Assembly (NCBI GenBank): GCA_902573065.1
Contig: CACGHX010000002.1
Location: forward strand, 30,911-94,910
Length of the DNA stretch: 64,000 nucleotides
From: an uncultured Pelagibacteraceae bacterium
Lineage (GTDB): Bacteria; Pseudomonadota; Alphaproteobacteria; Pelagibacterales; Pelagibacteraceae
Reading direction: 5' to 3'
The notes beneath the pieces were generated by a model. It saw nothing but the letters and a program-made list of their open reading frames with translations, was not told where the DNA came from and searched no databases. Shown in pieces: positions 1 to 64,000 of the stretch. Every line of letters begins with the position of its first letter. The stretch's first letter is position 1. The translations under genes and the position numbers were made by a program.

Positions 1-126
1 CTTAGCTTCCTGTTTAGGAGCTTCTTTCTTTGGTTCTTCTTTCTTAGCTTCCTGTTTAGGAGCTTCTTTCTTTGGTTCTTCTTTCTTAGCTTCCTGTTTA
101 GGAGCTTCTTTCTTTGGTTCTTCTTT
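1..126 (-). repeat. Tandem repeat, 42-bp unit x3, continuing beyond the window edge (14-aa unit KEEPKKEAPKQEAK)
   Basis: cttagcttcctgtttaggagcttctttctttggttcttcttt repeats at 1, 43 and 85. Confidence 0.95.
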
Positions 127-438
127 TCCGTCTTTTTTTCTATCTTTTTTAGGAATTGCTTTGTTAGGATTATTTCCTGGCTTAGGCATAGGCATAATTT
201 GAGCTTCTCCAAGAATTCTAGATACTCTTAAAGTTGGTTTTGCACCTTTGCTTATCCAATGTTTTACCCTTTCAGCCTCAATAGTAATTCTTTCCTTTTT
301 CTCTTTAGGTAAAAGTGGATTAAACAATCCAACTTTTTCGATAAATCTACCGTCTCTTGGAAATCTACTGTCAGCAATTACAATTTTATAAATTGGTCTT
401 TTTTTTGCACCAATCATTGATAGTCTTATTTTTAACAT
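1..438 (-). CDS. rpsP: 30S ribosomal protein S16, C-terminus runs off the window edge, with Lys/Glu/Pro/Ala repeat extension
   Basis: Reverse translation from ATG at 438: MLKIRLSMIGAKKRPIYKIVIADSRFPRDGRFIEKVGLFNPLL..., typical S16, then KEEPKKEAPKQEAK repeats. Confidence 0.93.
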   Translation of the reverse strand, partial: MLKIRLSMIGAKKRPIYKIVIADSRFPRDGRFIEKVGLFNPLLPKEKKERITIEAERVKHWISKGAKPTLRVSRILGEAQIMPMPKPGNNPNKAIPKKDRKKDGKEEPKKEAPKQEAKKEEPKKEAPKQEAKKEEPKKEAPKQEAK

Positions 439-450
439 TCTTCCCTTTCT

Positions 451-1800
451 TTATTTTAATTGATTAAAAAGTTCAGGTGGCATTCCACTTTGTGGGCCGC
501 CTCCTTTTGACATCTTTTTCATCATTTTAGACATCATCTTAAACTGTTTAAGCAATCTATTTATCGTTTGCACATCAGTTCCGGATCCTAAAGAAATTCT
601 CTTTCTTCTTGATCCGCTTATAATATCAGGATTTGATCTTTCCTTTTTTGTCATTGATAAAATTATTGCTTCATTAGAAGATAATAATTTTTCATCAATA
701 TTTGCATTTTGCATTTGCTCTTTTACTTTACCAACACCAGGTAAAAGAGAAAGTACCCCTTCCATACCACCCATTTTTTTCATTTGCCTTAATTGAAGTA
801 GGTAGTCATCAAAGGTAAAGTTTCCTTTTTTTATTTTTTCTTCAGTTAATTTTATTTTTTCTTCATCAAGGTCTTGAGAAGCTTTTTCTACAAGAGAAAC
901 AATATCTCCCATTCCAAGAATTCTATTTGCCAACCTATCGGGATGAAAAGACTCAAGATCATCAATCTTTTCACCAACACCAAGAAATTTTATAGGTTTT
1001 CCAGTGGTTTGCTTCATACTTAAAGCAGCACCACCACGACCATCTCCGTCTACTCTAGTTAAAATTATGCTTGTTAAATTAACTGCTTTATCAAATTCTG
1101 AGGCAAGATTTACAGCGATTTGACCTGTTAAAGAGTCTGCTACAAGCATTGTTTCGACAGGTTTAACTGCATCTTTGATATTTTTAATTTCTGACATCAT
1201 GCTTAAATCTATTTGAGTACGACCTGCTGTATCAAAGACTATGACATCTGTTCCAGCAAGATTAGCTGCGTTTAAAGCTCTATGGGCAATATCAACAGGT
1301 ACTTGATCTTTGATTATAGGAAGTGCATTTAAATTATTTTTTTCACAAAGGACTTTCAATTGTTCTTGTGCGGCTGGCCTATAAATATCTAAGCTTACAA
1401 GTAGAATTTTTTTATTAAGACTCTTTTCAAGATTTTTCGCTAATTTAACAGCTGTTGTAGTTTTACCAGATCCCTGTAAACCAACTAAAAGAATAGATGC
1501 AGGAGGCACAGCCTTCAAATTTATTTCCTCTGTTTTACCACCTAATACCTGTACTAATTGATCGTAAACTATCTTCACTAACATTTGGCCAGGTGATGTT
1601 GATCTAATAATTTCTTGGCCAATTGCCTTTGGTTTAATATCTTCAATAAATTTTTTTACTACAGGTAATGCTACGTCAGCAGCCAGTAAAGCCTGTCTAA
1701 TTTCTTTAAGGCCAGTTTCAACCTGAACCTTGTTTAATGAAGGAGCTTTCTTTAAATTATTAAAAATTCCTTCTAATTTATTTGTTAAAGTCTCAAACAT
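451..1800 (-). CDS. ffh: Signal recognition particle protein Ffh
   Basis: GLQGSGKTTTAVKLAK, DTAGRTQID, Met-rich M-domain C-terminus. The MFETL start at 1800 is preferred over the ORF-track start at 1818. Confidence 0.97.
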   Translation of the reverse strand: MFETLTNKLEGIFNNLKKAPSLNKVQVETGLKEIRQALLAADVALPVVKKFIEDIKPKAIGQEIIRSTSPGQMLVKIVYDQLVQVLGGKTEEINLKAVPPASILLVGLQGSGKTTTAVKLAKNLEKSLNKKILLVSLDIYRPAAQEQLKVLCEKNNLNALPIIKDQVPVDIAHRALNAANLAGTDVIVFDTAGRTQIDLSMMSEIKNIKDAVKPVETMLVADSLTGQIAVNLASEFDKAVNLTSIILTRVDGDGRGGAALSMKQTTGKPIKFLGVGEKIDDLESFHPDRLANRILGMGDIVSLVEKASQDLDEEKIKLTEEKIKKGNFTFDDYLLQLRQMKKMGGMEGVLSLLPGVGKVKEQMQNANIDEKLLSSNEAIILSMTKKERSNPDIISGSRRKRISLGSGTDVQTINRLLKQFKMMSKMMKKMSKGGGPQSGMPPELFNQLK

Positions 1801-1930
1801 TTTTCTTTCTTCCAACACCTATCGCACTAGTGGGCGAACCCTCGCTGACTAGTGTCGATCCCTTTATTTCTAAAGGCACCGCAAAATCTACCATTTGCGG
1901 AAGTGACGAGAAACTACAATTAAGGGTTTT
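1801..1930 (-). ncRNA. Candidate structured 5' leader of ffh (three consecutive hairpins)
   Basis: Perfect stems: ccgcaaa/tttgcgg (1879-1885/1894-1900), ccttta/taaagg with GAAA loop on the minus strand (1861-1876), cactagt/actagtg (1825-1831/1848-1854) enclosing gcga/tcgc (1834-1845). Confidence 0.6.
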
Positions 1931-1961
1931 AAAAGTCAATGAATAATTATACTAATCAATT

Positions 1962-2780
1962 ATGACAAGAATTAACGCTTACAAAATGGACGGCTTGGGT
2001 AATGATTTTGTCATTATTGATAGAAGGAAAAATTCTATTAATTTAACAAAAGAAAAAATTATTGAATTGGGTAGCAGATCTAATATTGGCTTTGACCAGG
2101 TAATCTTTATAGAAAAACAAAAAGAAAAATCTTTTCCAATAACAATTTTTAACTCTGATGGAGGTGAAGTAAGTGCATGTGGAAATGGATCAAGATGTGT
2201 TGCTTATCTTTTAGGTAAAAATTTAAATACAAAAGAAATAAAACTTGAGACAAACAATCGATTACTAAATGCAAGAATAGTGGGAAATTTAGAAGTAGAA
2301 CTTGAAATGGGAAAACCTTTATTTAGTTTTAAAGAGATTCCATTGTCAAAGTCAATTAATCCAGCAAATATAACTTTAGAGATAGATAAAAATAAATTTA
2401 CAGGTGGGTTTTGTGTAAATGTAGGAAATCCGCACATAATTTTTTTTGTTAAAGATTGTTTTCAATATGATTTAAAAACGATAGGCCCAAAAATTGAAAA
2501 CCACAATCTATTCCCAGAAAAAATAAATGTAACAATGGCTCAAGTAATTGACGAAAAAAATATAACAGTTAATGTTTGGGAAAGAGGTGCGGGACAAACT
2601 AAAGCATGTGGAACAGCAGCTTGTGCAACAGCCATTGCTGCTTTTAAAAACAGACTGGCTCATAATGAGGTAGATATAAAGTTTAAGGAGGGTTTTTTAA
2701 ATATAAAAATAGATAAAACAGACAATATATTTATGACAGGCCCTGTATCAGAAATTAAAAAAATTGACTTTGAAACATAA
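1962..2780 (+). CDS. dapF: Diaminopimelate epimerase
   Basis: MDGLGNDFVIID, ACGNGSRC, ACGTAACA catalytic Cys motifs. Confidence 0.96.
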   Translation: MTRINAYKMDGLGNDFVIIDRRKNSINLTKEKIIELGSRSNIGFDQVIFIEKQKEKSFPITIFNSDGGEVSACGNGSRCVAYLLGKNLNTKEIKLETNNRLLNARIVGNLEVELEMGKPLFSFKEIPLSKSINPANITLEIDKNKFTGGFCVNVGNPHIIFFVKDCFQYDLKTIGPKIENHNLFPEKINVTMAQVIDEKNITVNVWERGAGQTKACGTAACATAIAAFKNRLAHNEVDIKFKEGFLNIKIDKTDNIFMTGPVSEIKKIDFET

Positions 2781-3655
2781 TGAAGTTTTTTGAAAATTTT
2801 AAATTTAGTAATTTATTTAGTAAAAAAAAGATAGATGAAAATCTGCTGGACAAATTTGAAGAACTTCTTATTGAGTCAGATGTTGGTACCCAAATAGCTG
2901 CAGATCTTAAAGAAAGATTTAAAAAAGAGAAAATAGGAAAAGAAATTAAAGATGAAAAAGAAATATTTGATTTTCTTGCAGAACAAATATCTAAAATACT
3001 TAATCCTTTCGAAGGCAAATTAAAAAATCTTTATAAGGTTTCTCCTTCAATCGTAGTTGTAGCGGGAGTAAATGGTGTAGGGAAAACAACAACAATAGGA
3101 AAACTTGGAAAATTATTTAAAAATCAGGGTAAAAAAATAGTTTTTGGTGCAGCCGATACTTTTAGAGCAGCAGCTATTGAACAGTTAGAGGTTTGGTCTA
3201 AAAAAATTGGAGCTGAATTTGTTAAATCAGATTTAGGAACAGATCCTGCATCTGTAGGATATAAAACTGTAAAGTTTGCTGAGGATAATAAATTAGATAT
3301 GGCATTTATCGATACTGCCGGAAGACTACAAAATAAAAAAAATCTTATGGAAGAATATAGAAAAATATTTACTGTACTTAAAAAAATAAATCCTCAATAT
3401 CCTCACGAGACTATTTTAGTTCTTGACGCTACAACAGGACAAAACGCAATAAATCAAGTAGAAGAATTTAAAAAAATATCAAATTTAACTGGTTTAATAA
3501 TTACGAAATTAGATACTTCAGCAAAGGGAGGAATATTGTTAGCCATATGTAAAAGATTTGGTTTACCTATAATTGCTGTTGGAATGGGAGAGAAAGAAAC
3601 TGATTTATACCCATTTAATTCTGCTGACTTTTCTAAAATACTTATTAAAAATTAG
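2780..3655 (+). CDS. ftsY: SRP receptor GTPase FtsY
   Basis: GVNGVGKTTTIGKLG, DTAGRLQNKKNLMEE, TKLDTSAKGG; 1-bp overlap with dapF. Confidence 0.96.
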   Translation: MKFFENFKFSNLFSKKKIDENLLDKFEELLIESDVGTQIAADLKERFKKEKIGKEIKDEKEIFDFLAEQISKILNPFEGKLKNLYKVSPSIVVVAGVNGVGKTTTIGKLGKLFKNQGKKIVFGAADTFRAAAIEQLEVWSKKIGAEFVKSDLGTDPASVGYKTVKFAEDNKLDMAFIDTAGRLQNKKNLMEEYRKIFTVLKKINPQYPHETILVLDATTGQNAINQVEEFKKISNLTGLIITKLDTSAKGGILLAICKRFGLPIIAVGMGEKETDLYPFNSADFSKILIKN

Positions 3656-3657
3656 AA

Positions 3658-4137
3658 ATGAAAATATCAAAAAAAATAGAACCAATTATTTCAGGAGTAT
3701 CTGCATCAATAGTCATAGGGGTTCTTGCATTTTTAACCTTAAGAACATCTACTGGTATATGGTTAATGTTTTCTTTTGGAGCAACTGTTTTTTTAGTTTT
3801 TGCTCTATATAAATTAGAAACCGCACAACCAAAAAATATTTTTTTTGGCCATTTGATCTCGGTTTTAGTAGGTATTATTTTTAACGAGACAATTGGATTT
3901 TCTTTTTATTCTCTTGGTTTATCAGTTGGAGTTGCTGTGACTTTGATGATTTATTTAAAAGTCATGCATCCTCCTGCAGCTTCAAACCCTTTGGTAGTTT
4001 TATTTACAGATGTATCTTTCGAATTTATATTATTCCCAGTGATATTTGGGGCTATAGCAATAATTATAATGTCAGTTTTTATTAATAAAGTAGTTTTAAA
4101 AAGAAAATATCCAAAGAAAAAGAATTGGTTATATTGA
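3658..4137 (+). CDS. HPP-family integral membrane protein
   Basis: Four predicted TM stretches and the MHPPAASNP motif. Confidence 0.8.
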   Translation: MKISKKIEPIISGVSASIVIGVLAFLTLRTSTGIWLMFSFGATVFLVFALYKLETAQPKNIFFGHLISVLVGIIFNETIGFSFYSLGLSVGVAVTLMIYLKVMHPPAASNPLVVLFTDVSFEFILFPVIFGAIAIIIMSVFINKVVLKRKYPKKKNWLY

Positions 4138-4950
4138 TTTTAAAAATTTATTTAAAGCCTCTAACAAATTTTCATTATATTCCATCATGTGATCATCATC
4201 TTTTGGAAAATAAAAATATTTAGGTTCATTGGCCTCGGAAAAAACTTTTTTACCCATCTTAAATGGAACGATTTTATCATTTTCTCCATGCATAACTAAA
4301 ATTGGAATTTTAATATTTTTTAATTTTTTTATAGTTTCGTACCTGTCTTTTAAAAGAAGAGAAACTGGTAGATAAAAATAGTAATATTTTCCGGCATCAA
4401 CCATTGATGTAAATGGTGATTCTAGAATAAGTCCAGCATAATTTTTATTTTGTGCAACTTCGGTTGAAACCCCAGTTCCAAGTGACTCACCATAAATAAT
4501 AATTTTTTCATCTTCAACGTTTTGCTTATTTAACCATTTTAAAGTGTCTCTTGCATCCTGGTATAATCCTTCTTCCGTAGGTTTGCCCTCATTTCCACTA
4601 AATCCTCTATATGCTACGATCAAAAAATTTATATCAAAATCTTTTATTAAGTTTAGTTTATATATTCTATTACTTAAATTTCCTGCATTTCCATGAAAAA
4701 ATATCAGAGTTTTTTTTTGTTTAAGATCCTTTTTGTGAAACCAGGCTTTCAGTTTTTTTCCATCTGATGTAGGAATATAAACTTCTTCATAACTAAAATT
4801 TGCTTTCTCAGATGTATAATTATTTTCAGAAGGATGGTAAAGCAGACTTCTTTGGTAAAAGAAAACAAAAATTACTATTAGTAGGTAACATGAAATAAGT
4901 ATCGTCACTAAAGTGAACATATATTTAAGTTTTTTTTGCAAAATACACAC
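4129..4950 (-). CDS. Alpha/beta hydrolase, membrane-anchored (BEM46-like)
   Basis: N-terminal TM, FFHGNAGN, YGESLGTGVS, MHGEND. Confidence 0.85.
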   Translation of the reverse strand: MCILQKKLKYMFTLVTILISCYLLIVIFVFFYQRSLLYHPSENNYTSEKANFSYEEVYIPTSDGKKLKAWFHKKDLKQKKTLIFFHGNAGNLSNRIYKLNLIKDFDINFLIVAYRGFSGNEGKPTEEGLYQDARDTLKWLNKQNVEDEKIIIYGESLGTGVSTEVAQNKNYAGLILESPFTSMVDAGKYYYFYLPVSLLLKDRYETIKKLKNIKIPILVMHGENDKIVPFKMGKKVFSEANEPKYFYFPKDDDHMMEYNENLLEALNKFLKSI

Positions 4951-5827
4951 CTATTAGTACTAGCGAAGCACCTAAATAATGAAAGTTTTGTAGCTGCTCT
5001 CCAAAAAAAATGATTCCATAAATTGCTGCATAAATTGTATAGAGATAAAGAGTAAAACCAGTGATAGAAGCGCCCAAGTATTTTTGAGCTTTTGCATATA
5101 AAGTAAATGCAATTACACCTGGAGAAATAGCGCCAAATAGAACCCAAAAGGTAAAATAAATATCAAAGTTTGTTCTGTTTATTAAAATTTCTTCCATAAC
5201 ATAAAATGGAAATAGTGATAATGCCCCAAAAAAAGAGATTAGAGTAAATCTTATAAAAAAACTAAATTTGAATTTCCAGTGAATTAAATAAACTGAGTAC
5301 AAAGCCCATCCTAATGCAGCACCAAGCATCCATATATCACCGGATGTAAACTGAGTATTAATCAATAAATTTAAATCACCTTTACAAATAATAGCTAATA
5401 CACCAACAATACAAATGACTAACCCAAATATTTGTTTAGTTTTTATTAGTTCCTTAAGAATAAAAGTTGATAATAAAATTATAAAAACTGGAGAAGATGT
5501 ATATATAATTCCCATATTTGCCATAGTTGTTGTTTTTCCTGCAATAAATGGGAATGCACCACAAATACCACAACCCATAAGACCTAAAAAAAATAATTTA
5601 AAAAATTCTGGCTTAATTTTTTTAAAGTTTTTTAAAATAGGTTTATAAAAAAAAGGAATAAGTAAAAGAAAAGTGGTGACCCATCTCCAAAAGGCAAGTG
5701 ATATGGGTGGGACAAACTCAACGCCACCTCTAGCTATGATTAAATTGCTAGACATGAAAACTGGTTGTAAAAATAATAAAAAATACGGATAGATTTTACT
5801 ATTACTTTTTTTGGATGAAGGCTTCAT
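4925..5827 (-). CDS. DMT/EamA-family transporter
   Basis: About 10 hydrophobic segments, two EamA-like repeats. Confidence 0.85.
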   Translation of the reverse strand: MKPSSKKSNSKIYPYFLLFLQPVFMSSNLIIARGGVEFVPPISLAFWRWVTTFLLLIPFFYKPILKNFKKIKPEFFKLFFLGLMGCGICGAFPFIAGKTTTMANMGIIYTSSPVFIILLSTFILKELIKTKQIFGLVICIVGVLAIICKGDLNLLINTQFTSGDIWMLGAALGWALYSVYLIHWKFKFSFFIRFTLISFFGALSLFPFYVMEEILINRTNFDIYFTFWVLFGAISPGVIAFTLYAKAQKYLGASITGFTLYLYTIYAAIYGIIFFGEQLQNFHYLGASLVLIGVYFAKKT

Positions 5828-5981
5828 AAATCATCATAAAAATTACCAAGCCCATAAGAATGTAAACTGGAAGAACGTCAGTAAAACTAATCATCATTGA
5901 TCTAGTTAAAGTAGTGGCTAGCCCGACTAAAAAAGCAACAGCGAGAAAACATCCAACTATACTTGTTAATTTATTCATCAT
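5802..5981 (-). CDS. Small membrane protein (59 aa)
   Basis: Not in ORF track: MMNKLTSIVGCFLAVAFLVGLATTLTRSMMISFTDVLPVYILMGLVIFMMIYEAFIQKK*; two TM segments, overlaps both neighbours. Confidence 0.6.
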   Translation of the reverse strand: MMNKLTSIVGCFLAVAFLVGLATTLTRSMMISFTDVLPVYILMGLVIFMMIYEAFIQKK

Positions 5982-7305
5982 CCCTACATTTTTTTTCTAA
6001 CCAATTTGCAACTCCTAAAAATCTTAGATCGTCAAGCTTGTTACCAACTAGTTGAACACCTAATGGTAAGTTATTTTCTCCAGTAAGTAAAGGCAGTGAT
6101 ATAGATGGTAAACCCATATAAGTCCATACTGTGCAAAATTCAGGACTACCAGTAAATTTCAATCCTTTATCAGCAACTCCAGTAGATGCAGGTGTAATTA
6201 CTCCATGATAATCCTCAAAAACTTCACTGTAAGACCTGTAGCTTTGTTCCATAAAATCCTTAGCCTCGGTGTACTGACTTGCAGAATATTTCATACCACG
6301 CTCAATTGCTTCTATTAATTTTTTTCCAAGCTTTTTTTTTGAATTTTTATAATACTTTTGAAAACTATTTGACATATCAGTCTCGTGTAAAACTTGTTGG
6401 TGTTTATGTATATCTTTGAAATACGAAGGCTCATCAAATACCTCAATATTTTTTTTTAATTTTTTAATTAAAAATTCAAATGCTTTTTGTGACTCTTTTC
6501 CAATATTTTTCCAATTAGAGGTTTTATAAAATATAAATTTAGGATCGAAATGTGGGCCTTTCTTACATTCTTCTAACATTTTGTCGGCTGAATAATGTAT
6601 CGTATCTTTATCGTATAAATCTTTTTTTATTAAACATTTAGATATTAGAGCAACATCTTCAACATTTTTTCCAAAAACACCAACATGATCTAATTTGGAT
6701 GATTGTTTTAAAATACCATTTCTAGAAATTAAACCAAAAGAGGGTTTATATCCTACAACCCCACAGTAGGATGCTGGACGAATAATAGATCCTTTTGTTT
6801 GTGTTCCAACTGATAAAGGAGTCATGTGTGCTGCGACTGCAGCCGCTGAACCACTTGAAGATCCTCCAGGGGTTCTTGATTTATCATGAGGGTTAGTTGT
6901 CTTTCCTGGGTCAAAATAAGCAAGTTCAGTTGTAACTGTCTTTCCCATTATTATTGCTCCAGAAATTTTTAAAAGGTTCACTACCTCTGCGTCAGCACTC
7001 TCTGATATTCCTTTTCTTAAAACTGTACCACATTCTGTTGGCATATCTTGAGTTCCAATAATATCTTTTATTCCAATTGGTAAGCCATGTAATGGTCCGA
7101 GAGGTTTACCTGATTTCCTATACTCATCTTTTTCCTCAGCTTTTTCCAATAAAAGTTTTTTATCAAAAAATGCCCAAGCTTTTACCTCTTTGTCAAATTT
7201 ATCAATCCTCTTTATGTATTCTTTACAAGCATCCACACACGATATTTCACCGCTTTTTAGTTTCTCCACTAATTCAATAGCTGAGATTGATAGAACATTG
7301 CTCAT
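5971..7305 (-). CDS. Amidase signature family protein (GatA-like)
   Basis: GLPIGIKDI, GGSSSGSAAAVAA, TQTKGSIIRPASYCGVVGYKPS. Confidence 0.9.
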   Translation of the reverse strand: MSNVLSISAIELVEKLKSGEISCVDACKEYIKRIDKFDKEVKAWAFFDKKLLLEKAEEKDEYRKSGKPLGPLHGLPIGIKDIIGTQDMPTECGTVLRKGISESADAEVVNLLKISGAIIMGKTVTTELAYFDPGKTTNPHDKSRTPGGSSSGSAAAVAAHMTPLSVGTQTKGSIIRPASYCGVVGYKPSFGLISRNGILKQSSKLDHVGVFGKNVEDVALISKCLIKKDLYDKDTIHYSADKMLEECKKGPHFDPKFIFYKTSNWKNIGKESQKAFEFLIKKLKKNIEVFDEPSYFKDIHKHQQVLHETDMSNSFQKYYKNSKKKLGKKLIEAIERGMKYSASQYTEAKDFMEQSYRSYSEVFEDYHGVITPASTGVADKGLKFTGSPEFCTVWTYMGLPSISLPLLTGENNLPLGVQLVGNKLDDLRFLGVANWLEKKCRDDE

Positions 7306-7312
7306 AAATTAT

Positions 7313-8674
7313 TTAATTTGCAAAAAGTAAGTCAGGTAACCAAAGAGCTATGCCTGGAAACATATACATCAAAAACATAGCAAAAATTACAATTAGTAAG
7401 AAAGGCATTATGCCCCCAAAAATTTCAAGTAATTCCACATTTTTGGTTTGCACTCCTTTTAGATAATAGGCGGACATAGCCATCGGAGGAGTTAAAAAAG
7501 ATGTTTGTAAATTTAATGCTATTAGCATTGCAAAGAAATAAGGGTTTACTCCAAAAAATTCAACAAGTGGTAAAAATATTGGAACAAATATAATTAATAT
7601 TTCTGTCCATTCTAATGGCCAGCCAAGAAGAAAAATAATTAATTGGGTTATAATTAAAAATTGCCATGGCTGAAGGTTCATTGATTTAAAAAAATGTTCA
7701 AATACTTCATGCCCACCTAAATATGAAAAGACTGATGCAAATGTCCATGATCCTATAAATAACCACATAATCATTGCAGTAGTTTTAGCGGTTAAAAATA
7801 CTGACTCTTTAAAATTTTTCCATTTAAGAGTTTTATAAAAATAAGATAAAACTAGCGCTCCAAATGCTCCTACAGCTGCGGCTTCTGCTGGGGTAGCTAA
7901 ACCTCCAAGAATAGTTCCTAAAACTAAAATAATTAATGAAAATAACGGAAGAAAAGAAACTAATACCTCTTTCAAGATTACTGAACGGGGAGGTATATCC
8001 TCCGCTGGTGGTTTCGGAGCAATAGATGGATTAAAATATGCTCTTGTAACTGCATAAAGTATATAAAGTCCAGCTAACATTAACCCGGGTAAAATTGCTG
8101 CTGCAAACAATCTTAGGGGTGATAATTGTGCAATTACAGAATAAACGATAAGCATGATGCTCGGTGGGATTAATATTCCAAGACATCCACCAGAACAAAT
8201 AACTCCTGATGCAAATTTTTTATCATAACCTGCTTTAATCATTGCCGGCCAAGCTAGAAGGCCCATTAAAGTCACAACAGCTCCAATTATTCCAGTTGCT
8301 GTTGAGAATAAAGCACAAGTTATTAAAGCTGCAACTGCCATAGATGCTGGTAAACCATGTGAAGCTAAACGAATGGCAAAAAACAATCTTGAGACTATAC
8401 CTGCTCTCTCAACAAGGTATCCCATAAATAAAAATAATGGAACTGCTGTAAGAACTGTATTGTCCATTACTGTATAAGTGTTCTGAACGAAAAGTTGGAA
8501 AATCCTATTGTCAAATAGATGCTCCATTCTAGTTGGATCGTAGTAAGCGTAATAACCAAATCCAACGCCCATTGCCATTAATGTAAATGCAATTGGAAAT
8601 CCTAATAACACAGCAAAAAGAAATATTGCCATCATAAGTATTGCTATCTCAGGATTGGTTAAGCTAAATAACAT
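7313..8674 (-). CDS. TRAP transporter large permease (DctM-like)
   Basis: Multi-TM protein with DctM-type sequence (ALITCALFSTATGIIGAVVTLMGLLAWPAM; GILIPPSIMLIVY). Confidence 0.93.
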   Translation of the reverse strand: MLFSLTNPEIAILMMAIFLFAVLLGFPIAFTLMAMGVGFGYYAYYDPTRMEHLFDNRIFQLFVQNTYTVMDNTVLTAVPLFLFMGYLVERAGIVSRLFFAIRLASHGLPASMAVAALITCALFSTATGIIGAVVTLMGLLAWPAMIKAGYDKKFASGVICSGGCLGILIPPSIMLIVYSVIAQLSPLRLFAAAILPGLMLAGLYILYAVTRAYFNPSIAPKPPAEDIPPRSVILKEVLVSFLPLFSLIILVLGTILGGLATPAEAAAVGAFGALVLSYFYKTLKWKNFKESVFLTAKTTAMIMWLFIGSWTFASVFSYLGGHEVFEHFFKSMNLQPWQFLIITQLIIFLLGWPLEWTEILIIFVPIFLPLVEFFGVNPYFFAMLIALNLQTSFLTPPMAMSAYYLKGVQTKNVELLEIFGGIMPFLLIVIFAMFLMYMFPGIALWLPDLLFAN

Positions 8675-9248
8675 CTTTTTGATCCTCGTCTTGAGAAGTT
8701 CTCATTAAAATTTTTTCTGTTTCCTCTGCAACTACCATTCTTGCTGGCCAATGGCCCGTTTGTATACAAATTATTGATCTGAAAACTTCACTAACACCTT
8801 GTATGATTAATAAAAGACCTGCTGCAGGTATCAAAGACTTAGCCATGTAAATTTGAATTTGTGCAGGACTGTTCCAACTGGTCTCCTTAATTTTCCAAGC
8901 AAGTGCAGCGTACTCATATCCATAAAATGCCAAAGCAAATACGCCAGGAAAGAAAAAGATAAAGTATAAAACTAAATCGATGTAACCTTGTGTTTTAGGT
9001 TTAAATAATCTGTAAAGTACATCCCCCCTTACATGAGCCTCTGTAGAAAGTGTATATGCACCAGCCATCATGAATATTGCGCCATACATTTGTAAACTAA
9101 AATCAAAATTCCATAAAGTAGGGGCATTAAATGCGTAAGCCATCACAACTTCGTAACAAGTTCCACCCATTAATATTACTATGCACCAGGAAAAAGCCTT
9201 CCCGACGGATGTGCTTAGATGGTCTGCAAAACTAATAAATCCCCTCAT
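8664..9248 (-). CDS. TRAP transporter small permease (DctQ-like)
   Basis: Four TM segments, HVRGDVLY motif, overlaps DctM. Confidence 0.9.
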   Translation of the reverse strand: MRGFISFADHLSTSVGKAFSWCIVILMGGTCYEVVMAYAFNAPTLWNFDFSLQMYGAIFMMAGAYTLSTEAHVRGDVLYRLFKPKTQGYIDLVLYFIFFFPGVFALAFYGYEYAALAWKIKETSWNSPAQIQIYMAKSLIPAAGLLLIIQGVSEVFRSIICIQTGHWPARMVVAEETEKILMRTSQDEDQKDVI

Positions 9249-9284
9249 AAATATAAGTTATTATAATTTTTTTGTTATTGCCAT

Positions 9285-9318
9285 AAAAAAAGGGGGCTAC
9301 AAAAAGCCCCCTTTAATT
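9285..9318 (-). terminator. Rho-independent-type hairpin between SBP and permease genes
   Basis: gggggct-acaaaa-agccccc (9292-9311); on the minus strand it is followed by a T run (ccccctttttttatgg). Confidence 0.75.
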
Positions 9319-9330
9319 TTTAAAAAGCTA

Positions 9331-10488
9331 CTAAATTTTAACTTTTGCTAAAGCACCAAACTCATTTTCATAAGCCAGTCTGTAATTAGGCTGGTTCATC
9401 AATAGGTACTTCATTACTCTTTTAGCGTAAGCTTTTTGAGAAGCAACAATTTTTGCAAAGAAAGGATCTTTCTTAACAAAGTCACCTATAACTTTGTCCC
9501 ATCCTTTTAATTGTTGAGCTAAGATCTCATCTGAAGTTTGATAAACATTTACTTTATGTTGATTCATCAACTTAGATAAGTCAGCTGAGTATCTCACTAA
9601 CGCTTTAAAGTAGTTGTCTGTATTCGCAGCGTACGCAGCATTTTTTAGAATAGCCTGATGTTGTGGACTTAATCCATTAAATGTCTTCGTGTTCACAGGA
9701 ATTTCAAACATCTCTTGAGATTGGTGGAAGCTACCTAAGTGATAATACTTAGATACGTCTTGCATACCAAACTGTGAGTCTGATGTTGGGTTGTTAAACT
9801 CCGCAGCTTCGATCAAACCAGTTTTCATAGCTGGCTGAATTTCTCCACCTGGAAGTTGTCTTACAACCATTCCCATAGCTGTTAATACGTTAGTCGCTAG
9901 ACCAACTGTTCTATATTTCATACCTTTAACATCAGACACTTTAGTTACGTTCTTTTTGAACCAACCAAATGGCTGTGCTGGCATTGGCATATGGAAAAGA
10001 CCAACATAGTTGAAGCCAACTTTAGAAAGAGTTTCTTCATAAAGTTTTCTTCCTCCACCGTACTCAATCCATCCCATTACTTCTTGAGATGACATTCCGT
10101 ACGAAGGTCCTGTTCCAAACAATGATGCTGCTGGATTTTTTCCGTACCAGTATGCAGTTACCCAGTGTCCCATATCTAGAACTCCTGAACTTACCGCTTG
10201 ACCGATTTCAGATGTTTTAACAACAGCGCCAACTGGTTGAAGATCAATCTTCAATTCTCCATTTGACATGTCGCCTACCATTTTTGCAAAGTCGCCAGCC
10301 ATTTCGAAGAATATATTAGCTCCAGAAGGCCAAGCTGCTTGCATCTTTAAAGTTTTAGGAGCACCAAATGCTACATTCGGCATTGCAATAGTTGCTGCCG
10401 CTGCTGCACCAGTTGCTGCTGCTGCTTTAAAGAACTTACGTCTTGAAGGAGTTTTTACTCTCTTCAACGTTTTTTCTTTTTTAGACAT
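9331..10488 (-). CDS. TRAP transporter substrate-binding protein (DctP family) with Tat-type signal
   Basis: N-terminus TPSRRKFFKAAAATGAAAAATIAMPNVAFG (twin-Arg), TRAP SBP-like mature domain. Confidence 0.92.
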   Translation of the reverse strand: MSKKEKTLKRVKTPSRRKFFKAAAATGAAAAATIAMPNVAFGAPKTLKMQAAWPSGANIFFEMAGDFAKMVGDMSNGELKIDLQPVGAVVKTSEIGQAVSSGVLDMGHWVTAYWYGKNPAASLFGTGPSYGMSSQEVMGWIEYGGGRKLYEETLSKVGFNYVGLFHMPMPAQPFGWFKKNVTKVSDVKGMKYRTVGLATNVLTAMGMVVRQLPGGEIQPAMKTGLIEAAEFNNPTSDSQFGMQDVSKYYHLGSFHQSQEMFEIPVNTKTFNGLSPQHQAILKNAAYAANTDNYFKALVRYSADLSKLMNQHKVNVYQTSDEILAQQLKGWDKVIGDFVKKDPFFAKIVASQKAYAKRVMKYLLMNQPNYRLAYENEFGALAKVKI

Positions 10489-10595
10489 ATTTGTCTCCCT
10501 TAGTTAATTAACTAGATGAATTATTTAAGCATAAATAGATTTCAGAGTCTCGAGCAGAATCAAAAAAGTTTATTAAGATTCAATTGTAGATTGTG

Positions 10596-11549
10596 CTAAT
10601 TAACTTTATTTTTAGCGGTTCCTGTTTCAAAGTATTCGTTGATATTATCAATCGCAAGATCTGCCATAGCAGTTCTTGTTTTTTTGGTAGCACTGCCAAG
10701 ATGAGGTAATATAAATGCGGTTGGTTGTTTTAAGTATTCAGGGTGTATTTTAGGTTCACCTTTGTAAACATCTAAACCTACAGCATATATTTTTCTACTT
10801 ACTAATGCTTGAACCATTGCATCATCATCAATCATATCTCCTCTTGCAACATTTGTTATTATTGCACCGGTTGGAAAATATTCTAAAGTTTCTTTATTAA
10901 TTATATCTTTAGTTTCTTTTGTAGCAGGACAACAAATTGACAATACATCTGAAACAGAGAACAAACTTTTGATACTTTCGTGAAAAGTAGCACCCATATC
11001 TTGGTCTTTACCTAATTTAGTTCTATTTCTGTAATGTATCTCCATTCCAAAACTTTTTGCTATTTTTGCTAAAGCTCTTCCAATTCTTCCCATGCCTAAA
11101 ATACCAAGTCTCGATCCTGTAAGTTGCTTACCAATTAAAAAATCTGCAGACCATTTCCAATTTTCTTTTTTAACCCAATTAATTCCTTCGTTAGCTCTTC
11201 TGCATGCTCCAAGAATTAATAACATGGCGATTTCGGCGGTTGCATCAGTTAAAACATCTGGTGTATTTGTGACAATAATATTCCTTTTTTTTGCTGCCTC
11301 AATATCAATATTTCCAAAACCAACAGCAAAATTTGATATTATTTTTATTGTTTCAGGAAGTTTTTTAATTGTTTCCTCATCAATTTTATCTGTAAGTGAA
11401 GATAATATACCATCGCAGCCTTTGCTTAATTCAATTAATTTTTTTTGGGAATACAACTCGTCATTTGAGTTAAAACGAGAATTAAATAATTTGGAAGCTT
11501 TGTCCTCACAAGATCTCAATAGTTTTCTAGTTACAAGAATTTTTTTCAT
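10596..11549 (-). CDS. D-isomer-specific 2-hydroxyacid dehydrogenase (glyoxylate/hydroxypyruvate reductase-like)
   Basis: LGILGMGRIGRALAK, NVARGDMIDDDAM, LPHLGSAT. Confidence 0.9.
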   Translation of the reverse strand: MKKILVTRKLLRSCEDKASKLFNSRFNSNDELYSQKKLIELSKGCDGILSSLTDKIDEETIKKLPETIKIISNFAVGFGNIDIEAAKKRNIIVTNTPDVLTDATAEIAMLLILGACRRANEGINWVKKENWKWSADFLIGKQLTGSRLGILGMGRIGRALAKIAKSFGMEIHYRNRTKLGKDQDMGATFHESIKSLFSVSDVLSICCPATKETKDIINKETLEYFPTGAIITNVARGDMIDDDAMVQALVSRKIYAVGLDVYKGEPKIHPEYLKQPTAFILPHLGSATKKTRTAMADLAIDNINEYFETGTAKNKVN

Positions 11550-11554
11550 TAAAT

Positions 11555-12928
11555 TTAATTTAGATCAAAAATTTTACCAGGATTCATAATATTATTTGGG
11601 TCAAGAGTTCGTTTAATAGATTTCATAACTGGTATATTGTCAGCATGTTCTTTTAGAAGGTATTCTTTTTTATGAAGCCCTATACCATGTTCTCCAGTAA
11701 TTGTTCCATTTAATTCCAATGTTTTTTTAATTAATAAATCACTAAACTCCCTAATTTTTTTATATGTTTCTTTTTTTTGGGGATCATAAGGTAGAACTAC
11801 ATGAAAATTTCCATCACCTAAATGACCAACCATTGGAGCTCTAAGACCAAATTTTTTTGTAACGTCTTCTGCAAATTTTACACATTCGACTATTTTAGAA
11901 ATTGGAAGACAAACATCTGTTGAGTAAACTCTACCATTTTTAATTAATGCTTTTACAGAATAATATATATCCCAACGAGCTTGCCATAATTTATTTCTTT
12001 CCTCTAAATCTTTTGCCCATTTAAAAGCACTACCTTTATTTTCTTTAGATATCTCTTCAACTACTTTGATATTCTCTTTATTTGAGGACTCTGATCCATG
12101 AAATTCAAAAAACAATGTAGGTAAAACTTTCATGTCTTTTAACTTTGAATAATTAATGCTTATGTCCATCTGTTCTTTGTTTAGCATTTCAATTCGAGCA
12201 ATTGGTACACCATACTGAATTACTTGTTGTGCAGTTTGAACAGCGTCTTCTAGGGTTGTAAAATGACATACAGCACTCATAATACTTTCTGGGATAGGTG
12301 ATAATCTTAATTGTATTTCAGTAATGATACCAAGTGTTCCCTCTGATCCAATAAATAAATTAGTTAAATTGTATCCAGCTGAAGTTTTTTTTGTTCTGCT
12401 ACCAGTATTTATTATGTCACCATTTGGTAAAACTACTGTAAGACCTGTAATCACAGTTTTCATAGTTCCGTATTTTACAGCCATTGTCCCTGAAGCTGAT
12501 GTTGAGGCCATGCCTCCTATTGCAGCGTTTGCACCAGGATCAATAGGAAAAAAAACTCCATCCTCTCTTAAATAATCATTTAATTGTTCTTTAGTAACAC
12601 AAGCTTGGACTCTACAATCAAAGTCCTCAACATTTACACTTATAATTTTATTCATTTTTTCTAATGAAATTGTAATTCCTTTATCGTTACCAACAACATT
12701 GCCCTCTAATGAAGTTCCAGTACCAAATGGAACGACTGGAACCTTGTGTTGGTCACAAAGTTTTAAAATTTTTGAAACCTCTTCATTTGTTTCTGGAAAT
12801 ACTACAGCTTTTGACAGTACTGGATCATAGGTATCTTCACCTCGGGCGTAGTTAGTTCTAGTAGATACCGAGGTAGAAAATCTACCATTAAAGATTTTTT
12901 TTAATTCTGATTGTATTTGTTCGTTCAT
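11555..12928 (-). CDS. FAD-linked oxidase, GlcD/D-lactate dehydrogenase-like
   Basis: PFGTGTSLEGNV, GSEGTLGIITE, VGHLGDGNFH, TGEHGIGLHK. Confidence 0.92.
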   Translation of the reverse strand: MNEQIQSELKKIFNGRFSTSVSTRTNYARGEDTYDPVLSKAVVFPETNEEVSKILKLCDQHKVPVVPFGTGTSLEGNVVGNDKGITISLEKMNKIISVNVEDFDCRVQACVTKEQLNDYLREDGVFFPIDPGANAAIGGMASTSASGTMAVKYGTMKTVITGLTVVLPNGDIINTGSRTKKTSAGYNLTNLFIGSEGTLGIITEIQLRLSPIPESIMSAVCHFTTLEDAVQTAQQVIQYGVPIARIEMLNKEQMDISINYSKLKDMKVLPTLFFEFHGSESSNKENIKVVEEISKENKGSAFKWAKDLEERNKLWQARWDIYYSVKALIKNGRVYSTDVCLPISKIVECVKFAEDVTKKFGLRAPMVGHLGDGNFHVVLPYDPQKKETYKKIREFSDLLIKKTLELNGTITGEHGIGLHKKEYLLKEHADNIPVMKSIKRTLDPNNIMNPGKIFDLN

Positions 12929-12974
12929 TTTTTTCTATAATGTTATTAAATTATATAGAAAAAATATAGCTTAA

Positions 12975-14138
12975 TTAACCAAGCATCTTTTTGATTTTTT
13001 CTAAAGCTTGTGAAATATTATCGCTAGAAGCTGCAAAACTAAATCTAACATAATCTTGTGCTGTTTTTCCAAATGCAGTACCAGGCACAATAGCTACCCC
13101 TGCCTCGTGCATACATTTTTTAGCAAACTCTGCACCATTCATACCTGTTCCAATTACTTTTGGAAAAGCATAAAATGCGCCTCCAGGCAAACTACATTCT
13201 ACACCCGGTAAATTATTCAAACCTTCATGAATTAATTTTCTTCTTATTGAAAATTTTCTCATCATTTCTTTAATAGAGTCGTCTGGTCCATCTAGAGCAG
13301 CGATACCTGCGAATTGAGCGGCTGCATTTACACATGAAACACTATTTATTACCAATTTATTTACATGCTCAACAAGATTTTTTGGCCAGAAACTCCAACC
13401 CAATCTCCATCCAGTCATAGAATAAGCTTTGCTCCAACCTTCAAGAACAATTAATCTTTCTCTTAATTCAGGATAATTAAAAAAGGTAGGCATTTCTTTT
13501 CCGTCAAAAATTTGTCTACTGTAAATTTCATCACTTAAAATTGTTACATGAGGATGTTTTTTTAATCCCTCAGCTAAAACATCAATATCTGATTTATCAA
13601 CAAAGCTACCAGTTGGATTATTTGGATTAATTAAAATGAGTAATTTTGTTTTTTCAGTAATCAAGGATAAAATTTTCTCAGGGTTAAATTTTAAATCTTT
13701 ATCTTCGGTTAAATCATATGGAACTGGTTTGGCTCCAGTAAAATTTATCATGGACTCATAGATTGGAAATGCAGGTGTTGGGTGAACTATTTCAACGCCT
13801 GGTTCTCCAAAACACTGAATTGCATAGCTCATGGTTGGCTTTCCACCTGGCATAATTATTATCCTCTCTGGATCGATATCTTGATTATAAAGTTTTTTGA
13901 TTTTTCTAGTTACAGCTTGTCTACATTCGAGAATTCCATTTGATAAAACGTATCCGTGATGACCATCATCCAAAGCTTTTTTTGCTGCATCTACAATATG
14001 TTTAGGAGTCTTAAAATCAGGTTGTCCTAATCCTAAATGGATCATTGGTTTTCCTTTGGCTTCAAGTTTTTTTGCCTCAGCTAAAACGCTAAAAGCAGTC
14101 TCTGTACCTAATCTATCTAAACTTTTTGCTAGTTTCAT
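12975..14138 (-). CDS. Class I/II PLP aminotransferase
   Basis: NPNNPTGSF, SDEIYSRQIF, SKAYSMTGWRLGW. Confidence 0.92.
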   Translation of the reverse strand: MKLAKSLDRLGTETAFSVLAEAKKLEAKGKPMIHLGLGQPDFKTPKHIVDAAKKALDDGHHGYVLSNGILECRQAVTRKIKKLYNQDIDPERIIIMPGGKPTMSYAIQCFGEPGVEIVHPTPAFPIYESMINFTGAKPVPYDLTEDKDLKFNPEKILSLITEKTKLLILINPNNPTGSFVDKSDIDVLAEGLKKHPHVTILSDEIYSRQIFDGKEMPTFFNYPELRERLIVLEGWSKAYSMTGWRLGWSFWPKNLVEHVNKLVINSVSCVNAAAQFAGIAALDGPDDSIKEMMRKFSIRRKLIHEGLNNLPGVECSLPGGAFYAFPKVIGTGMNGAEFAKKCMHEAGVAIVPGTAFGKTAQDYVRFSFAASSDNISQALEKIKKMLG

Positions 14139-14140
14139 AA

Positions 14141-15289
14141 TTATCTATAAGCAATATTTGTTTTTTTTAAATCCTTAATTGTTTTACACCCTAATAATAT
14201 CATGTCTCTTCTTATCTCATCATGCATTCTTTGCAACAAAGCTTCAACCCCTTTTTGACCTCCTGCTCCTAAAGCAAATAAATAACCTTTTCCAAAACTA
14301 CAAGCAGTAGCCCCTAAAGATAATGCTTTTAAAACATGAGTGCCTCTTCTTACACCTCCATCTAAAATTATCTCTAACTTACCACCAACTGCTTCTGCAA
14401 TTGCAGGTAGTTGATCAAAAGGGGATCTTGAACCATCAAGTTGTCTTCCGCCATGATTGGAGAGCATTATTGCAGATGCTCCAATTTCAACAGCACGTTT
14501 TGCATCCTCGACTGACATAACTCCCTTAATTGCAAATGGACCTCCCCATCTTTTGATACAATATTCTGCGTCTTGCCAATTCATTTTTGGATCATACTGC
14601 TCATTAATATATTCCATCACTCCTTTAGCAATACTACTTCCTTTTTTTGTAAAATGTGAAACATTTGCTAACTGAAATTTCTCATGAGTTAAATAGTTTA
14701 TCGACCACATAGGGTGCGTTGCAAAACTTAACAAACTTTTAAGAGTTAATTTTGGTGGAGTTGTAAATCCCCATCTATGATCCCTTTCCCTATTTCCAGC
14801 TACAACTGTATCAACAGTTAAGCACATAGCTTTAAATCCTGATCTTTTACAACGATCAATTAAATTATCTGTCAACCCTTTGTCTTTATGAATATAAAGT
14901 TGAAACATCTTAGGACCACCTGATACGTTTGAGATTTCCTCTATAGAGGTAGTTGCCATAGTTGACATGCTGTAAAATGTTCCAAGTTTTTCAGCGGCCC
15001 TCGCACTCGCCTTATCTCCATCATAATGATAAAGTCTCTGCATTGCGGTTGGTGATAAAAAAAGTGGCATTTTTATTTTTTCACCAAAAACCTCAGTGGT
15101 CATATCAGGCTCTCCAACACTTGTAAGTATGCTTGGAACTAAATCACATTTAGAAAAAGCTTCAGTGTTTCTTCTTAAAGTAGCTTCATCATCTGAACCA
15201 CCATCTATATAGTGAAAAATTGGAGCTGGCAGGTTTCTTTTTGCCAACTTTCTAAAATCATCGAAATTGTAACAATCTTTCAAGCTCAT
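14141..15289 (-). CDS. FMN-dependent alpha-hydroxy acid oxidase/dehydrogenase (LldD-like), copy A
   Basis: IFHYIDGGSDDE, SNHGGRQLDGSRSP, LDGGVRRGTHVLKALSLGA. Confidence 0.92.
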   Translation of the reverse strand: MSLKDCYNFDDFRKLAKRNLPAPIFHYIDGGSDDEATLRRNTEAFSKCDLVPSILTSVGEPDMTTEVFGEKIKMPLFLSPTAMQRLYHYDGDKASARAAEKLGTFYSMSTMATTSIEEISNVSGGPKMFQLYIHKDKGLTDNLIDRCKRSGFKAMCLTVDTVVAGNRERDHRWGFTTPPKLTLKSLLSFATHPMWSINYLTHEKFQLANVSHFTKKGSSIAKGVMEYINEQYDPKMNWQDAEYCIKRWGGPFAIKGVMSVEDAKRAVEIGASAIMLSNHGGRQLDGSRSPFDQLPAIAEAVGGKLEIILDGGVRRGTHVLKALSLGATACSFGKGYLFALGAGGQKGVEALLQRMHDEIRRDMILLGCKTIKDLKKTNIAYR

Positions 15290-16437
15290 TTTCGAAATCT
15301 TAAATTTTTTCTACTTAAGTCACTTATCTTAGTGCAACCCATAAGTTTCATATCTCTTTCAAGTTCAACACGATATTGATTTAAAGCTCTTTCAACTCCT
15401 TTTTGGCCAGCAGCAGCTAAAGCATAAAGATATAATCTTCCGCCCGCACAAGCTTTTGCACCCATCGATAAAGCTTTAAGCATATGAGTGCCTCTTTGAA
15501 TACCTCCCTCACAAATTACATCAACTTTATCACCAACTGCATCTACAATTTCTGCTAACTGGTCGAAAGGTGATCTAGCCCCATCAAGCTGTCTTCCGCC
15601 ATGATTAGAAACCATTATACCTGTGCATCCTATATCCACTGCACGTTTTGCATCTTCAACACTCATTACACCTTTGAGTGCAAAGTGCCCTCCCCACTTT
15701 GAACATAAGTTTTCAGCATCTTTCCAATTCATAGACTGATCCAACATAGTCGAAAAATAATTTCCAACAGATGTAGCAGTACTTGTTCCTTCTTTCACAT
15801 GATCCTGAAGATGTGGTAATTCAAATTTTCCTCGGGTGACATAATTAATTCCCCACATCGGCTTAATTGCAAAACTAATTAAGCTTGAAAGTGTGAGTTT
15901 AGGAGGGGATGTAAAACCAGTTCTAAGATCTCTTTCTCTATTTCCTCCTGTTATTGTATCAACAGTTAAAGCCATAACATCAAATTTTGCAGCCTTCACT
16001 CTTTCGACGATAGCATTATTAAGTCCTTTATCTTTATGATAATAAAACTGAAATAGCTTTGGAGTATCAATCATTGATGAAATTTCTTCTACACTTACCG
16101 TTGCGAGTGATGATACACCAAACATTGTATTAAATTTTTGTGCTGCTTTTCCAACAGCTCTCTCTCCCTGATAATGAAATAGTCTTTGTAACGCTGTTGG
16201 AGAACAATAAAATGGTAAATCTAATTTTTTTCCGAATATAGTAGTTGAGAGATCGACATTTTCAACACCTCTTAAAACATTAGGTACTAAGTCAACCTCA
16301 TTGAATGCTTCTGTATTTCTTTGGTATGTAACTTCGTCATCTGCTGCGCCATCGATATAGTGAAATATCGGTGACGGTAATTTCCTTTTTGCAAGTTTTC
16401 TGAAGTCACTAAAATTGTGGCAATCTTTTAGTCCCAT
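15286..16437 (-). CDS. FMN-dependent alpha-hydroxy acid oxidase/dehydrogenase (LldD-like), copy B
   Basis: Clear paralogue of the adjacent gene; SNHGGRQLDGARSP. Confidence 0.92.
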   Translation of the reverse strand: MGLKDCHNFSDFRKLAKRKLPSPIFHYIDGAADDEVTYQRNTEAFNEVDLVPNVLRGVENVDLSTTIFGKKLDLPFYCSPTALQRLFHYQGERAVGKAAQKFNTMFGVSSLATVSVEEISSMIDTPKLFQFYYHKDKGLNNAIVERVKAAKFDVMALTVDTITGGNRERDLRTGFTSPPKLTLSSLISFAIKPMWGINYVTRGKFELPHLQDHVKEGTSTATSVGNYFSTMLDQSMNWKDAENLCSKWGGHFALKGVMSVEDAKRAVDIGCTGIMVSNHGGRQLDGARSPFDQLAEIVDAVGDKVDVICEGGIQRGTHMLKALSMGAKACAGGRLYLYALAAAGQKGVERALNQYRVELERDMKLMGCTKISDLSRKNLRFRK

Positions 16438-16446
16438 TTTTAAATA

Positions 16447-16947
16447 TTAAAATTTTTTAAGGAAATTGAACATGTAACTATTAGCCCCAGGATTTTTATC
16501 ACCTAAACTAGCATTAGATACATGATTATAAGACATTCCAAAATTTGTGGTTTCTCCTAAATCCATTGAAAGTTGAACTTCACTTTTAAATTCTAATGGA
16601 TGGCCCAAATCTTTTCCATCACCCTGACTATAAAGACCAGGTGCAAAACTTGGAGTAAACTTAAATGGACCTAAATCATAATTTGCTTCAATACCAGTAT
16701 AAATATATGCAGCTGCGTCTTGTGTAATCATCATTCCTGTAATGGGAGATACTCTTCCTATCACAGTATCTCTATACAAATTTTCATTTTGGTGTTCGAT
16801 ACCAAATAAAGTAGAGCTTTTTTTGTTATCACTAAAATCAAAAGTACCACTATAAAAATTTATACCTGATCTTGCATCATCAGCAAAAGAATAGGTTATA
16901 CTATTTAGTGCAAGTACAGATGAAATAATAAAAGTTTTTAGTCTCAT
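16447..16947 (-). CDS. Outer-membrane acyloxyacyl hydrolase / PagL-like lipid A deacylase
   Basis: Signal peptide, beta-strand pattern, GMSYNHVSNASLGDKNPGANSYMFNF near C-terminus. Confidence 0.6.
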   Translation of the reverse strand: MRLKTFIISSVLALNSITYSFADDARSGINFYSGTFDFSDNKKSSTLFGIEHQNENLYRDTVIGRVSPITGMMITQDAAAYIYTGIEANYDLGPFKFTPSFAPGLYSQGDGKDLGHPLEFKSEVQLSMDLGETTNFGMSYNHVSNASLGDKNPGANSYMFNFLKKF

Positions 16948-16989
16948 AATATATAAAGTTACAATTTAAAAAAACCTTTGTATAGAGTT

Positions 16990-17361
16990 TTATTCTTTTG
17001 ATCTAATTTTTGGTTTTTTTAATAAAAAAAATAAAAGTATAATACCTAAAATAAATAGTAAATAAGGTAAAAACCATAGTAGATAGCTATTTTTCTTAAA
17101 TGGAGGATTTAATAATATCCAATCTCCAAACTTTTCAGATAGAAATTGATAAATTTCTTTTTCACTGTTTCCCTCTTTAATTTTATCTTTAACAACGCTC
17201 TTAATAATCAATGCAAATTCTGAATTTGAGTCCTGAACCGTCTGACCTTGACAAACTAAACACCTGAGATTTTTCAAAATTTTATTATTTAAATTTTCGT
17301 TAGCATGACTTTCTGATGTGATAAAAAAAAATAGCAGTAAGATATTAATTATAGTTTTCAT
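16990..17361 (-). CDS. ccmH: Cytochrome c maturation protein CcmH
   Basis: LRCLVCQGQTVQDSNSEFA and C-terminal TM. Confidence 0.93.
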   Translation of the reverse strand: MKTIINILLLFFFITSESHANENLNNKILKNLRCLVCQGQTVQDSNSEFALIIKSVVKDKIKEGNSEKEIYQFLSEKFGDWILLNPPFKKNSYLLWFLPYLLFILGIILLFFLLKKPKIRSKE

Positions 17362-17876
17362 TTTTTTACTAATTTTCTAATTTCATTTACGTCTTTAATA
17401 TTTAAAGGTCCAATATATTTTTTTAAGATCTTTAATTCAGAGTCAATTAAAATTGTTTCAGGTATACCATAAACTCCAAAATTGACAGAATTTTTTCCAT
17501 TTTTATCTTCAGCTAAAATATCAAAAGGATTACCATTTTCTTTAAGAAAACTTTTTGCACTTTCCACATTATCTTTAATATTTACACCAACAAGTTTGAT
17601 ATTTTTAATTTTAGATAATCTGACTAAATTTGGATGTTCTTTCCTGCAAGGGGCACACCATGAAGCCCAAAAATTTAAAATTGTGAACTCATTATTAATG
17701 AATTCTTCAGTATTAATAGTTTCATTGGATTGAAACAGGTTAATTTCTACCTGTGATATTTTTTTACCAATTAAATCTTTTGTATTATAAATCCTCTCAT
17801 TATCCAAACTAGAATAGAGAATAATAAAAAGAAAAGAAAATAAAATAGATATAATAATATAATTAATTTTTCTCAT
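17358..17876 (-). CDS. ccmG: Thiol:disulfide interchange protein CcmG/DsbE
   Basis: NFWASWCAPCRKEHP thioredoxin motif. Confidence 0.92.
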   Translation of the reverse strand: MRKINYIIISILFSFLFIILYSSLDNERIYNTKDLIGKKISQVEINLFQSNETINTEEFINNEFTILNFWASWCAPCRKEHPNLVRLSKIKNIKLVGVNIKDNVESAKSFLKENGNPFDILAEDKNGKNSVNFGVYGIPETILIDSELKILKKYIGPLNIKDVNEIRKLVKK

Positions 17877-19746
17877 TTTTATTTCTACTTAAGAAATTGA
17901 GTAAACCACCTAAAGATAATAGTAAAACAGAGAACCAAATAAAATTCATAAAAGGCTTTACTTGGAATTTAATATTAAAAACATCGGTTTCAGATATATT
18001 GCTCATAGTTAAATATGTATCGGAGAATAAATTAGATTCTATAGAGGCTTCATAAGTAATTGTAATGGGCTTGTCGTAAACTCTAATTTCAGGTTTAAGT
18101 TCTTTTGTTATAGAAGTTTTTTTATCTGAAATATTAAAATACCCAACTATTGATTTATAATTTTTGATAGATTTTTCTTCTAAATTTTCAAATTTAATTA
18201 TGTACTGATCTGTTTTCTTTATCTCACCTAATTTTAAATTGAAATTATTTTCTTGAGAAAATATATGATTTATATAAATGAAGAATATTAGTAATCCAAA
18301 ACCTAAATGGGATATTATTCTTGAAATATTTATATTTTTTTTTTTAAAACTTTCGTAAAAATCAAAAAGTGTTTGTATAATTAAATAGATAGAGAAGAAT
18401 AATATTAAATTTAATAAAAAACTACTCTCTTTTATTAGTAAAAAAGTAATTAAAAATAATATTACTGATAAAACTAAAACTAAATCAAAGAAAGATTTTG
18501 TTTCATGAGATATCCATTTGTAATTTGGTCCCGATGTCATCAAAAACAAAAGAGGTATTAAAAAAGGTGCTAAAACTAGATTATAATAAGGAGGACCAAC
18601 TGATATCTTTGATCCAGTAATTGTATCGAGAAATACAGGATAAAGTGTACCAATTAAAACAACACCTAAAAAAAATATCATAAACCAGTTATTTGCAATA
18701 ATAAAAGTTTCTTTTGAAAATATTGTGTATTTTTTACTTTCATTTGGAGCGAATTTAAAAAAAATATATATTGAGAAAAACACCATGATTATTAAGAAAC
18801 TTAAAATAAAAAGACCTCTTGATGGATCACTCGCAAAAGTATGAACAGAGTTAAGTATACCTGATCTTACCAAAAATGTTCCTGTCACGCTCATGGTAAA
18901 AGTTAAAATGCTAAGCACTATTACCCAAGAGTAAAGCCCTATTCTTCTTTCTAAAACTAATATTGAGTGAAGGAGTGCTGTCATTACAAACCATGGCATC
19001 AAAGATGAATTTTCCACTGGATCCCAAAACCAATATCCCCCCCATCCTAATTCATAGTACGCCCATATAGAACCAACCAGTATTCCAACGGTTTGAAAGA
19101 ACCAAGACACTAGAACCCAGGGTTTAATGGATATTGCTAATGATTGTGAGTCAATTTTTGAAATCAAAGCTGCAAGAGCTGCTGAAAAATAAATAGAGGA
19201 ACCAACAAAACCTACGTAAAGTAAGGGTGGGTGTATTGCTAAAGCTGGATCTTGTAAAATAGGATTTAAACCCAAACCTTCTAATGGAATTGGAAATAAT
19301 TTGGAAAATGGATTTGAATTACTTAATAAAAAAATAAGAAAAATAATAACTAATATGTTTTGGAATAACAAAGTCAGAATTTTGAAGTCCTTATCTTTAT
19401 TTTTGTTGATAAACAAAAATAGAGAAGAAAATAAAACTAAAATATTAATCCACAATAGTAAACTTCCCTCGTGATTTCCCCATGTTCCAGATATTTTATA
19501 AAATAAAGGTTTGTTAGTATGTGAATTTTCATAAACATTTGCTAACGAGAAATCTGAAAGAACATAAGCTAGCAAAAGTATTATAAAACTTGAAGCAGTA
19601 AAAAATAATTGAAGTAAAGAAATTTTATAAATTTTTCCTGGTATTGAATTATTATTTGTTCTAAATTCCTTGAAAGAAAAAAAAACTAATAAAAAACTAA
19701 TTAATAATGCTACAATTATTAATGTATTACCTAAATTACTTAGCAT
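17863..19746 (-). CDS. ccmF: Heme lyase CcmF
   Basis: WGNHEGSLLLW, WGGYWFWDPVENSSLMPW. Confidence 0.96.
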   Translation of the reverse strand: MLSNLGNTLIIVALLISFLLVFFSFKEFRTNNNSIPGKIYKISLLQLFFTASSFIILLLAYVLSDFSLANVYENSHTNKPLFYKISGTWGNHEGSLLLWINILVLFSSLFLFINKNKDKDFKILTLLFQNILVIIFLIFLLSNSNPFSKLFPIPLEGLGLNPILQDPALAIHPPLLYVGFVGSSIYFSAALAALISKIDSQSLAISIKPWVLVSWFFQTVGILVGSIWAYYELGWGGYWFWDPVENSSLMPWFVMTALLHSILVLERRIGLYSWVIVLSILTFTMSVTGTFLVRSGILNSVHTFASDPSRGLFILSFLIIMVFFSIYIFFKFAPNESKKYTIFSKETFIIANNWFMIFFLGVVLIGTLYPVFLDTITGSKISVGPPYYNLVLAPFLIPLLFLMTSGPNYKWISHETKSFFDLVLVLSVILFLITFLLIKESSFLLNLILFFSIYLIIQTLFDFYESFKKKNINISRIISHLGFGLLIFFIYINHIFSQENNFNLKLGEIKKTDQYIIKFENLEEKSIKNYKSIVGYFNISDKKTSITKELKPEIRVYDKPITITYEASIESNLFSDTYLTMSNISETDVFNIKFQVKPFMNFIWFSVLLLSLGGLLNFLSRNKNEKN

Positions 19747-20164
19747 TTATATTTAAACTTTCTTCTACTTCTGGAGGCATATAATTTTCATCATGTTTTG
19801 CTAGAATTCTTTTAGCAACAAAAAATTTTTTATCTTTTAAATTACCTTCTGCAACCACACCTTTTCCTTCAGCAAAAAGAGCTGGGACAGTTCCAGAATA
19901 ACTTACTATTATTTCATTTTTTGTATCAGTAACTATAAATTTAATGTCTCTTTCACTGCTCTGAATTGATCCTTGTTTAACTATACCACCTATTCTTATC
20001 CTTTTTTTTAAATTAATTTCATCACTATTTTTAATCTCTGAGGGAGAATAAAAATACAACACATTATCCTCTAAAACTTTGAATAATAAAAAAATAGCTA
20101 ACACACTTAAAACTGATAGAGCTAACAATATTGATAATCTAATTTTTACCTTTTTTAAGAGCAT
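19736..20164 (-). CDS. ccmE: Heme chaperone CcmE
   Basis: RIGGIVKQGSI, VSYSGTVPALFAEGKGVVAEG, AKHDENYMPPEV. Confidence 0.94.
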   Translation of the reverse strand: MLLKKVKIRLSILLALSVLSVLAIFLLFKVLEDNVLYFYSPSEIKNSDEINLKKRIRIGGIVKQGSIQSSERDIKFIVTDTKNEIIVSYSGTVPALFAEGKGVVAEGNLKDKKFFVAKRILAKHDENYMPPEVEESLNINAK

Positions 20165-20179
20165 TTCAGAAATGCTGGA

Positions 20180-20407
20180 TTAACTTCTTGAATGTGAAAT
20201 TAAAATTTCCTTAGCAATTTTTTGTTTCTTAACTTCTTTTAATCGGTCCTCAGAAAGGTTGTGAGCTTCTTTAACGAATTCTTTTTCTAATTTTTTGAGA
20301 GTTTTTTTTGTTCTTAGGAATAAAAATAAACAGACAAAAAATGTAAAGGCGAAAGAAGACCACACATAAATTCCAAATCCGTTCATTACAAAAATTTCAA
20401 AGTTCAT
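20180..20407 (-). CDS. ccmD: Heme exporter protein CcmD
   Basis: Single-TM small protein between ccmC and ccmE. Confidence 0.75.
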   Translation of the reverse strand: MNFEIFVMNGFGIYVWSSFAFTFFVCLFLFLRTKKTLKKLEKEFVKEAHNLSEDRLKEVKKQKIAKEILISHSRS

Positions 20408-21110
20408 AGTTTTTTATACCTTTTTTTTTAATTCTAATTGTTTCTATCCTATATTTCATTAGAAAAATTACCGCAACATACATAAAAAGCGCAAATACCA
20501 TCAATCCTAATGGAATTAACATCGAAAAATGCACTGTGGTTTCATTTGTAAGACTGATACTAGCGGGTTGATGCAACGTTGACCACCATTCAACAGAATA
20601 TTTTATAATAACTATGTTTATTAAACCTAAAACAGAAATAAGTGTGCAAGCCTTAATTGATCTATCTGGATTACTTACAAATTTGTATGAAAAAATGAAT
20701 GCTATGTAAAAAAACATTAAAACTAACATAGATGTGAGTCTTGCGTCCCAGGCCCACCAAGTACCCCAAGTTGGCTGACCCCAAAGAGATCCAGTAACAA
20801 CTGCTACTATATTGAAGGTTAGGCCAATTGGTGCAAGACTTTTATAAATTAAAGTCACATTTTTTAATTTAAATAAAAAGTTTAAAATACAAAAAAAACT
20901 TATTGCTGCAAAACTAAATAAGGAAATCCAAGCAGCAGGTACATGTATATACATAATTCTTACTGAGTCTCCTTGGATATAATCTTCGGGTGATAAAAAT
21001 AATGAAAAAACTAAACCAATAATTACTAATGGAATTAAGATTGTTTTAAAAAGGTTTAAAAGTTTACCTGAAATTTTAAAAACATAACTTGGGTTTAAAA
21101 ATTTAATCAT
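20397..21110 (-). CDS. ccmC: Heme exporter protein CcmC
   Basis: WGTWWAWDARLTS WWD-domain motif. Confidence 0.95.
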   Translation of the reverse strand: MIKFLNPSYVFKISGKLLNLFKTILIPLVIIGLVFSLFLSPEDYIQGDSVRIMYIHVPAAWISLFSFAAISFFCILNFLFKLKNVTLIYKSLAPIGLTFNIVAVVTGSLWGQPTWGTWWAWDARLTSMLVLMFFYIAFIFSYKFVSNPDRSIKACTLISVLGLINIVIIKYSVEWWSTLHQPASISLTNETTVHFSMLIPLGLMVFALFMYVAVIFLMKYRIETIRIKKKGIKNYEL

Positions 21111-21161
21111 TCTTCATTGTTTATCTGATTTTGATTAATTTTTGAATGGTACATTTTGTTG

Positions 21162-21214
21162 GTCTAGTCAAAGTCTGAGGGAGATAAGGAAGTAAGAATT
21201 GACTTCAACTAGAC
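21162..21214. other. Intergenic phased hairpin
   Basis: gtctagt-CA-aagtc ... gactt-CA-actagac: 7 bp + symmetric CA/CA internal loop + 5 bp, orientation unresolved. Confidence 0.5.
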
Positions 21215-21288
21215 ACTAACGATAAAAGAATAATTAAAGTTTGAGACAGAGTTTTGAATGAATCTTGTTAACTTTATGGCAAAAATAA

Positions 21289-21612
21289 CTAATTTGAGGG
21301 TTTGTAATAAACTGATCCTCTTTTTTCTGAAAAAAACTCGTTTACTAAAGGGTGTCTGATTGGCTCTTTGGAAGTATCAGTAATTAGATTTTGTTCTGAG
21401 ACATATGCCTCATATGTAATTTCATTATTTTCAGCTAACAAATGATAAAAGGGTTGGTCTTTTCTTGGTCTTACGTCTTTGGGTATTGATTGATACCATT
21501 CTTCTGAATTATTAAATTCGAAATCAACATCATAAATAACACCTCTAAAATTAAAGTGTCTGTGTTTAACAACGTCACCTATAGAAAATTTAGCTTTTTT
21601 AGAACTCATCAT
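21289..21612 (-). CDS. hspQ: Heat shock protein HspQ / YccV-like
   Basis: FSIGDVVKHRHFNFRGVIYDVD, QPFYHLLAE...YVSEQNL. Confidence 0.88.
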   Translation of the reverse strand: MMSSKKAKFSIGDVVKHRHFNFRGVIYDVDFEFNNSEEWYQSIPKDVRPRKDQPFYHLLAENNEITYEAYVSEQNLITDTSKEPIRHPLVNEFFSEKRGSVYYKPSN

Positions 21613-21689
21613 TAATTAAGATAGTAACATTTTTTTAAAAATCAATATATTAAATTTCAATTAAAATTCATTTATGATAGCTTTTTCTA

Positions 21690-22244
21690 GTGAATAAATC
21701 TCTCATAAAGTTACTAACAGATTTTGGTCCATTATTAATTTTTTTCATAGTATATTATAAGGGAGGTAAAGATTTAGAAACTGCTATCCCCCCACTTATA
21801 GTTGCTACAATTGTTGCTGTTATAATTATCTTCTATTTGGAAAAAAAAATTCCTTATGTTCCACTTGTAGGGGCAATTCTTGTATCCGTCTTTGGTGGTT
21901 TAACTATTTTTTTTAAAAATCCTATTTTCATATACTTAAAACCAACAATTATTAATATTTTATTTGCTGTAGGGTTATTACTAGGAAAATTGGTTTTTAA
22001 AAAAAATTTTCTTCAATTATTTTTGAGCGGTACAATAAAATTAGAAGATTTAGGTTGGGATAAACTTATGTATAGATGGGCAATTTTTTTTATTTTTTTG
22101 GCAATTCTAAACGAGGTTATATGGAGAACACAGTCTGAAGAGTTTTGGATTAATTTCAAAGTATGGGGTATTCTGCCCATCACTTTTATATTTACTGCTT
22201 TTCAGGTACCATTGATTAGAAAGTATAAAACAGATGAGAAATAA
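21690..22244 (+). CDS. yciB: Intracellular septation protein A (YciB), GTG start
   Basis: DFGPLLIFF, multi-TM, LNEVIWRTQSEEFWINFKVWG. Confidence 0.9.
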   Translation: MNKSLIKLLTDFGPLLIFFIVYYKGGKDLETAIPPLIVATIVAVIIIFYLEKKIPYVPLVGAILVSVFGGLTIFFKNPIFIYLKPTIINILFAVGLLLGKLVFKKNFLQLFLSGTIKLEDLGWDKLMYRWAIFFIFLAILNEVIWRTQSEEFWINFKVWGILPITFIFTAFQVPLIRKYKTDEK

Positions 22245-22578
22245 ATTACGTCTAATTGTAAATAATAATTTTGATAAAGGTGAGACCTTTTTTATTAAAA
22301 AAGAACTTAGGTCTATATTAAACCTTTATGCTAAAAAAGTTTCTTCAGGGGATTGGAAAGATTATGGTTTATCAGTAAACAAAAAAGAAGTTACATTCGA
22401 TGTTTATCAAAGATCATCTGAAAAACCTGTTTATAGAATATCAAAAAATCTAAATCCAAAGAGAAATGATGATAAATTTTATATTTTAGATAGAAATGGC
22501 AAAATATTAAAAAAGTCAGATAACTTAGAAAATTTAATAAGAAAAATAGAGTGGAATAAATTAAAATTAGTAAAGTAG
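22234..22578 (+). CDS. DUF2794-type protein
   Basis: FFIKKELRSILNLYAKKVSSGDWKDYGLS...VTFDVYQRSSEKPVYRI. Confidence 0.75.
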   Translation: MRNKLRLIVNNNFDKGETFFIKKELRSILNLYAKKVSSGDWKDYGLSVNKKEVTFDVYQRSSEKPVYRISKNLNPKRNDDKFYILDRNGKILKKSDNLENLIRKIEWNKLKLVK

Positions 22579-22582
22579 ATTA

Positions 22583-23326
22583 TTATCTTCTCTGACCAAA
22601 AAGTCTAAGAAGCATTATAAATAAATTGATGAAATCTAAGTATAAAGTTAGGGCACCCATGACTGCTTTTTTTCCTGAAGTCTCGCTACTGTCGCCTTCA
22701 AGATACATATTTTTTATTTTCTGTGTATCGTAAGCAGTTAATCCAACAAAAATTAAAACCCCTAATATTGATATTACAAAATACATCATTGGTGATTTCA
22801 TAAATATATTTACTATTGATGCAATAATTATTCCGATTAAACCCATCATTAAAAATGATCCAAGTTTAGTAAGATCTCTTTTTGTTGTATATCCGTAAAT
22901 ACTCATTGCTCCAAAAGTTCCAGCTGTAATAAAAAATACTCTTGTAATCGATGTACCTGTATAGACTAAAAAAATAGATGATAAAGATAATCCCATTAAC
23001 GCAGAAAATATCCAAAAAGTAGTTTGTGCTTTAGACACACTCATTTTCCTTATTCCAAAACTCATATAAAGGACCACTCCGAGAGGAGCTAACATTACAA
23101 TCCAAGCTAAACCAGAATTATAAAGAGAGTTTCCTAATGGTGATAAAGTTAATGGTGATAAAGAAATTACAGAAAATTTAAAAGTTAGTAACGCAACAAT
23201 ACCTGTTACCAGCAAAGCTGAGCCCATATAATTGTAAACTCGAAGCATATAAGCTCTTAAACCCTGATCAAGTATAGCTTCTGAAGTTGATGATCGTACT
23301 GAAGTTGTTTGTTTGTTAAAAATCAT
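22583..23326 (-). CDS. Bax inhibitor-1/YccA family membrane protein
   Basis: Seven TM pattern, GLTAYDTQKIK, ALTLYLDFINLFIMLLRLFGQRR. Confidence 0.93.
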   Translation of the reverse strand: MIFNKQTTSVRSSTSEAILDQGLRAYMLRVYNYMGSALLVTGIVALLTFKFSVISLSPLTLSPLGNSLYNSGLAWIVMLAPLGVVLYMSFGIRKMSVSKAQTTFWIFSALMGLSLSSIFLVYTGTSITRVFFITAGTFGAMSIYGYTTKRDLTKLGSFLMMGLIGIIIASIVNIFMKSPMMYFVISILGVLIFVGLTAYDTQKIKNMYLEGDSSETSGKKAVMGALTLYLDFINLFIMLLRLFGQRR

Positions 23327-23403
23327 ATTTAAAATATATGATTTTTTAATTACTTTTCAATAGGCAATAATTGCTTTAAAAAAATCAATAAAATAGGGAT
23401 TTT

Positions 23404-24444
23404 ATGAAATATAAAAAACTTGGTGACACAGATTTGAAAGTTAGTCTCATTTGTTTAGGCACAATGACTTGGGGAGAGCAAAATACTCAAGAGGAAGGAT
23501 TCGAACAAATGGACTTTGCTTTAGAAAAGGGAGTAAATTTTTTTGATACTGCAGAGTTATATGCAATACCACCTAAAGCAAAAACATATGGGAAGACAGA
23601 AGAAATAATTGGCAATTGGTTCAAAATTAATAAAAATAGAAAAAAAATAATATTAGCAAGTAAAATTGCTGGACCAGGATTAAAATGGATAAGAGGTGGT
23701 GGTTCACAATATTCTTCAAAAAGTATTGAGGAAGCTCTACACAATAGTTTAAAAAGATTGCAAACAGATTATATTGACTTATATCAACTTCATTGGCCAG
23801 AAAGAAATACGAATTATTTTGGTGATTTAGACTACGAGCATGATGTAAAGGAAAAATCATGGAATAGTTTTGAAAGTATTTTAAACACTCTTAAAAAATT
23901 TATAGATCAAGGAAAGATTAGGTATATTGGATTGTCAAATGAAACTCCATGGGGATTTTCAAAATATTTAGAAATAGCTAAAGAGAAAAATTTACCAAAA
24001 GTAGTTTCGGTTCAGAATCCATACAGTTTAGTAAATAGAACCTATGAAGTTGGAATGTCTGAAATTTCAATGAGAGAAAAAGCTGGATTGTTGGCATATT
24101 CACCCCTGGCAGTAGGTTATCTAACAGGAAAATATAGAAATAAAAATATCCCTAAGAATTCAAGACTAGATTTATTTTATGAAAACTATCCCAGATATCA
24201 TAATCAAAGAACTTTTGATGCAGTAGATGAATACTATAAAGTTGCAGAAAAATATAAGATATCTTTATCACAACTTTCTCTAGCATTTGTGAATTCAAGA
24301 GACTTCGTGACAAGCAACATTATTGGAGCAACAACTATGGAACAGCTTAAAGAAAACATTGATAGTGTAGATATAACATTGGAAGAAAGTATTTTGAATG
24401 AAATAAACTTAATACATGAAAAGATTCCTAATCCTGCACCTTGA
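23404..24444 (+). CDS. Aldo/keto reductase (Tas-like)
   Basis: GTMTWGEQN, FFDTAELY, KRLQTDYIDLYQLHWP. Confidence 0.92.
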   Translation: MKYKKLGDTDLKVSLICLGTMTWGEQNTQEEGFEQMDFALEKGVNFFDTAELYAIPPKAKTYGKTEEIIGNWFKINKNRKKIILASKIAGPGLKWIRGGGSQYSSKSIEEALHNSLKRLQTDYIDLYQLHWPERNTNYFGDLDYEHDVKEKSWNSFESILNTLKKFIDQGKIRYIGLSNETPWGFSKYLEIAKEKNLPKVVSVQNPYSLVNRTYEVGMSEISMREKAGLLAYSPLAVGYLTGKYRNKNIPKNSRLDLFYENYPRYHNQRTFDAVDEYYKVAEKYKISLSQLSLAFVNSRDFVTSNIIGATTMEQLKENIDSVDITLEESILNEINLIHEKIPNPAP

Positions 24445-24506
24445 TCAAACAACTATTGAAAAGATCTGAAATTTGTATAAATTGAATTTATCAAGAAAAA
24501 TTTGAA

Positions 24507-25007
24507 ATGAAAAAATTTTTAATAACGTTTTTACTATTTATTTTTGTTTATTCTTCTAATGCCTTTGGTAATCAACCAAAAAGTATTGGTAAATATAAGA
24601 GTTGGGAAGCTTTCACCTACAGTGGTAATAAAGGGAAAATTTGTTTTGCTCAAACTATACCTTTGGAAAGAGCTCCTAAAAGTTTAAAAAGGGATCCATC
24701 TAGATTATTTGTGACTTTTAGAAAAGATGAAAAAATTAAAAATGAGCTTAGCGTTACAAGCGGTCATATGTATAAAAAATCTTCAGTAATAGCAAAATCA
24801 GGAAAAAATGAATTTTTGTTTTTTTCACAAGGAAATTTTGCTTGGTTGATCGATGGAGAAGAGGAATTCAATCTTATAAAAACTATGAAGAGAGCTTCAA
24901 AATTATCTGTAACAGCGAGGACAAGCACAGGTACGGAAACAAAAGATATGTATTCCATGATGGGTTTCACTAAGGCTTACAATACCGCTAGAAAAAGTTG
25001 TGCCTAA
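24507..25007 (+). CDS. Secreted IalB-like protein
   Basis: Signal peptide; [20 protein letters not shown] pattern resembling invasion-associated locus B family. Confidence 0.55.
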
Positions 25008-26190
25008 AAAAAAGAACAAAATTGTTTTAGCTTACTCTGGAGGGCTAGACACTTCTATAATTTTAAAATGGCTTCAAGAAAATTATAACTCAGAAATTAT
25101 TGCTTACACTGCAGACATCGGACAAGAAATCAACAAAAGTAAAATTATCAAAAATGCAAAAAGATTGGGTGTAAAAAACATAATTATTGAGGATTTGAAA
25201 AATACTTTCGTTAAAGATTATGTTTACCCAATGATTAGAGGTCACGCATTATATGAAGGTGTTTATTTATTAGGAACGTCTATAGCAAGACCTTTAATCG
25301 CTAAAAGACAGATTGCTATTGCTAAAAAATTTAAAGCATTTGCTGTATCACACGGTTCAACAGGAAAAGGAAACGATCAAGTAAGATTTGAGCTTGGATA
25401 TTATTACTTTGGACCAAAGATAAAAGTAATTGCCCCTTGGAGAATTTGGAAATTAAAATCTAGAACTGATTTAATAAAATACGCAAAAAAACATAACATA
25501 CCTATACCAAAAGATAAAAAGGGGGCACCACCTTTTTCTGTTGATGATAATCTCTATCACACTTCAACGGAAGGTAAGGTATTAGAAGATCCAAGAAAAC
25601 AGGCACCAGAATATATTTTTCAAAGAACGGTTTCACCTGAAAAAGCACCTAGCAAACCAACTTATGTAACTATAGGATTTAAAAAAGGTGATCCAATATC
25701 AGTAAATAATAAAAAATTAGCACCAGCAAAACTACTTCAAAAATTAAATTTACTTGCAGGTAAGAATGGAGTTGGAAGAGTTGATTTAGTTGAAAATAGA
25801 TTTATTGGAATAAAATCGAGAGGAGTTTACGAAACCCCAGGAGGAACTCTTTTGATGATAGCACACAGGGCGATAGAGTCTGTAACTTTAGATAAGAAAA
25901 CTATGCATGAAAAAGATGAGATTATGCCAAAGTATGCTGAATTGATTTATAATGGTTTTTGGTTTTCAAAATCTAGACTTAAATTACAGAAAAAAGTTGA
26001 TCTTAAAAGAAATCAAGTAAATGGAAATATTAAACTTAAGTTATACAAAGGTAATGTTACAATTTTATCAAGACAAAGCAAAAGTAAAGCATACTCTATT
26101 AATAAAGTGTCTTTTGAGGAAAATAAAAGTTTCAAAAAGTCAAAAGTTGAGAGATTTATATTGGGTGCGGCAAGAAAGCTTAGGGTTTAA
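25000..26190 (+). CDS. argG: Argininosuccinate synthase, GTG start
   Basis: [30 protein letters not shown]. Confidence 0.97.
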
Positions 26191-26217
26191 GTATAATTAA
26201 AAATATAAAAAACTTCT

Positions 26218-26613
26218 ATGAGTATGAACATTATAATCAGAAATATTCAGCTAGTGGCTGTAATATTTATTTTGGTCGGAACTGTGTTGGCTTTTGGTTT
26301 TGAAATCAACGAAATGTATAAAGCTGGTCGTGTAACTTTAGCAGACCTTCTTTTAATGTTTATCTATATTGAAGTTATCGGAATGATCGGAGTTTTCTGG
26401 GCTAGTAAAACAATAAGAATTACTTACCCTGTGTTAATTGCAATCACAGCACTAGCTAGACTAATAATTTTGCAAGACAAAGATAGTGCCTCGGTAAATT
26501 TAATTTATCAGGGTGCTGCCATTCTATTATTAGCTTTATCAGTTTTTTTCTTAACTTTGAGATACAGCAAAAAACTTGGGATGGATAAAAAAAATCCTGG
26601 TGAGGAAGCTTAA
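26218..26613 (+). CDS. PsiE-like phosphate-starvation-inducible membrane protein
   Basis: Four-TM protein with LLLMFIYIEVIGM. Confidence 0.75.
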   Translation: MSMNIIIRNIQLVAVIFILVGTVLAFGFEINEMYKAGRVTLADLLLMFIYIEVIGMIGVFWASKTIRITYPVLIAITALARLIILQDKDSASVNLIYQGAAILLLALSVFFLTLRYSKKLGMDKKNPGEEA

Positions 26614-26619
26614 AAAAAA

Positions 26620-27039
26620 ATGAAACAACTAGTAGCAATTGTTGCATACTATATGTTCGGATATTTAATTTTTTGGACTTTTCTTCACGAGACAGATTTT
26701 TTTCCAAAAGTTTGGGTACAAGATAATTTTAGTATAGCAATTTATTTATGGGTTTTCTTTTTTATAGTTCCACTTTTTCTAATTGCTCTTGGAACAGAAT
26801 ATATTAAAAGACGAATTGCTGATTTTAAATCACTAGGACAAGGTTCGAGATGGCCACTTTATATTTTATTATTTGGCGTTTGGGACCTAATGATTGGTTT
26901 TGCTTATTTACTGTTCTCCTATTTCGAAATCACACATGTAACTATGATAATTGCTAACGGATTATTCATTACTGGAACTTATTTAACTTTTTTGAGTTTT
27001 GGAATAGCAAAGAAATTGCAATTGAGTAAAAATAATTAA
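26620..27039 (+). CDS. Membrane protein, unknown function
   Basis: Multi-TM ORF tightly following the PsiE-like gene. Confidence 0.7.
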   Translation: MKQLVAIVAYYMFGYLIFWTFLHETDFFPKVWVQDNFSIAIYLWVFFFIVPLFLIALGTEYIKRRIADFKSLGQGSRWPLYILLFGVWDLMIGFAYLLFSYFEITHVTMIIANGLFITGTYLTFLSFGIAKKLQLSKNN

Positions 27040-27043
27040 ATAT

Positions 27044-27760
27044 ATGGCTGATAAAATTTTAATATTTGGTGCTACTGGGGCTGTTGGAAGTTCTCTTGCC
27101 AAATTAATGCAAAATGGATCAACTGAATGTCATCTTATAGGAAAAAATCAGGATGAAGTTTCAAGACTGTCAGATGAAACTGGTCATAGCTTTAGTGTTG
27201 CTGATGTATTAGAAGAAGGTTTTTTAGATAAAATTGATAGTGATCTTGCTGACACTGAAATTAAAGGTATTGCTTATTGCGTAGGATCTATAGACCTTAA
27301 ACCAATAAATTTGATTTCAAGAAAAGATGTAATGAAATCATTTTCACTAAATTTATTTCCTATTTACGACATTATAAAAAAATTTCATCAAAGTTTAAAA
27401 AATAATAAAGGATCAATAGTTTTGTTTTCGACAGTTGCTGCAAATCAAGGTTTCCCTAATCATGGAATTATCTCGCCGGTAAAAGCATCTTTGGAGGGTC
27501 TTACTATTTCTTTGGCAGCAGAATTTTCGCCAAACGTTAGAGTTAATTGTATCGCTCCAAGTATGAGTAATTCAAAAATGGCTAGTAAAATTTTAAAAAA
27601 TCCAAAAATTGCTGAAGGTATTGCTAAAATGCATCCACTCAAAAGACTTGGCGAAGGAAAAGATTCGGCTGCACTCGCAAAGTTTCTTCTATCTGATGAA
27701 AGCTCATGGATTACTGGTCAAATTATTGGAGTTGATGGTGGAAGGTCAAACGTTGGTTAA
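27044..27760 (+). CDS. Short-chain dehydrogenase/reductase
   Basis: IFGATGAVGSSLAK, VRVNCIAPSMSNSKM, ITGQIIGVDGGRS. Confidence 0.9.
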   Translation: MADKILIFGATGAVGSSLAKLMQNGSTECHLIGKNQDEVSRLSDETGHSFSVADVLEEGFLDKIDSDLADTEIKGIAYCVGSIDLKPINLISRKDVMKSFSLNLFPIYDIIKKFHQSLKNNKGSIVLFSTVAANQGFPNHGIISPVKASLEGLTISLAAEFSPNVRVNCIAPSMSNSKMASKILKNPKIAEGIAKMHPLKRLGEGKDSAALAKFLLSDESSWITGQIIGVDGGRSNVG

Positions 27761-28308
27761 TATTTCTCAACACTACCGATATAATTAAGATTTTTATCAA
27801 CTACAACAATTTCACCGGAGGAAACTGTTTTGTTCAAACTTTCTAAAATCACTACATAGTGAGTAATCAAAATTAAATTTTTATTACTTTCCCAGTTATT
27901 TAAAAATTTATTTAAATCTTTCATCTGTTTTTCTTTATTTTTTTCAAATTTTGAGGAAAAAAAAGAGTTAAGAGCATTAAAAGTCTCATAATCTTTAAAA
28001 GCAAATTTAGCCGTATCTTTACAACGGCACCATTCACTGGATAATACCTTGTCTATAGGAATATTATTTTGTTGAAAAAATAACCCCATTTTTTTTGATT
28101 GTTCAATACCTTGACTATCTAAATTCCTCTGAGTTGAACAATCATTCAATCTAAAATTTTCTGGGTCACCACCGCCAGGCGCAATCGCATGTCTTATAAA
28201 TACAATATTACCACCTTTTTTTAGTTGTTTGATTACTATCTCATCAGATTTTACGTTCGTTAAAAGTAAAGTAAAAATTGATAAAATAATTAAAAGTTTT
28301 TTATGCAT
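27757..28308 (-). CDS. Secreted histidine phosphatase (phosphoglycerate mutase-like)
   Basis: Signal peptide, VFIRHAIAPG, SSEWCRCKDTA, LITHYVVI. Confidence 0.85.
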   Translation of the reverse strand: MHKKLLIILSIFTLLLTNVKSDEIVIKQLKKGGNIVFIRHAIAPGGGDPENFRLNDCSTQRNLDSQGIEQSKKMGLFFQQNNIPIDKVLSSEWCRCKDTAKFAFKDYETFNALNSFFSSKFEKNKEKQMKDLNKFLNNWESNKNLILITHYVVILESLNKTVSSGEIVVVDKNLNYIGSVEKY

Positions 28309-28368
28309 GTGCTTAAATAGATAATATCAAATAACTGTGAAAAGTATTATCTAAAGTTTTAATAAAGT

Positions 28369-29508
28369 ATGATATTTGAAACAACACGAGATGGTGCGCT
28401 GAAGAAATTGGATGATTTTATTGAAAACGAAATTATCAACTATAATTCTAAAAGAAATTTTGATTTTGGACCTAAAGAAAGAAAAAATGTTTCATGTTTA
28501 TCTCCATATATTACTCACCGACTAATAACTGAATATGAAACTGTTGAAAGGGTTTTAAGAAAACGACCTTACCAAAAAGTTGAAAAATATGTTCAAGAAA
28601 TTTTTTGGCGGGTATACTGGAAAGGATGGTTGGAATTAAGACCAAAAGTTTGGACAGATTTTACTGAAGATCTAAAAAATATTAAAGATGATGAAAAGAT
28701 ACACCAAGCTGTTAATGGAAAAACCCAAATTTCATGCTTTAATGATTGGGTAAATGAATTAAAAGAATTCAATTATCTTCATAACCATACAAGAATGTGG
28801 TTTGCGAGTATTTGGATATTTACATTAAAATTGCCTTGGCAGAAGGGTGCTGAATTTTTTTTAAAGTATCTTTTAGATGGTGATGCTGCATCTAATACTC
28901 TGAGCTGGAGATGGGTAGCTGGTCTTCAAACTAAAGGAAAAAATTATTCTGCACAATCTTGGAATATTGAAAAGTTTACAAATAATAGATACAAAAATAT
29001 AAGATTAGTTGAAAATCCAATACCATTACAGGACAAGCGTGAATACAAACTGACCGAGATTGAAAATTTTAATGATTCTGAAAAAGTAGGAAATCTTATT
29101 TTTTTTGAGAATGATTTAAATTTAGAAAATTATAATTTAAATGATTATCAAAATATTTATTGCTTATTACTAGAAAATGATAAAAGGAAAATTAAACTTG
29201 ATCAAAAAGTTTTAGATTTTAAAAAAATAATTATAAAAAACCACTTGAAGACATTAACTAAAAATATAAAATTTTTAGAAAACTCACAAAGTTTAAATAT
29301 ATTAGATGGAGTAAAAGAGCTTGATGTTATTTATCCTTCAATAGGAGAGAATTTATCTTTTATAAAACTTTTAAATAAAACAAAAGATATTAAATGTAGA
29401 TTTTTAAAAAATGAAAAAGACTTGTTTTGTTGGAATTTTTCTAATAAAGGTTATTTTAATTTTAAGTCTAATATTCCAAAAATAATAACAAAATTTAAAT
29501 TATCCTAG
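28369..29508 (+). CDS. Photolyase/cryptochrome FAD-domain protein, no N-terminal antenna domain, extra C-terminal domain
   Basis: EIFWRVYWKGWLE, HNHTRMWFASIWIFTLKLPWQKGAEFFLKYLLDGDAASNTLSWRWVAG. Confidence 0.85.
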   Translation: MIFETTRDGALKKLDDFIENEIINYNSKRNFDFGPKERKNVSCLSPYITHRLITEYETVERVLRKRPYQKVEKYVQEIFWRVYWKGWLELRPKVWTDFTEDLKNIKDDEKIHQAVNGKTQISCFNDWVNELKEFNYLHNHTRMWFASIWIFTLKLPWQKGAEFFLKYLLDGDAASNTLSWRWVAGLQTKGKNYSAQSWNIEKFTNNRYKNIRLVENPIPLQDKREYKLTEIENFNDSEKVGNLIFFENDLNLENYNLNDYQNIYCLLLENDKRKIKLDQKVLDFKKIIIKNHLKTLTKNIKFLENSQSLNILDGVKELDVIYPSIGENLSFIKLLNKTKDIKCRFLKNEKDLFCWNFSNKGYFNFKSNIPKIITKFKLS

Positions 29509-29631
29509 TTTTGAGCATTTTTTTGAGCAATATTTTACCTTGTCCCAGTTAAGTCTCCACTTCTTTCTCCAGGTGAATGGTCTTTTACAAACCACACATA
29601 TTTTAGAAGGTAAATTTTCTTTTTTAATCAC
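29500..29631 (-). CDS. DUF2256-like zinc-ribbon-type small protein (43 aa, GTG start)
   Basis: Not in ORF track: VIKKENLPSKICVVCKRPFTWRKKWRLNWDKVKYCSKKCSKLG*; CxxC...CxxxC. Confidence 0.8.
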   Translation of the reverse strand: MIKKENLPSKICVVCKRPFTWRKKWRLNWDKVKYCSKKCSKLG

Positions 29632-31110
29632 TTAAATAGTATTTTGTTTTATAAATTTTTGTGCAGCGTTTAAAATTAATTTTTTTCTTTCTGACTTCAT
29701 TTTATCAAAGACTCTGACCATCATTGACAGTCTTGGATTTCTAGAAAAAAATTTTCTATTTTTATTTATAAAATTCCAGTAGAGACCATCCATAATGTTA
29801 CACCATTCACCTTTTTTAAAATCCATCATTTTTAAAAAGTAGCTAGAGCCACATATGTATGGCTTTGTAGCAAATATTCCGCCATCACTAAAAAGTCCCA
29901 TACCGTAAACATTTGGTGCCATTACCCAATCGGATGAGTCAACAAACATTTCCATAAACCATTTATAAACTTGCTTTGGATGTATCTGACAAAGGTTCAT
30001 TATATTTGCTAAGATCATTAACCTCTCAATGTGATGTGACCACCCAGAATTTAAGGCATTTTTAATTGAAAAATCTAAAGGATCAAGACCAGTGGTTCCG
30101 TTGTACCAAGATGATTTCATTTTATTTTTGTGATTAAAAAAATTTGTATTTTCTAATCTTTCATCGTAATTTTGGTAAATGCCTCGCATAAACTCTCTCC
30201 AACCAATAATTTGTCTGACATAACCCTCTAAAGAATTTATTCTTGTTTTATTTTCAATTTTTTTAATTTTGTCTAAAATTTCACTTGGTGTTATCAAGCC
30301 TATGTTTATTAAAGGGCTTAAGGCACTATGAAATAGAATATTCGATTTTTTACTAACCGCATCTTCATAATCACCGAATAAATCGATTTTTGATTTAATA
30401 AATTGGTCAAAAAGTTTTTGCGTCTGCTCTCTGGTCGTTGGAAACCAAAAATTATTTGTTGATCCTGGATGGTTTTTGAAATTAAATTCAATAAATTTTT
30501 TTAATATTTCAGTATGGGGGGTGTTTTGAAATTTAAGTTGTTTCGGTACATCAACTTTATCTGGTAACTTTTTTCTATTATCTTCATCAAAACTCCACTT
30601 TCCACCTTTGGGTGTCCCATCTTTATTCATTAATATATTAAATTTTGATCTATTTATTTTATAGAAGTTAGCCATGAATGGTTTTTTTGTACCACTTAAA
30701 TATTTTTTAAACTCATCTCTAGTTGTTAAAAACATTGGAGATTTTATTTCATTAAATTTAATGCCTCTCTTTTTGAATAGAGTTTTTATTTTATTTTCAA
30801 AAAAAATATCTTCTATTTCAAAAAAACTTATTTCGGTAACCTTTTTTTCTTTAATTATTTTTTCAAGTTTTTTTTCATAGGAAAGTTTAAAATTGTTGTT
30901 ACAGTCACTATAAATAACTTTTAATTTTTTAGACTTAAGTTCATCTCTATAAGACCTCATTGATGATAAAAATAATAATATTTTTAATTTATGATGTTTT
31001 TGAAATGTACATAACCCAAAATCTTCAGCCATGTAAAATGTATGTCCTGAAAACTCTTTAAGATATTTTGGGTTAAAAAGTTGATTACCTAGAATTAAAA
31101 ATAATTTCAT
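29632..31110 (-). CDS. Cryptochrome/photolyase family protein, (6-4)-photolyase/CryB-like
   Basis: LFLILGNQLF, YVRQIIGWREFMRGIYQ, SGWSHHIERLMILANIMNLCQIHP, WVMAPNVYGMGLFSDGG. Confidence 0.9.
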   Translation of the reverse strand: MKLFLILGNQLFNPKYLKEFSGHTFYMAEDFGLCTFQKHHKLKILLFLSSMRSYRDELKSKKLKVIYSDCNNNFKLSYEKKLEKIIKEKKVTEISFFEIEDIFFENKIKTLFKKRGIKFNEIKSPMFLTTRDEFKKYLSGTKKPFMANFYKINRSKFNILMNKDGTPKGGKWSFDEDNRKKLPDKVDVPKQLKFQNTPHTEILKKFIEFNFKNHPGSTNNFWFPTTREQTQKLFDQFIKSKIDLFGDYEDAVSKKSNILFHSALSPLINIGLITPSEILDKIKKIENKTRINSLEGYVRQIIGWREFMRGIYQNYDERLENTNFFNHKNKMKSSWYNGTTGLDPLDFSIKNALNSGWSHHIERLMILANIMNLCQIHPKQVYKWFMEMFVDSSDWVMAPNVYGMGLFSDGGIFATKPYICGSSYFLKMMDFKKGEWCNIMDGLYWNFINKNRKFFSRNPRLSMMVRVFDKMKSERKKLILNAAQKFIKQNTI

Positions 31111-31139
31111 CTTTTTTAAAATATATAATTTGTTTATTT

Positions 31140-31982
31140 TTAAGAATTAGCTCTTTTGAAGCACTCAACAGTATTGCTTAATAAACATGCGATAGTCATC
31201 GGTCCAACACCTCCTGGAACGGGGGTTACTGCCTTAGCAATTTTAGCGACTTCATCAAAATCAACGTCACCTACAATACCATTGATTGTTTTATTAATAC
31301 CTACATCTATTACTATGGCATTTTTTTTAACCCAATCGCCTTTTACAAGCTTAGGTTTGCCAACAGCTGCAATAATTATATCAGCTTTATTACACTCACT
31401 TTTTAAATCTTTAGTTTTTGAATGAGTAATTGTTACTGTACAATTCTCTCTTAATAATAATTGAGCCATAGGTTTTCCATTCAAATTTGACCTTCCAATT
31501 ATTACAACATGTTTGCCACTTAAATTTTTTTCTACTTCTTTAAGTAAAATAAGACATCCTAATGGTGTGCATGGTATTTTACTGTCATATCCTGAAGATA
31601 AATTACCAACATTGATCGGATGAAATCCATCAACGTCCTTTTCTGGTAGAATAGTCTCTATAACTTTCTGTTTATCTATATGTTTAGGTAAAGGTAATTG
31701 TACAAGAATACCCGATACTTTTTGATTTTTGTTTAGTTCAATAATTTTGTCTAAAACAATTTTTTCCTGAATATTTTCAGGATACCTTATTACTTCGGAG
31801 TCTATGCCTATTTCTTTTGAAAATTTTATTTTATTTTTAACATAAATCTGACTTGCAGGATCTTCTCCCACAAGAATAACGGATAAGCCTGGAGCTATTT
31901 TTAAGTTTGATTTAAATTCTATAATCTTTTTTTTTAATTTTTCTCTTAATCCTTCAGCTATTTTTTTTCCATCTATAATCAT
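31140..31982 (-). CDS. folD: Methylenetetrahydrofolate dehydrogenase/cyclohydrolase
   Basis: VGEDPASQIYVKNK, VQLPLPKHID, GRSNLNGKPMAQLLL, TPVPGGVGPMTI. Confidence 0.97.
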   Translation of the reverse strand: MIIDGKKIAEGLREKLKKKIIEFKSNLKIAPGLSVILVGEDPASQIYVKNKIKFSKEIGIDSEVIRYPENIQEKIVLDKIIELNKNQKVSGILVQLPLPKHIDKQKVIETILPEKDVDGFHPINVGNLSSGYDSKIPCTPLGCLILLKEVEKNLSGKHVVIIGRSNLNGKPMAQLLLRENCTVTITHSKTKDLKSECNKADIIIAAVGKPKLVKGDWVKKNAIVIDVGINKTINGIVGDVDFDEVAKIAKAVTPVPGGVGPMTIACLLSNTVECFKRANS

Positions 31983-31984
31983 AT

Positions 31985-32275
31985 TTAAAACAGAGCTGGT
32001 GCAAAAAATTCAAAAGCCAAGTTTCTTAAAAACATCAAGAGTAAAATAAGAATAACTGGTGATATATCTATACCACCAAGATTTGGTAAAAAATTTCTTA
32101 TTGGCCTTAAAAGTGGATCTGTCATTTTGTAACTTATATCAAGTAGAGAGTAGACTAGTCTATTTGAAGTATTTAAAACATTGAAAGCAATTAACCAACT
32201 TAGTAATGCATTAATGATTAAAACCCATATATAAATACTAACCAAACTATCAATTAAAATTAAAACTGATTTCAT
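31985..32275 (-). CDS. YggT family protein
   Basis: TDPLLRPIRNFLPNLGGIDISPVILIL. Confidence 0.9.
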   Translation of the reverse strand: MKSVLILIDSLVSIYIWVLIINALLSWLIAFNVLNTSNRLVYSLLDISYKMTDPLLRPIRNFLPNLGGIDISPVILILLLMFLRNLAFEFFAPALF

Positions 32276-32278
32276 GTT

Positions 32279-33370
32279 TTATTTTTTTTCTACGTAAATT
32301 GATTGACTTGGGAATGCAAAAGAAGCCTTGTTTCTCTCAACAATTTCTTTTATTGCTATTGCTAATCTTTCTTTAACTTTTAACCATTCAGACCATCTAT
32401 TTGTATTCGTAAAACATCTAACATACATATCTATTGAACTATCTGAAAACTTATCAATCCTTACTGCGTGAGTAGTATTTTCGCTTATCTTGTAATCTTT
32501 TGAGGTTGTAATGTATTTATCAATTTCATCTCGAATTTTTTTTAACTGATCAACTGTAGTATCGTATTGTAGAGTAATGATCCAATTAATTCGCCAGTTC
32601 GTTGTCTCACTGATGTTTATTACTGCGTTCTCAGCAAATTGAAAGTTGGGAATTACAGCAACTGACTTATCAAATTTTCTTACTACCGTCGATCTAAACC
32701 CAATTTTTTCTACAATTCCCTCGATAATATTTTCAACTAAAATCCAATCTCCTACTTTAAATCTTTTTTCAACTAAAACTAAAATACCAGATATTAAATT
32801 TTTAAATAAATCTTGAGCACCTAGCGCTACAGCTACACCAAATAAACCCAATCCAGCTATTATAGGACCTATCTTAATACCCCAAAGTTCTAAAACTGCT
32901 GCTGCTCCAAGAATTAAAATCAAAATTTTAAATGCTTTTATTATCCAGTTTAAAAGATCTTTAGATAAAAGATCTTCTACAGTTTTTATTAAAACCGATA
33001 TCGGACCAATAATTTGATGAAGTGACCAAAAAATTAAAATTGTTATTAGTGTTCTGTTTGCGTTATCTATAAAGCTTTCAGTACTGTCACCTAAGGATAC
33101 ATAGCTTGTTGCAACAAAAAATCCTACAACGATGGGAAAAAATTTCGTTGGGCCTTTTAAAGATTCTACTAAGGTATTGTCAAATTTATTTGAGGTTTTG
33201 GAAACATAATTTTCAAGGCGTTTAATAATAAATTTTGCAAATAATCCTCTAAGAAAAAGAAATAAGAAGAAAATAAGGAGAGCGATAATAATTTCTGAAA
33301 TATTTATTCCTGAAATTCCATTTTTCCAAACGTCAATAAACAATTCTATAAATTCTTCCGTTTTATCCAT
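32279..33370 (-). CDS. Mechanosensitive channel, MscS family
   Basis: GLFGVAVALGAQDLFKNLISG, FKVGDWI...GIVEKIGFRST. Confidence 0.93.
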   Translation of the reverse strand: MDKTEEFIELFIDVWKNGISGINISEIIIALLIFFLFLFLRGLFAKFIIKRLENYVSKTSNKFDNTLVESLKGPTKFFPIVVGFFVATSYVSLGDSTESFIDNANRTLITILIFWSLHQIIGPISVLIKTVEDLLSKDLLNWIIKAFKILILILGAAAVLELWGIKIGPIIAGLGLFGVAVALGAQDLFKNLISGILVLVEKRFKVGDWILVENIIEGIVEKIGFRSTVVRKFDKSVAVIPNFQFAENAVINISETTNWRINWIITLQYDTTVDQLKKIRDEIDKYITTSKDYKISENTTHAVRIDKFSDSSIDMYVRCFTNTNRWSEWLKVKERLAIAIKEIVERNKASFAFPSQSIYVEKK

Positions 33371-34067
33371 TTTTAATTTGTTCTATTTTTAAAAGCTCTT
33401 CTCCAGGATTAAAAATTTCTGTTTTTTTCCAGCCTTTAGATTTTAAAAATTCTTCAATTTTTTTACTTATACACATAACTGTGCATTGTGTCATCAATTC
33501 TGAAAGGGAGTATTTCCTTGCTATCTCATCAAAACTTTCTGCACTTCTTTTAGAATAAATAAGTGTTATATCTGGAGGGTATTTTTTAATTAAATCTAAG
33601 CTTTCACTATTCAGGTCTGTTATTTTGCTTGAGGTGTAATTTATTATTTTTTTAACTTTAAATCCAGAAAGTTTGAGATCTTTATCCAGATCATAAGAAA
33701 CAACATCTCCACATAGATATGCTAAATTTTTTATTTTTTTTTCAGAGTTTAAAATTATATTTTTAAGAGCGTTGACTGTACCTGAAGCAGCCACTGTATT
33801 AGTAAATCCTTTTAATCTTAAAGATCTCTCAGTTATGTTTCCAACACAAAAACATTTTATATTTTTTTCATCATTTTTTAATTGTAAAAATCTGACTGCA
33901 TTAGCACTAGTAAAAATTAAACCGTCAAATTCTTTTGTATTAATTGGTTCCATGTTTGCAGAGTTAATACTCAAAGTTGGCAAGTGTATAACTTTATAGT
34001 TTGATGAAAAAAAATTTGTCATCAAATCCTCAGCATCTATTAAAGGTCTTGTAAAAATAATATTCAT
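33363..34067 (-). CDS. hemD: Uroporphyrinogen-III synthase
   Basis: TRPLIDAE, FTSANAVRFL, position after hemC. Confidence 0.85.
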   Translation of the reverse strand: MNIIFTRPLIDAEDLMTNFFSSNYKVIHLPTLSINSANMEPINTKEFDGLIFTSANAVRFLQLKNDEKNIKCFCVGNITERSLRLKGFTNTVAASGTVNALKNIILNSEKKIKNLAYLCGDVVSYDLDKDLKLSGFKVKKIINYTSSKITDLNSESLDLIKKYPPDITLIYSKRSAESFDEIARKYSLSELMTQCTVMCISKKIEEFLKSKGWKKTEIFNPGEELLKIEQIKNG

Positions 34068-34984
34068 CTTTTTTTAATAAAATTTTTTCCAGCTTTTTTT
34101 AAAATTTCCTCACCTGCTATTTTGCCTAGACTTTGAGGATCAGTTGATTTTCCAGATTTAATTACGTTGTATACTTCTTTACCGTCATCTGAAAAAAGTT
34201 GAGCTTCTAAATCAATATTGTTTCCTTTAAGAACAGCTGAGCAACCAACCGCTGTGTCACAGTCTCCTCCTAATGTTTTTAAAAAACTTCTTTCAGCTAA
34301 CGCACATATTTCTGTACTAGTGTGGTTAATCTTTTTTAAAATTTTTTTAACATACTCGTCGTTTTCTCTGCATTGTACAGCAATAATCCCTTGTCCTGCG
34401 GTTGGAATAAATTCTTTTAAAGAAAATATTTGTTTAATATGATTTTCTAAATTTAATGTTTTTAAACCCGCTAAAGCTAAAATCGCACCATCATATTCTC
34501 CTCTTTCTATTTTTTTAATTCTTGTATCTACGTTACCTCTAATGCTTTCAACTTTGATGTCTTTATTTAAAAGTTTTATTTGAAGTTCTCGTCTCTTAGA
34601 ACTTGAACCAATTTTACCTTCTTTTATGTCTGATATTTTATTAAAACTTTTTGAAACAAATGTTTCTCTCGCATCATTTCTTTCTAAGTAGGCATGAATA
34701 GTTAGACCTTTAGTTTCTTCTGAGTCCATATCTTTAAGAGAGTGAACTGCTATATCAATTTCTTTTTTAATTAATTTTTCTTCTATTTCTTTACAAAACA
34801 AATCTTTTCCACCAATTTCAGAAATTTTTTTATTCTGAAATAAATCTCCTGATGTTTTAATTTTTTTAATTATAATTCCTTTATCAATTCCTTGTACTTG
34901 ACTTAAAATATTGCTCTTAACTTTATTGGCATAAGCCAAAGATAGTTTGCTGCCTCTGGCACCTATAGTAATTTTGTTGTCCAT
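34064..34984 (-). CDS. hemC: Hydroxymethylbilane synthase
   Basis: IGARGSKLSLAYA, AVHSLKDM, GGDCDTAVGC cofactor Cys motif. Confidence 0.96.
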   Translation of the reverse strand: MDNKITIGARGSKLSLAYANKVKSNILSQVQGIDKGIIIKKIKTSGDLFQNKKISEIGGKDLFCKEIEEKLIKKEIDIAVHSLKDMDSEETKGLTIHAYLERNDARETFVSKSFNKISDIKEGKIGSSSKRRELQIKLLNKDIKVESIRGNVDTRIKKIERGEYDGAILALAGLKTLNLENHIKQIFSLKEFIPTAGQGIIAVQCRENDEYVKKILKKINHTSTEICALAERSFLKTLGGDCDTAVGCSAVLKGNNIDLEAQLFSDDGKEVYNVIKSGKSTDPQSLGKIAGEEILKKAGKNFIKKR

Positions 34985-35022
34985 TTATAAATAAAGATTT
35001 ATATTTTATAATATCTAATTTA

Positions 35023-36099
35023 ATGAAAAAAAAACTTACTTTTTTAGGAATTGAAACAAGCTGTGACGAAACTGCTGCAGCAATAGTTCAGGAAAATGAC
35101 GATAGCACTGCAAATGTATTATCAAATATCGTCTCTAGTCAAATTAAAGAGCATAAAAAATTTGGTGGGGTTGTCCCTGAAATAGCAGCAAGATCACATA
35201 TTGAAAATATTGATTTTATTATTGAGAAAGCTCTTCAAAAAAGTAAAAAAAAAATTAAAGACTTAGATGGTATTGCTGCAACAGCTGGACCAGGTTTAGT
35301 AGTATGTTTGCATGTAGGTTTTAACATTGGAAAAAGTATTGCTGCTTTTGGAAATAAATTATTTTTTCCCATAAATCATTTGGAGGGACACGCACTTAGT
35401 CCTAGTATTGAAAATAAAATATCTTTTCCATATTTATTGCTTTTGGTTTCAGGTGGTCACTCTCAGTACTTAATTGTAAAAGGTGTAAATAATTATAAAC
35501 AAATTGGTACCACAATTGATGACGCTGTAGGTGAAGCTTTTGATAAAACTGCAAAAATTTTAAATCTAGGATATCCTGGTGGACCTAACGTTGAAAAATT
35601 TTCCAAATTAGGGATAAAAGATAGTTTTATTTTACCCCAGCCAATTATAAACAGAGCAGGATGTAATTTATCCCTTGCTGGTCTGAAAACCGATGTACTA
35701 AGGAAATCAAAAAACTTAAAATCAAACAAAGAAAGATATAATCTAGCTGCATCATTTCAAGAAACTGTAAATAAAATTTTGAAGAAAAAAACAGAAGTAG
35801 CAATGAAACAGTTTAGAAATGAAATTACAGGTAAATCTTTAAAATATTTTGTAGTTGCGGGTGGAGTAGCTGCTAACGAAACAATTAGAAAAGGTTTAAA
35901 AGAAGTTTCATTAAAAATGAATTTTAAACCAATTTTCCCTTCCAAAGAATTTTGCGGTGATAATGCTGCTATGATTGCATGGGCTGGAATTCAGAGATTT
36001 AAAAAGAAGTTATTTAATAAGAAAAATGAGGCGGTAAAGTCTAGATGGCCTCTTGATGTTAAAGCACCTTTTTTAAAAGGTCCGGGTTTAAAATTTTAA
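35023..36099 (+). CDS. tsaD: tRNA threonylcarbamoyladenosine modification protein TsaD
   Basis: GIETSCDETAAAIV, PINHLEGHALSP, SGGHSQYLIV, GVAANETIRK. Confidence 0.97.
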   Translation: MKKKLTFLGIETSCDETAAAIVQENDDSTANVLSNIVSSQIKEHKKFGGVVPEIAARSHIENIDFIIEKALQKSKKKIKDLDGIAATAGPGLVVCLHVGFNIGKSIAAFGNKLFFPINHLEGHALSPSIENKISFPYLLLLVSGGHSQYLIVKGVNNYKQIGTTIDDAVGEAFDKTAKILNLGYPGGPNVEKFSKLGIKDSFILPQPIINRAGCNLSLAGLKTDVLRKSKNLKSNKERYNLAASFQETVNKILKKKTEVAMKQFRNEITGKSLKYFVVAGGVAANETIRKGLKEVSLKMNFKPIFPSKEFCGDNAAMIAWAGIQRFKKKLFNKKNEAVKSRWPLDVKAPFLKGPGLKF

Positions 36100-36515
36100 T
36101 GAATTATTGGTTATTAAAATCAGAACCTGATGTTTGGTCAATTGAACAACAAAAAGATGCTGGGAGTGAAGGTATAGCTTGGGATGGTGTAAGAAATTAT
36201 CAAGCTGCAAATAATTTAAGATCTATGAAACTAGGAGATCTTTGCTTTTTCTATCATTCTAATATTGGCAAAGAAATTGTCGGAATAGTAGAAGTTATTA
36301 AAGAAGCTTTTCCAGATAAAACTGATAAGAAAAAAAAGTTTATTGCTGTTCAAGTCAGGTTTGTTCAAAAATTGAAATTTCCTGTTTCTTTGGTAAAAAT
36401 TAAAAAAACCAAGGCTATTTCTCATTTACCGCTAATTAAACAAAGCCGATTATCGGTGATGCCTATAGACTATAAAAGCTGGAAAATTATTTGCAAGATG
36501 GGTAAAATAATTTAA
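36099..36515 (+). CDS. EVE domain protein
   Basis: MNYWLLKSEPDVWSI, WDGVRNYQAANNLRSMKLGDLCFFYHS. Confidence 0.93.
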   Translation: MNYWLLKSEPDVWSIEQQKDAGSEGIAWDGVRNYQAANNLRSMKLGDLCFFYHSNIGKEIVGIVEVIKEAFPDKTDKKKKFIAVQVRFVQKLKFPVSLVKIKKTKAISHLPLIKQSRLSVMPIDYKSWKIICKMGKII

Positions 36516-36535
36516 ATATTATATTTTGAGGATAT

Positions 36536-38617
36536 ATGGCAAAGAGAAGTAAAAAGAAAAAAAGAAAATCAAAATCTAAGAAAAAGAAAAGTTTTAAAAG
36601 AAAAAAGAAAAAAATTCTTAGAAAAAAGAAAAAGAGAATTTCGTCGAAAAAGAAGGGATCAAAACAAATAGAAGATTCCGATGGGAATATAGTCTTTAAA
36701 GTGCCTCCTGCTTGGGAAAAACAGGCTTATGTTAATCAATCCCAATATTCGAAAAAATATAAATTATCATTAAAAGATAACGAAGGTTTCTGGGCAAAAG
36801 AAGGAAAAAGAATTACTTGGATGAAACCATATACTAAAATTAAAGATGTAAAGTACAGCAAAGAGGATGTTAGTATTAAATGGTATTACGATGGTACATT
36901 AAACGCATCAGCGAATTGTATTGATAGACATTTAGAGAAAAAAGGAAATAAAACTGCAATTATATGGGTTGGTGATGACCCAAGCGATTCCAAAAAAATA
37001 TCATATAAAGAACTTCATAAAAATGTTTGCAAAGCAGCAAACGGACTAAAAAGCATAGGGATTCAAAAAGGAGACAGGGTAACCATTTACCTTACTATGA
37101 TACCCGAACTTGCTTACACTATGTTAGCATGTGCTAGGATCGGTGCTGTTCACTCAATTATATTTGGTGGATTTTCTCCAGACTCAATTGCTACAAGAAT
37201 TAATGACTGCGAGTCAGATTACGTAATTACTGCAGACGAAGGTGTAAGGGGTGGAAAAATAATACCACTAAAAAAAATTGCTGACGAAGCTATGATGCAA
37301 TGTCCAAATGTTAAAAAATGTGTAGTTGTAAAAAGAACAGGAAATTCTGTTGATTGGAACGATGATCGAGATATTTCTTATGATGATATTACAAAAGATG
37401 TATCTGATAAATGTGCAGCAGAAGAGATGAATGCAGAGGATCCGTTATTTATTCTTTATACCTCGGGATCTACTGGAAAACCAAAAGGTGTTTTACATAC
37501 AACTGGTGGATACATGGTTTATGCTTCCATGACGCATCAGTATATTTTTGATTATAAAAATAAAGATATCTATTGGTGTACAGCTGACATCGGTTGGGTG
37601 ACTGGACATAGTTACATCATTTATGGACCTTTAGCTAACGGTGCTACCACAATAATGTTTGAAGGAGTCCCTAATTATCCTGATAGTTCGAGATGGTGGC
37701 AAATAGTTGATAAATACAAAGTTAATATTTTTTATACCGCGCCAACAGCAATTCGTGCATTAATGCGCGAAGGAGACGATCCAGTCAAAAAAACAAGTCG
37801 AAAGTCATTAAAACTTTTAGGTACAGTTGGTGAACCAATAAATCCTGAGGCGTGGATGTGGTACTACAAAACAGTTGGTGAAAAAAAATGCCCAATAGTT
37901 GATACATGGTGGCAAACTGAGACAGGAGGGATTTTAATTTCTCCACAACCGGGAGCGATTAATTTAAAACCTGGATCAGCGACAAAACCTTTTTATGGCA
38001 TCAAACCCGCGATAGTTGATGAATCTGGAAAAGTTTTAAAGGGAGCTTGCAAGGGTAGACTTTGTATGACTCAATCTTGGCCGGGACAAATGAGGACAGT
38101 TTATGGAGATCACAAAAGATTTATAGATACTTATTTTTCACAATTTGATGGAAAATATTTTACAGGCGATGGATGCAGAAGAGATAAAGACGGCTACTAC
38201 TGGATTACAGGTAGAGTTGATGATGTAATAATAGTTTCTGGTCATAATTTAGGTACGGCTGAGATAGAAAGTGCTTTTGTTGCTCATAATAAAGTTGCCG
38301 AAGCTGCAGTTGTAGGATTTCCACATGAAATTAAAGGTAATGGACTTTATTGTTATATAACTTTAAACGCAGGTGAAAATCCTAGTGGTGAATTAGAAAG
38401 AGAACTTAAACTTTGGGTACGTAGGCAAATAGGTCCAATCGCAACACCAGACTATATTCAGTTTGCACCTGGATTACCAAAAACAAGGTCAGGAAAAATC
38501 ATGAGACGTATTCTAAGAAAAATTGCCGCAAACGAACACCATGATCTTGGTGACACAACCACTCTTGCTGATCCATCTGTAGTGGAGTCTTTAATTGAAA
38601 ATAGAAAAGAAAAATAG
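36536..38617 (+). CDS. acs: Acetyl-CoA synthetase with Lys/Arg-rich N-terminal extension
   Basis: [39 protein letters not shown]-like [15 protein letters not shown]; gagg RBS just upstream of the extended start. Confidence 0.95.
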
Positions 38618-38619
38618 TT

Positions 38620-39231
38620 TTAATTTCCAGTGAAATTGTTAACTAGTTTTTTAAAATCTTTTTGAACATTGTTCCATTTTAAAAACACAGAATTTAAAAC
38701 AATCTGTTTATCAAATTTTTTTAGTTCATCAGCTATGGGTGCCCATTTGTATAGGGCGAGGGCACTTTTTTCAAATGGGTTAGTATTATAATATGTTTCC
38801 CAATTGATACTAGTAAATCTTGAATTAAATTCTTTTGTTGCATTTTCATAAGCATCTAAATCCATACCACTAGCTTTTTCATTATTTAAAATTTCAAAAA
38901 AAATTTGGTTTGCCACATCAGTTTTCATAAATTTTTTTTCTTTATACAAGAACGAAAAGCAAAAAAATGTACAGTCAATTAAAGACACTACGTAAATTTG
39001 CCATTTCGCAATATTTATTGATTTTAAAAAATCTTTATCTTCGAACATTAGTACGTGCTTAGCCCCCATCCTAGTTTTTAAATAACCATACAAAGTCATT
39101 TGACTTACCTGAGCTGATTGCTCTTGTATAAATACTTTTACTTGTTCTACAGTTTTTATTTGCTTGTATTTTGAGAATATCCTTTTGATAGGAAACAGGT
39201 ATTTTTCAAGGTCTTTAAGATTCAATTTCAC
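38620..39231 (-). CDS. Hypothetical protein
   Basis: 203-aa ORF in an otherwise unoccupied interval; no family recognised. Confidence 0.7.
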   Translation of the reverse strand: MKLNLKDLEKYLFPIKRIFSKYKQIKTVEQVKVFIQEQSAQVSQMTLYGYLKTRMGAKHVLMFEDKDFLKSINIAKWQIYVVSLIDCTFFCFSFLYKEKKFMKTDVANQIFFEILNNEKASGMDLDAYENATKEFNSRFTSINWETYYNTNPFEKSALALYKWAPIADELKKFDKQIVLNSVFLKWNNVQKDFKKLVNNFTGN

Positions 39232-39372
39232 GTTGTATTATTAAAATATCAGACTATTTTCCTTTATAAAAGGATAACATTTTGGGCTTTTAAAGCCATT
39301 TTTTGTCTTTTAATTAACGTCGATTTAAGTATGCTTCGCCAAATACTCTTAACAAAAAAAGGGAGGAAAGAC

Positions 39373-39633
39373 ATGTCAAACAAAGAATCACATTGGCAAA
39401 AGACCAAAAACCATATGTTTATTACATTGGCTATTTGGTTCTTTTTCTCAATAGTAATATTTATGTTCGGTGAGTCGGTAAATCAAGGATCGTTTCTTGG
39501 TTACCCATTAGCTTACTATATGTCAGCACAAGGATCACTTGCTGCTTTCGTAATTTTAATCTTTTGGTTTGCTAACAAACAGGAGAAAATCGACGACGAA
39601 CACGGATATGGTGGTGAAAGGGAGGATGACTAA
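39373..39633 (+). CDS. DUF4212-type small subunit preceding an SSF symporter
   Basis: MSNKESHWQKTKNHMFITLAIWFFFSIVIFMFG; gggaggaaag RBS just upstream of ATG 39373, so the track start at 39331 is probably too early. Confidence 0.85.
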   Translation: MSNKESHWQKTKNHMFITLAIWFFFSIVIFMFGESVNQGSFLGYPLAYYMSAQGSLAAFVILIFWFANKQEKIDDEHGYGGEREDD

Positions 39634-41468
39634 TGTTTAAAGGTGGTTTTATACAAAACCTTCCCAAGATCTACGGATTATACACTGGAGGTTTCCTAGT
39701 ATTCATCTTGTTGATGGCAGTACTAGAATCAGCTGGTGTTAGCGCAGCAAACATAGGTATTATGTTCGTAGCCTTTACGGTGCTTATCTACGCATTGATC
39801 GGTTACTTATCTAGAACTATTCAAGTTGACGCTTACTACGTAGCGGGAAGACAAGTACCAACAGTATTTAATGGAATGGCGACAGCAGCTGACTGGATGT
39901 CAGGTGCATCGTTCGTTGCAATGGCTGGTGGTATTTATTTTGGTGGCTATACTTACATGGCATTCTTAGTTGGATGGACTGGTGGATACGTATTAGTATC
40001 AACTCTTCTAGCACCATATTTAAGAAAATTTGGTTGTTATACTGTGCCAGACTTTATTGGAACTAGATACGGCGGAAATCTTCCAAGATTTTGCGCAACT
40101 TTAGTTCTAGTATTAGCTTCGTTCACTTACGTGACTGCACAAATTAATGCTACTGGAACAATCGCTTCAAGAGCTTTACAAATTCCATTTGAACTTGGAG
40201 TTTGGGTTGGTTTAGCAAGTATTTTAATGTGCTCAATGTTAGGTGGAATGAGAGCAGTAACATGGACACAGGTAGCACAATATATCGTGTTAATTGTAGC
40301 GTACCTAATACCGGTATTCTGGATGGGAAGTAAGTTAGGAAATCCTTTCCCACACTTTATGCTTGGTGATGAAGTACAACGTTTAGCTGAACTCGAAAGT
40401 CAGTATGGGTTAACTAAGAACACAGGGGCTGCTATTAAAGAAGCTGGTGTTCCTGGTGGATTAAAATATATTTCTAATCCACACTCTGCTGTACCTGCGG
40501 GTGGAATGGCTGTATGGAAATACTTATCGCTTGCGATCTGTATGATGGTTGGAACTGCATCGTTACCTCATATATTAATGAGATACTTTACAACTCCTTC
40601 TGTTAAATCAGCGAGAAAATCAGTGGCTTGGTCACTGTTCTTTATCTTCTTGCTTTATTTCTCTGCGCCTATGCTAGCAACACTATCTAAACTTCAGTTG
40701 ATGGATCCAAACTTGCCTACTGCGATCATTGGTAAATCGATCTCAGAGGTTCAAAGTATACAATGGGTTCAAAACTGGTCTGCAGTAAAACAAGTATTTA
40801 TTGCTGACTTCAACGGTGATGGAATATTACAGTTGAACGAATGGTTTATGAGAGGTGACGTAGTAGTATTAGCGACTCCTGAAGTTGCTGGTTTACCTTA
40901 CGTTATTTCTGGATTAGTTGCTGCGGGTGGTATGGCTGCTGCCATGTCAACTGCCGATGGATTAGTTTTAGCGATATCAAACTGTTTATCACACGATATC
41001 TACTACAAAATAATCGATCCGAAAGCAGACGTTAGAAAACGGCTAATTGTTGCGCGTGTACTTCTAGTAGTGATAGGTGCTCTTGCTGCTTACATCTCTT
41101 CAATGAGATTAACAAGCATTCTAGGAGCAGTAGCTTGGGCATTCGACTTTGCGATGTCAGGCTTATTCTTCCCACTTGTACTTGGTGTATGGTGGAAAAG
41201 AGCTACTAAAGAAGGTGCGGTTGCAGGAATACTTGGAGGTCTAATCTCTGGTACGGCATATCTAATTTATGTTGGACCTAAGTTTATGGCTAACACTCCA
41301 TGGCTTGGAATTGACCACTTAAGATTTGGTATCATAGGAGCATCAGTAAGCTTAGTTGCAATGGTTGTAGTAAGCTTAATGACTAAAGAACCTAGTGCTG
41401 CCGTTCAAAAGATGGTTGATGACGTTAGAATACCTAGCGGAAGAGCTATTCTTGGAAAACAACACTAA
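39633..41468 (+). CDS. Sodium:solute symporter, VC_2705/acetate-permease-like
   Basis: YYVAGRQVPTVFNGMATAADWMSGASFVAMAG; adjacent to DUF4212 gene. Confidence 0.9.
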   Translation: MFKGGFIQNLPKIYGLYTGGFLVFILLMAVLESAGVSAANIGIMFVAFTVLIYALIGYLSRTIQVDAYYVAGRQVPTVFNGMATAADWMSGASFVAMAGGIYFGGYTYMAFLVGWTGGYVLVSTLLAPYLRKFGCYTVPDFIGTRYGGNLPRFCATLVLVLASFTYVTAQINATGTIASRALQIPFELGVWVGLASILMCSMLGGMRAVTWTQVAQYIVLIVAYLIPVFWMGSKLGNPFPHFMLGDEVQRLAELESQYGLTKNTGAAIKEAGVPGGLKYISNPHSAVPAGGMAVWKYLSLAICMMVGTASLPHILMRYFTTPSVKSARKSVAWSLFFIFLLYFSAPMLATLSKLQLMDPNLPTAIIGKSISEVQSIQWVQNWSAVKQVFIADFNGDGILQLNEWFMRGDVVVLATPEVAGLPYVISGLVAAGGMAAAMSTADGLVLAISNCLSHDIYYKIIDPKADVRKRLIVARVLLVVIGALAAYISSMRLTSILGAVAWAFDFAMSGLFFPLVLGVWWKRATKEGAVAGILGGLISGTAYLIYVGPKFMANTPWLGIDHLRFGIIGASVSLVAMVVVSLMTKEPSAAVQKMVDDVRIPSGRAILGKQH

Positions 41469-41485
41469 ATAAAATTATTTATTAT

Positions 41486-41517
41486 AAAAGGGGCGACTAG
41501 TTCGCCCCTTTTTTTTG
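41486..41517 (+). terminator. Rho-independent terminator
   Basis: ggggcga-ctagt-tcgcccc followed by tttttttt, 20 bp after the symporter stop. Confidence 0.88.
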
Positions 41518-41552
41518 CTTTAAGGTGATATTTCCACATGCTACTTTAGACC

Positions 41553-41888
41553 ATGCCACTTTGGGTATTAATATTAGATTATATTCTTGGAATAATTATG
41601 TGGACCTTAATTGGGAGATCAGCAATGAATATTTTCCAAAGAGAAGACTCAAATTTTTTCTTTATGAAAGCGTTTGTTAAACTTACCAATCCTATTATAA
41701 AATTATTCAGATTCATCACTCCAAGTTTTATAATACCTCTTTTTGTTCCATTATACGTTGCATGGTTTTTTTATATGTTTCGCTTTTACGCTATGCCATA
41801 TATCCTTGGATACGATGTAATGGGCATGTTGTCATTCCCATTAGAAAGCGATATCGCTAAAGAAATTTATCGTTTATTTAATAGATAA
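41553..41888 (+). CDS. Membrane protein, YggT-like topology, unknown function
   Basis: Hydrophobic 111-aa ORF, sits before a second SSF gene. Confidence 0.65.
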   Translation: MPLWVLILDYILGIIMWTLIGRSAMNIFQREDSNFFFMKAFVKLTNPIIKLFRFITPSFIIPLFVPLYVAWFFYMFRFYAMPYILGYDVMGMLSFPLESDIAKEIYRLFNR

Positions 41889-41929
41889 TTTAAATAAAAT
41901 TGTCTAAAAACAGAATTTAAAAACTAAAT

Positions 41930-43858
41930 ATGCCAAGCAAAATTTACTCACTTATAATCTTTTTAACTCTTTTTTGGGTATGCTGTTTATATGTTGGTTT
42001 TAAGAATAATAAAAAAACCATTACCCCTGTAGACTTTTTTATTTTTGGAAGAAATTTACCTCCATGGGTCTATGTAATTGTTGCAACAGGTACAATATTT
42101 TCATGTTGGATATTCTTTATTCATCCTGGTCAAATTTTACTTAATGGGTTTCCCTACGCTGCAACTTCTCTTTCTGCAATAGGTGTTTCCTTAATTAGTT
42201 TACTTTTTTTAAAAAAACAATGGATGTTATCAAAAAAATTTGGATTTATTACTCCAGCAGAAATGATGGCAACTTATTTTAGAAGTGATTTAATAAGAAT
42301 ACTAATTGTAATTTTGGGTTTAGGCTTCGCAATACCATTTATTGCAATGCAACTTTCTTTGGCAGGGGTATTATTAAGTATAGTCACTGATAATATTATA
42401 GGTTCTGGTTCTGCGTCTCTATTGCTTGGTTCAGTTATTATAGTTTACTTAAGTTTAAGTGGAATAAGATCATTAATTTATATTGATACATTCAATTTCC
42501 TATTAACTATTTTTGGGATTATAGCTTTGGGTTTTGTTGCTTACGATTTAGTTGGTGGCTGGAATTTATTGAACGAAAGTTTGTCAAGAATTTCAAATGT
42601 AAAAGAAAAATTATTCAATGTTAGTGAAAGTTATAATGCTTACTTATCAGTTCCTGGAACTATAAAGATGGTTGAAATAATAAAAGGAAGTTCCTCATAT
42701 AGTGGGATTTGGACCAGCTCAATGATTCTAACTTTTACCATAGCAATTTCTGGGATAGTTATGTCACCAAGTTTTTCTATGCTTGTTTTTTCAAATCGAG
42801 AAGCAAAAACCTTTGGAACACAACAAGTTTGGTTTTCATCTTTTTTAATTGGTTTCATTTTAATTTTTTTCACACTAGCAATTGGGGTAGGGTCAATTTT
42901 TTTAGGATCAAATGATGTTATTAACCAAACGGGAAATAATATTTCAAACATTCTTCCAAATAATATTTCACCAAACAATCTAGAAGGTCTAGTGCCACAT
43001 TTATTAAACGTGATAGGGGAATATTCTCCCCTATTTTTTGGGCTATTATTGGTTTGTGGAATTGCAGCAGTACAATCTGCAAGTATAATTTATTTAAGTA
43101 CAGGAGCTCTTTTAACTAGAGATATATTAAAGAAATTTTTCATACCAAACATGAATAATAACGAACAAATTTTTGCGTTTAGAATAATTTTAATGATTGT
43201 ATTTATTTTTGCATTAACATTGTCAATACAGAGTTCAGGATCAATTTTAGATCTGGGTAGTTTTGCTTTAAGTATTGCATGCCAAATGTTTGTTCCATTA
43301 ATAGCAATATGTTATTTTCCTTGGTTAACAAAAAACGGTGTAGCTCTTGGAATAGTAGTTGGAATTATTACTGTTTTTTTTACTGAACATATTGGTCAGG
43401 TAATGTTTGGTAATTTAATTAGTTGGGAAAAATGGCCCCTTACAATTCATTCTGGTTTCTGGGGAATTTTATTTAATTTTATTTCAGCTATCTCTATTTC
43501 GTTTATAACTCAAGAAACTAAAGAAAATAATTATAAAAATAAAGTTCATGAGTTTTTTAATGATCATAAAAATTTTTCAATAAGTAGGAGAAGTCTAAAA
43601 CCAAGTGCGTGGATTGTAACTGTAACTTGGATATTTTTTTCATTGGGCCCTGGTTTGATAATAGGAAACAACATGTTTGGTAACCCGAACAATGTTGAAA
43701 GTTGGGCTTTTGGAATACCATCAATATGGGTATGGCAAATTATCTTTTGGTTACTTGGTATAATATTAGTATGGTTTTTAGCTTTCAAAATGGGTATGTC
43801 TGCCGCTCCAGATAAAAACATTGTTTCCCAGTCTGAGGATATTGGTAGTAGAAGTTAA
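41930..43858 (+). CDS. Sodium:solute symporter family protein
   Basis: DFFIFGRNLPPWVYVIVATGTIFSCWIF, about 14 TM segments. Confidence 0.88.
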   Translation: MPSKIYSLIIFLTLFWVCCLYVGFKNNKKTITPVDFFIFGRNLPPWVYVIVATGTIFSCWIFFIHPGQILLNGFPYAATSLSAIGVSLISLLFLKKQWMLSKKFGFITPAEMMATYFRSDLIRILIVILGLGFAIPFIAMQLSLAGVLLSIVTDNIIGSGSASLLLGSVIIVYLSLSGIRSLIYIDTFNFLLTIFGIIALGFVAYDLVGGWNLLNESLSRISNVKEKLFNVSESYNAYLSVPGTIKMVEIIKGSSSYSGIWTSSMILTFTIAISGIVMSPSFSMLVFSNREAKTFGTQQVWFSSFLIGFILIFFTLAIGVGSIFLGSNDVINQTGNNISNILPNNISPNNLEGLVPHLLNVIGEYSPLFFGLLLVCGIAAVQSASIIYLSTGALLTRDILKKFFIPNMNNNEQIFAFRIILMIVFIFALTLSIQSSGSILDLGSFALSIACQMFVPLIAICYFPWLTKNGVALGIVVGIITVFFTEHIGQVMFGNLISWEKWPLTIHSGFWGILFNFISAISISFITQETKENNYKNKVHEFFNDHKNFSISRRSLKPSAWIVTVTWIFFSLGPGLIIGNNMFGNPNNVESWAFGIPSIWVWQIIFWLLGIILVWFLAFKMGMSAAPDKNIVSQSEDIGSRS

Positions 43859-43911
43859 AAAAGAGAAATTTTTTTTGACATAAAAAAAATTAAAACTATA
43901 AATAAATAATA

Positions 43912-44574
43912 ATGACAAGTTCAATCAAAATTTCTCCATCTATTCTCTCTGCAGATTTTAGTAAATTAGGTGAGGAAATTGTTTCTTTAGATAAAGCAGG
44001 CGCAGACTATATTCATGTAGACGTTATGGATGGACATTTTGTACCTAATCTTACTATTGGTCCTGAGGTTGTAAAAAAATTAAGGCCTTTTACAAAAAAA
44101 ACTTTTGACGTCCATCTAATGATATCTCCGGTTGATAACTATATAAAATCATTTTCGGAGGCTGGTTCAGATATAATTACCTTTCATCCAGAAGCAACAA
44201 ATAATACAGCTCACACAATTGGTTTAATTAAAAAATATAAAAAAAAAGTTGGAGTATCCTTAAAACCCAAATCACATATAAACTTAATTGAAAAATATAT
44301 TAATGAAATTGATTTGATTTTAATTATGAGTGTGGAACCAGGTTTTGGAGGACAGAAGTTTATGCCAGAAGTTCTTGATAAAGTAAAAAACTTGAAAAAA
44401 ATTATATCAGAGAGAAATTTAAAAATAGATATTGAAATTGACGGTGGGATAAATTTTAATAATTCAAAACAAGTAAAAGATGCAGGGGCTAATATATTAG
44501 TCTCAGGTTCTACTATTTTTAATGAAAATAACGGGGACTTAAAAAAAAATATTGGATTACTTCGTTCTAGTTAA
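43912..44574 (+). CDS. rpe: Ribulose-phosphate 3-epimerase
   Basis: ISPSILSADFSKLG, HVDVMDGHFVPNLTIGP, MSVEPGFGGQKF. Confidence 0.97.
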   Translation: MTSSIKISPSILSADFSKLGEEIVSLDKAGADYIHVDVMDGHFVPNLTIGPEVVKKLRPFTKKTFDVHLMISPVDNYIKSFSEAGSDIITFHPEATNNTAHTIGLIKKYKKKVGVSLKPKSHINLIEKYINEIDLILIMSVEPGFGGQKFMPEVLDKVKNLKKIISERNLKIDIEIDGGINFNNSKQVKDAGANILVSGSTIFNENNGDLKKNIGLLRSS

Positions 44575-44577
44575 TTA

Positions 44578-46226
44578 ATGTTAGATCTCAAAAGTATCTA
44601 TCTTTACTTCTTATCTGCTAAAAAGATTACAACTAAAACAATAAGAAGATTTTTTTTTTCAACTTCGTTTTATAACAAGCGTTTGTTAACAGAAAGTCCA
44701 TCAAGATTTTTTTTCTACCCCAATCCGTACCTTTTATCACCTTTCTTGAATCATAAAGATACCCTTTTGAAAATTTCAAAATTTGAAGCCAATTATTTCT
44801 GGAGTAAATCAAAAAATGAAAGTGATATAAAAAATTTACATAGCTTCTTATGGTTAAATCTTGTTGATAGAAAAAACGATAAGGAGTCAATGAAAAAAAT
44901 TATTAATGATTGGATAAAAAACTACGGAAATTATAAAAAAGAAGTATGGGATGAGAATATCTTGAGTAAAAGAATTATTGCGTGGATCTCAAATGCAGAT
45001 TTATTTTTAGATAAAAAGGAAGATAAATTTCATAAATTTTTTACAATGTATCTGATAAAACAAGTTAATTTTTTAAAAAAAAACCTAAACATAATTTCAT
45101 ACGATACAACCAGAATATCATGTTTGGCTTCTATTATATTATCAGGTTTAGTTTTTAAAGAATATTATATTAATTATAATTTTGGCATAAAAGAGTTAAA
45201 AAAAATTATAGATAGTTTTTTTGATAAGAATGGTTTTCCAAAAAATAGAAATGCAGAAAATCTTATATTTTTTTTACAATATTTTATAATAATAAAAGAA
45301 TGGATACAAAATGCACAGGAAGTAGTACCTGAGTATTTAAATGATATTATCGATAAAAATCTAATTTGTTTAAATTCTTTAAAAAATGATAGTAAAAACT
45401 TACCTCTCTTTAACGGTACAACTGAGAAAAATTTAGACAGTTTCTTGATATATTTGTCAAAATTAAATTATGTTTTTAATAAAAAATTAAAATTTGTTGG
45501 TCAAATTCAAATTATAAAAAATAAGAAAAACACACTATATTTTGACTCTGGCGAACCTCCAGTATATGAATATTCAAAAGATTATCAGTCAGGCCCGCTT
45601 TCTTTCGAATATTTTTATGAAAGTAACAAAATAATTACTAATTGTGGTTACGGAAGAAGGATATCAAAAAAAACTCAGCTTATAAGTAAATTTACCTCAG
45701 CGCAGTCGACCTTGTGTCTAAATGATACATCTGTAGTTAAGTTTCAAAGGAATAATTTAATAAATAAAACTTTTGGATCAACTATAAGCGATGGTTTTAA
45801 AATTTACGATATCGCACGCGAGGAAAGTAAAAATGATACATTTGTTGCAGCAACACACAATGCTTACTTAAGTAAATATGGGTATTTGCATAGAAGAGAA
45901 ATTAAAGTTCTAAAAAAAAATGGTGATGTGACTGGGGTAGATACTCTAATAAAAAAAAAGAATGTACCACAAGGATTAAAATTTAGTATAAGATTTCACA
46001 TATATCCTGGCATATCCGCAATCAAAACTATAAGTGGACAAAGTATACTTTTGCAGATGAACCAAAAAAATCTTGGATACTGGTATCCGAAAACCATAAT
46101 TTAGAAATAGAGAGTGGATTATTTATGGGTAGAAATAGAATAGTAAATAATGATTGTGCGGTTATTTATGGTAATACTAATCAACAAGACACATGTATAA
46201 AATGGGAGCTTAAAAGATCAATTTAA
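44578..46226 (+). CDS. Heparinase II/III-family protein, interrupted by an apparent 1-nt frameshift near 46064-46070
   Basis: ORF 44578-46104 plus an adjacent-frame continuation SWILVSENHNLEIESGLFMGRNRIVNNDCAVIYGNTNQQDTCIKWELKRSI* ending 46226, just before purH. Confidence 0.8.
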
Positions 46227-46232
46227 AGAATT

Positions 46233-47780
46233 ATGCTGCGAAAAATAAAAAATGCATTGATTTCGGTATCTGACAAATCTGATTTAGAAAAAATATTGTT
46301 CTATTTAAAAAAAAACAAAATTAATATTATTAGCTCTGGGGGAACATTCAAAAAAATCATTGAACTTGGATATAATTGTACGGAAGTTTCAAAATTTACA
46401 AAGTTTAAAGAAATGCTTGATGGAAGAGTTAAAACCCTACACCCTAAAATTCATGCTGGAATATTGAACAATAGGTCAAATAAAAAGCATCAAGGCCAGA
46501 TGAAAAAAAACAAATTTAAAAATATAGATTTAATTGTTGTAAATTTTTATCCATTTCAAGAAACTATTACTAAAAATAAAAATAAAAATAGAATTATTGA
46601 AAATATTGATATTGGTGGACCTACAATGGTGAGGGCTGCTGCTAAAAATTTTAAGGATGTGACGATTATTACTGATAAAAATGATTATATATTATTAATT
46701 AATCAATTAGAAAAAAACAAAGGCTCTACGGATTTGAAATTTAGAGAATACATGGCGAGTAAAGCTTTTGGGTTAACCGCTTATTACGACTCAATAATTT
46801 CGAATTGGTTTAATAAAGAATTGAATATAAAATTTCCAGATAAAATAACTGTACCTGGAAAAAAATTAGCCGAATTAAGGTATGGGGAAAATCCTCATCA
46901 GAAAAGTAGTATTTACTCAAATAAATTTAGTGAGAAAGAAATTGGTTTTAAGAAAGTAGCAGGTAAAAATTTAAGCTACAATAATTACAATGATGTGTTT
47001 TCAGGTCTAGAAATTTTGAGCTCACTAAAAGAAACAGGCACAGTTATTATCAAACACGCAAATCCATCAGGAGTATCAGTAAATTCGTCACCGCTTAAAT
47101 CTTTCCAAGATGCTTTGTCATGCGACCCTGTAAGTGCATTTGGAGGAGTAGTGGCTTGTAATTTTAAAATAAATAAGAATATTGCTCGGGAGATTTCTAA
47201 AACTTTTTTTGAGGTAATTTTAGCAAAAAGTTTTGATAGAGAAGCTTTAAGAATTTTTCGATCAAGAAAAAATTTGATCTTGATCGATATATCAAAATTT
47301 AAATTAAATTCTGATATTCAGATCAAATATTTTAGTAATTCTTTATTAATTCAAGACCAAAATTTAGAGATATTTAATTATAAAAAGTTAAAATTTGTTA
47401 CAAAATTAAAACCTTCTAAAAAAGAGATAAAGTTAGCAGAATTTGCTATGAATGTTTGTAAATTCGTTAAATCAAATTCTATAGTTGTTACTAAAGATTT
47501 TTCAACAATAGGTATTGGAGCAGGACAGCCGAGTAGAGTTGATAGTTGTAAAATTGCAGTAGGAAAAGCTAAAACATTTCAGCCTAAAAAAATAAAAAAT
47601 TCAATAGCCGCATCAGATGCTTTTTTCCCTTTCCCTGATGGTATAAAAAAATTAATTAAATCTGGTGTTAAATTGATTATTCAACCTGGTGGATCAATAA
47701 GAGATAAAGAGTCAATTAAAGTTGCTGATAAAGCAAAAGTTAAAATGATTTTTACGGGAACTAGACACTTTAATCATTAG
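46233..47780 (+). CDS. purH: Bifunctional AICAR formyltransferase/IMP cyclohydrolase
   Basis: ALISVSDKSDLEK, GGTFKKI, RYGENPHQKSS, IKHANPSGVS, PGGSIRDKE. Confidence 0.97.
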   Translation: MLRKIKNALISVSDKSDLEKILFYLKKNKINIISSGGTFKKIIELGYNCTEVSKFTKFKEMLDGRVKTLHPKIHAGILNNRSNKKHQGQMKKNKFKNIDLIVVNFYPFQETITKNKNKNRIIENIDIGGPTMVRAAAKNFKDVTIITDKNDYILLINQLEKNKGSTDLKFREYMASKAFGLTAYYDSIISNWFNKELNIKFPDKITVPGKKLAELRYGENPHQKSSIYSNKFSEKEIGFKKVAGKNLSYNNYNDVFSGLEILSSLKETGTVIIKHANPSGVSVNSSPLKSFQDALSCDPVSAFGGVVACNFKINKNIAREISKTFFEVILAKSFDREALRIFRSRKNLILIDISKFKLNSDIQIKYFSNSLLIQDQNLEIFNYKKLKFVTKLKPSKKEIKLAEFAMNVCKFVKSNSIVVTKDFSTIGIGAGQPSRVDSCKIAVGKAKTFQPKKIKNSIAASDAFFPFPDGIKKLIKSGVKLIIQPGGSIRDKESIKVADKAKVKMIFTGTRHFNH

Positions 47781-48115
47781 GAAATTCTATCTACTTTAGC
47801 CGCAAGAACAAAATCGCTTTCATGTAACCCTTTGATAGCGTGAGTAAATATTTTTATTTTTGCATAACCCCACCCAAACCAAATATCTGGGTGATGTCCC
47901 TCTTTTTCAGCTATTTGACCTACTTTATTTACAAAGTTTTGGCTTTCTAAAAAGTTTTTGAACTTAAACTCTTTTAATAAGTAGTAGGTTTTTTTATCGT
48001 CAGATTTAACATCCCATCCATCAACCTTTTTAAGATATTTGTGTATTTCATTGATATTAAAACTTGGTATACCTCCCTCGCATGGTATACATTTTTTATC
48101 TGCTAAATCACTCAT
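47777..48115 (-). CDS. phhB: Pterin-4a-carbinolamine dehydratase
   Basis: EKEGHHPDIWFGWGYAKIKIFTHAIKGLHESDF. Confidence 0.93.
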   Translation of the reverse strand: MSDLADKKCIPCEGGIPSFNINEIHKYLKKVDGWDVKSDDKKTYYLLKEFKFKNFLESQNFVNKVGQIAEKEGHHPDIWFGWGYAKIKIFTHAIKGLHESDFVLAAKVDRIS

Positions 48116-48125
48116 AATTTTTTCA

Positions 48126-48200
48126 TGGAGCGGGAGAAGGGAATTGAACCCTCGGCCTAAACGTTGGCAACGTTTCGCTCTACCACTGAGCTACTCCCGC
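48126..48200 (-). tRNA. tRNA-Gly (anticodon GCC), CCA encoded
   Basis: GCGGGAGTAGCTCAGTGGTAGAGCGAAACGTTGCCAACGTTTAGGCCGAGGGTTCGATTCCCTTCTCCCGCTCCA folds as a cloverleaf. Confidence 0.97.
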
Positions 48201-48249
48201 AACAAAAACAGTATATTACAAAAATTTTCTAAACGTCAATATTAATAAA

Positions 48250-48984
48250 CTATTTTTTTTTTAACACAATAAATATGTTAAAAGTACAATACTCTTCTAA
48301 AAAATTTATTTTACTTAAAATTTTAAAAGGAATTGCTAACTTATTTGATGTACAATTTGTCTTGAAGAAGACAATTTCAAACTCTGAATTATTAAAAATT
48401 TCTCTATACTTCTTTAAAGAGTAAGTATTCAAACCTAGTTGCTCTATAGATTTAATTTTATTTTCTCTATTTCTGTTCGCATTATTTATTAAAAATTTAT
48501 TAGGAAGTATAAGATGAAACCAAGGTAAAATTGCTCTGGTATAACCGTGATCACCGTTGAAAAAATTATAGAGTGGCCCAAAACCCGCGAAGACTAATCC
48601 ATTTTTATTTAACAATTTATTCATCGAATTTAAAACTTCAGTTAAATTTAATGTATGTTCAAATACTTCTTTTGAAATTATATAATCAAATTTTAGATTG
48701 GTTTCCCAATCATTAATATTTTCATGTAAAAAGTTAATTTTATCTTTGTGTTGCTGAAAATTAGTATTTAAATTTTTTTTGGCAAAATTTATATAATGAG
48801 GGTTTGTGTCAATAGCCACTATTTTTTTAGGGTTCTCATTTGCTAGATATAAAGAAAAAGCACCTCTACCACAACCAAACTCGAGGATATTTTTGTCTTT
48901 GAAGTTGGGTTTATTAGGAAATCTTGGGAAGAAATTTTTTATACTTTTCTGTTGCTCTTTGTAATCTTGTTTACCTTCATCCAT
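48250..48984 (-). CDS. Class I SAM-dependent methyltransferase
   Basis: ILEFGCGRGAFSLYLA, YIISKEVFEH. Confidence 0.88.
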   Translation of the reverse strand: MDEGKQDYKEQQKSIKNFFPRFPNKPNFKDKNILEFGCGRGAFSLYLANENPKKIVAIDTNPHYINFAKKNLNTNFQQHKDKINFLHENINDWETNLKFDYIISKEVFEHTLNLTEVLNSMNKLLNKNGLVFAGFGPLYNFFNGDHGYTRAILPWFHLILPNKFLINNANRNRENKIKSIEQLGLNTYSLKKYREIFNNSEFEIVFFKTNCTSNKLAIPFKILSKINFLEEYCTFNIFIVLKKK

Positions 48985-48989
48985 CTATT

Positions 48990-50261
48990 TTAGTTAGGCT
49001 TATTCATCGATATAAAAAAATCTGCATTATTCTTAGTATTTTTAAGCTTAGAAATTAAAAATTCTATACCATCCATTGTGCCCATAGGGCTTATAATTCT
49101 TCTTAGAACATTCATTTTCGTAAGATCTTCCTTTTTAAATAACAATTCTTCTCTTCTAGTGCCAGATCTTGTTACATCAACGGCTGGATAAATTCTTTTA
49201 TCAGCGACTTTTCTGTCTAATATTAATTCAGAATTACCTGTACCTTTAAATTCTTCAAATATTACCTCGTCCATTCTACTGCCTGTGTCAACTAAAGCGG
49301 TAGAAATAATAGTCAATGAACCACCTTGTTCAACATTTCTAGCTGCACCAAAAAATCTTTTTGGTCTCTGTAATGCATTTGCATCAACACCACCTGTCAA
49401 CACTTTTCCAGAACTTGGAACAACTGCGTTATATGCTCTTCCAAGTCTTGTAATTGAGTCTAACAATATTACTACGTCTTTTTTATGCTCAACTAATCTT
49501 TTTGCTTTTTCTATTACCATTTCAGCTACAGCAACATGTCTTGATGCAGGCTCATCAAAGGTTGAACTTATAACCTCCCCTTTAACTGTTCGCTGCATAT
49601 CAGTTACTTCCTCGGGTCTTTCGTCAATTAATAAGACCATTAAATAACATTCTGGATGATTAGCAGCTAATGAATGGGCAATATTTTGGAGGATAATTGT
49701 TTTTCCTGCTTTTGGAGGTGAAATAATTAATGATCGTTGTCCTTTTCCGATCGGACTTACTAAATCAATCAATCTAGCGGTTTGATCAGGTTTTTTTTCA
49801 GCTACGTTTTTCTCAATTTCCATTTTTAATTGTTGATTTGGGTAAAGTGGAGTCAAATTATCAAATGCAATTTTATTTCTTCCCTTGTCTGGGTTTTCAA
49901 AATTTATTTGATTAACTTTTAGCAAAGCAAAATACCTTTCTGAGTCTTTAGGCGCTCGTATTTCTCCTACTACTGAGTCACCAGTACGCAATCCAAATCT
50001 TCTAATTTGACTTGGACTAACATATATGTCATCTGGTCCTGGAAGATAATTCGACTCAATTGCTCTTAAAAAACCGAAACCATCTTGGAGAACTTCTAGT
50101 ACACCACCTCCCGTTATTTGTTCATTTTTTTCAGCAAGCTTTTTTAATATAGAAAATAAAATTTCTTGTTTCCTTAATGTGCTTGGATTTTCAATACCAA
50201 GTTTTTCAGCTTGAGAAATAAGCTCGGAAGGCGTTTTCTTTTTAAGTTCTTGTAAATCCAT
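48990..50261 (-). CDS. rho: Transcription termination factor Rho
   Basis: [38 protein letters not shown]. Confidence 0.98.
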
Positions 50262-50320
50262 AATGATTGTTTGATAAGGTAAGTAATTTAATATATTAAA
50301 TATTGGTAATTATTTCAAGT

Positions 50321-50752
50321 CTAAATAGGCTTAAAAACAACTAAAAATATAATAACAATAAGCAGAACGGTAGGAACCTCATTAATTACTCTGAAGAATT
50401 TAGATGAACGTTCATTTCTGTCTAAACTAAATTTATTAAGGCAATTAAATAGAAAAAAATGATAAAATGTTAGTAATAAAACTAATACAATTTTAGCAAC
50501 AAGCCAGAATTCGCTGAAAGACCGAATCCCAATGGAGTGTATTAAGATAAGACCAAATAACCAAGATAAAATCATAGCAGGATTCATAATGTAAACGAAT
50601 AATCTTCTTTCCATTATTTTAAATATGGTTTTAACATCATCACTTTTGGTCTCTGCATGATATACAAATATTCTTGGCAAATATAATAAACCAGCCATCC
50701 AAGAAATGATCGCAATAAGATGTAATGCTTTAAATAATAAATAAAAATTCAT
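50321..50752 (-). CDS. hemJ: Protoporphyrinogen oxidase HemJ
   Basis: FKALHLIAIISWMAGLLYLPRIFVYHAE. Confidence 0.9.
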   Translation of the reverse strand: MNFYLLFKALHLIAIISWMAGLLYLPRIFVYHAETKSDDVKTIFKIMERRLFVYIMNPAMILSWLFGLILIHSIGIRSFSEFWLVAKIVLVLLLTFYHFFLFNCLNKFSLDRNERSSKFFRVINEVPTVLLIVIIFLVVFKPI

Positions 50753-50754
50753 TT

Positions 50755-51747
50755 TTAAATAAATTTTTTCGCTAAATGTTGTAGTAAATTTATATGATCA
50801 TCATTATCATTTAAACAAGGCACAACATCAAAATTTATGCCGCCACTTTTTATAAAACTTTCTTTACCTTGCATCGAAATTTCTTCTAATGTTTCTACAC
50901 AATCCGAAGAAAAGCCAGGACAAATTACTAAAACATTTTTTTTTCCCTCTGTAGGTAAATTTTCTAAGGTTTTATCAGTATAAGGTTGCAGCCATTCTTG
51001 AGGCCCAAATCTTGATTGAAACGTAGTTTGTATAGGTATTTGTTTAAATTGCTCAGATAGCAATCTCGTAGTTTTCTGACAATAACAGTGGTAAGGATCT
51101 CCTTTGTCAAAATATTTCTTAGGTATTCCATGATAAGAAGCGACGATAGTATCTGGCTTCCAATTTAATTCTGATAATTTTTTTTCAAGACTGTTTTTTA
51201 ATGCTTCTATATATAAAGGTTCAGACTCATAATGTGGTATTATTTGTAGACTTGGCTGCCATCTCATATCCATTAAAGTTCTATAAACTTCATCACATAC
51301 AGTTGCTGTAGTAGCTGCAGCGTACTGAGGGTATAAAGGCAAGATAACAATATTTTCACATCCAGATTTTTGTAGACTTTTCATTTTACTCTTTATACTT
51401 GGATTTCCATATCTCATAGCAAAGTCTATAATAATATTTTTTTCCTTTATTTTCTCAGATAACTTTTTTGTTTGCATAATTGTATAATATCTAAGCGGCG
51501 ACATATTCTCTTTTTTCATCCAAATTTCTTTATATGCCTTTGCTGTTTTTGATGGACGAAAATTAAGAATAAATAAATTAAGTATTATTTGCCAAAGAAT
51601 AGGATTTACCTCTATGACTCTTCTGTCAGACAAAAATTCCTTAAGATATTTTCTTATATCAAGCCATTTAGTTGAATCCGGAGTTCCAAGATTTACCAAC
51701 AATAATCCTGTTTTTCCAAATTTTATATCTGGATGGTCTTTATTCAT
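50755..51747 (-). CDS. hemH: Ferrochelatase
   Basis: GLLLVNLGTPDS, LPLYPQYAAATTAT, ASYHGIPKKY, PGFSSDCVETLEEI. Confidence 0.97.
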   Translation of the reverse strand: MNKDHPDIKFGKTGLLLVNLGTPDSTKWLDIRKYLKEFLSDRRVIEVNPILWQIILNLFILNFRPSKTAKAYKEIWMKKENMSPLRYYTIMQTKKLSEKIKEKNIIIDFAMRYGNPSIKSKMKSLQKSGCENIVILPLYPQYAAATTATVCDEVYRTLMDMRWQPSLQIIPHYESEPLYIEALKNSLEKKLSELNWKPDTIVASYHGIPKKYFDKGDPYHCYCQKTTRLLSEQFKQIPIQTTFQSRFGPQEWLQPYTDKTLENLPTEGKKNVLVICPGFSSDCVETLEEISMQGKESFIKSGGINFDVVPCLNDNDDHINLLQHLAKKFI

Positions 51748-52751
51748 TTATATTTTCTCACTAAGCTTGTTACAAATTTTATTATTTCAGGTTTAGTTTC
51801 TGGCAAAACCCCGTGTCCAAGGTTAAAAATATAAGGTTGCTCACGGAATATATCTAAATATTTTCTTACTTCTTTTTCTATTTCTTCTTTATTTTTTAAT
51901 AAGATTTTAGGATCCAATCCTCCTTGAATTACAGATGTTTTGATATTTTTTTTTATCCAATTTGGATCAACCTCGTAATCAATACTTATGCAGTCTGGTT
52001 TTACTGAAGAACAAAAATCTCCATAGTTTTTGTCGATACCTCTGGGAAAGCAAATCACTGGAATGTTGAGTTCTTTAACAAACTCCACAATTTTTTTAGT
52101 TGGTTCATAACAATAATCTTTTAGCTGATTTTCTGGAAGTAGACCTGCCCAAGAATCAAAAATCTGTATTATATTAGCACCTGCATCAACCTGGTTTTTG
52201 ATATGAACGCATATAATTTCTTCTAACTTTTTATATAATTTTTTTGTAAGAGCATTGTTTTTGGTTATTTCGTTAAAATTAAAATTTTTTTTTGGTGATT
52301 GTTTGTTGACCATGTATAAAAATAATGTCCAAGGAGCTCCTACGAAACCTATTAAGCTTTTTTTTCCTATTTCTTTTTTTACTTTTTTTATTGTTTCGTA
52401 GACTGGTTTAAGATTTTTAGTAAATGTTTTATTGTCTACTTTAGTTAAAATATCTATTTGGAGTTCATCTAATCGTGGGCCGTAACCTTTTTTAAAACTT
52501 ACATTTTGACCTAAACCATAAGGGATCATGAGAATGTCGGAGAAGATTATTGCTGCATCTAAATCAAATCTTTTAATTGGTTGTATTGTAATTTCTTTAG
52601 CTAAATCACTGTTCAAGCAAAGCTTAACAAAATCAGTATTTTGTTTTCTTATTTTCATAAACTCAGGTAAATATCTTCCGGCTTGCCTCATAAACCAGAT
52701 TGGGGTATCCCCAATTTTCTTGTTATTTATACAATCCAGCAGCCTGTTCAT
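51744..52751 (-). CDS. hemE: Uroporphyrinogen decarboxylase
   Basis: PIWFMRQAGRYLPE, FSDILMIPYGLG, GHGVLPETKPE. Confidence 0.97.
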   Translation of the reverse strand: MNRLLDCINNKKIGDTPIWFMRQAGRYLPEFMKIRKQNTDFVKLCLNSDLAKEITIQPIKRFDLDAAIIFSDILMIPYGLGQNVSFKKGYGPRLDELQIDILTKVDNKTFTKNLKPVYETIKKVKKEIGKKSLIGFVGAPWTLFLYMVNKQSPKKNFNFNEITKNNALTKKLYKKLEEIICVHIKNQVDAGANIIQIFDSWAGLLPENQLKDYCYEPTKKIVEFVKELNIPVICFPRGIDKNYGDFCSSVKPDCISIDYEVDPNWIKKNIKTSVIQGGLDPKILLKNKEEIEKEVRKYLDIFREQPYIFNLGHGVLPETKPEIIKFVTSLVRKYK

Positions 52752-53028
52752 AATAATTAATAATATAGTTATAAAATATATTTAATGTAATAGGTCATGT
52801 TAGTTAGTAAAATAGGGATATTTATCATTTTATCTACACTGACTTTTGATAAAGAAATAAGCTATAGGGCAATTATCTACACATTATCAACATTGTGAAT
52901 CAAGAGATATTAAATTATTAACATAAAAATGATTGTATAGAATTTGTTAATTGCTGTTATTAAATTAATTTTTTTTCTAAATTACTGTTAATATCCTCTA
53001 TTTATACTAATATTACTCACAACGCATA
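52752..53028. other. oriC: Candidate chromosomal replication origin (oriC)
   Basis: Divergent hemE/ppsR gap; TTATCTACA at 52831-52839 and 52874-52882, TTATCAACA at 52885-52893 (11-bp spacing), GAATC at 52898-52902, A/T-rich flank. Confidence 0.75.
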
Positions 53029-53850
53029 ATGAATAACAAATATCAAATATTTCTCATATCTGATTCAACGGGTGAAACCTTAGATAGAATTTTTTTAGCC
53101 TTACAATCACAATTTACAAATTTTGATTACGATAAAAAAGAATTTGTTTTTATAAGAACAGAGCAACAGATTGGAAAAATTATAAAAGAATGTAAGGAGA
53201 AAAACAATTCTATTATTTTATACACAATTGTCGATACCAATCTTGCTAAACACCTTGCAGCTCAGAGTTTAAAAAATAACATTCCATGTTTTGGTGTTTT
53301 AGGAAATCTAATCTTAAGTTTTTCTAAATTACTCAATCAAAAAGCTACACACAAACCTAGCGCTCAATATGTGCTTGATGAAGATTATTATAAAAGAATT
53401 GAAGCTATTCAATTCACAATGACACATGATGATGGGAAGAAAAATGAGGATATAAGTAAAGCAGACATAATTTTATTAGGTGTCAGCAGAACCAGTAAAA
53501 CACCGACCTCGATCTATCTTGCTAACAGAGGTTATAAAACATTAAATATTCCTTTAGTTTTAGATCAAAAAATTCCAGACATCCTTAAAAGCAATGAAAA
53601 CAAGCTGTGTGTTATTGGCCTAACGGCAGATCCGGAAAGGTTATCAGAGATAAGAAAGACCAGAGCTAATACTAATAGCAATATTGATTTAAAACTTTAC
53701 ACAAGTGTCGAAAAGATAAGAGAAGAAGTAGATAACTCTAAATTAATGTTTAAAAAATTTAGTTGGCCCACTATAGATGTAACTCGAAGATCTGTTGAAG
53801 AGACTGCTGCTTCTATTATTAAAATTTATGAAATACAAAAAAACAAATGA
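53029..53850 (+). CDS. Pyruvate,phosphate dikinase / PEP synthase regulatory protein (DUF299)
   Basis: FLISDSTGETLDRI, LLGVSRTSKTPTSIYLANRGYK, DVTRRSVEETAA. Confidence 0.95.
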   Translation: MNNKYQIFLISDSTGETLDRIFLALQSQFTNFDYDKKEFVFIRTEQQIGKIIKECKEKNNSIILYTIVDTNLAKHLAAQSLKNNIPCFGVLGNLILSFSKLLNQKATHKPSAQYVLDEDYYKRIEAIQFTMTHDDGKKNEDISKADIILLGVSRTSKTPTSIYLANRGYKTLNIPLVLDQKIPDILKSNENKLCVIGLTADPERLSEIRKTRANTNSNIDLKLYTSVEKIREEVDNSKLMFKKFSWPTIDVTRRSVEETAASIIKIYEIQKNK

Positions 53851-54431
53851 GAATAATATTGGCTTCTAAAAGTGGTGTAAGAAAAGAAATCTTGAAAAAA
53901 AACAAGATAGATTGTGATGTAGAATCTTCTAATGTTGATGAGGATGAAGTTAAGGCTGCGATGTTGAATGAAAATGCAACACCTACACTTATTTCAAAAA
54001 ATCTGGCAGAATTAAAGGCCAACAAAGTAAGCAATAAAAACCCTGACAGAATAGTCTTGGGAGCTGACAGTGTTATTGATTTCGAAGGAGAGTTAATATC
54101 TAAACCAAAATCAAGACAAGAAGCACTTGAAATACTCATTAAACTAAATGGAAAAAAACATCAGTTAATAAGTTCAGTTTGTATATCTAAAAACGGAGCA
54201 ATGATTTGGAACTATACAGATGCTTCTTCTCTTACTATGAAAGAACTTAATTTGGACCAAATTAGATCTTATTTAAAAAAGGTAGACGATGAAAAATTAT
54301 ATGCTTATGGGGTTTATCAAATTGAATCTGGAGGAAAAGATTTATTTTTAAAAATTGATGGAGAAGAGGACTCGATTATGGGACTTCCAATTAAAAAAAT
54401 AAAGGAGTATTTAAATAATTTAAAATGGTAA
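53847..54431 (+). CDS. Maf-like nucleotide pyrophosphatase
   Basis: IILASKSGVRKEIL, VLGADSVIDF, YQIESGGKDLFLKIDGEEDSIMGLP. Confidence 0.93.
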   Translation: MRIILASKSGVRKEILKKNKIDCDVESSNVDEDEVKAAMLNENATPTLISKNLAELKANKVSNKNPDRIVLGADSVIDFEGELISKPKSRQEALEILIKLNGKKHQLISSVCISKNGAMIWNYTDASSLTMKELNLDQIRSYLKKVDDEKLYAYGVYQIESGGKDLFLKIDGEEDSIMGLPIKKIKEYLNNLKW

Positions 54432-54577
54432 TTTTAATTTGGCTTGTAGTCTGTATTATTTTTTATTTGGTACAAAAAATTCTTGGTGACTCTGGTCACG
54501 CATTGGAACTTTTTGCTTTATTAACAGCATTGGCACTTTTTTTTATCAATAGATTAAGCAGGAAAGAAAAAAAATGA
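54425..54577 (+). CDS. Small membrane protein (50 aa)
   Basis: Not in ORF track: MVILIWLVVCIIFYLVQKILGDSGHALELFALLTALALFFINRLSRKEKK*; overlaps maf stop and aroE start. Confidence 0.6.
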   Translation: MVILIWLVVCIIFYLVQKILGDSGHALELFALLTALALFFINRLSRKEKK

Positions 54578-55362
54578 AAAAATATATGGTAATAGGAAAT
54601 CCAATAGAGCATTCGTTATCACCATTACTACATAATTTTTGGATTAAAAAGTATGGCATAAACGCTATCTATGAAAAAAAAGTCTTAGAAAAAAATGATA
54701 TTGAAAAAACTTTAAATGATATAAGAGAAAACAAGACAGAAGGTATAAATGTTACAGTGCCCTTCAAAAAAGAGGTAATTCCTTTTTTAGACCATTTATC
54801 TGATACTGCACAAAAGTCTCAATCAGTTAACACCATTTTCAAAAGACAAAACAAGTTGGTTGGTGACAACACTGATGTTTACGGTTTTTCGGAAGCAATA
54901 AAACTAACCAATTTCAATCTAAAAAATAAAAAAGCACTAATTTTAGGTGCTGGGGGTGTAGTTCCCTCAATCGTATTGGCATTAAAAAATATGGGAATTT
55001 TAGAAATAGTATTATCTAACCGGACAAAATCAAAGGCAGAGAGTTTAGAAAAAAGTTTCCCCTTCTTAAAAGTAATAAATTGGGGGGAATCCATAAAATC
55101 TGATTTAATAATAAATGCCACAAGTATAGGCATAAAGAAAAACGAGCAGATTAAATTAGATTACACCAAACTAGATGGTCAGTTATTTTATGACGTAATT
55201 TATAATCCTCCTGAAACAAAATTCTTACAACAAGCAAAAAAAATCGGAAAGAAAATTGAAAATGGTAAAAGCATGTTTATTTATCAAGCATTGAAAGCAT
55301 TTGAGATATGGCACGGCATAAGACCAGAAATCAATGCAGAGGTCAGTAATTTAATCAAATGA
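54574..55362 (+). CDS. aroE: Shikimate dehydrogenase
   Basis: GNPIEHSLSPLLHN, GINVTVPFKKEV, GDNTDVYGF, ILGAGGVVPSIV. Confidence 0.97.
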   Translation: MKKYMVIGNPIEHSLSPLLHNFWIKKYGINAIYEKKVLEKNDIEKTLNDIRENKTEGINVTVPFKKEVIPFLDHLSDTAQKSQSVNTIFKRQNKLVGDNTDVYGFSEAIKLTNFNLKNKKALILGAGGVVPSIVLALKNMGILEIVLSNRTKSKAESLEKSFPFLKVINWGESIKSDLIINATSIGIKKNEQIKLDYTKLDGQLFYDVIYNPPETKFLQQAKKIGKKIENGKSMFIYQALKAFEIWHGIRPEINAEVSNLIK

Positions 55363-55922
55363 TGAAAATAGGAATTACTGGTTCATTGGCGTCCGGAAAG
55401 TCGACAGTAGCTAAAATAATTGCATCTAAGAAATATCCACTTTTTGATGCTGACAAAGCTGTAAAGAAAATTTATCAAACAAATTCTTTTAAAACAAAAA
55501 TTTTTAAAAAATTCAAACTCAAAAGTAAAAAAAACATAAAAAATAATATCAAAAAAATTGTATCCAAGAATGAAAAGTTTCTTAAAGATATAGAAAAAAT
55601 AGTCCATCCCATCGTAAGAAAGCAAATAAGAAGTTTTATAAAAATTAACAAGAAAAAAAAATTTATTATTTTTGAAATACCACTTCTCATTGAAAGCAAA
55701 TTAATGAAAAATTACGATAAGATTATACTTGTTAACTCAAGAAGAGATATAAGGTTAAAAAGATATCTAAAAAGAGGTGATAATAAGAAGATATTTAACC
55801 TTTTAAACAATAGACAACTTTCACCTGCAAAAAAAATTAAACTTTGTGATTACGTTATCAACAATAATGGATCTTTAAAACTTTTAAAAACAAATATTAA
55901 AAATATAATGACTAAGTTATGA
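55359..55922 (+). CDS. coaE: Dephospho-CoA kinase
   Basis: IGITGSLASGKSTVAKI, DADKAVKKIY, FEIPLLIE. Confidence 0.94.
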   Translation: MMKIGITGSLASGKSTVAKIIASKKYPLFDADKAVKKIYQTNSFKTKIFKKFKLKSKKNIKNNIKKIVSKNEKFLKDIEKIVHPIVRKQIRSFIKINKKKKFIIFEIPLLIESKLMKNYDKIILVNSRRDIRLKRYLKRGDNKKIFNLLNNRQLSPAKKIKLCDYVINNNGSLKLLKTNIKNIMTKL

Positions 55923-56590
55923 ATGAAATCTTTTTAGATACAGAAACCACTGGTTTATTTTCTAAAGATGGTGATCGAATTTTAGAGATTGCTTGTATTG
56001 AAACAAAAGATCTGATCCCAACAAACAAAATTTTCCACAAACTTATAAACCCAGAAAGAAAAGTCTCACAAGAAGCTTTTAAGGTTCATGGTTTTTCCAA
56101 TGACTTCTTGCAAGATAAACCAAAATTTGAGGAGATAGCTGAGGAATTATTAGAATTTATCGATGGAAAAAAGTTAATAATTCATAATGCTCCTTTTGAC
56201 ATAGGATTTCTAAACAGTGAACTAAAAAAAATTAATAAGAAAGTTATAGATATAAAAAGAGTAGACGATACTTTGAGTTTAGCTCGATCGAAGTTTCCAG
56301 CTTCCTCGAACTCACTCGATAACCTTTGCAAACGTTTTAATATTGATATTTCAAGAAGAACTAAACATAATGCCCTTTTAGATTGCGAATTACTAAGAGA
56401 AGTTTATATAAATCTTGTTGGACAAAAAGAACCATCTTTATCATTCGGTATAAATGATAATTCTGAAGAAAATAAGACTTCAGCGAAAAGTAAAAGAAAT
56501 CGGGAAAAAATTATCATTGAAATAGATCCCGAAGAGATAAAGAGGCACAATGATTTTTTGAAATTCAATTTAAAAAAGAACTTTTTTTAA
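55919..56590 (+). CDS. dnaQ: DNA polymerase III epsilon subunit
   Basis: IFLDTETTGLFSKDGDRILEIA, HNAPFDIGFLN, HNALLDCELL. Confidence 0.96.
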   Translation: MNEIFLDTETTGLFSKDGDRILEIACIETKDLIPTNKIFHKLINPERKVSQEAFKVHGFSNDFLQDKPKFEEIAEELLEFIDGKKLIIHNAPFDIGFLNSELKKINKKVIDIKRVDDTLSLARSKFPASSNSLDNLCKRFNIDISRRTKHNALLDCELLREVYINLVGQKEPSLSFGINDNSEENKTSAKSKRNREKIIIEIDPEEIKRHNDFLKFNLKKNFF

Positions 56591-57000
56591 GATTTTTTAT
56601 TTTCGTAAAGTTTTTCAAAGTTAATTTCTTTTTGAAGATTAACGTTTTTAAATCCTGATTTCTCGAATAAATAACATAATGTTTCTCTAATTTCAGGGTA
56701 AATTGTTTTTGGCACCTCAACTAATATAATTTTCTCCATCTCCTTTTTTTCAAACTCTTTTTCAAAATTCACTAGAGAAGAAAAGCAAATAGAAATTGGT
56801 GTTAAACTTGTTTCTTTTTTAGATGCTAAATATAGTGTGGTATCCACCTCAATTACACTTTGATTTATCTTTTTACTTTTAATGTCAAAATTTACCAAAA
56901 AATTTTTTATATTTTTTTCCAAAAGAAAATAAGATTTTGCTCCTGCTATCTCAAACGATAAATCTTTTATATACTTTGAAACAATTTTATACGTCATCAT
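56587..57000 (-). CDS. secB: Protein-export chaperone SecB
   Basis: YIKDLSFEIAGAKSYF, VEVPKTIYPEIRETLCYLFEKSGF. Confidence 0.88.
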   Translation of the reverse strand: MMTYKIVSKYIKDLSFEIAGAKSYFLLEKNIKNFLVNFDIKSKKINQSVIEVDTTLYLASKKETSLTPISICFSSLVNFEKEFEKKEMEKIILVEVPKTIYPEIRETLCYLFEKSGFKNVNLQKEINFEKLYENKKS

Positions 57001-57412
57001 GTCCTCTTTTTTTATCCTCTTTGATTATTTCACCTTCAATGTAGTTTTCATTTTTTTTACTCATATTTTTTTTTTTCAAAAAAGAGCCTATAATAATATT
57101 TCTTGTCCAAGGTATTAAAAGAAAAAATCCTAAAGCATCGGTAACAAATCCCGGGAATATCAATAAGCATGCCGCTAGAGCTATTGACGCACCAGAAACT
57201 ATCTCGAATAAAGGTATTTCGTTCCTATACATGTTTAGGATTCCTGACCTAAGAGTACTCAGGCCCTGTGCCTTGGCAAAATATATTCCAATTATAGCCG
57301 TAAGGAATATTAATAAAATTGTATTAAATGCACCAATGTTTTGGCCAATTTTAATCATCACAAATATTTCAATTGTAGGAATACCAATTAAAAATAATAA
57401 TATTGTGTTCAT
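56987..57412 (-). CDS. FxsA family protein
   Basis: IPTIEIFVMIKIGQNIGAFNTILLIFLTAIIG, IFPGFVTDALGFFLLIPWTR. Confidence 0.92.
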   Translation of the reverse strand: MNTILLFLIGIPTIEIFVMIKIGQNIGAFNTILLIFLTAIIGIYFAKAQGLSTLRSGILNMYRNEIPLFEIVSGASIALAACLLIFPGFVTDALGFFLLIPWTRNIIIGSFLKKKNMSKKNENYIEGEIIKEDKKRGHDDV

Positions 57413-57456
57413 TTGTCCGTTTCCAAATTATATTAATAATGTATATTTATCAAACA

Positions 57457-58062
57457 ATGAGTAATGAATTTGGATATTTGGATATAATACTTTTAGCTAT
57501 GATCGCTGGTTTTATCATACTAAGATTAAGAAACATTCTTGGAAGAAGAACTGGACATCAGGATAAAGTCTATGGGGGCTTTTCTGAAAAAGATTTTGAT
57601 AAGTTTAAAGAAAAAATAAAATCAAAAACAAAAAAACCTCAAACAGAATTTGACAAAGAACAAAGAAAAGAATTTTTAAAAGGAGCAGAAATAGCTTACG
57701 AAACTATCATCAATTCATTTGCTAAAGGGGATAAAAAAAGCTTAAAAGATTTGCTGACAAAAGAAATGAGACAAAATTTTGAAACTGCAATAGAAGAAAG
57801 AAATAAAAATAACATTAAATCTGAGTTAACATTTATAGGCGTAAAATCATCTGTTGTAGAAAATTTTGAAAAAACCACTACAGCATTATTTTTTACTGTA
57901 AAATTTGTAAGTGAAATAATTTCAGTAAAACGAGATAAAGATAATAATGTTATTGAAGGGGATCCAGATAAAATTAAAACAGTAATTGATAAGTGGAAGT
58001 TTACCCGTCCAACTTCAAGCATGAGCCCAAACTGGTATCTTGCTGAAATTAAAAATAGTTGA
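57457..58062 (+). CDS. Tim44/TimA-like domain protein
   Basis: MSNEFGYLDIILLAMIAGFIILRLRNILGRRTG; start at 57457 preferred, upstream ORF codons overlap the divergent FxsA start. Confidence 0.88.
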   Translation: MSNEFGYLDIILLAMIAGFIILRLRNILGRRTGHQDKVYGGFSEKDFDKFKEKIKSKTKKPQTEFDKEQRKEFLKGAEIAYETIINSFAKGDKKSLKDLLTKEMRQNFETAIEERNKNNIKSELTFIGVKSSVVENFEKTTTALFFTVKFVSEIISVKRDKDNNVIEGDPDKIKTVIDKWKFTRPTSSMSPNWYLAEIKNS

Positions 58063-58481
58063 AAAAAAAATCAACATTATCTGAGAAAGATAAAAAAATT
58101 TGGGAAGATTATCTAAAAAATCCCTCAGACGTTAAAGATAAAGAAGAGTATGAAAGCGAAAAAAAGAAATTTTTAAGATATAAATTTGATCTTCACGGAC
58201 TATCTATAGAAGAAGCAACCAAAAAAGTTTCAGAAATTATTGAAAATTGTTACGACAAAGGTGTTTCAGAAATATTACTCATCACTGGTCAGGGACATCA
58301 TTCAAACTTAGAAAAAAATGTCTACGTTTCAAAGGACCATAGTACATTAAAAGGAACAATACCTGAGTTTATTAAAAACACCTCATCGCTATATTCAAAA
58401 ATTGCTAAAATGGACAATGCATTACCAAGAGAGGGCGGTAAAGGCGCTTTAGTTATCCGATTGAAAAATTTTAAAGTATAA
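58059..58481 (+). CDS. Smr domain protein
   Basis: [35 protein letters not shown]. Confidence 0.9.
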
Positions 58482-59841
58482 ATTTTGATAAATCTGTATT
58501 TTTAACAAGATCACCCAAGTTTTTACTAACAAATTCTTTATTAACTTTTATAGTTTGTCCAGCTTTATCAGAGGCGGTAAAGCTCACCTCATCTAAAACC
58601 TTTTCTATAATTGTGTGTAATCTTCTTGCTCCAATATTTTCTACTGTTGCATTAATTTCGGTAGAAAGTTTTGCAAGCATATCTATGCCGTCATCAGAGA
58701 AATCAAGGTCAACGTCCTCAGTTTTCAATAAAGCCTTGTATTGTTTTATCAAACTATTATCTGGCTCTTTAAGTATTCGTTTAAAATCATCTTCTGTTAA
58801 AGCACTTAATTCTACTCTTATTGGTAAACGCCCTTGTAATTCTGGAAGTAAATCAGATGGCTTAGCTAATTGAAAAGCTCCAGAAGCAATAAACAATATA
58901 TGATCTGTTTTGACTGGGCCGTATTTTGTATTAACGGTTGTTCCTTCTATTAGTGGAAGTAAATCTCTTTGCACACCCTCTCTGGATACATCTCCCCCAA
59001 TTCTATCTCCTCTTGCTGAAACTTTATCAATTTCATCTAAAAATACGATACCGTTATTCTCAGTTGAGTCTTTTGCTTGCTTAATAATTTTATCTTGCTC
59101 TATCATCTTGTCAGACTCTTGCGCAATTAATATTTCATGCGACTCCTTTACAGTCATCTTCTTCTTCTTACCTTTTGGACTTCCAGATTTACCAAGTATT
59201 TCACCAATATTCACCATACCGATATTGGCACCAGGCATACCTGGAATTTCAAAACTAGGCATTCCAGACGAAGTATCGCTAACTTCGATCTCAATTTCAT
59301 TTTTATCTAAATCGCCAGATCTTAATCTTTTCCTAAAACTTTCTCGTGTTGCCAAACTCGCTTTTTTACCTACTAGAGCATCCAATACTTTTTCCTCTGC
59401 AGCTAATTGAGCTTTTGCGTGGACTTCCTTTCTCCTTTTCTCCTTTTCCATAGCAATTGCTATTTCAATTAAATCTCTAATAATTTGTTCTACATCTTTT
59501 CCAACATAGCCTACTTCAGTAAAACGAGTTGCTTCAACTTTAATAAAAGGTGCTTGGGCTAGCTTTGATAGTCTCCTAGATATCTCTGTTTTACCAACGC
59601 CTGTTGGCCCAATCATCAAAATATTTTTCGGTAAAACTTCATCTTTCATATCTTCTGATAGAGCTTGTCTTCTCCATCTATTTCTTAATGCAACTGCGAC
59701 TGCTCTTTTAGCTTGATGTTGTCCAATAACATATCTATCTAATTCTGAAACTATTTCTCGTGGAGATAATGCACTTACTTTAGAACTATCCTTATTTGAA
59801 AATTCTTTTACAATTTTTAGATTTGGTGCTTTTTGTGTCAT
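58471..59841 (-). CDS. hslU: ATP-dependent protease ATPase subunit HslU
   Basis: [43 protein letters not shown]. Confidence 0.98.
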
Positions 59842-59843
59842 AA

Positions 59844-60383
59844 TTAAACTTTTTCTGTTGTAACATTACCATTTGTAAATACACAAATCTCTGATGCTAC
59901 TTTTAATGATTTTTTTGCAATTTCTTCTGCTGACATGTCACTATCCATTAAAACTTTTGCAGCAGCAAGAGCATAATTGCCGCCAGAACCTATTCCAATT
60001 ATACCGTCTTCTGGTTCTAAAACATCTCCTGTTCCTGAAATAATAAAACTTTTTTCCTTATCTGCTACAGCCATTAAAGCTTCAAGCCTTCTCAGATATT
60101 TGTCTGTCCGCCAGTCTTTAGCAAGTTCAACAGCTGCCCTTGTAAGATTACCAGCATGTTTTTCTAGCTTTGCTTCCAGTCTTTCAAAAAGAGTTAATGC
60201 ATCAGCAGTTGATCCAGCAAAACCAGCTATCACATTTCTTTTCTCAATCTTTCTCACTTTTTTGGCTTTACTTTTAAGAACTGTATTTCCTAAGCTAACT
60301 TGTCCGTCGCCAGCTACAATAGTTTGATTTCCCTTCCTAATAAGGACTATTGTGGTTCCATGCCAATTTTGGTTTGTGCTCAT
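59844..60383 (-). CDS. hslV: ATP-dependent protease peptidase subunit HslV
   Basis: [43 protein letters not shown]. Confidence 0.98.
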
Positions 60384-60482
60384 AACTAATATGTAGCTAC
60401 TGATTTTGAATCTTCAAGGTCCTGCGGTCATTTATTGATAAATGATAAATTACACTATATATCTAACTTAAATTTCTAATTT

Positions 60483-61073
60483 ATGTCTAGAAAAGCTAAA
60501 ATATTGAGAAAAACAAAAGAAACAAATATTTCCGTTGAAGTGAATTTAGACGGAAAGGGCAAATATCAAATAAAGACCAAAATAGGTTTCTTAGATCATA
60601 TGCTAGAGCAACTTGCCAAGCATTCTCTCATTGATATGAAAATTAATGCTAAAGGTGATACTCATATCGATCTTCATCACACAACTGAAGACACAGGTAT
60701 TGCTATCGGAGAGGCTATAAAAAAGGCAGCTGGAAACCGAAAAGGAATTAAAAGGTATGCTACTACAAACATCCCTATGGATGAAACGCTTACCCGTGTA
60801 TCTTTGGATATATCAAATAGACCATATTTAATTTGGAATGTTGATCTTAAAGTGGAAAAACTTGGCGAAATGGATACCGAACTTTTTAAGGAATGGTTCC
60901 AAGCTTTCGCACAGTCTGCGGGCATAACCCTACACATAGAAAATATTTACGGTGAAAATAGTCATCATAAAATTGAGTCTTGCTTTAAAGCCCTAGCAAG
61001 ATCTCTTAAAGAAGCTCTGGAAATTGATAAAAGAATTAAAAATTCAATACCATCTACTAAGGGCACTATTTAA
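60483..61073 (+). CDS. hisB: Imidazoleglycerol-phosphate dehydratase
   Basis: [29 protein letters not shown]. Confidence 0.97.
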
Positions 61074-61078
61074 AATAA

Positions 61079-61705
61079 ATGAACGTCACTATTGTTGACT
61101 ACCAATCGGGCAATATAAGCTCAGTCATCAACTCTTTTACAGAGGTCGCTGAAGGCAAAGTCAATATAGAAGTAACTTCAGATATAAAAAAAATAAAACA
61201 TAGTGATAAGATAGTTTTACCTGGTCAAGGATCCTTCAAAAGCTGCGTAGACTCTCTTAACAGTATAAATGGACTTGTAGATACGCTGAAAGAATTTGCC
61301 ATCGTCAAAAATAAACCACTACTTGGAATTTGTGTTGGATTGCAAATGTTTGCTGATATTGGTTATGAAGAAACAGAAACGAAAGGATTGGGATGGATTT
61401 CGGGAAAAGTTTCAAAACTAGATAATCAAAATGGAAAATTTAAACTTCCTCATATTGGCTGGAATGAAATTAATATAATCAAAGATAGTAAAATTTTTAA
61501 AAATATAAAAAATAATTCTCATATGTATTTTGTACATAGTTATGAATTTGTACCTGAAGATAAAAGTGTAATTTCAGCAACAACAGATTATTCATCTAAT
61601 ATTGTGTGCTCAGTTGAAAAAGAAAATATTTTTGGAACTCAATTTCATCCAGAAAAGAGTGATAAAACTGGTTTAAATCTAATTCAAAATTTTTTAAATT
61701 TATAA
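61079..61705 (+). CDS. hisH: Imidazole glycerol phosphate synthase subunit HisH
   Basis: DYQSGNISSV, LPGQGSF, LGICVGLQMF, FHPEKSDKTG. Confidence 0.96.
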   Translation: MNVTIVDYQSGNISSVINSFTEVAEGKVNIEVTSDIKKIKHSDKIVLPGQGSFKSCVDSLNSINGLVDTLKEFAIVKNKPLLGICVGLQMFADIGYEETETKGLGWISGKVSKLDNQNGKFKLPHIGWNEINIIKDSKIFKNIKNNSHMYFVHSYEFVPEDKSVISATTDYSSNIVCSVEKENIFGTQFHPEKSDKTGLNLIQNFLNL

Positions 61706-61707
61706 TA

Positions 61708-62430
61708 ATGAAAATATTTCCAGCAATAGATATTAAAGATAAAAAATGCGTAAGATTAATCAAAGGAGACTTTGAAAATAAAACTGAATATGAAACTTCA
61801 CCGGTTGATCAAGCAGCAAAATATAAAGATCACGGCTTTAAAAACTTACACATTGTTGATTTAGATGGAGCTTTAACTGGTAAAACAGTCAATTTAGATA
61901 TTATCCAAGAAATAGTGAGCAAATACGATTTAAAAATCGAAATAGGTGGTGGTGTTAGATCTCTTGATAGCATTAAACAATATATCGATGCTGGAGTAGA
62001 GAAAGTAATTTTGGGTAGTGGCGCGATTAAAAATAAAGAGTTTTTAAAAAACTCTTGTGAAAAGTTTAAAGGCCAAATTGCTTTAGGATTAGATGCGAAA
62101 GACGGAAATCTTTCTGTGTCGGGCTGGAAAGAAAATTTAAATGTTAAAACTATAGACTACCTTAAAGCAGTGAATGATTTTGGTGTTAGCAGAATAATTT
62201 ATACAGACATTAATAGAGATGGAATGAAAACTAGCCCTAATTTTGATGAAACTGTAAAAATTGCAGAGTTCTCTAATTGTCCTGTTATTATTTCAGGGGG
62301 AGTTTCTTCAATAAATGATATTAAAAAAGCGAAAGATCTAAATAATAAAAAAATTGAGGGTATTATTGTTGGTAAAGCCATCTATGATGGTGATATTAAA
62401 CTTGATGAGTTGGTTAAAGAGATAGAGTAA
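61708..62430 (+). CDS. hisA: ProFAR isomerase
   Basis: IFPAIDIKDKKCVRLIKGD, IEIGGGVRS, YTDINRDGM. Confidence 0.96.
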   Translation: MKIFPAIDIKDKKCVRLIKGDFENKTEYETSPVDQAAKYKDHGFKNLHIVDLDGALTGKTVNLDIIQEIVSKYDLKIEIGGGVRSLDSIKQYIDAGVEKVILGSGAIKNKEFLKNSCEKFKGQIALGLDAKDGNLSVSGWKENLNVKTIDYLKAVNDFGVSRIIYTDINRDGMKTSPNFDETVKIAEFSNCPVIISGGVSSINDIKKAKDLNNKKIEGIIVGKAIYDGDIKLDELVKEIE

Positions 62431-62433
62431 ATA

Positions 62434-62568
62434 ATGGTTGCAAAATTATCTACGATAAGAAGAAAAATTAGAAACGGAGAGAAGCTCGGTTTCTCTGAAA
62501 GAGCAAGAGCAGTAAATAAAGGCTTGTTACCAAGTAAAGCGAAAAAGAGGAGAAATGTTAAAAAATAG
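62434..62568 (+). CDS. Small highly basic protein (44 aa), unknown
   Basis: Not in ORF track: [44 protein letters not shown]; fits between hisA stop and hisF start (14-bp overlap). Confidence 0.55.
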
Positions 62569-63313
62569 AATTATTCCATGTTTAGATGTTAAAAATGGAA
62601 GAGTTGTTAAAGGTATTAACTTTGTTGAATTAAAAGATGCTGGGGATCCAGTGGAACAAGCTAAGATTTATAGCGATGGTGGAGCTGATGAGATTTGTTT
62701 TTTAGATATTACTGCATCAAATGAAAATAGAGACACAATCATTGATATTGTTAAAAAAACTTCAAAGGAATGCTTTGTACCACTAACTGTTGGAGGTGGT
62801 GTAAGAACTATTCAAAACATTACCGATTTATTACTAGCTGGAGCAGATAAAGTTTCTATTAATACTGCAGCTGTAAAGAATGTGGGTTTTGTTAAAGAAG
62901 CCTCTAAAAAATTTGGATCCCAATGTATTGTTGTAGCGATTGATGCTAAGAATGTTTCTGATAATAAGTGGGAAGTTTTTACACACGGGGGAAGAAATAA
63001 AACTGGCATCGATGCTGTAGAATTTGCAAAGCAAGTAGAGTTTAACGGAGCTGGAGAAATTCTATTGACCTCAATGGATAAAGACGGAACTAAATCTGGT
63101 TATGATGTTGATTTATTGAAAGCAATTACAAAAAGTACAAATATTCCTGTTATTGCCTCTGGAGGTGTTGGAACATTGGATCATTTGTATGATGGTATAG
63201 TAAAAGGTGGGGCAAGTGCAGTTTTAGCTGCCTCCATATTTCACTACGGTGAATTTAAAATTAAAGATGCCAAAGAATATTTGAATTCTAAAAATGTATC
63301 AGTAAGGTTATAA
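62555..63313 (+). CDS. hisF: Imidazole glycerol phosphate synthase subunit HisF
   Basis: [40 protein letters not shown]. Confidence 0.97.
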
Positions 63314-63314
63314 G

Positions 63315-63587
63315 ATGTTTGAAAACCTGGAACAACTAATAAAAATAATTAGGGAGAGAAAAAATTCTTCTCCTGATAAATCTTATACGAACAAACTTCT
63401 TAATGATAAAAACTTAAGTGTTTCAAAAGTAAAAGAAGAGATTGCTGAATTAATTGAGTCTGTAGAAAAAAATTCAAATAAAGTACATGAAGCCGCTGAT
63501 GTCATTTATCATTTAATGGTTTATTTGGAGGCTAATAATATAAATATCGAAGATGTAATGGATGAACTAAAGAAAAGACAAAAATGA
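63315..63587 (+). CDS. hisE: Phosphoribosyl-ATP pyrophosphohydrolase
   Basis: SYTNKLLNDKNLSVSKVKEEIAELIES, HEAADVIYHLMVYLEA. Confidence 0.92.
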   Translation: MFENLEQLIKIIRERKNSSPDKSYTNKLLNDKNLSVSKVKEEIAELIESVEKNSNKVHEAADVIYHLMVYLEANNINIEDVMDELKKRQK

Positions 63588-63940
63588 GTTACGATAAAAA
63601 TAATATATTTGCAAAAATTCTTAGAGGTGAAATTCCTTGCAAGAAAGTTTACGAAAATGATCATGTTTTAGCTTTTCACGATATTAATCCTCAAAAAAAA
63701 ATACATGTTTTAGTAATTCCAAAAGGTGAGTATGTTGACTTAAATGATTTTAATAATAAGGCTTCAGACAAAGAAATAGTAGAATTTAACAAAGCTATAA
63801 CACATGTATCAAATTTATTAGGTGCAAAAGAAAAGGGTTATAGAACTTTAACAAACATTGGAAATGATGGTGGTCAAGAAGTTCCTCACTTACATTTTCA
63901 TATTTTCGCAGGCGAAAATATAGGTAAAATGGTTTCTTAA
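63584..63940 (+). CDS. HIT family protein
   Basis: IFAKILRGEIPCKKVYENDHVLAFHDINPQ, HLHFHIFAG. Confidence 0.95.
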   Translation: MSYDKNNIFAKILRGEIPCKKVYENDHVLAFHDINPQKKIHVLVIPKGEYVDLNDFNNKASDKEIVEFNKAITHVSNLLGAKEKGYRTLTNIGNDGGQEVPHLHFHIFAGENIGKMVS

Positions 63941-64000
63941 ATTATTAATTTTCATCTGGGATTAGAAAAAAATTTTTTTTAATAATAGAATTTTTTATTA

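Follow-up and report, generated by a model that had tools for sequence, protein, structure and literature searches.

A 277-bp hemE/ppsR intergenic region as the putative chromosomal replication origin of a SAR11 bacterium

The non-coding gap between hemE and ppsR is very probably the oriC of a bacterium of the SAR11 group (Pelagibacterales), located at the ancestral hemE/COG1806 site. An origin at this place was proposed in the initial annotation of the sequence, and the GC skew, the conservation of the 9-mers and the flanking genes all support it. The window, i.e., the whole stretch of DNA analysed, is 64,000 nucleotides long and belongs to a 770-kb assembly of 40 contigs with a completeness of about 74%. 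Among named genomes, hemE picks out as relatives single-cell genomes of uncultured Pelagibacteraceae as well as Pelagibacter and Fonsibacter, all SAR11. The features of the region are listed below; hemE and ppsR are identified from NCBIfam profiles.

51744..52751, minus strand: hemE, uroporphyrinogen decarboxylase (TIGR01464, 351 bits, cut-off 303).
52752..53028, no strand: putative oriC, the non-coding hemE/ppsR gap, 277 bp, G+C 0.20.
52784..52806, minus strand: hemE-proximal conserved block; plus strand reads AATGTAATAGGTCATGTTAGTTA, minus strand TAACTAACATGACCTATTACATT.
52830..52838, plus strand: candidate DnaA box 1, TTATCTACA; gap position 76–79 in most members of the genus, information 1.27.
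52873..52881, plus strand: candidate DnaA box 2, TTATCTACA; private to the window genome, information 0.39.
52884..52892, plus strand: candidate DnaA box 3, TTATCAACA; gap position 129–133 in the genus, genus consensus TTATACACA.
52944..52964, plus strand: conserved TTGTTAATT...GTTATTAAA segment, information 1.11 and 1.07.
53013..53021, plus strand: candidate DnaA box 4, TTACTCACA, degenerate, two mismatches; gap position 257–263, information 1.21.
53029..53850, plus strand: ppsR/PDRP, PEP synthase/PPDK regulatory protein, COG1806/DUF299 (NF003742, 309 bits, cut-off 225).

The two genes are divergent and separated by 277 non-coding bp, as annotated initially, and the profiles confirm both names. 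The gap is the longest of 74 in the window (median 3.5 bp) and, against a G+C content of about 0.24–0.38 along the window, is more A/T-rich than the genome. Its length is 269–282 bp in 27 family members, 271–281 bp in the sister family, despite the presence there of maf in place of ppsR, and 267–286 bp at 15 of 17 named SAR11 loci. Longer gaps (331 and 336 bp) are found at the other two, because the hemE start is probably placed too far inside. The gene beyond hemE varies within SAR11: two kinds of hemH or a FAD-type oxidoreductase-like gene, as named from the first residues only. At the place of window 50755–51747, this gene switches even inside one genus (L007, L009 and L010 versus L008, L011, L013 and L014). 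No Rfam match to a structured RNA is found in the gap. Elsewhere in the window, 1817–1869 on the minus strand matches Rfam family RF01793 (ffh sRNA).

The PpsR/PDRP family is COG1806/DUF299, so that ppsR of the window is the equivalent of Caulobacter CC_0001 and the window has the ancestral alphaproteobacterial arrangement. The experimentally mapped origin of Caulobacter lies between hemE and CC_0001 (COG1806, DUF299), and for Rickettsia the predicted origin has hemE and the COG1806 orthologue as its flanks (PMC1914354). The flanks of the gap in the window are identical to those of Caulobacter Cori, in support of the initial annotation, which recalls oriC beside hemE in Caulobacter and other alphaproteobacteria.

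Across the window, one-mismatch DnaA boxes are nothing unusual (16, with 21 expected). The hemE/ppsR gap is the sole place in it where three such boxes fall within 250 bp, and the three share a strand; in 200 dinucleotide shuffles of its sequence the count never came to three. The 770-kb assembly contains 50 matches to TTATCNACA, no other three of which are as closely spaced. The 27 family gaps hold 42 one-mismatch boxes on the plus strand (hemE-to-ppsR), with 0.9 expected, and two on the minus strand, with 1.8 expected; the gaps being related, these counts are not independent observations. An exact TTATCCACA box is absent from the window.

Boxes 1 and 3 are kept in place across the genus, 53–54 bp apart, and the genus consensus at box 1 is TTATCTACA. 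At the place of box 2 the consensus is TTTTTTATT, and no relative has a one-mismatch box there. Boxes 2 and 3 start 11 bp apart in the window, a pairing found in the window genome only. The three same-strand 9-mers of the initial annotation are thus present and spaced as described, with starts one position lower (52830, 52873 and 52884, not 52831, 52874 and 52885); the second, and with it the 11-bp pair put forward there as about one helical turn, is not conserved. Box 4 adjoins ppsR, 128–129 bp from box 3. It is TTATCCACA in several relatives, and TTATCCACA or a one-mismatch form in many; the copy in the window has decayed to TTACTCACA at 53013. The remark that DnaA boxes are very few is true at one mismatch and had missed the conserved box position by ppsR and the hemE-proximal block. 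About half of the details stressed in that annotation are private to the window genome. Outside the genus the positional pattern breaks down: boxes of other genera and of the sister family drift, some of them degenerate, and the plus strand lacks a one-mismatch box in several other genera and in most sister-family gaps; most of the sister family has none at all. A near-consensus box on the minus strand, TTATTCACA, is present at gap position 39–42 in other SAR11 genera (L167, L168, L169, L171, L172, L174 and L177). It adjoins the hemE-proximal block; the window genus has TAACTAACATGACC at that place.

Within the gap, conservation in the genus is highest at 52784–52801 (information 1.69 for GGTCATGTT), in the hemE-proximal block, which is also given as TGTAATAGGTCATGTT. 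The block core, ACATGACCTATTAC on the minus strand, occurs once per genome in 12 genomes of the genus, always just upstream of hemE. Read toward hemE, the order-wide alignment contains a box-like CACA, a G+C cluster, CTA/ATA/TTA triplets and then A/T, and the block of the window aligns with CACAGG-(CTA)n of other SAR11 lineages. The block is proposed to consist of a weak DnaA box, a G+C cluster and trio-like triplets. By its likeness to the module of DnaA box, spacer and DnaA-trios, the hemE-proximal end is proposed as the likely opening site. The rule of BUS, the bacterial origin unwinding system, requires a DnaA box with no more than two mismatches and at least three in-phase NAN DnaA-trios within 16 bp (PMC8287927). 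L038 and L049 resemble this module (DnaA box, G+C spacer, DnaA-trios) in having a hemE-proximal CACAGG followed by four perfect CTA triplets (complement 3'-GAT-5'), a score reached by none of 300 shuffles; boxes are weak there too. The loose trio score is not significant in most lineages. The window genus does not conform to the BUS rule, having a weak box TAACTAACA with four mismatches; the trios that follow in phase, read by eye, number no more than two (GAT-AAT). The block may also overlap the hemE promoter, and promoter-like matches on its minus strand extend over 52803–52775 and 52791–52762.

Unwinding at the ppsR side, where the A/T stretch includes the T8 run, as the description in the initial annotation suggests, is an unlikely variant within the origin reading, and its probability is not to be added to those of the other alternatives. 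This side is A/T-rich and carries the moderately conserved TTGTTAATT...GTTATTAAA segment, a candidate ppsR promoter or origin A/T element. The T8 run, correctly described before as present, at 52969–52976, has an information of 0.45 and is not conserved, whereas the hemE-proximal side has the most conserved block and, between it and hemE, almost nothing but A and T in all lineages; some of these have CTA triplets there.

In the favoured reading, with opening beside hemE, DnaA would bind double-stranded boxes 1, 3 and 4, in one orientation and at fixed positions, and then oligomerise. The duplex would open most likely at the A/T-rich hemE-proximal end, beside the most conserved block, and helicase loading would follow.

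It is very improbable that the gap is the divergent hemE/ppsR promoter region only, with the 9-mers as DnaA-regulated promoter sites or chance matches. Divergent genes require two promoters, and promoter-like matches do occur in the gap, including the two on the minus strand of the hemE-proximal block; their number (7, with 4.3 expected) is near the shuffle mean. A promoter region is not expected to hold its length after a swap of the right-hand gene, and the length is unchanged where maf replaces ppsR; the gene on the far side of hemE is variable too. SAR11 gaps usually comprise few bases, the boxes are strand-specific and phased, and the gap sits in the skew trough described below.

The skew check suggested with the initial annotation was run on complete relatives, G034, read in 20-kb stretches, and G032, which was sampled; it is in these two only that the gap is placed near the GC-skew minimum. 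The window is largely collinear with G034 at about 1040–1098 kb. The trough of the circular cumulative GC skew of G034 extends over 1057–1092 kb and includes a local minimum that coincides with the gap (1090.0 kb); the maximum lies almost opposite, at 492 kb. The trough is about 35 kb wide and gives no resolution below tens of kb. The skew of G034 mostly follows gene orientation, and strand-corrected skew at its 4-fold sites gives no clear signal. For G032, a two-arm skew model ranks the gap third of 120 positions, in less sharp agreement than for G034. Two three-box clusters are present in G034 outside the trough (C1 near 43876 and 314430; L088 and L117), possibly by chance.

An origin elsewhere near the trough, e.g., at dnaA or where gene orientation switches 17–31 kb to the hemE side, is very improbable. 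In its favour are the absolute cumulative-skew minimum of G034 at 1072.5 kb, 17.5 kb to the hemE side of the gap, and a local skew minimum inside the window near 21 kb. The former point is a 38-bp gap (window 34984/35023), the latter has a gap of 77 bp only, no box cluster is found at other points of the trough, and dnaA lies 62–86 kb from the hemE/ppsR gap (about 5–8% of the genome) in assemblies with both genes on one contig, its nearest TTATCNACA match in the window's own genome being more than 3 kb off. An apparent gap of 621 bp at 21.6 kb was rejected; it holds a GTG-start gene missed by ATG-only calling, and the 77 bp are what is left.

A DnaA is encoded, with the box-reading motif RDHTTV retained. 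The window's genome (74% complete) has four OmpR-type regulators, none of which is recognised as CtrA; more complete relatives have the same four kinds, and the result agrees with the reported absence of CtrA from Pelagibacter (PMC2877005). CtrA sites (TTAA-N7-TTAA) number 7 in the family gaps (4.9 expected) and 0 in the sister family (1.5 expected), with none in the window. Such sites are present in Cori and not in all hemE/COG1806 origins, being absent, e.g., in E. ruminantium (PMC1914354), and are not defining. Control of the origin by CtrA is rejected, as no CtrA is recognised and its sites are not enriched. Homologues of CcrM and GcrA are present in single copy, above family cut-offs. The GAATC (GANTC) pointed out initially is present, at 52897–52901 (start 52897, not 52898), and is private to the window genome. 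GANTC is found twice in 27 family gaps (5.2 expected) and never in 21 sister-family gaps (6.8 expected), and is also scarce genome-wide; control by CcrM through GANTC is rejected, since the GAATC is private and GANTC is below expectation in the gaps. In SAR11 origins GANTC is nearly absent despite the CcrM homologue: the 48 gaps together hold 2, where about 12 would be expected. The IHF site WATCAANNNNTTR is found 8 times in family gaps (2.1 expected) and 0 times in the sister family (0.7 expected), in related sequences with counts that are not independent. L159 (own genome, C3, near 2464) encodes a DNA-binding protein of OmpR type whose receiver-like N-terminus is degenerate and which has no NCBIfam match at 1e-20; similar proteins, L163 and L165, are present in both other genomes looked at.

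The gap shares with origins of the hemE/COG1806 type its flanks, a box cluster above chance, A/T-richness and, in complete relatives, the skew position. Like Cori of Caulobacter crescentus (hemE CC_3763/CC_0001 COG1806), it is A/T-rich intergenic DNA with DnaA boxes between the same genes (PMC1914354). It differs from Cori in length (277 versus 404 bp), in its three one-mismatch boxes, which share a single orientation, in the lack of a conserved GANTC, and in that neither an excess of CtrA sites nor a CtrA protein is recognised. The predicted Rickettsia origin has the same flanks and is likewise very A/T-rich; at 383–396 bp it is longer than the gap of the window (PMC1914354). CcrM is absent from Rickettsiales (PMC3973325), whereas SAR11 has homologues of CcrM and GcrA; CtrA, a further difference from Rickettsia, is not found here. 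The putative origin is of this known hemE/COG1806 kind, small and without CtrA. No description of a SAR11 origin in this detail was found in open-licence literature.

As a tentative generalisation, somewhat short of an even chance, the SAR11 origin may be a stripped-down, CtrA-free element of nearly constant length, about 270–280 bp, in which a few boxes of one orientation and fixed phasing are combined with an unwinding block near hemE that is lineage-specific and takes the place of the canonical module of DnaA box and trios. Few cells on Earth are as abundant as those of SAR11, and estimates of their growth rate from read depth need the position of the origin, for which dnaA is used as a proxy by some tools (PMC7852909). 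The conserved element of 270–280 bp is a precise anchor for origin-based growth indices. As a small natural origin, it bears on how few DnaA boxes suffice and on how initiation is timed without CtrA.
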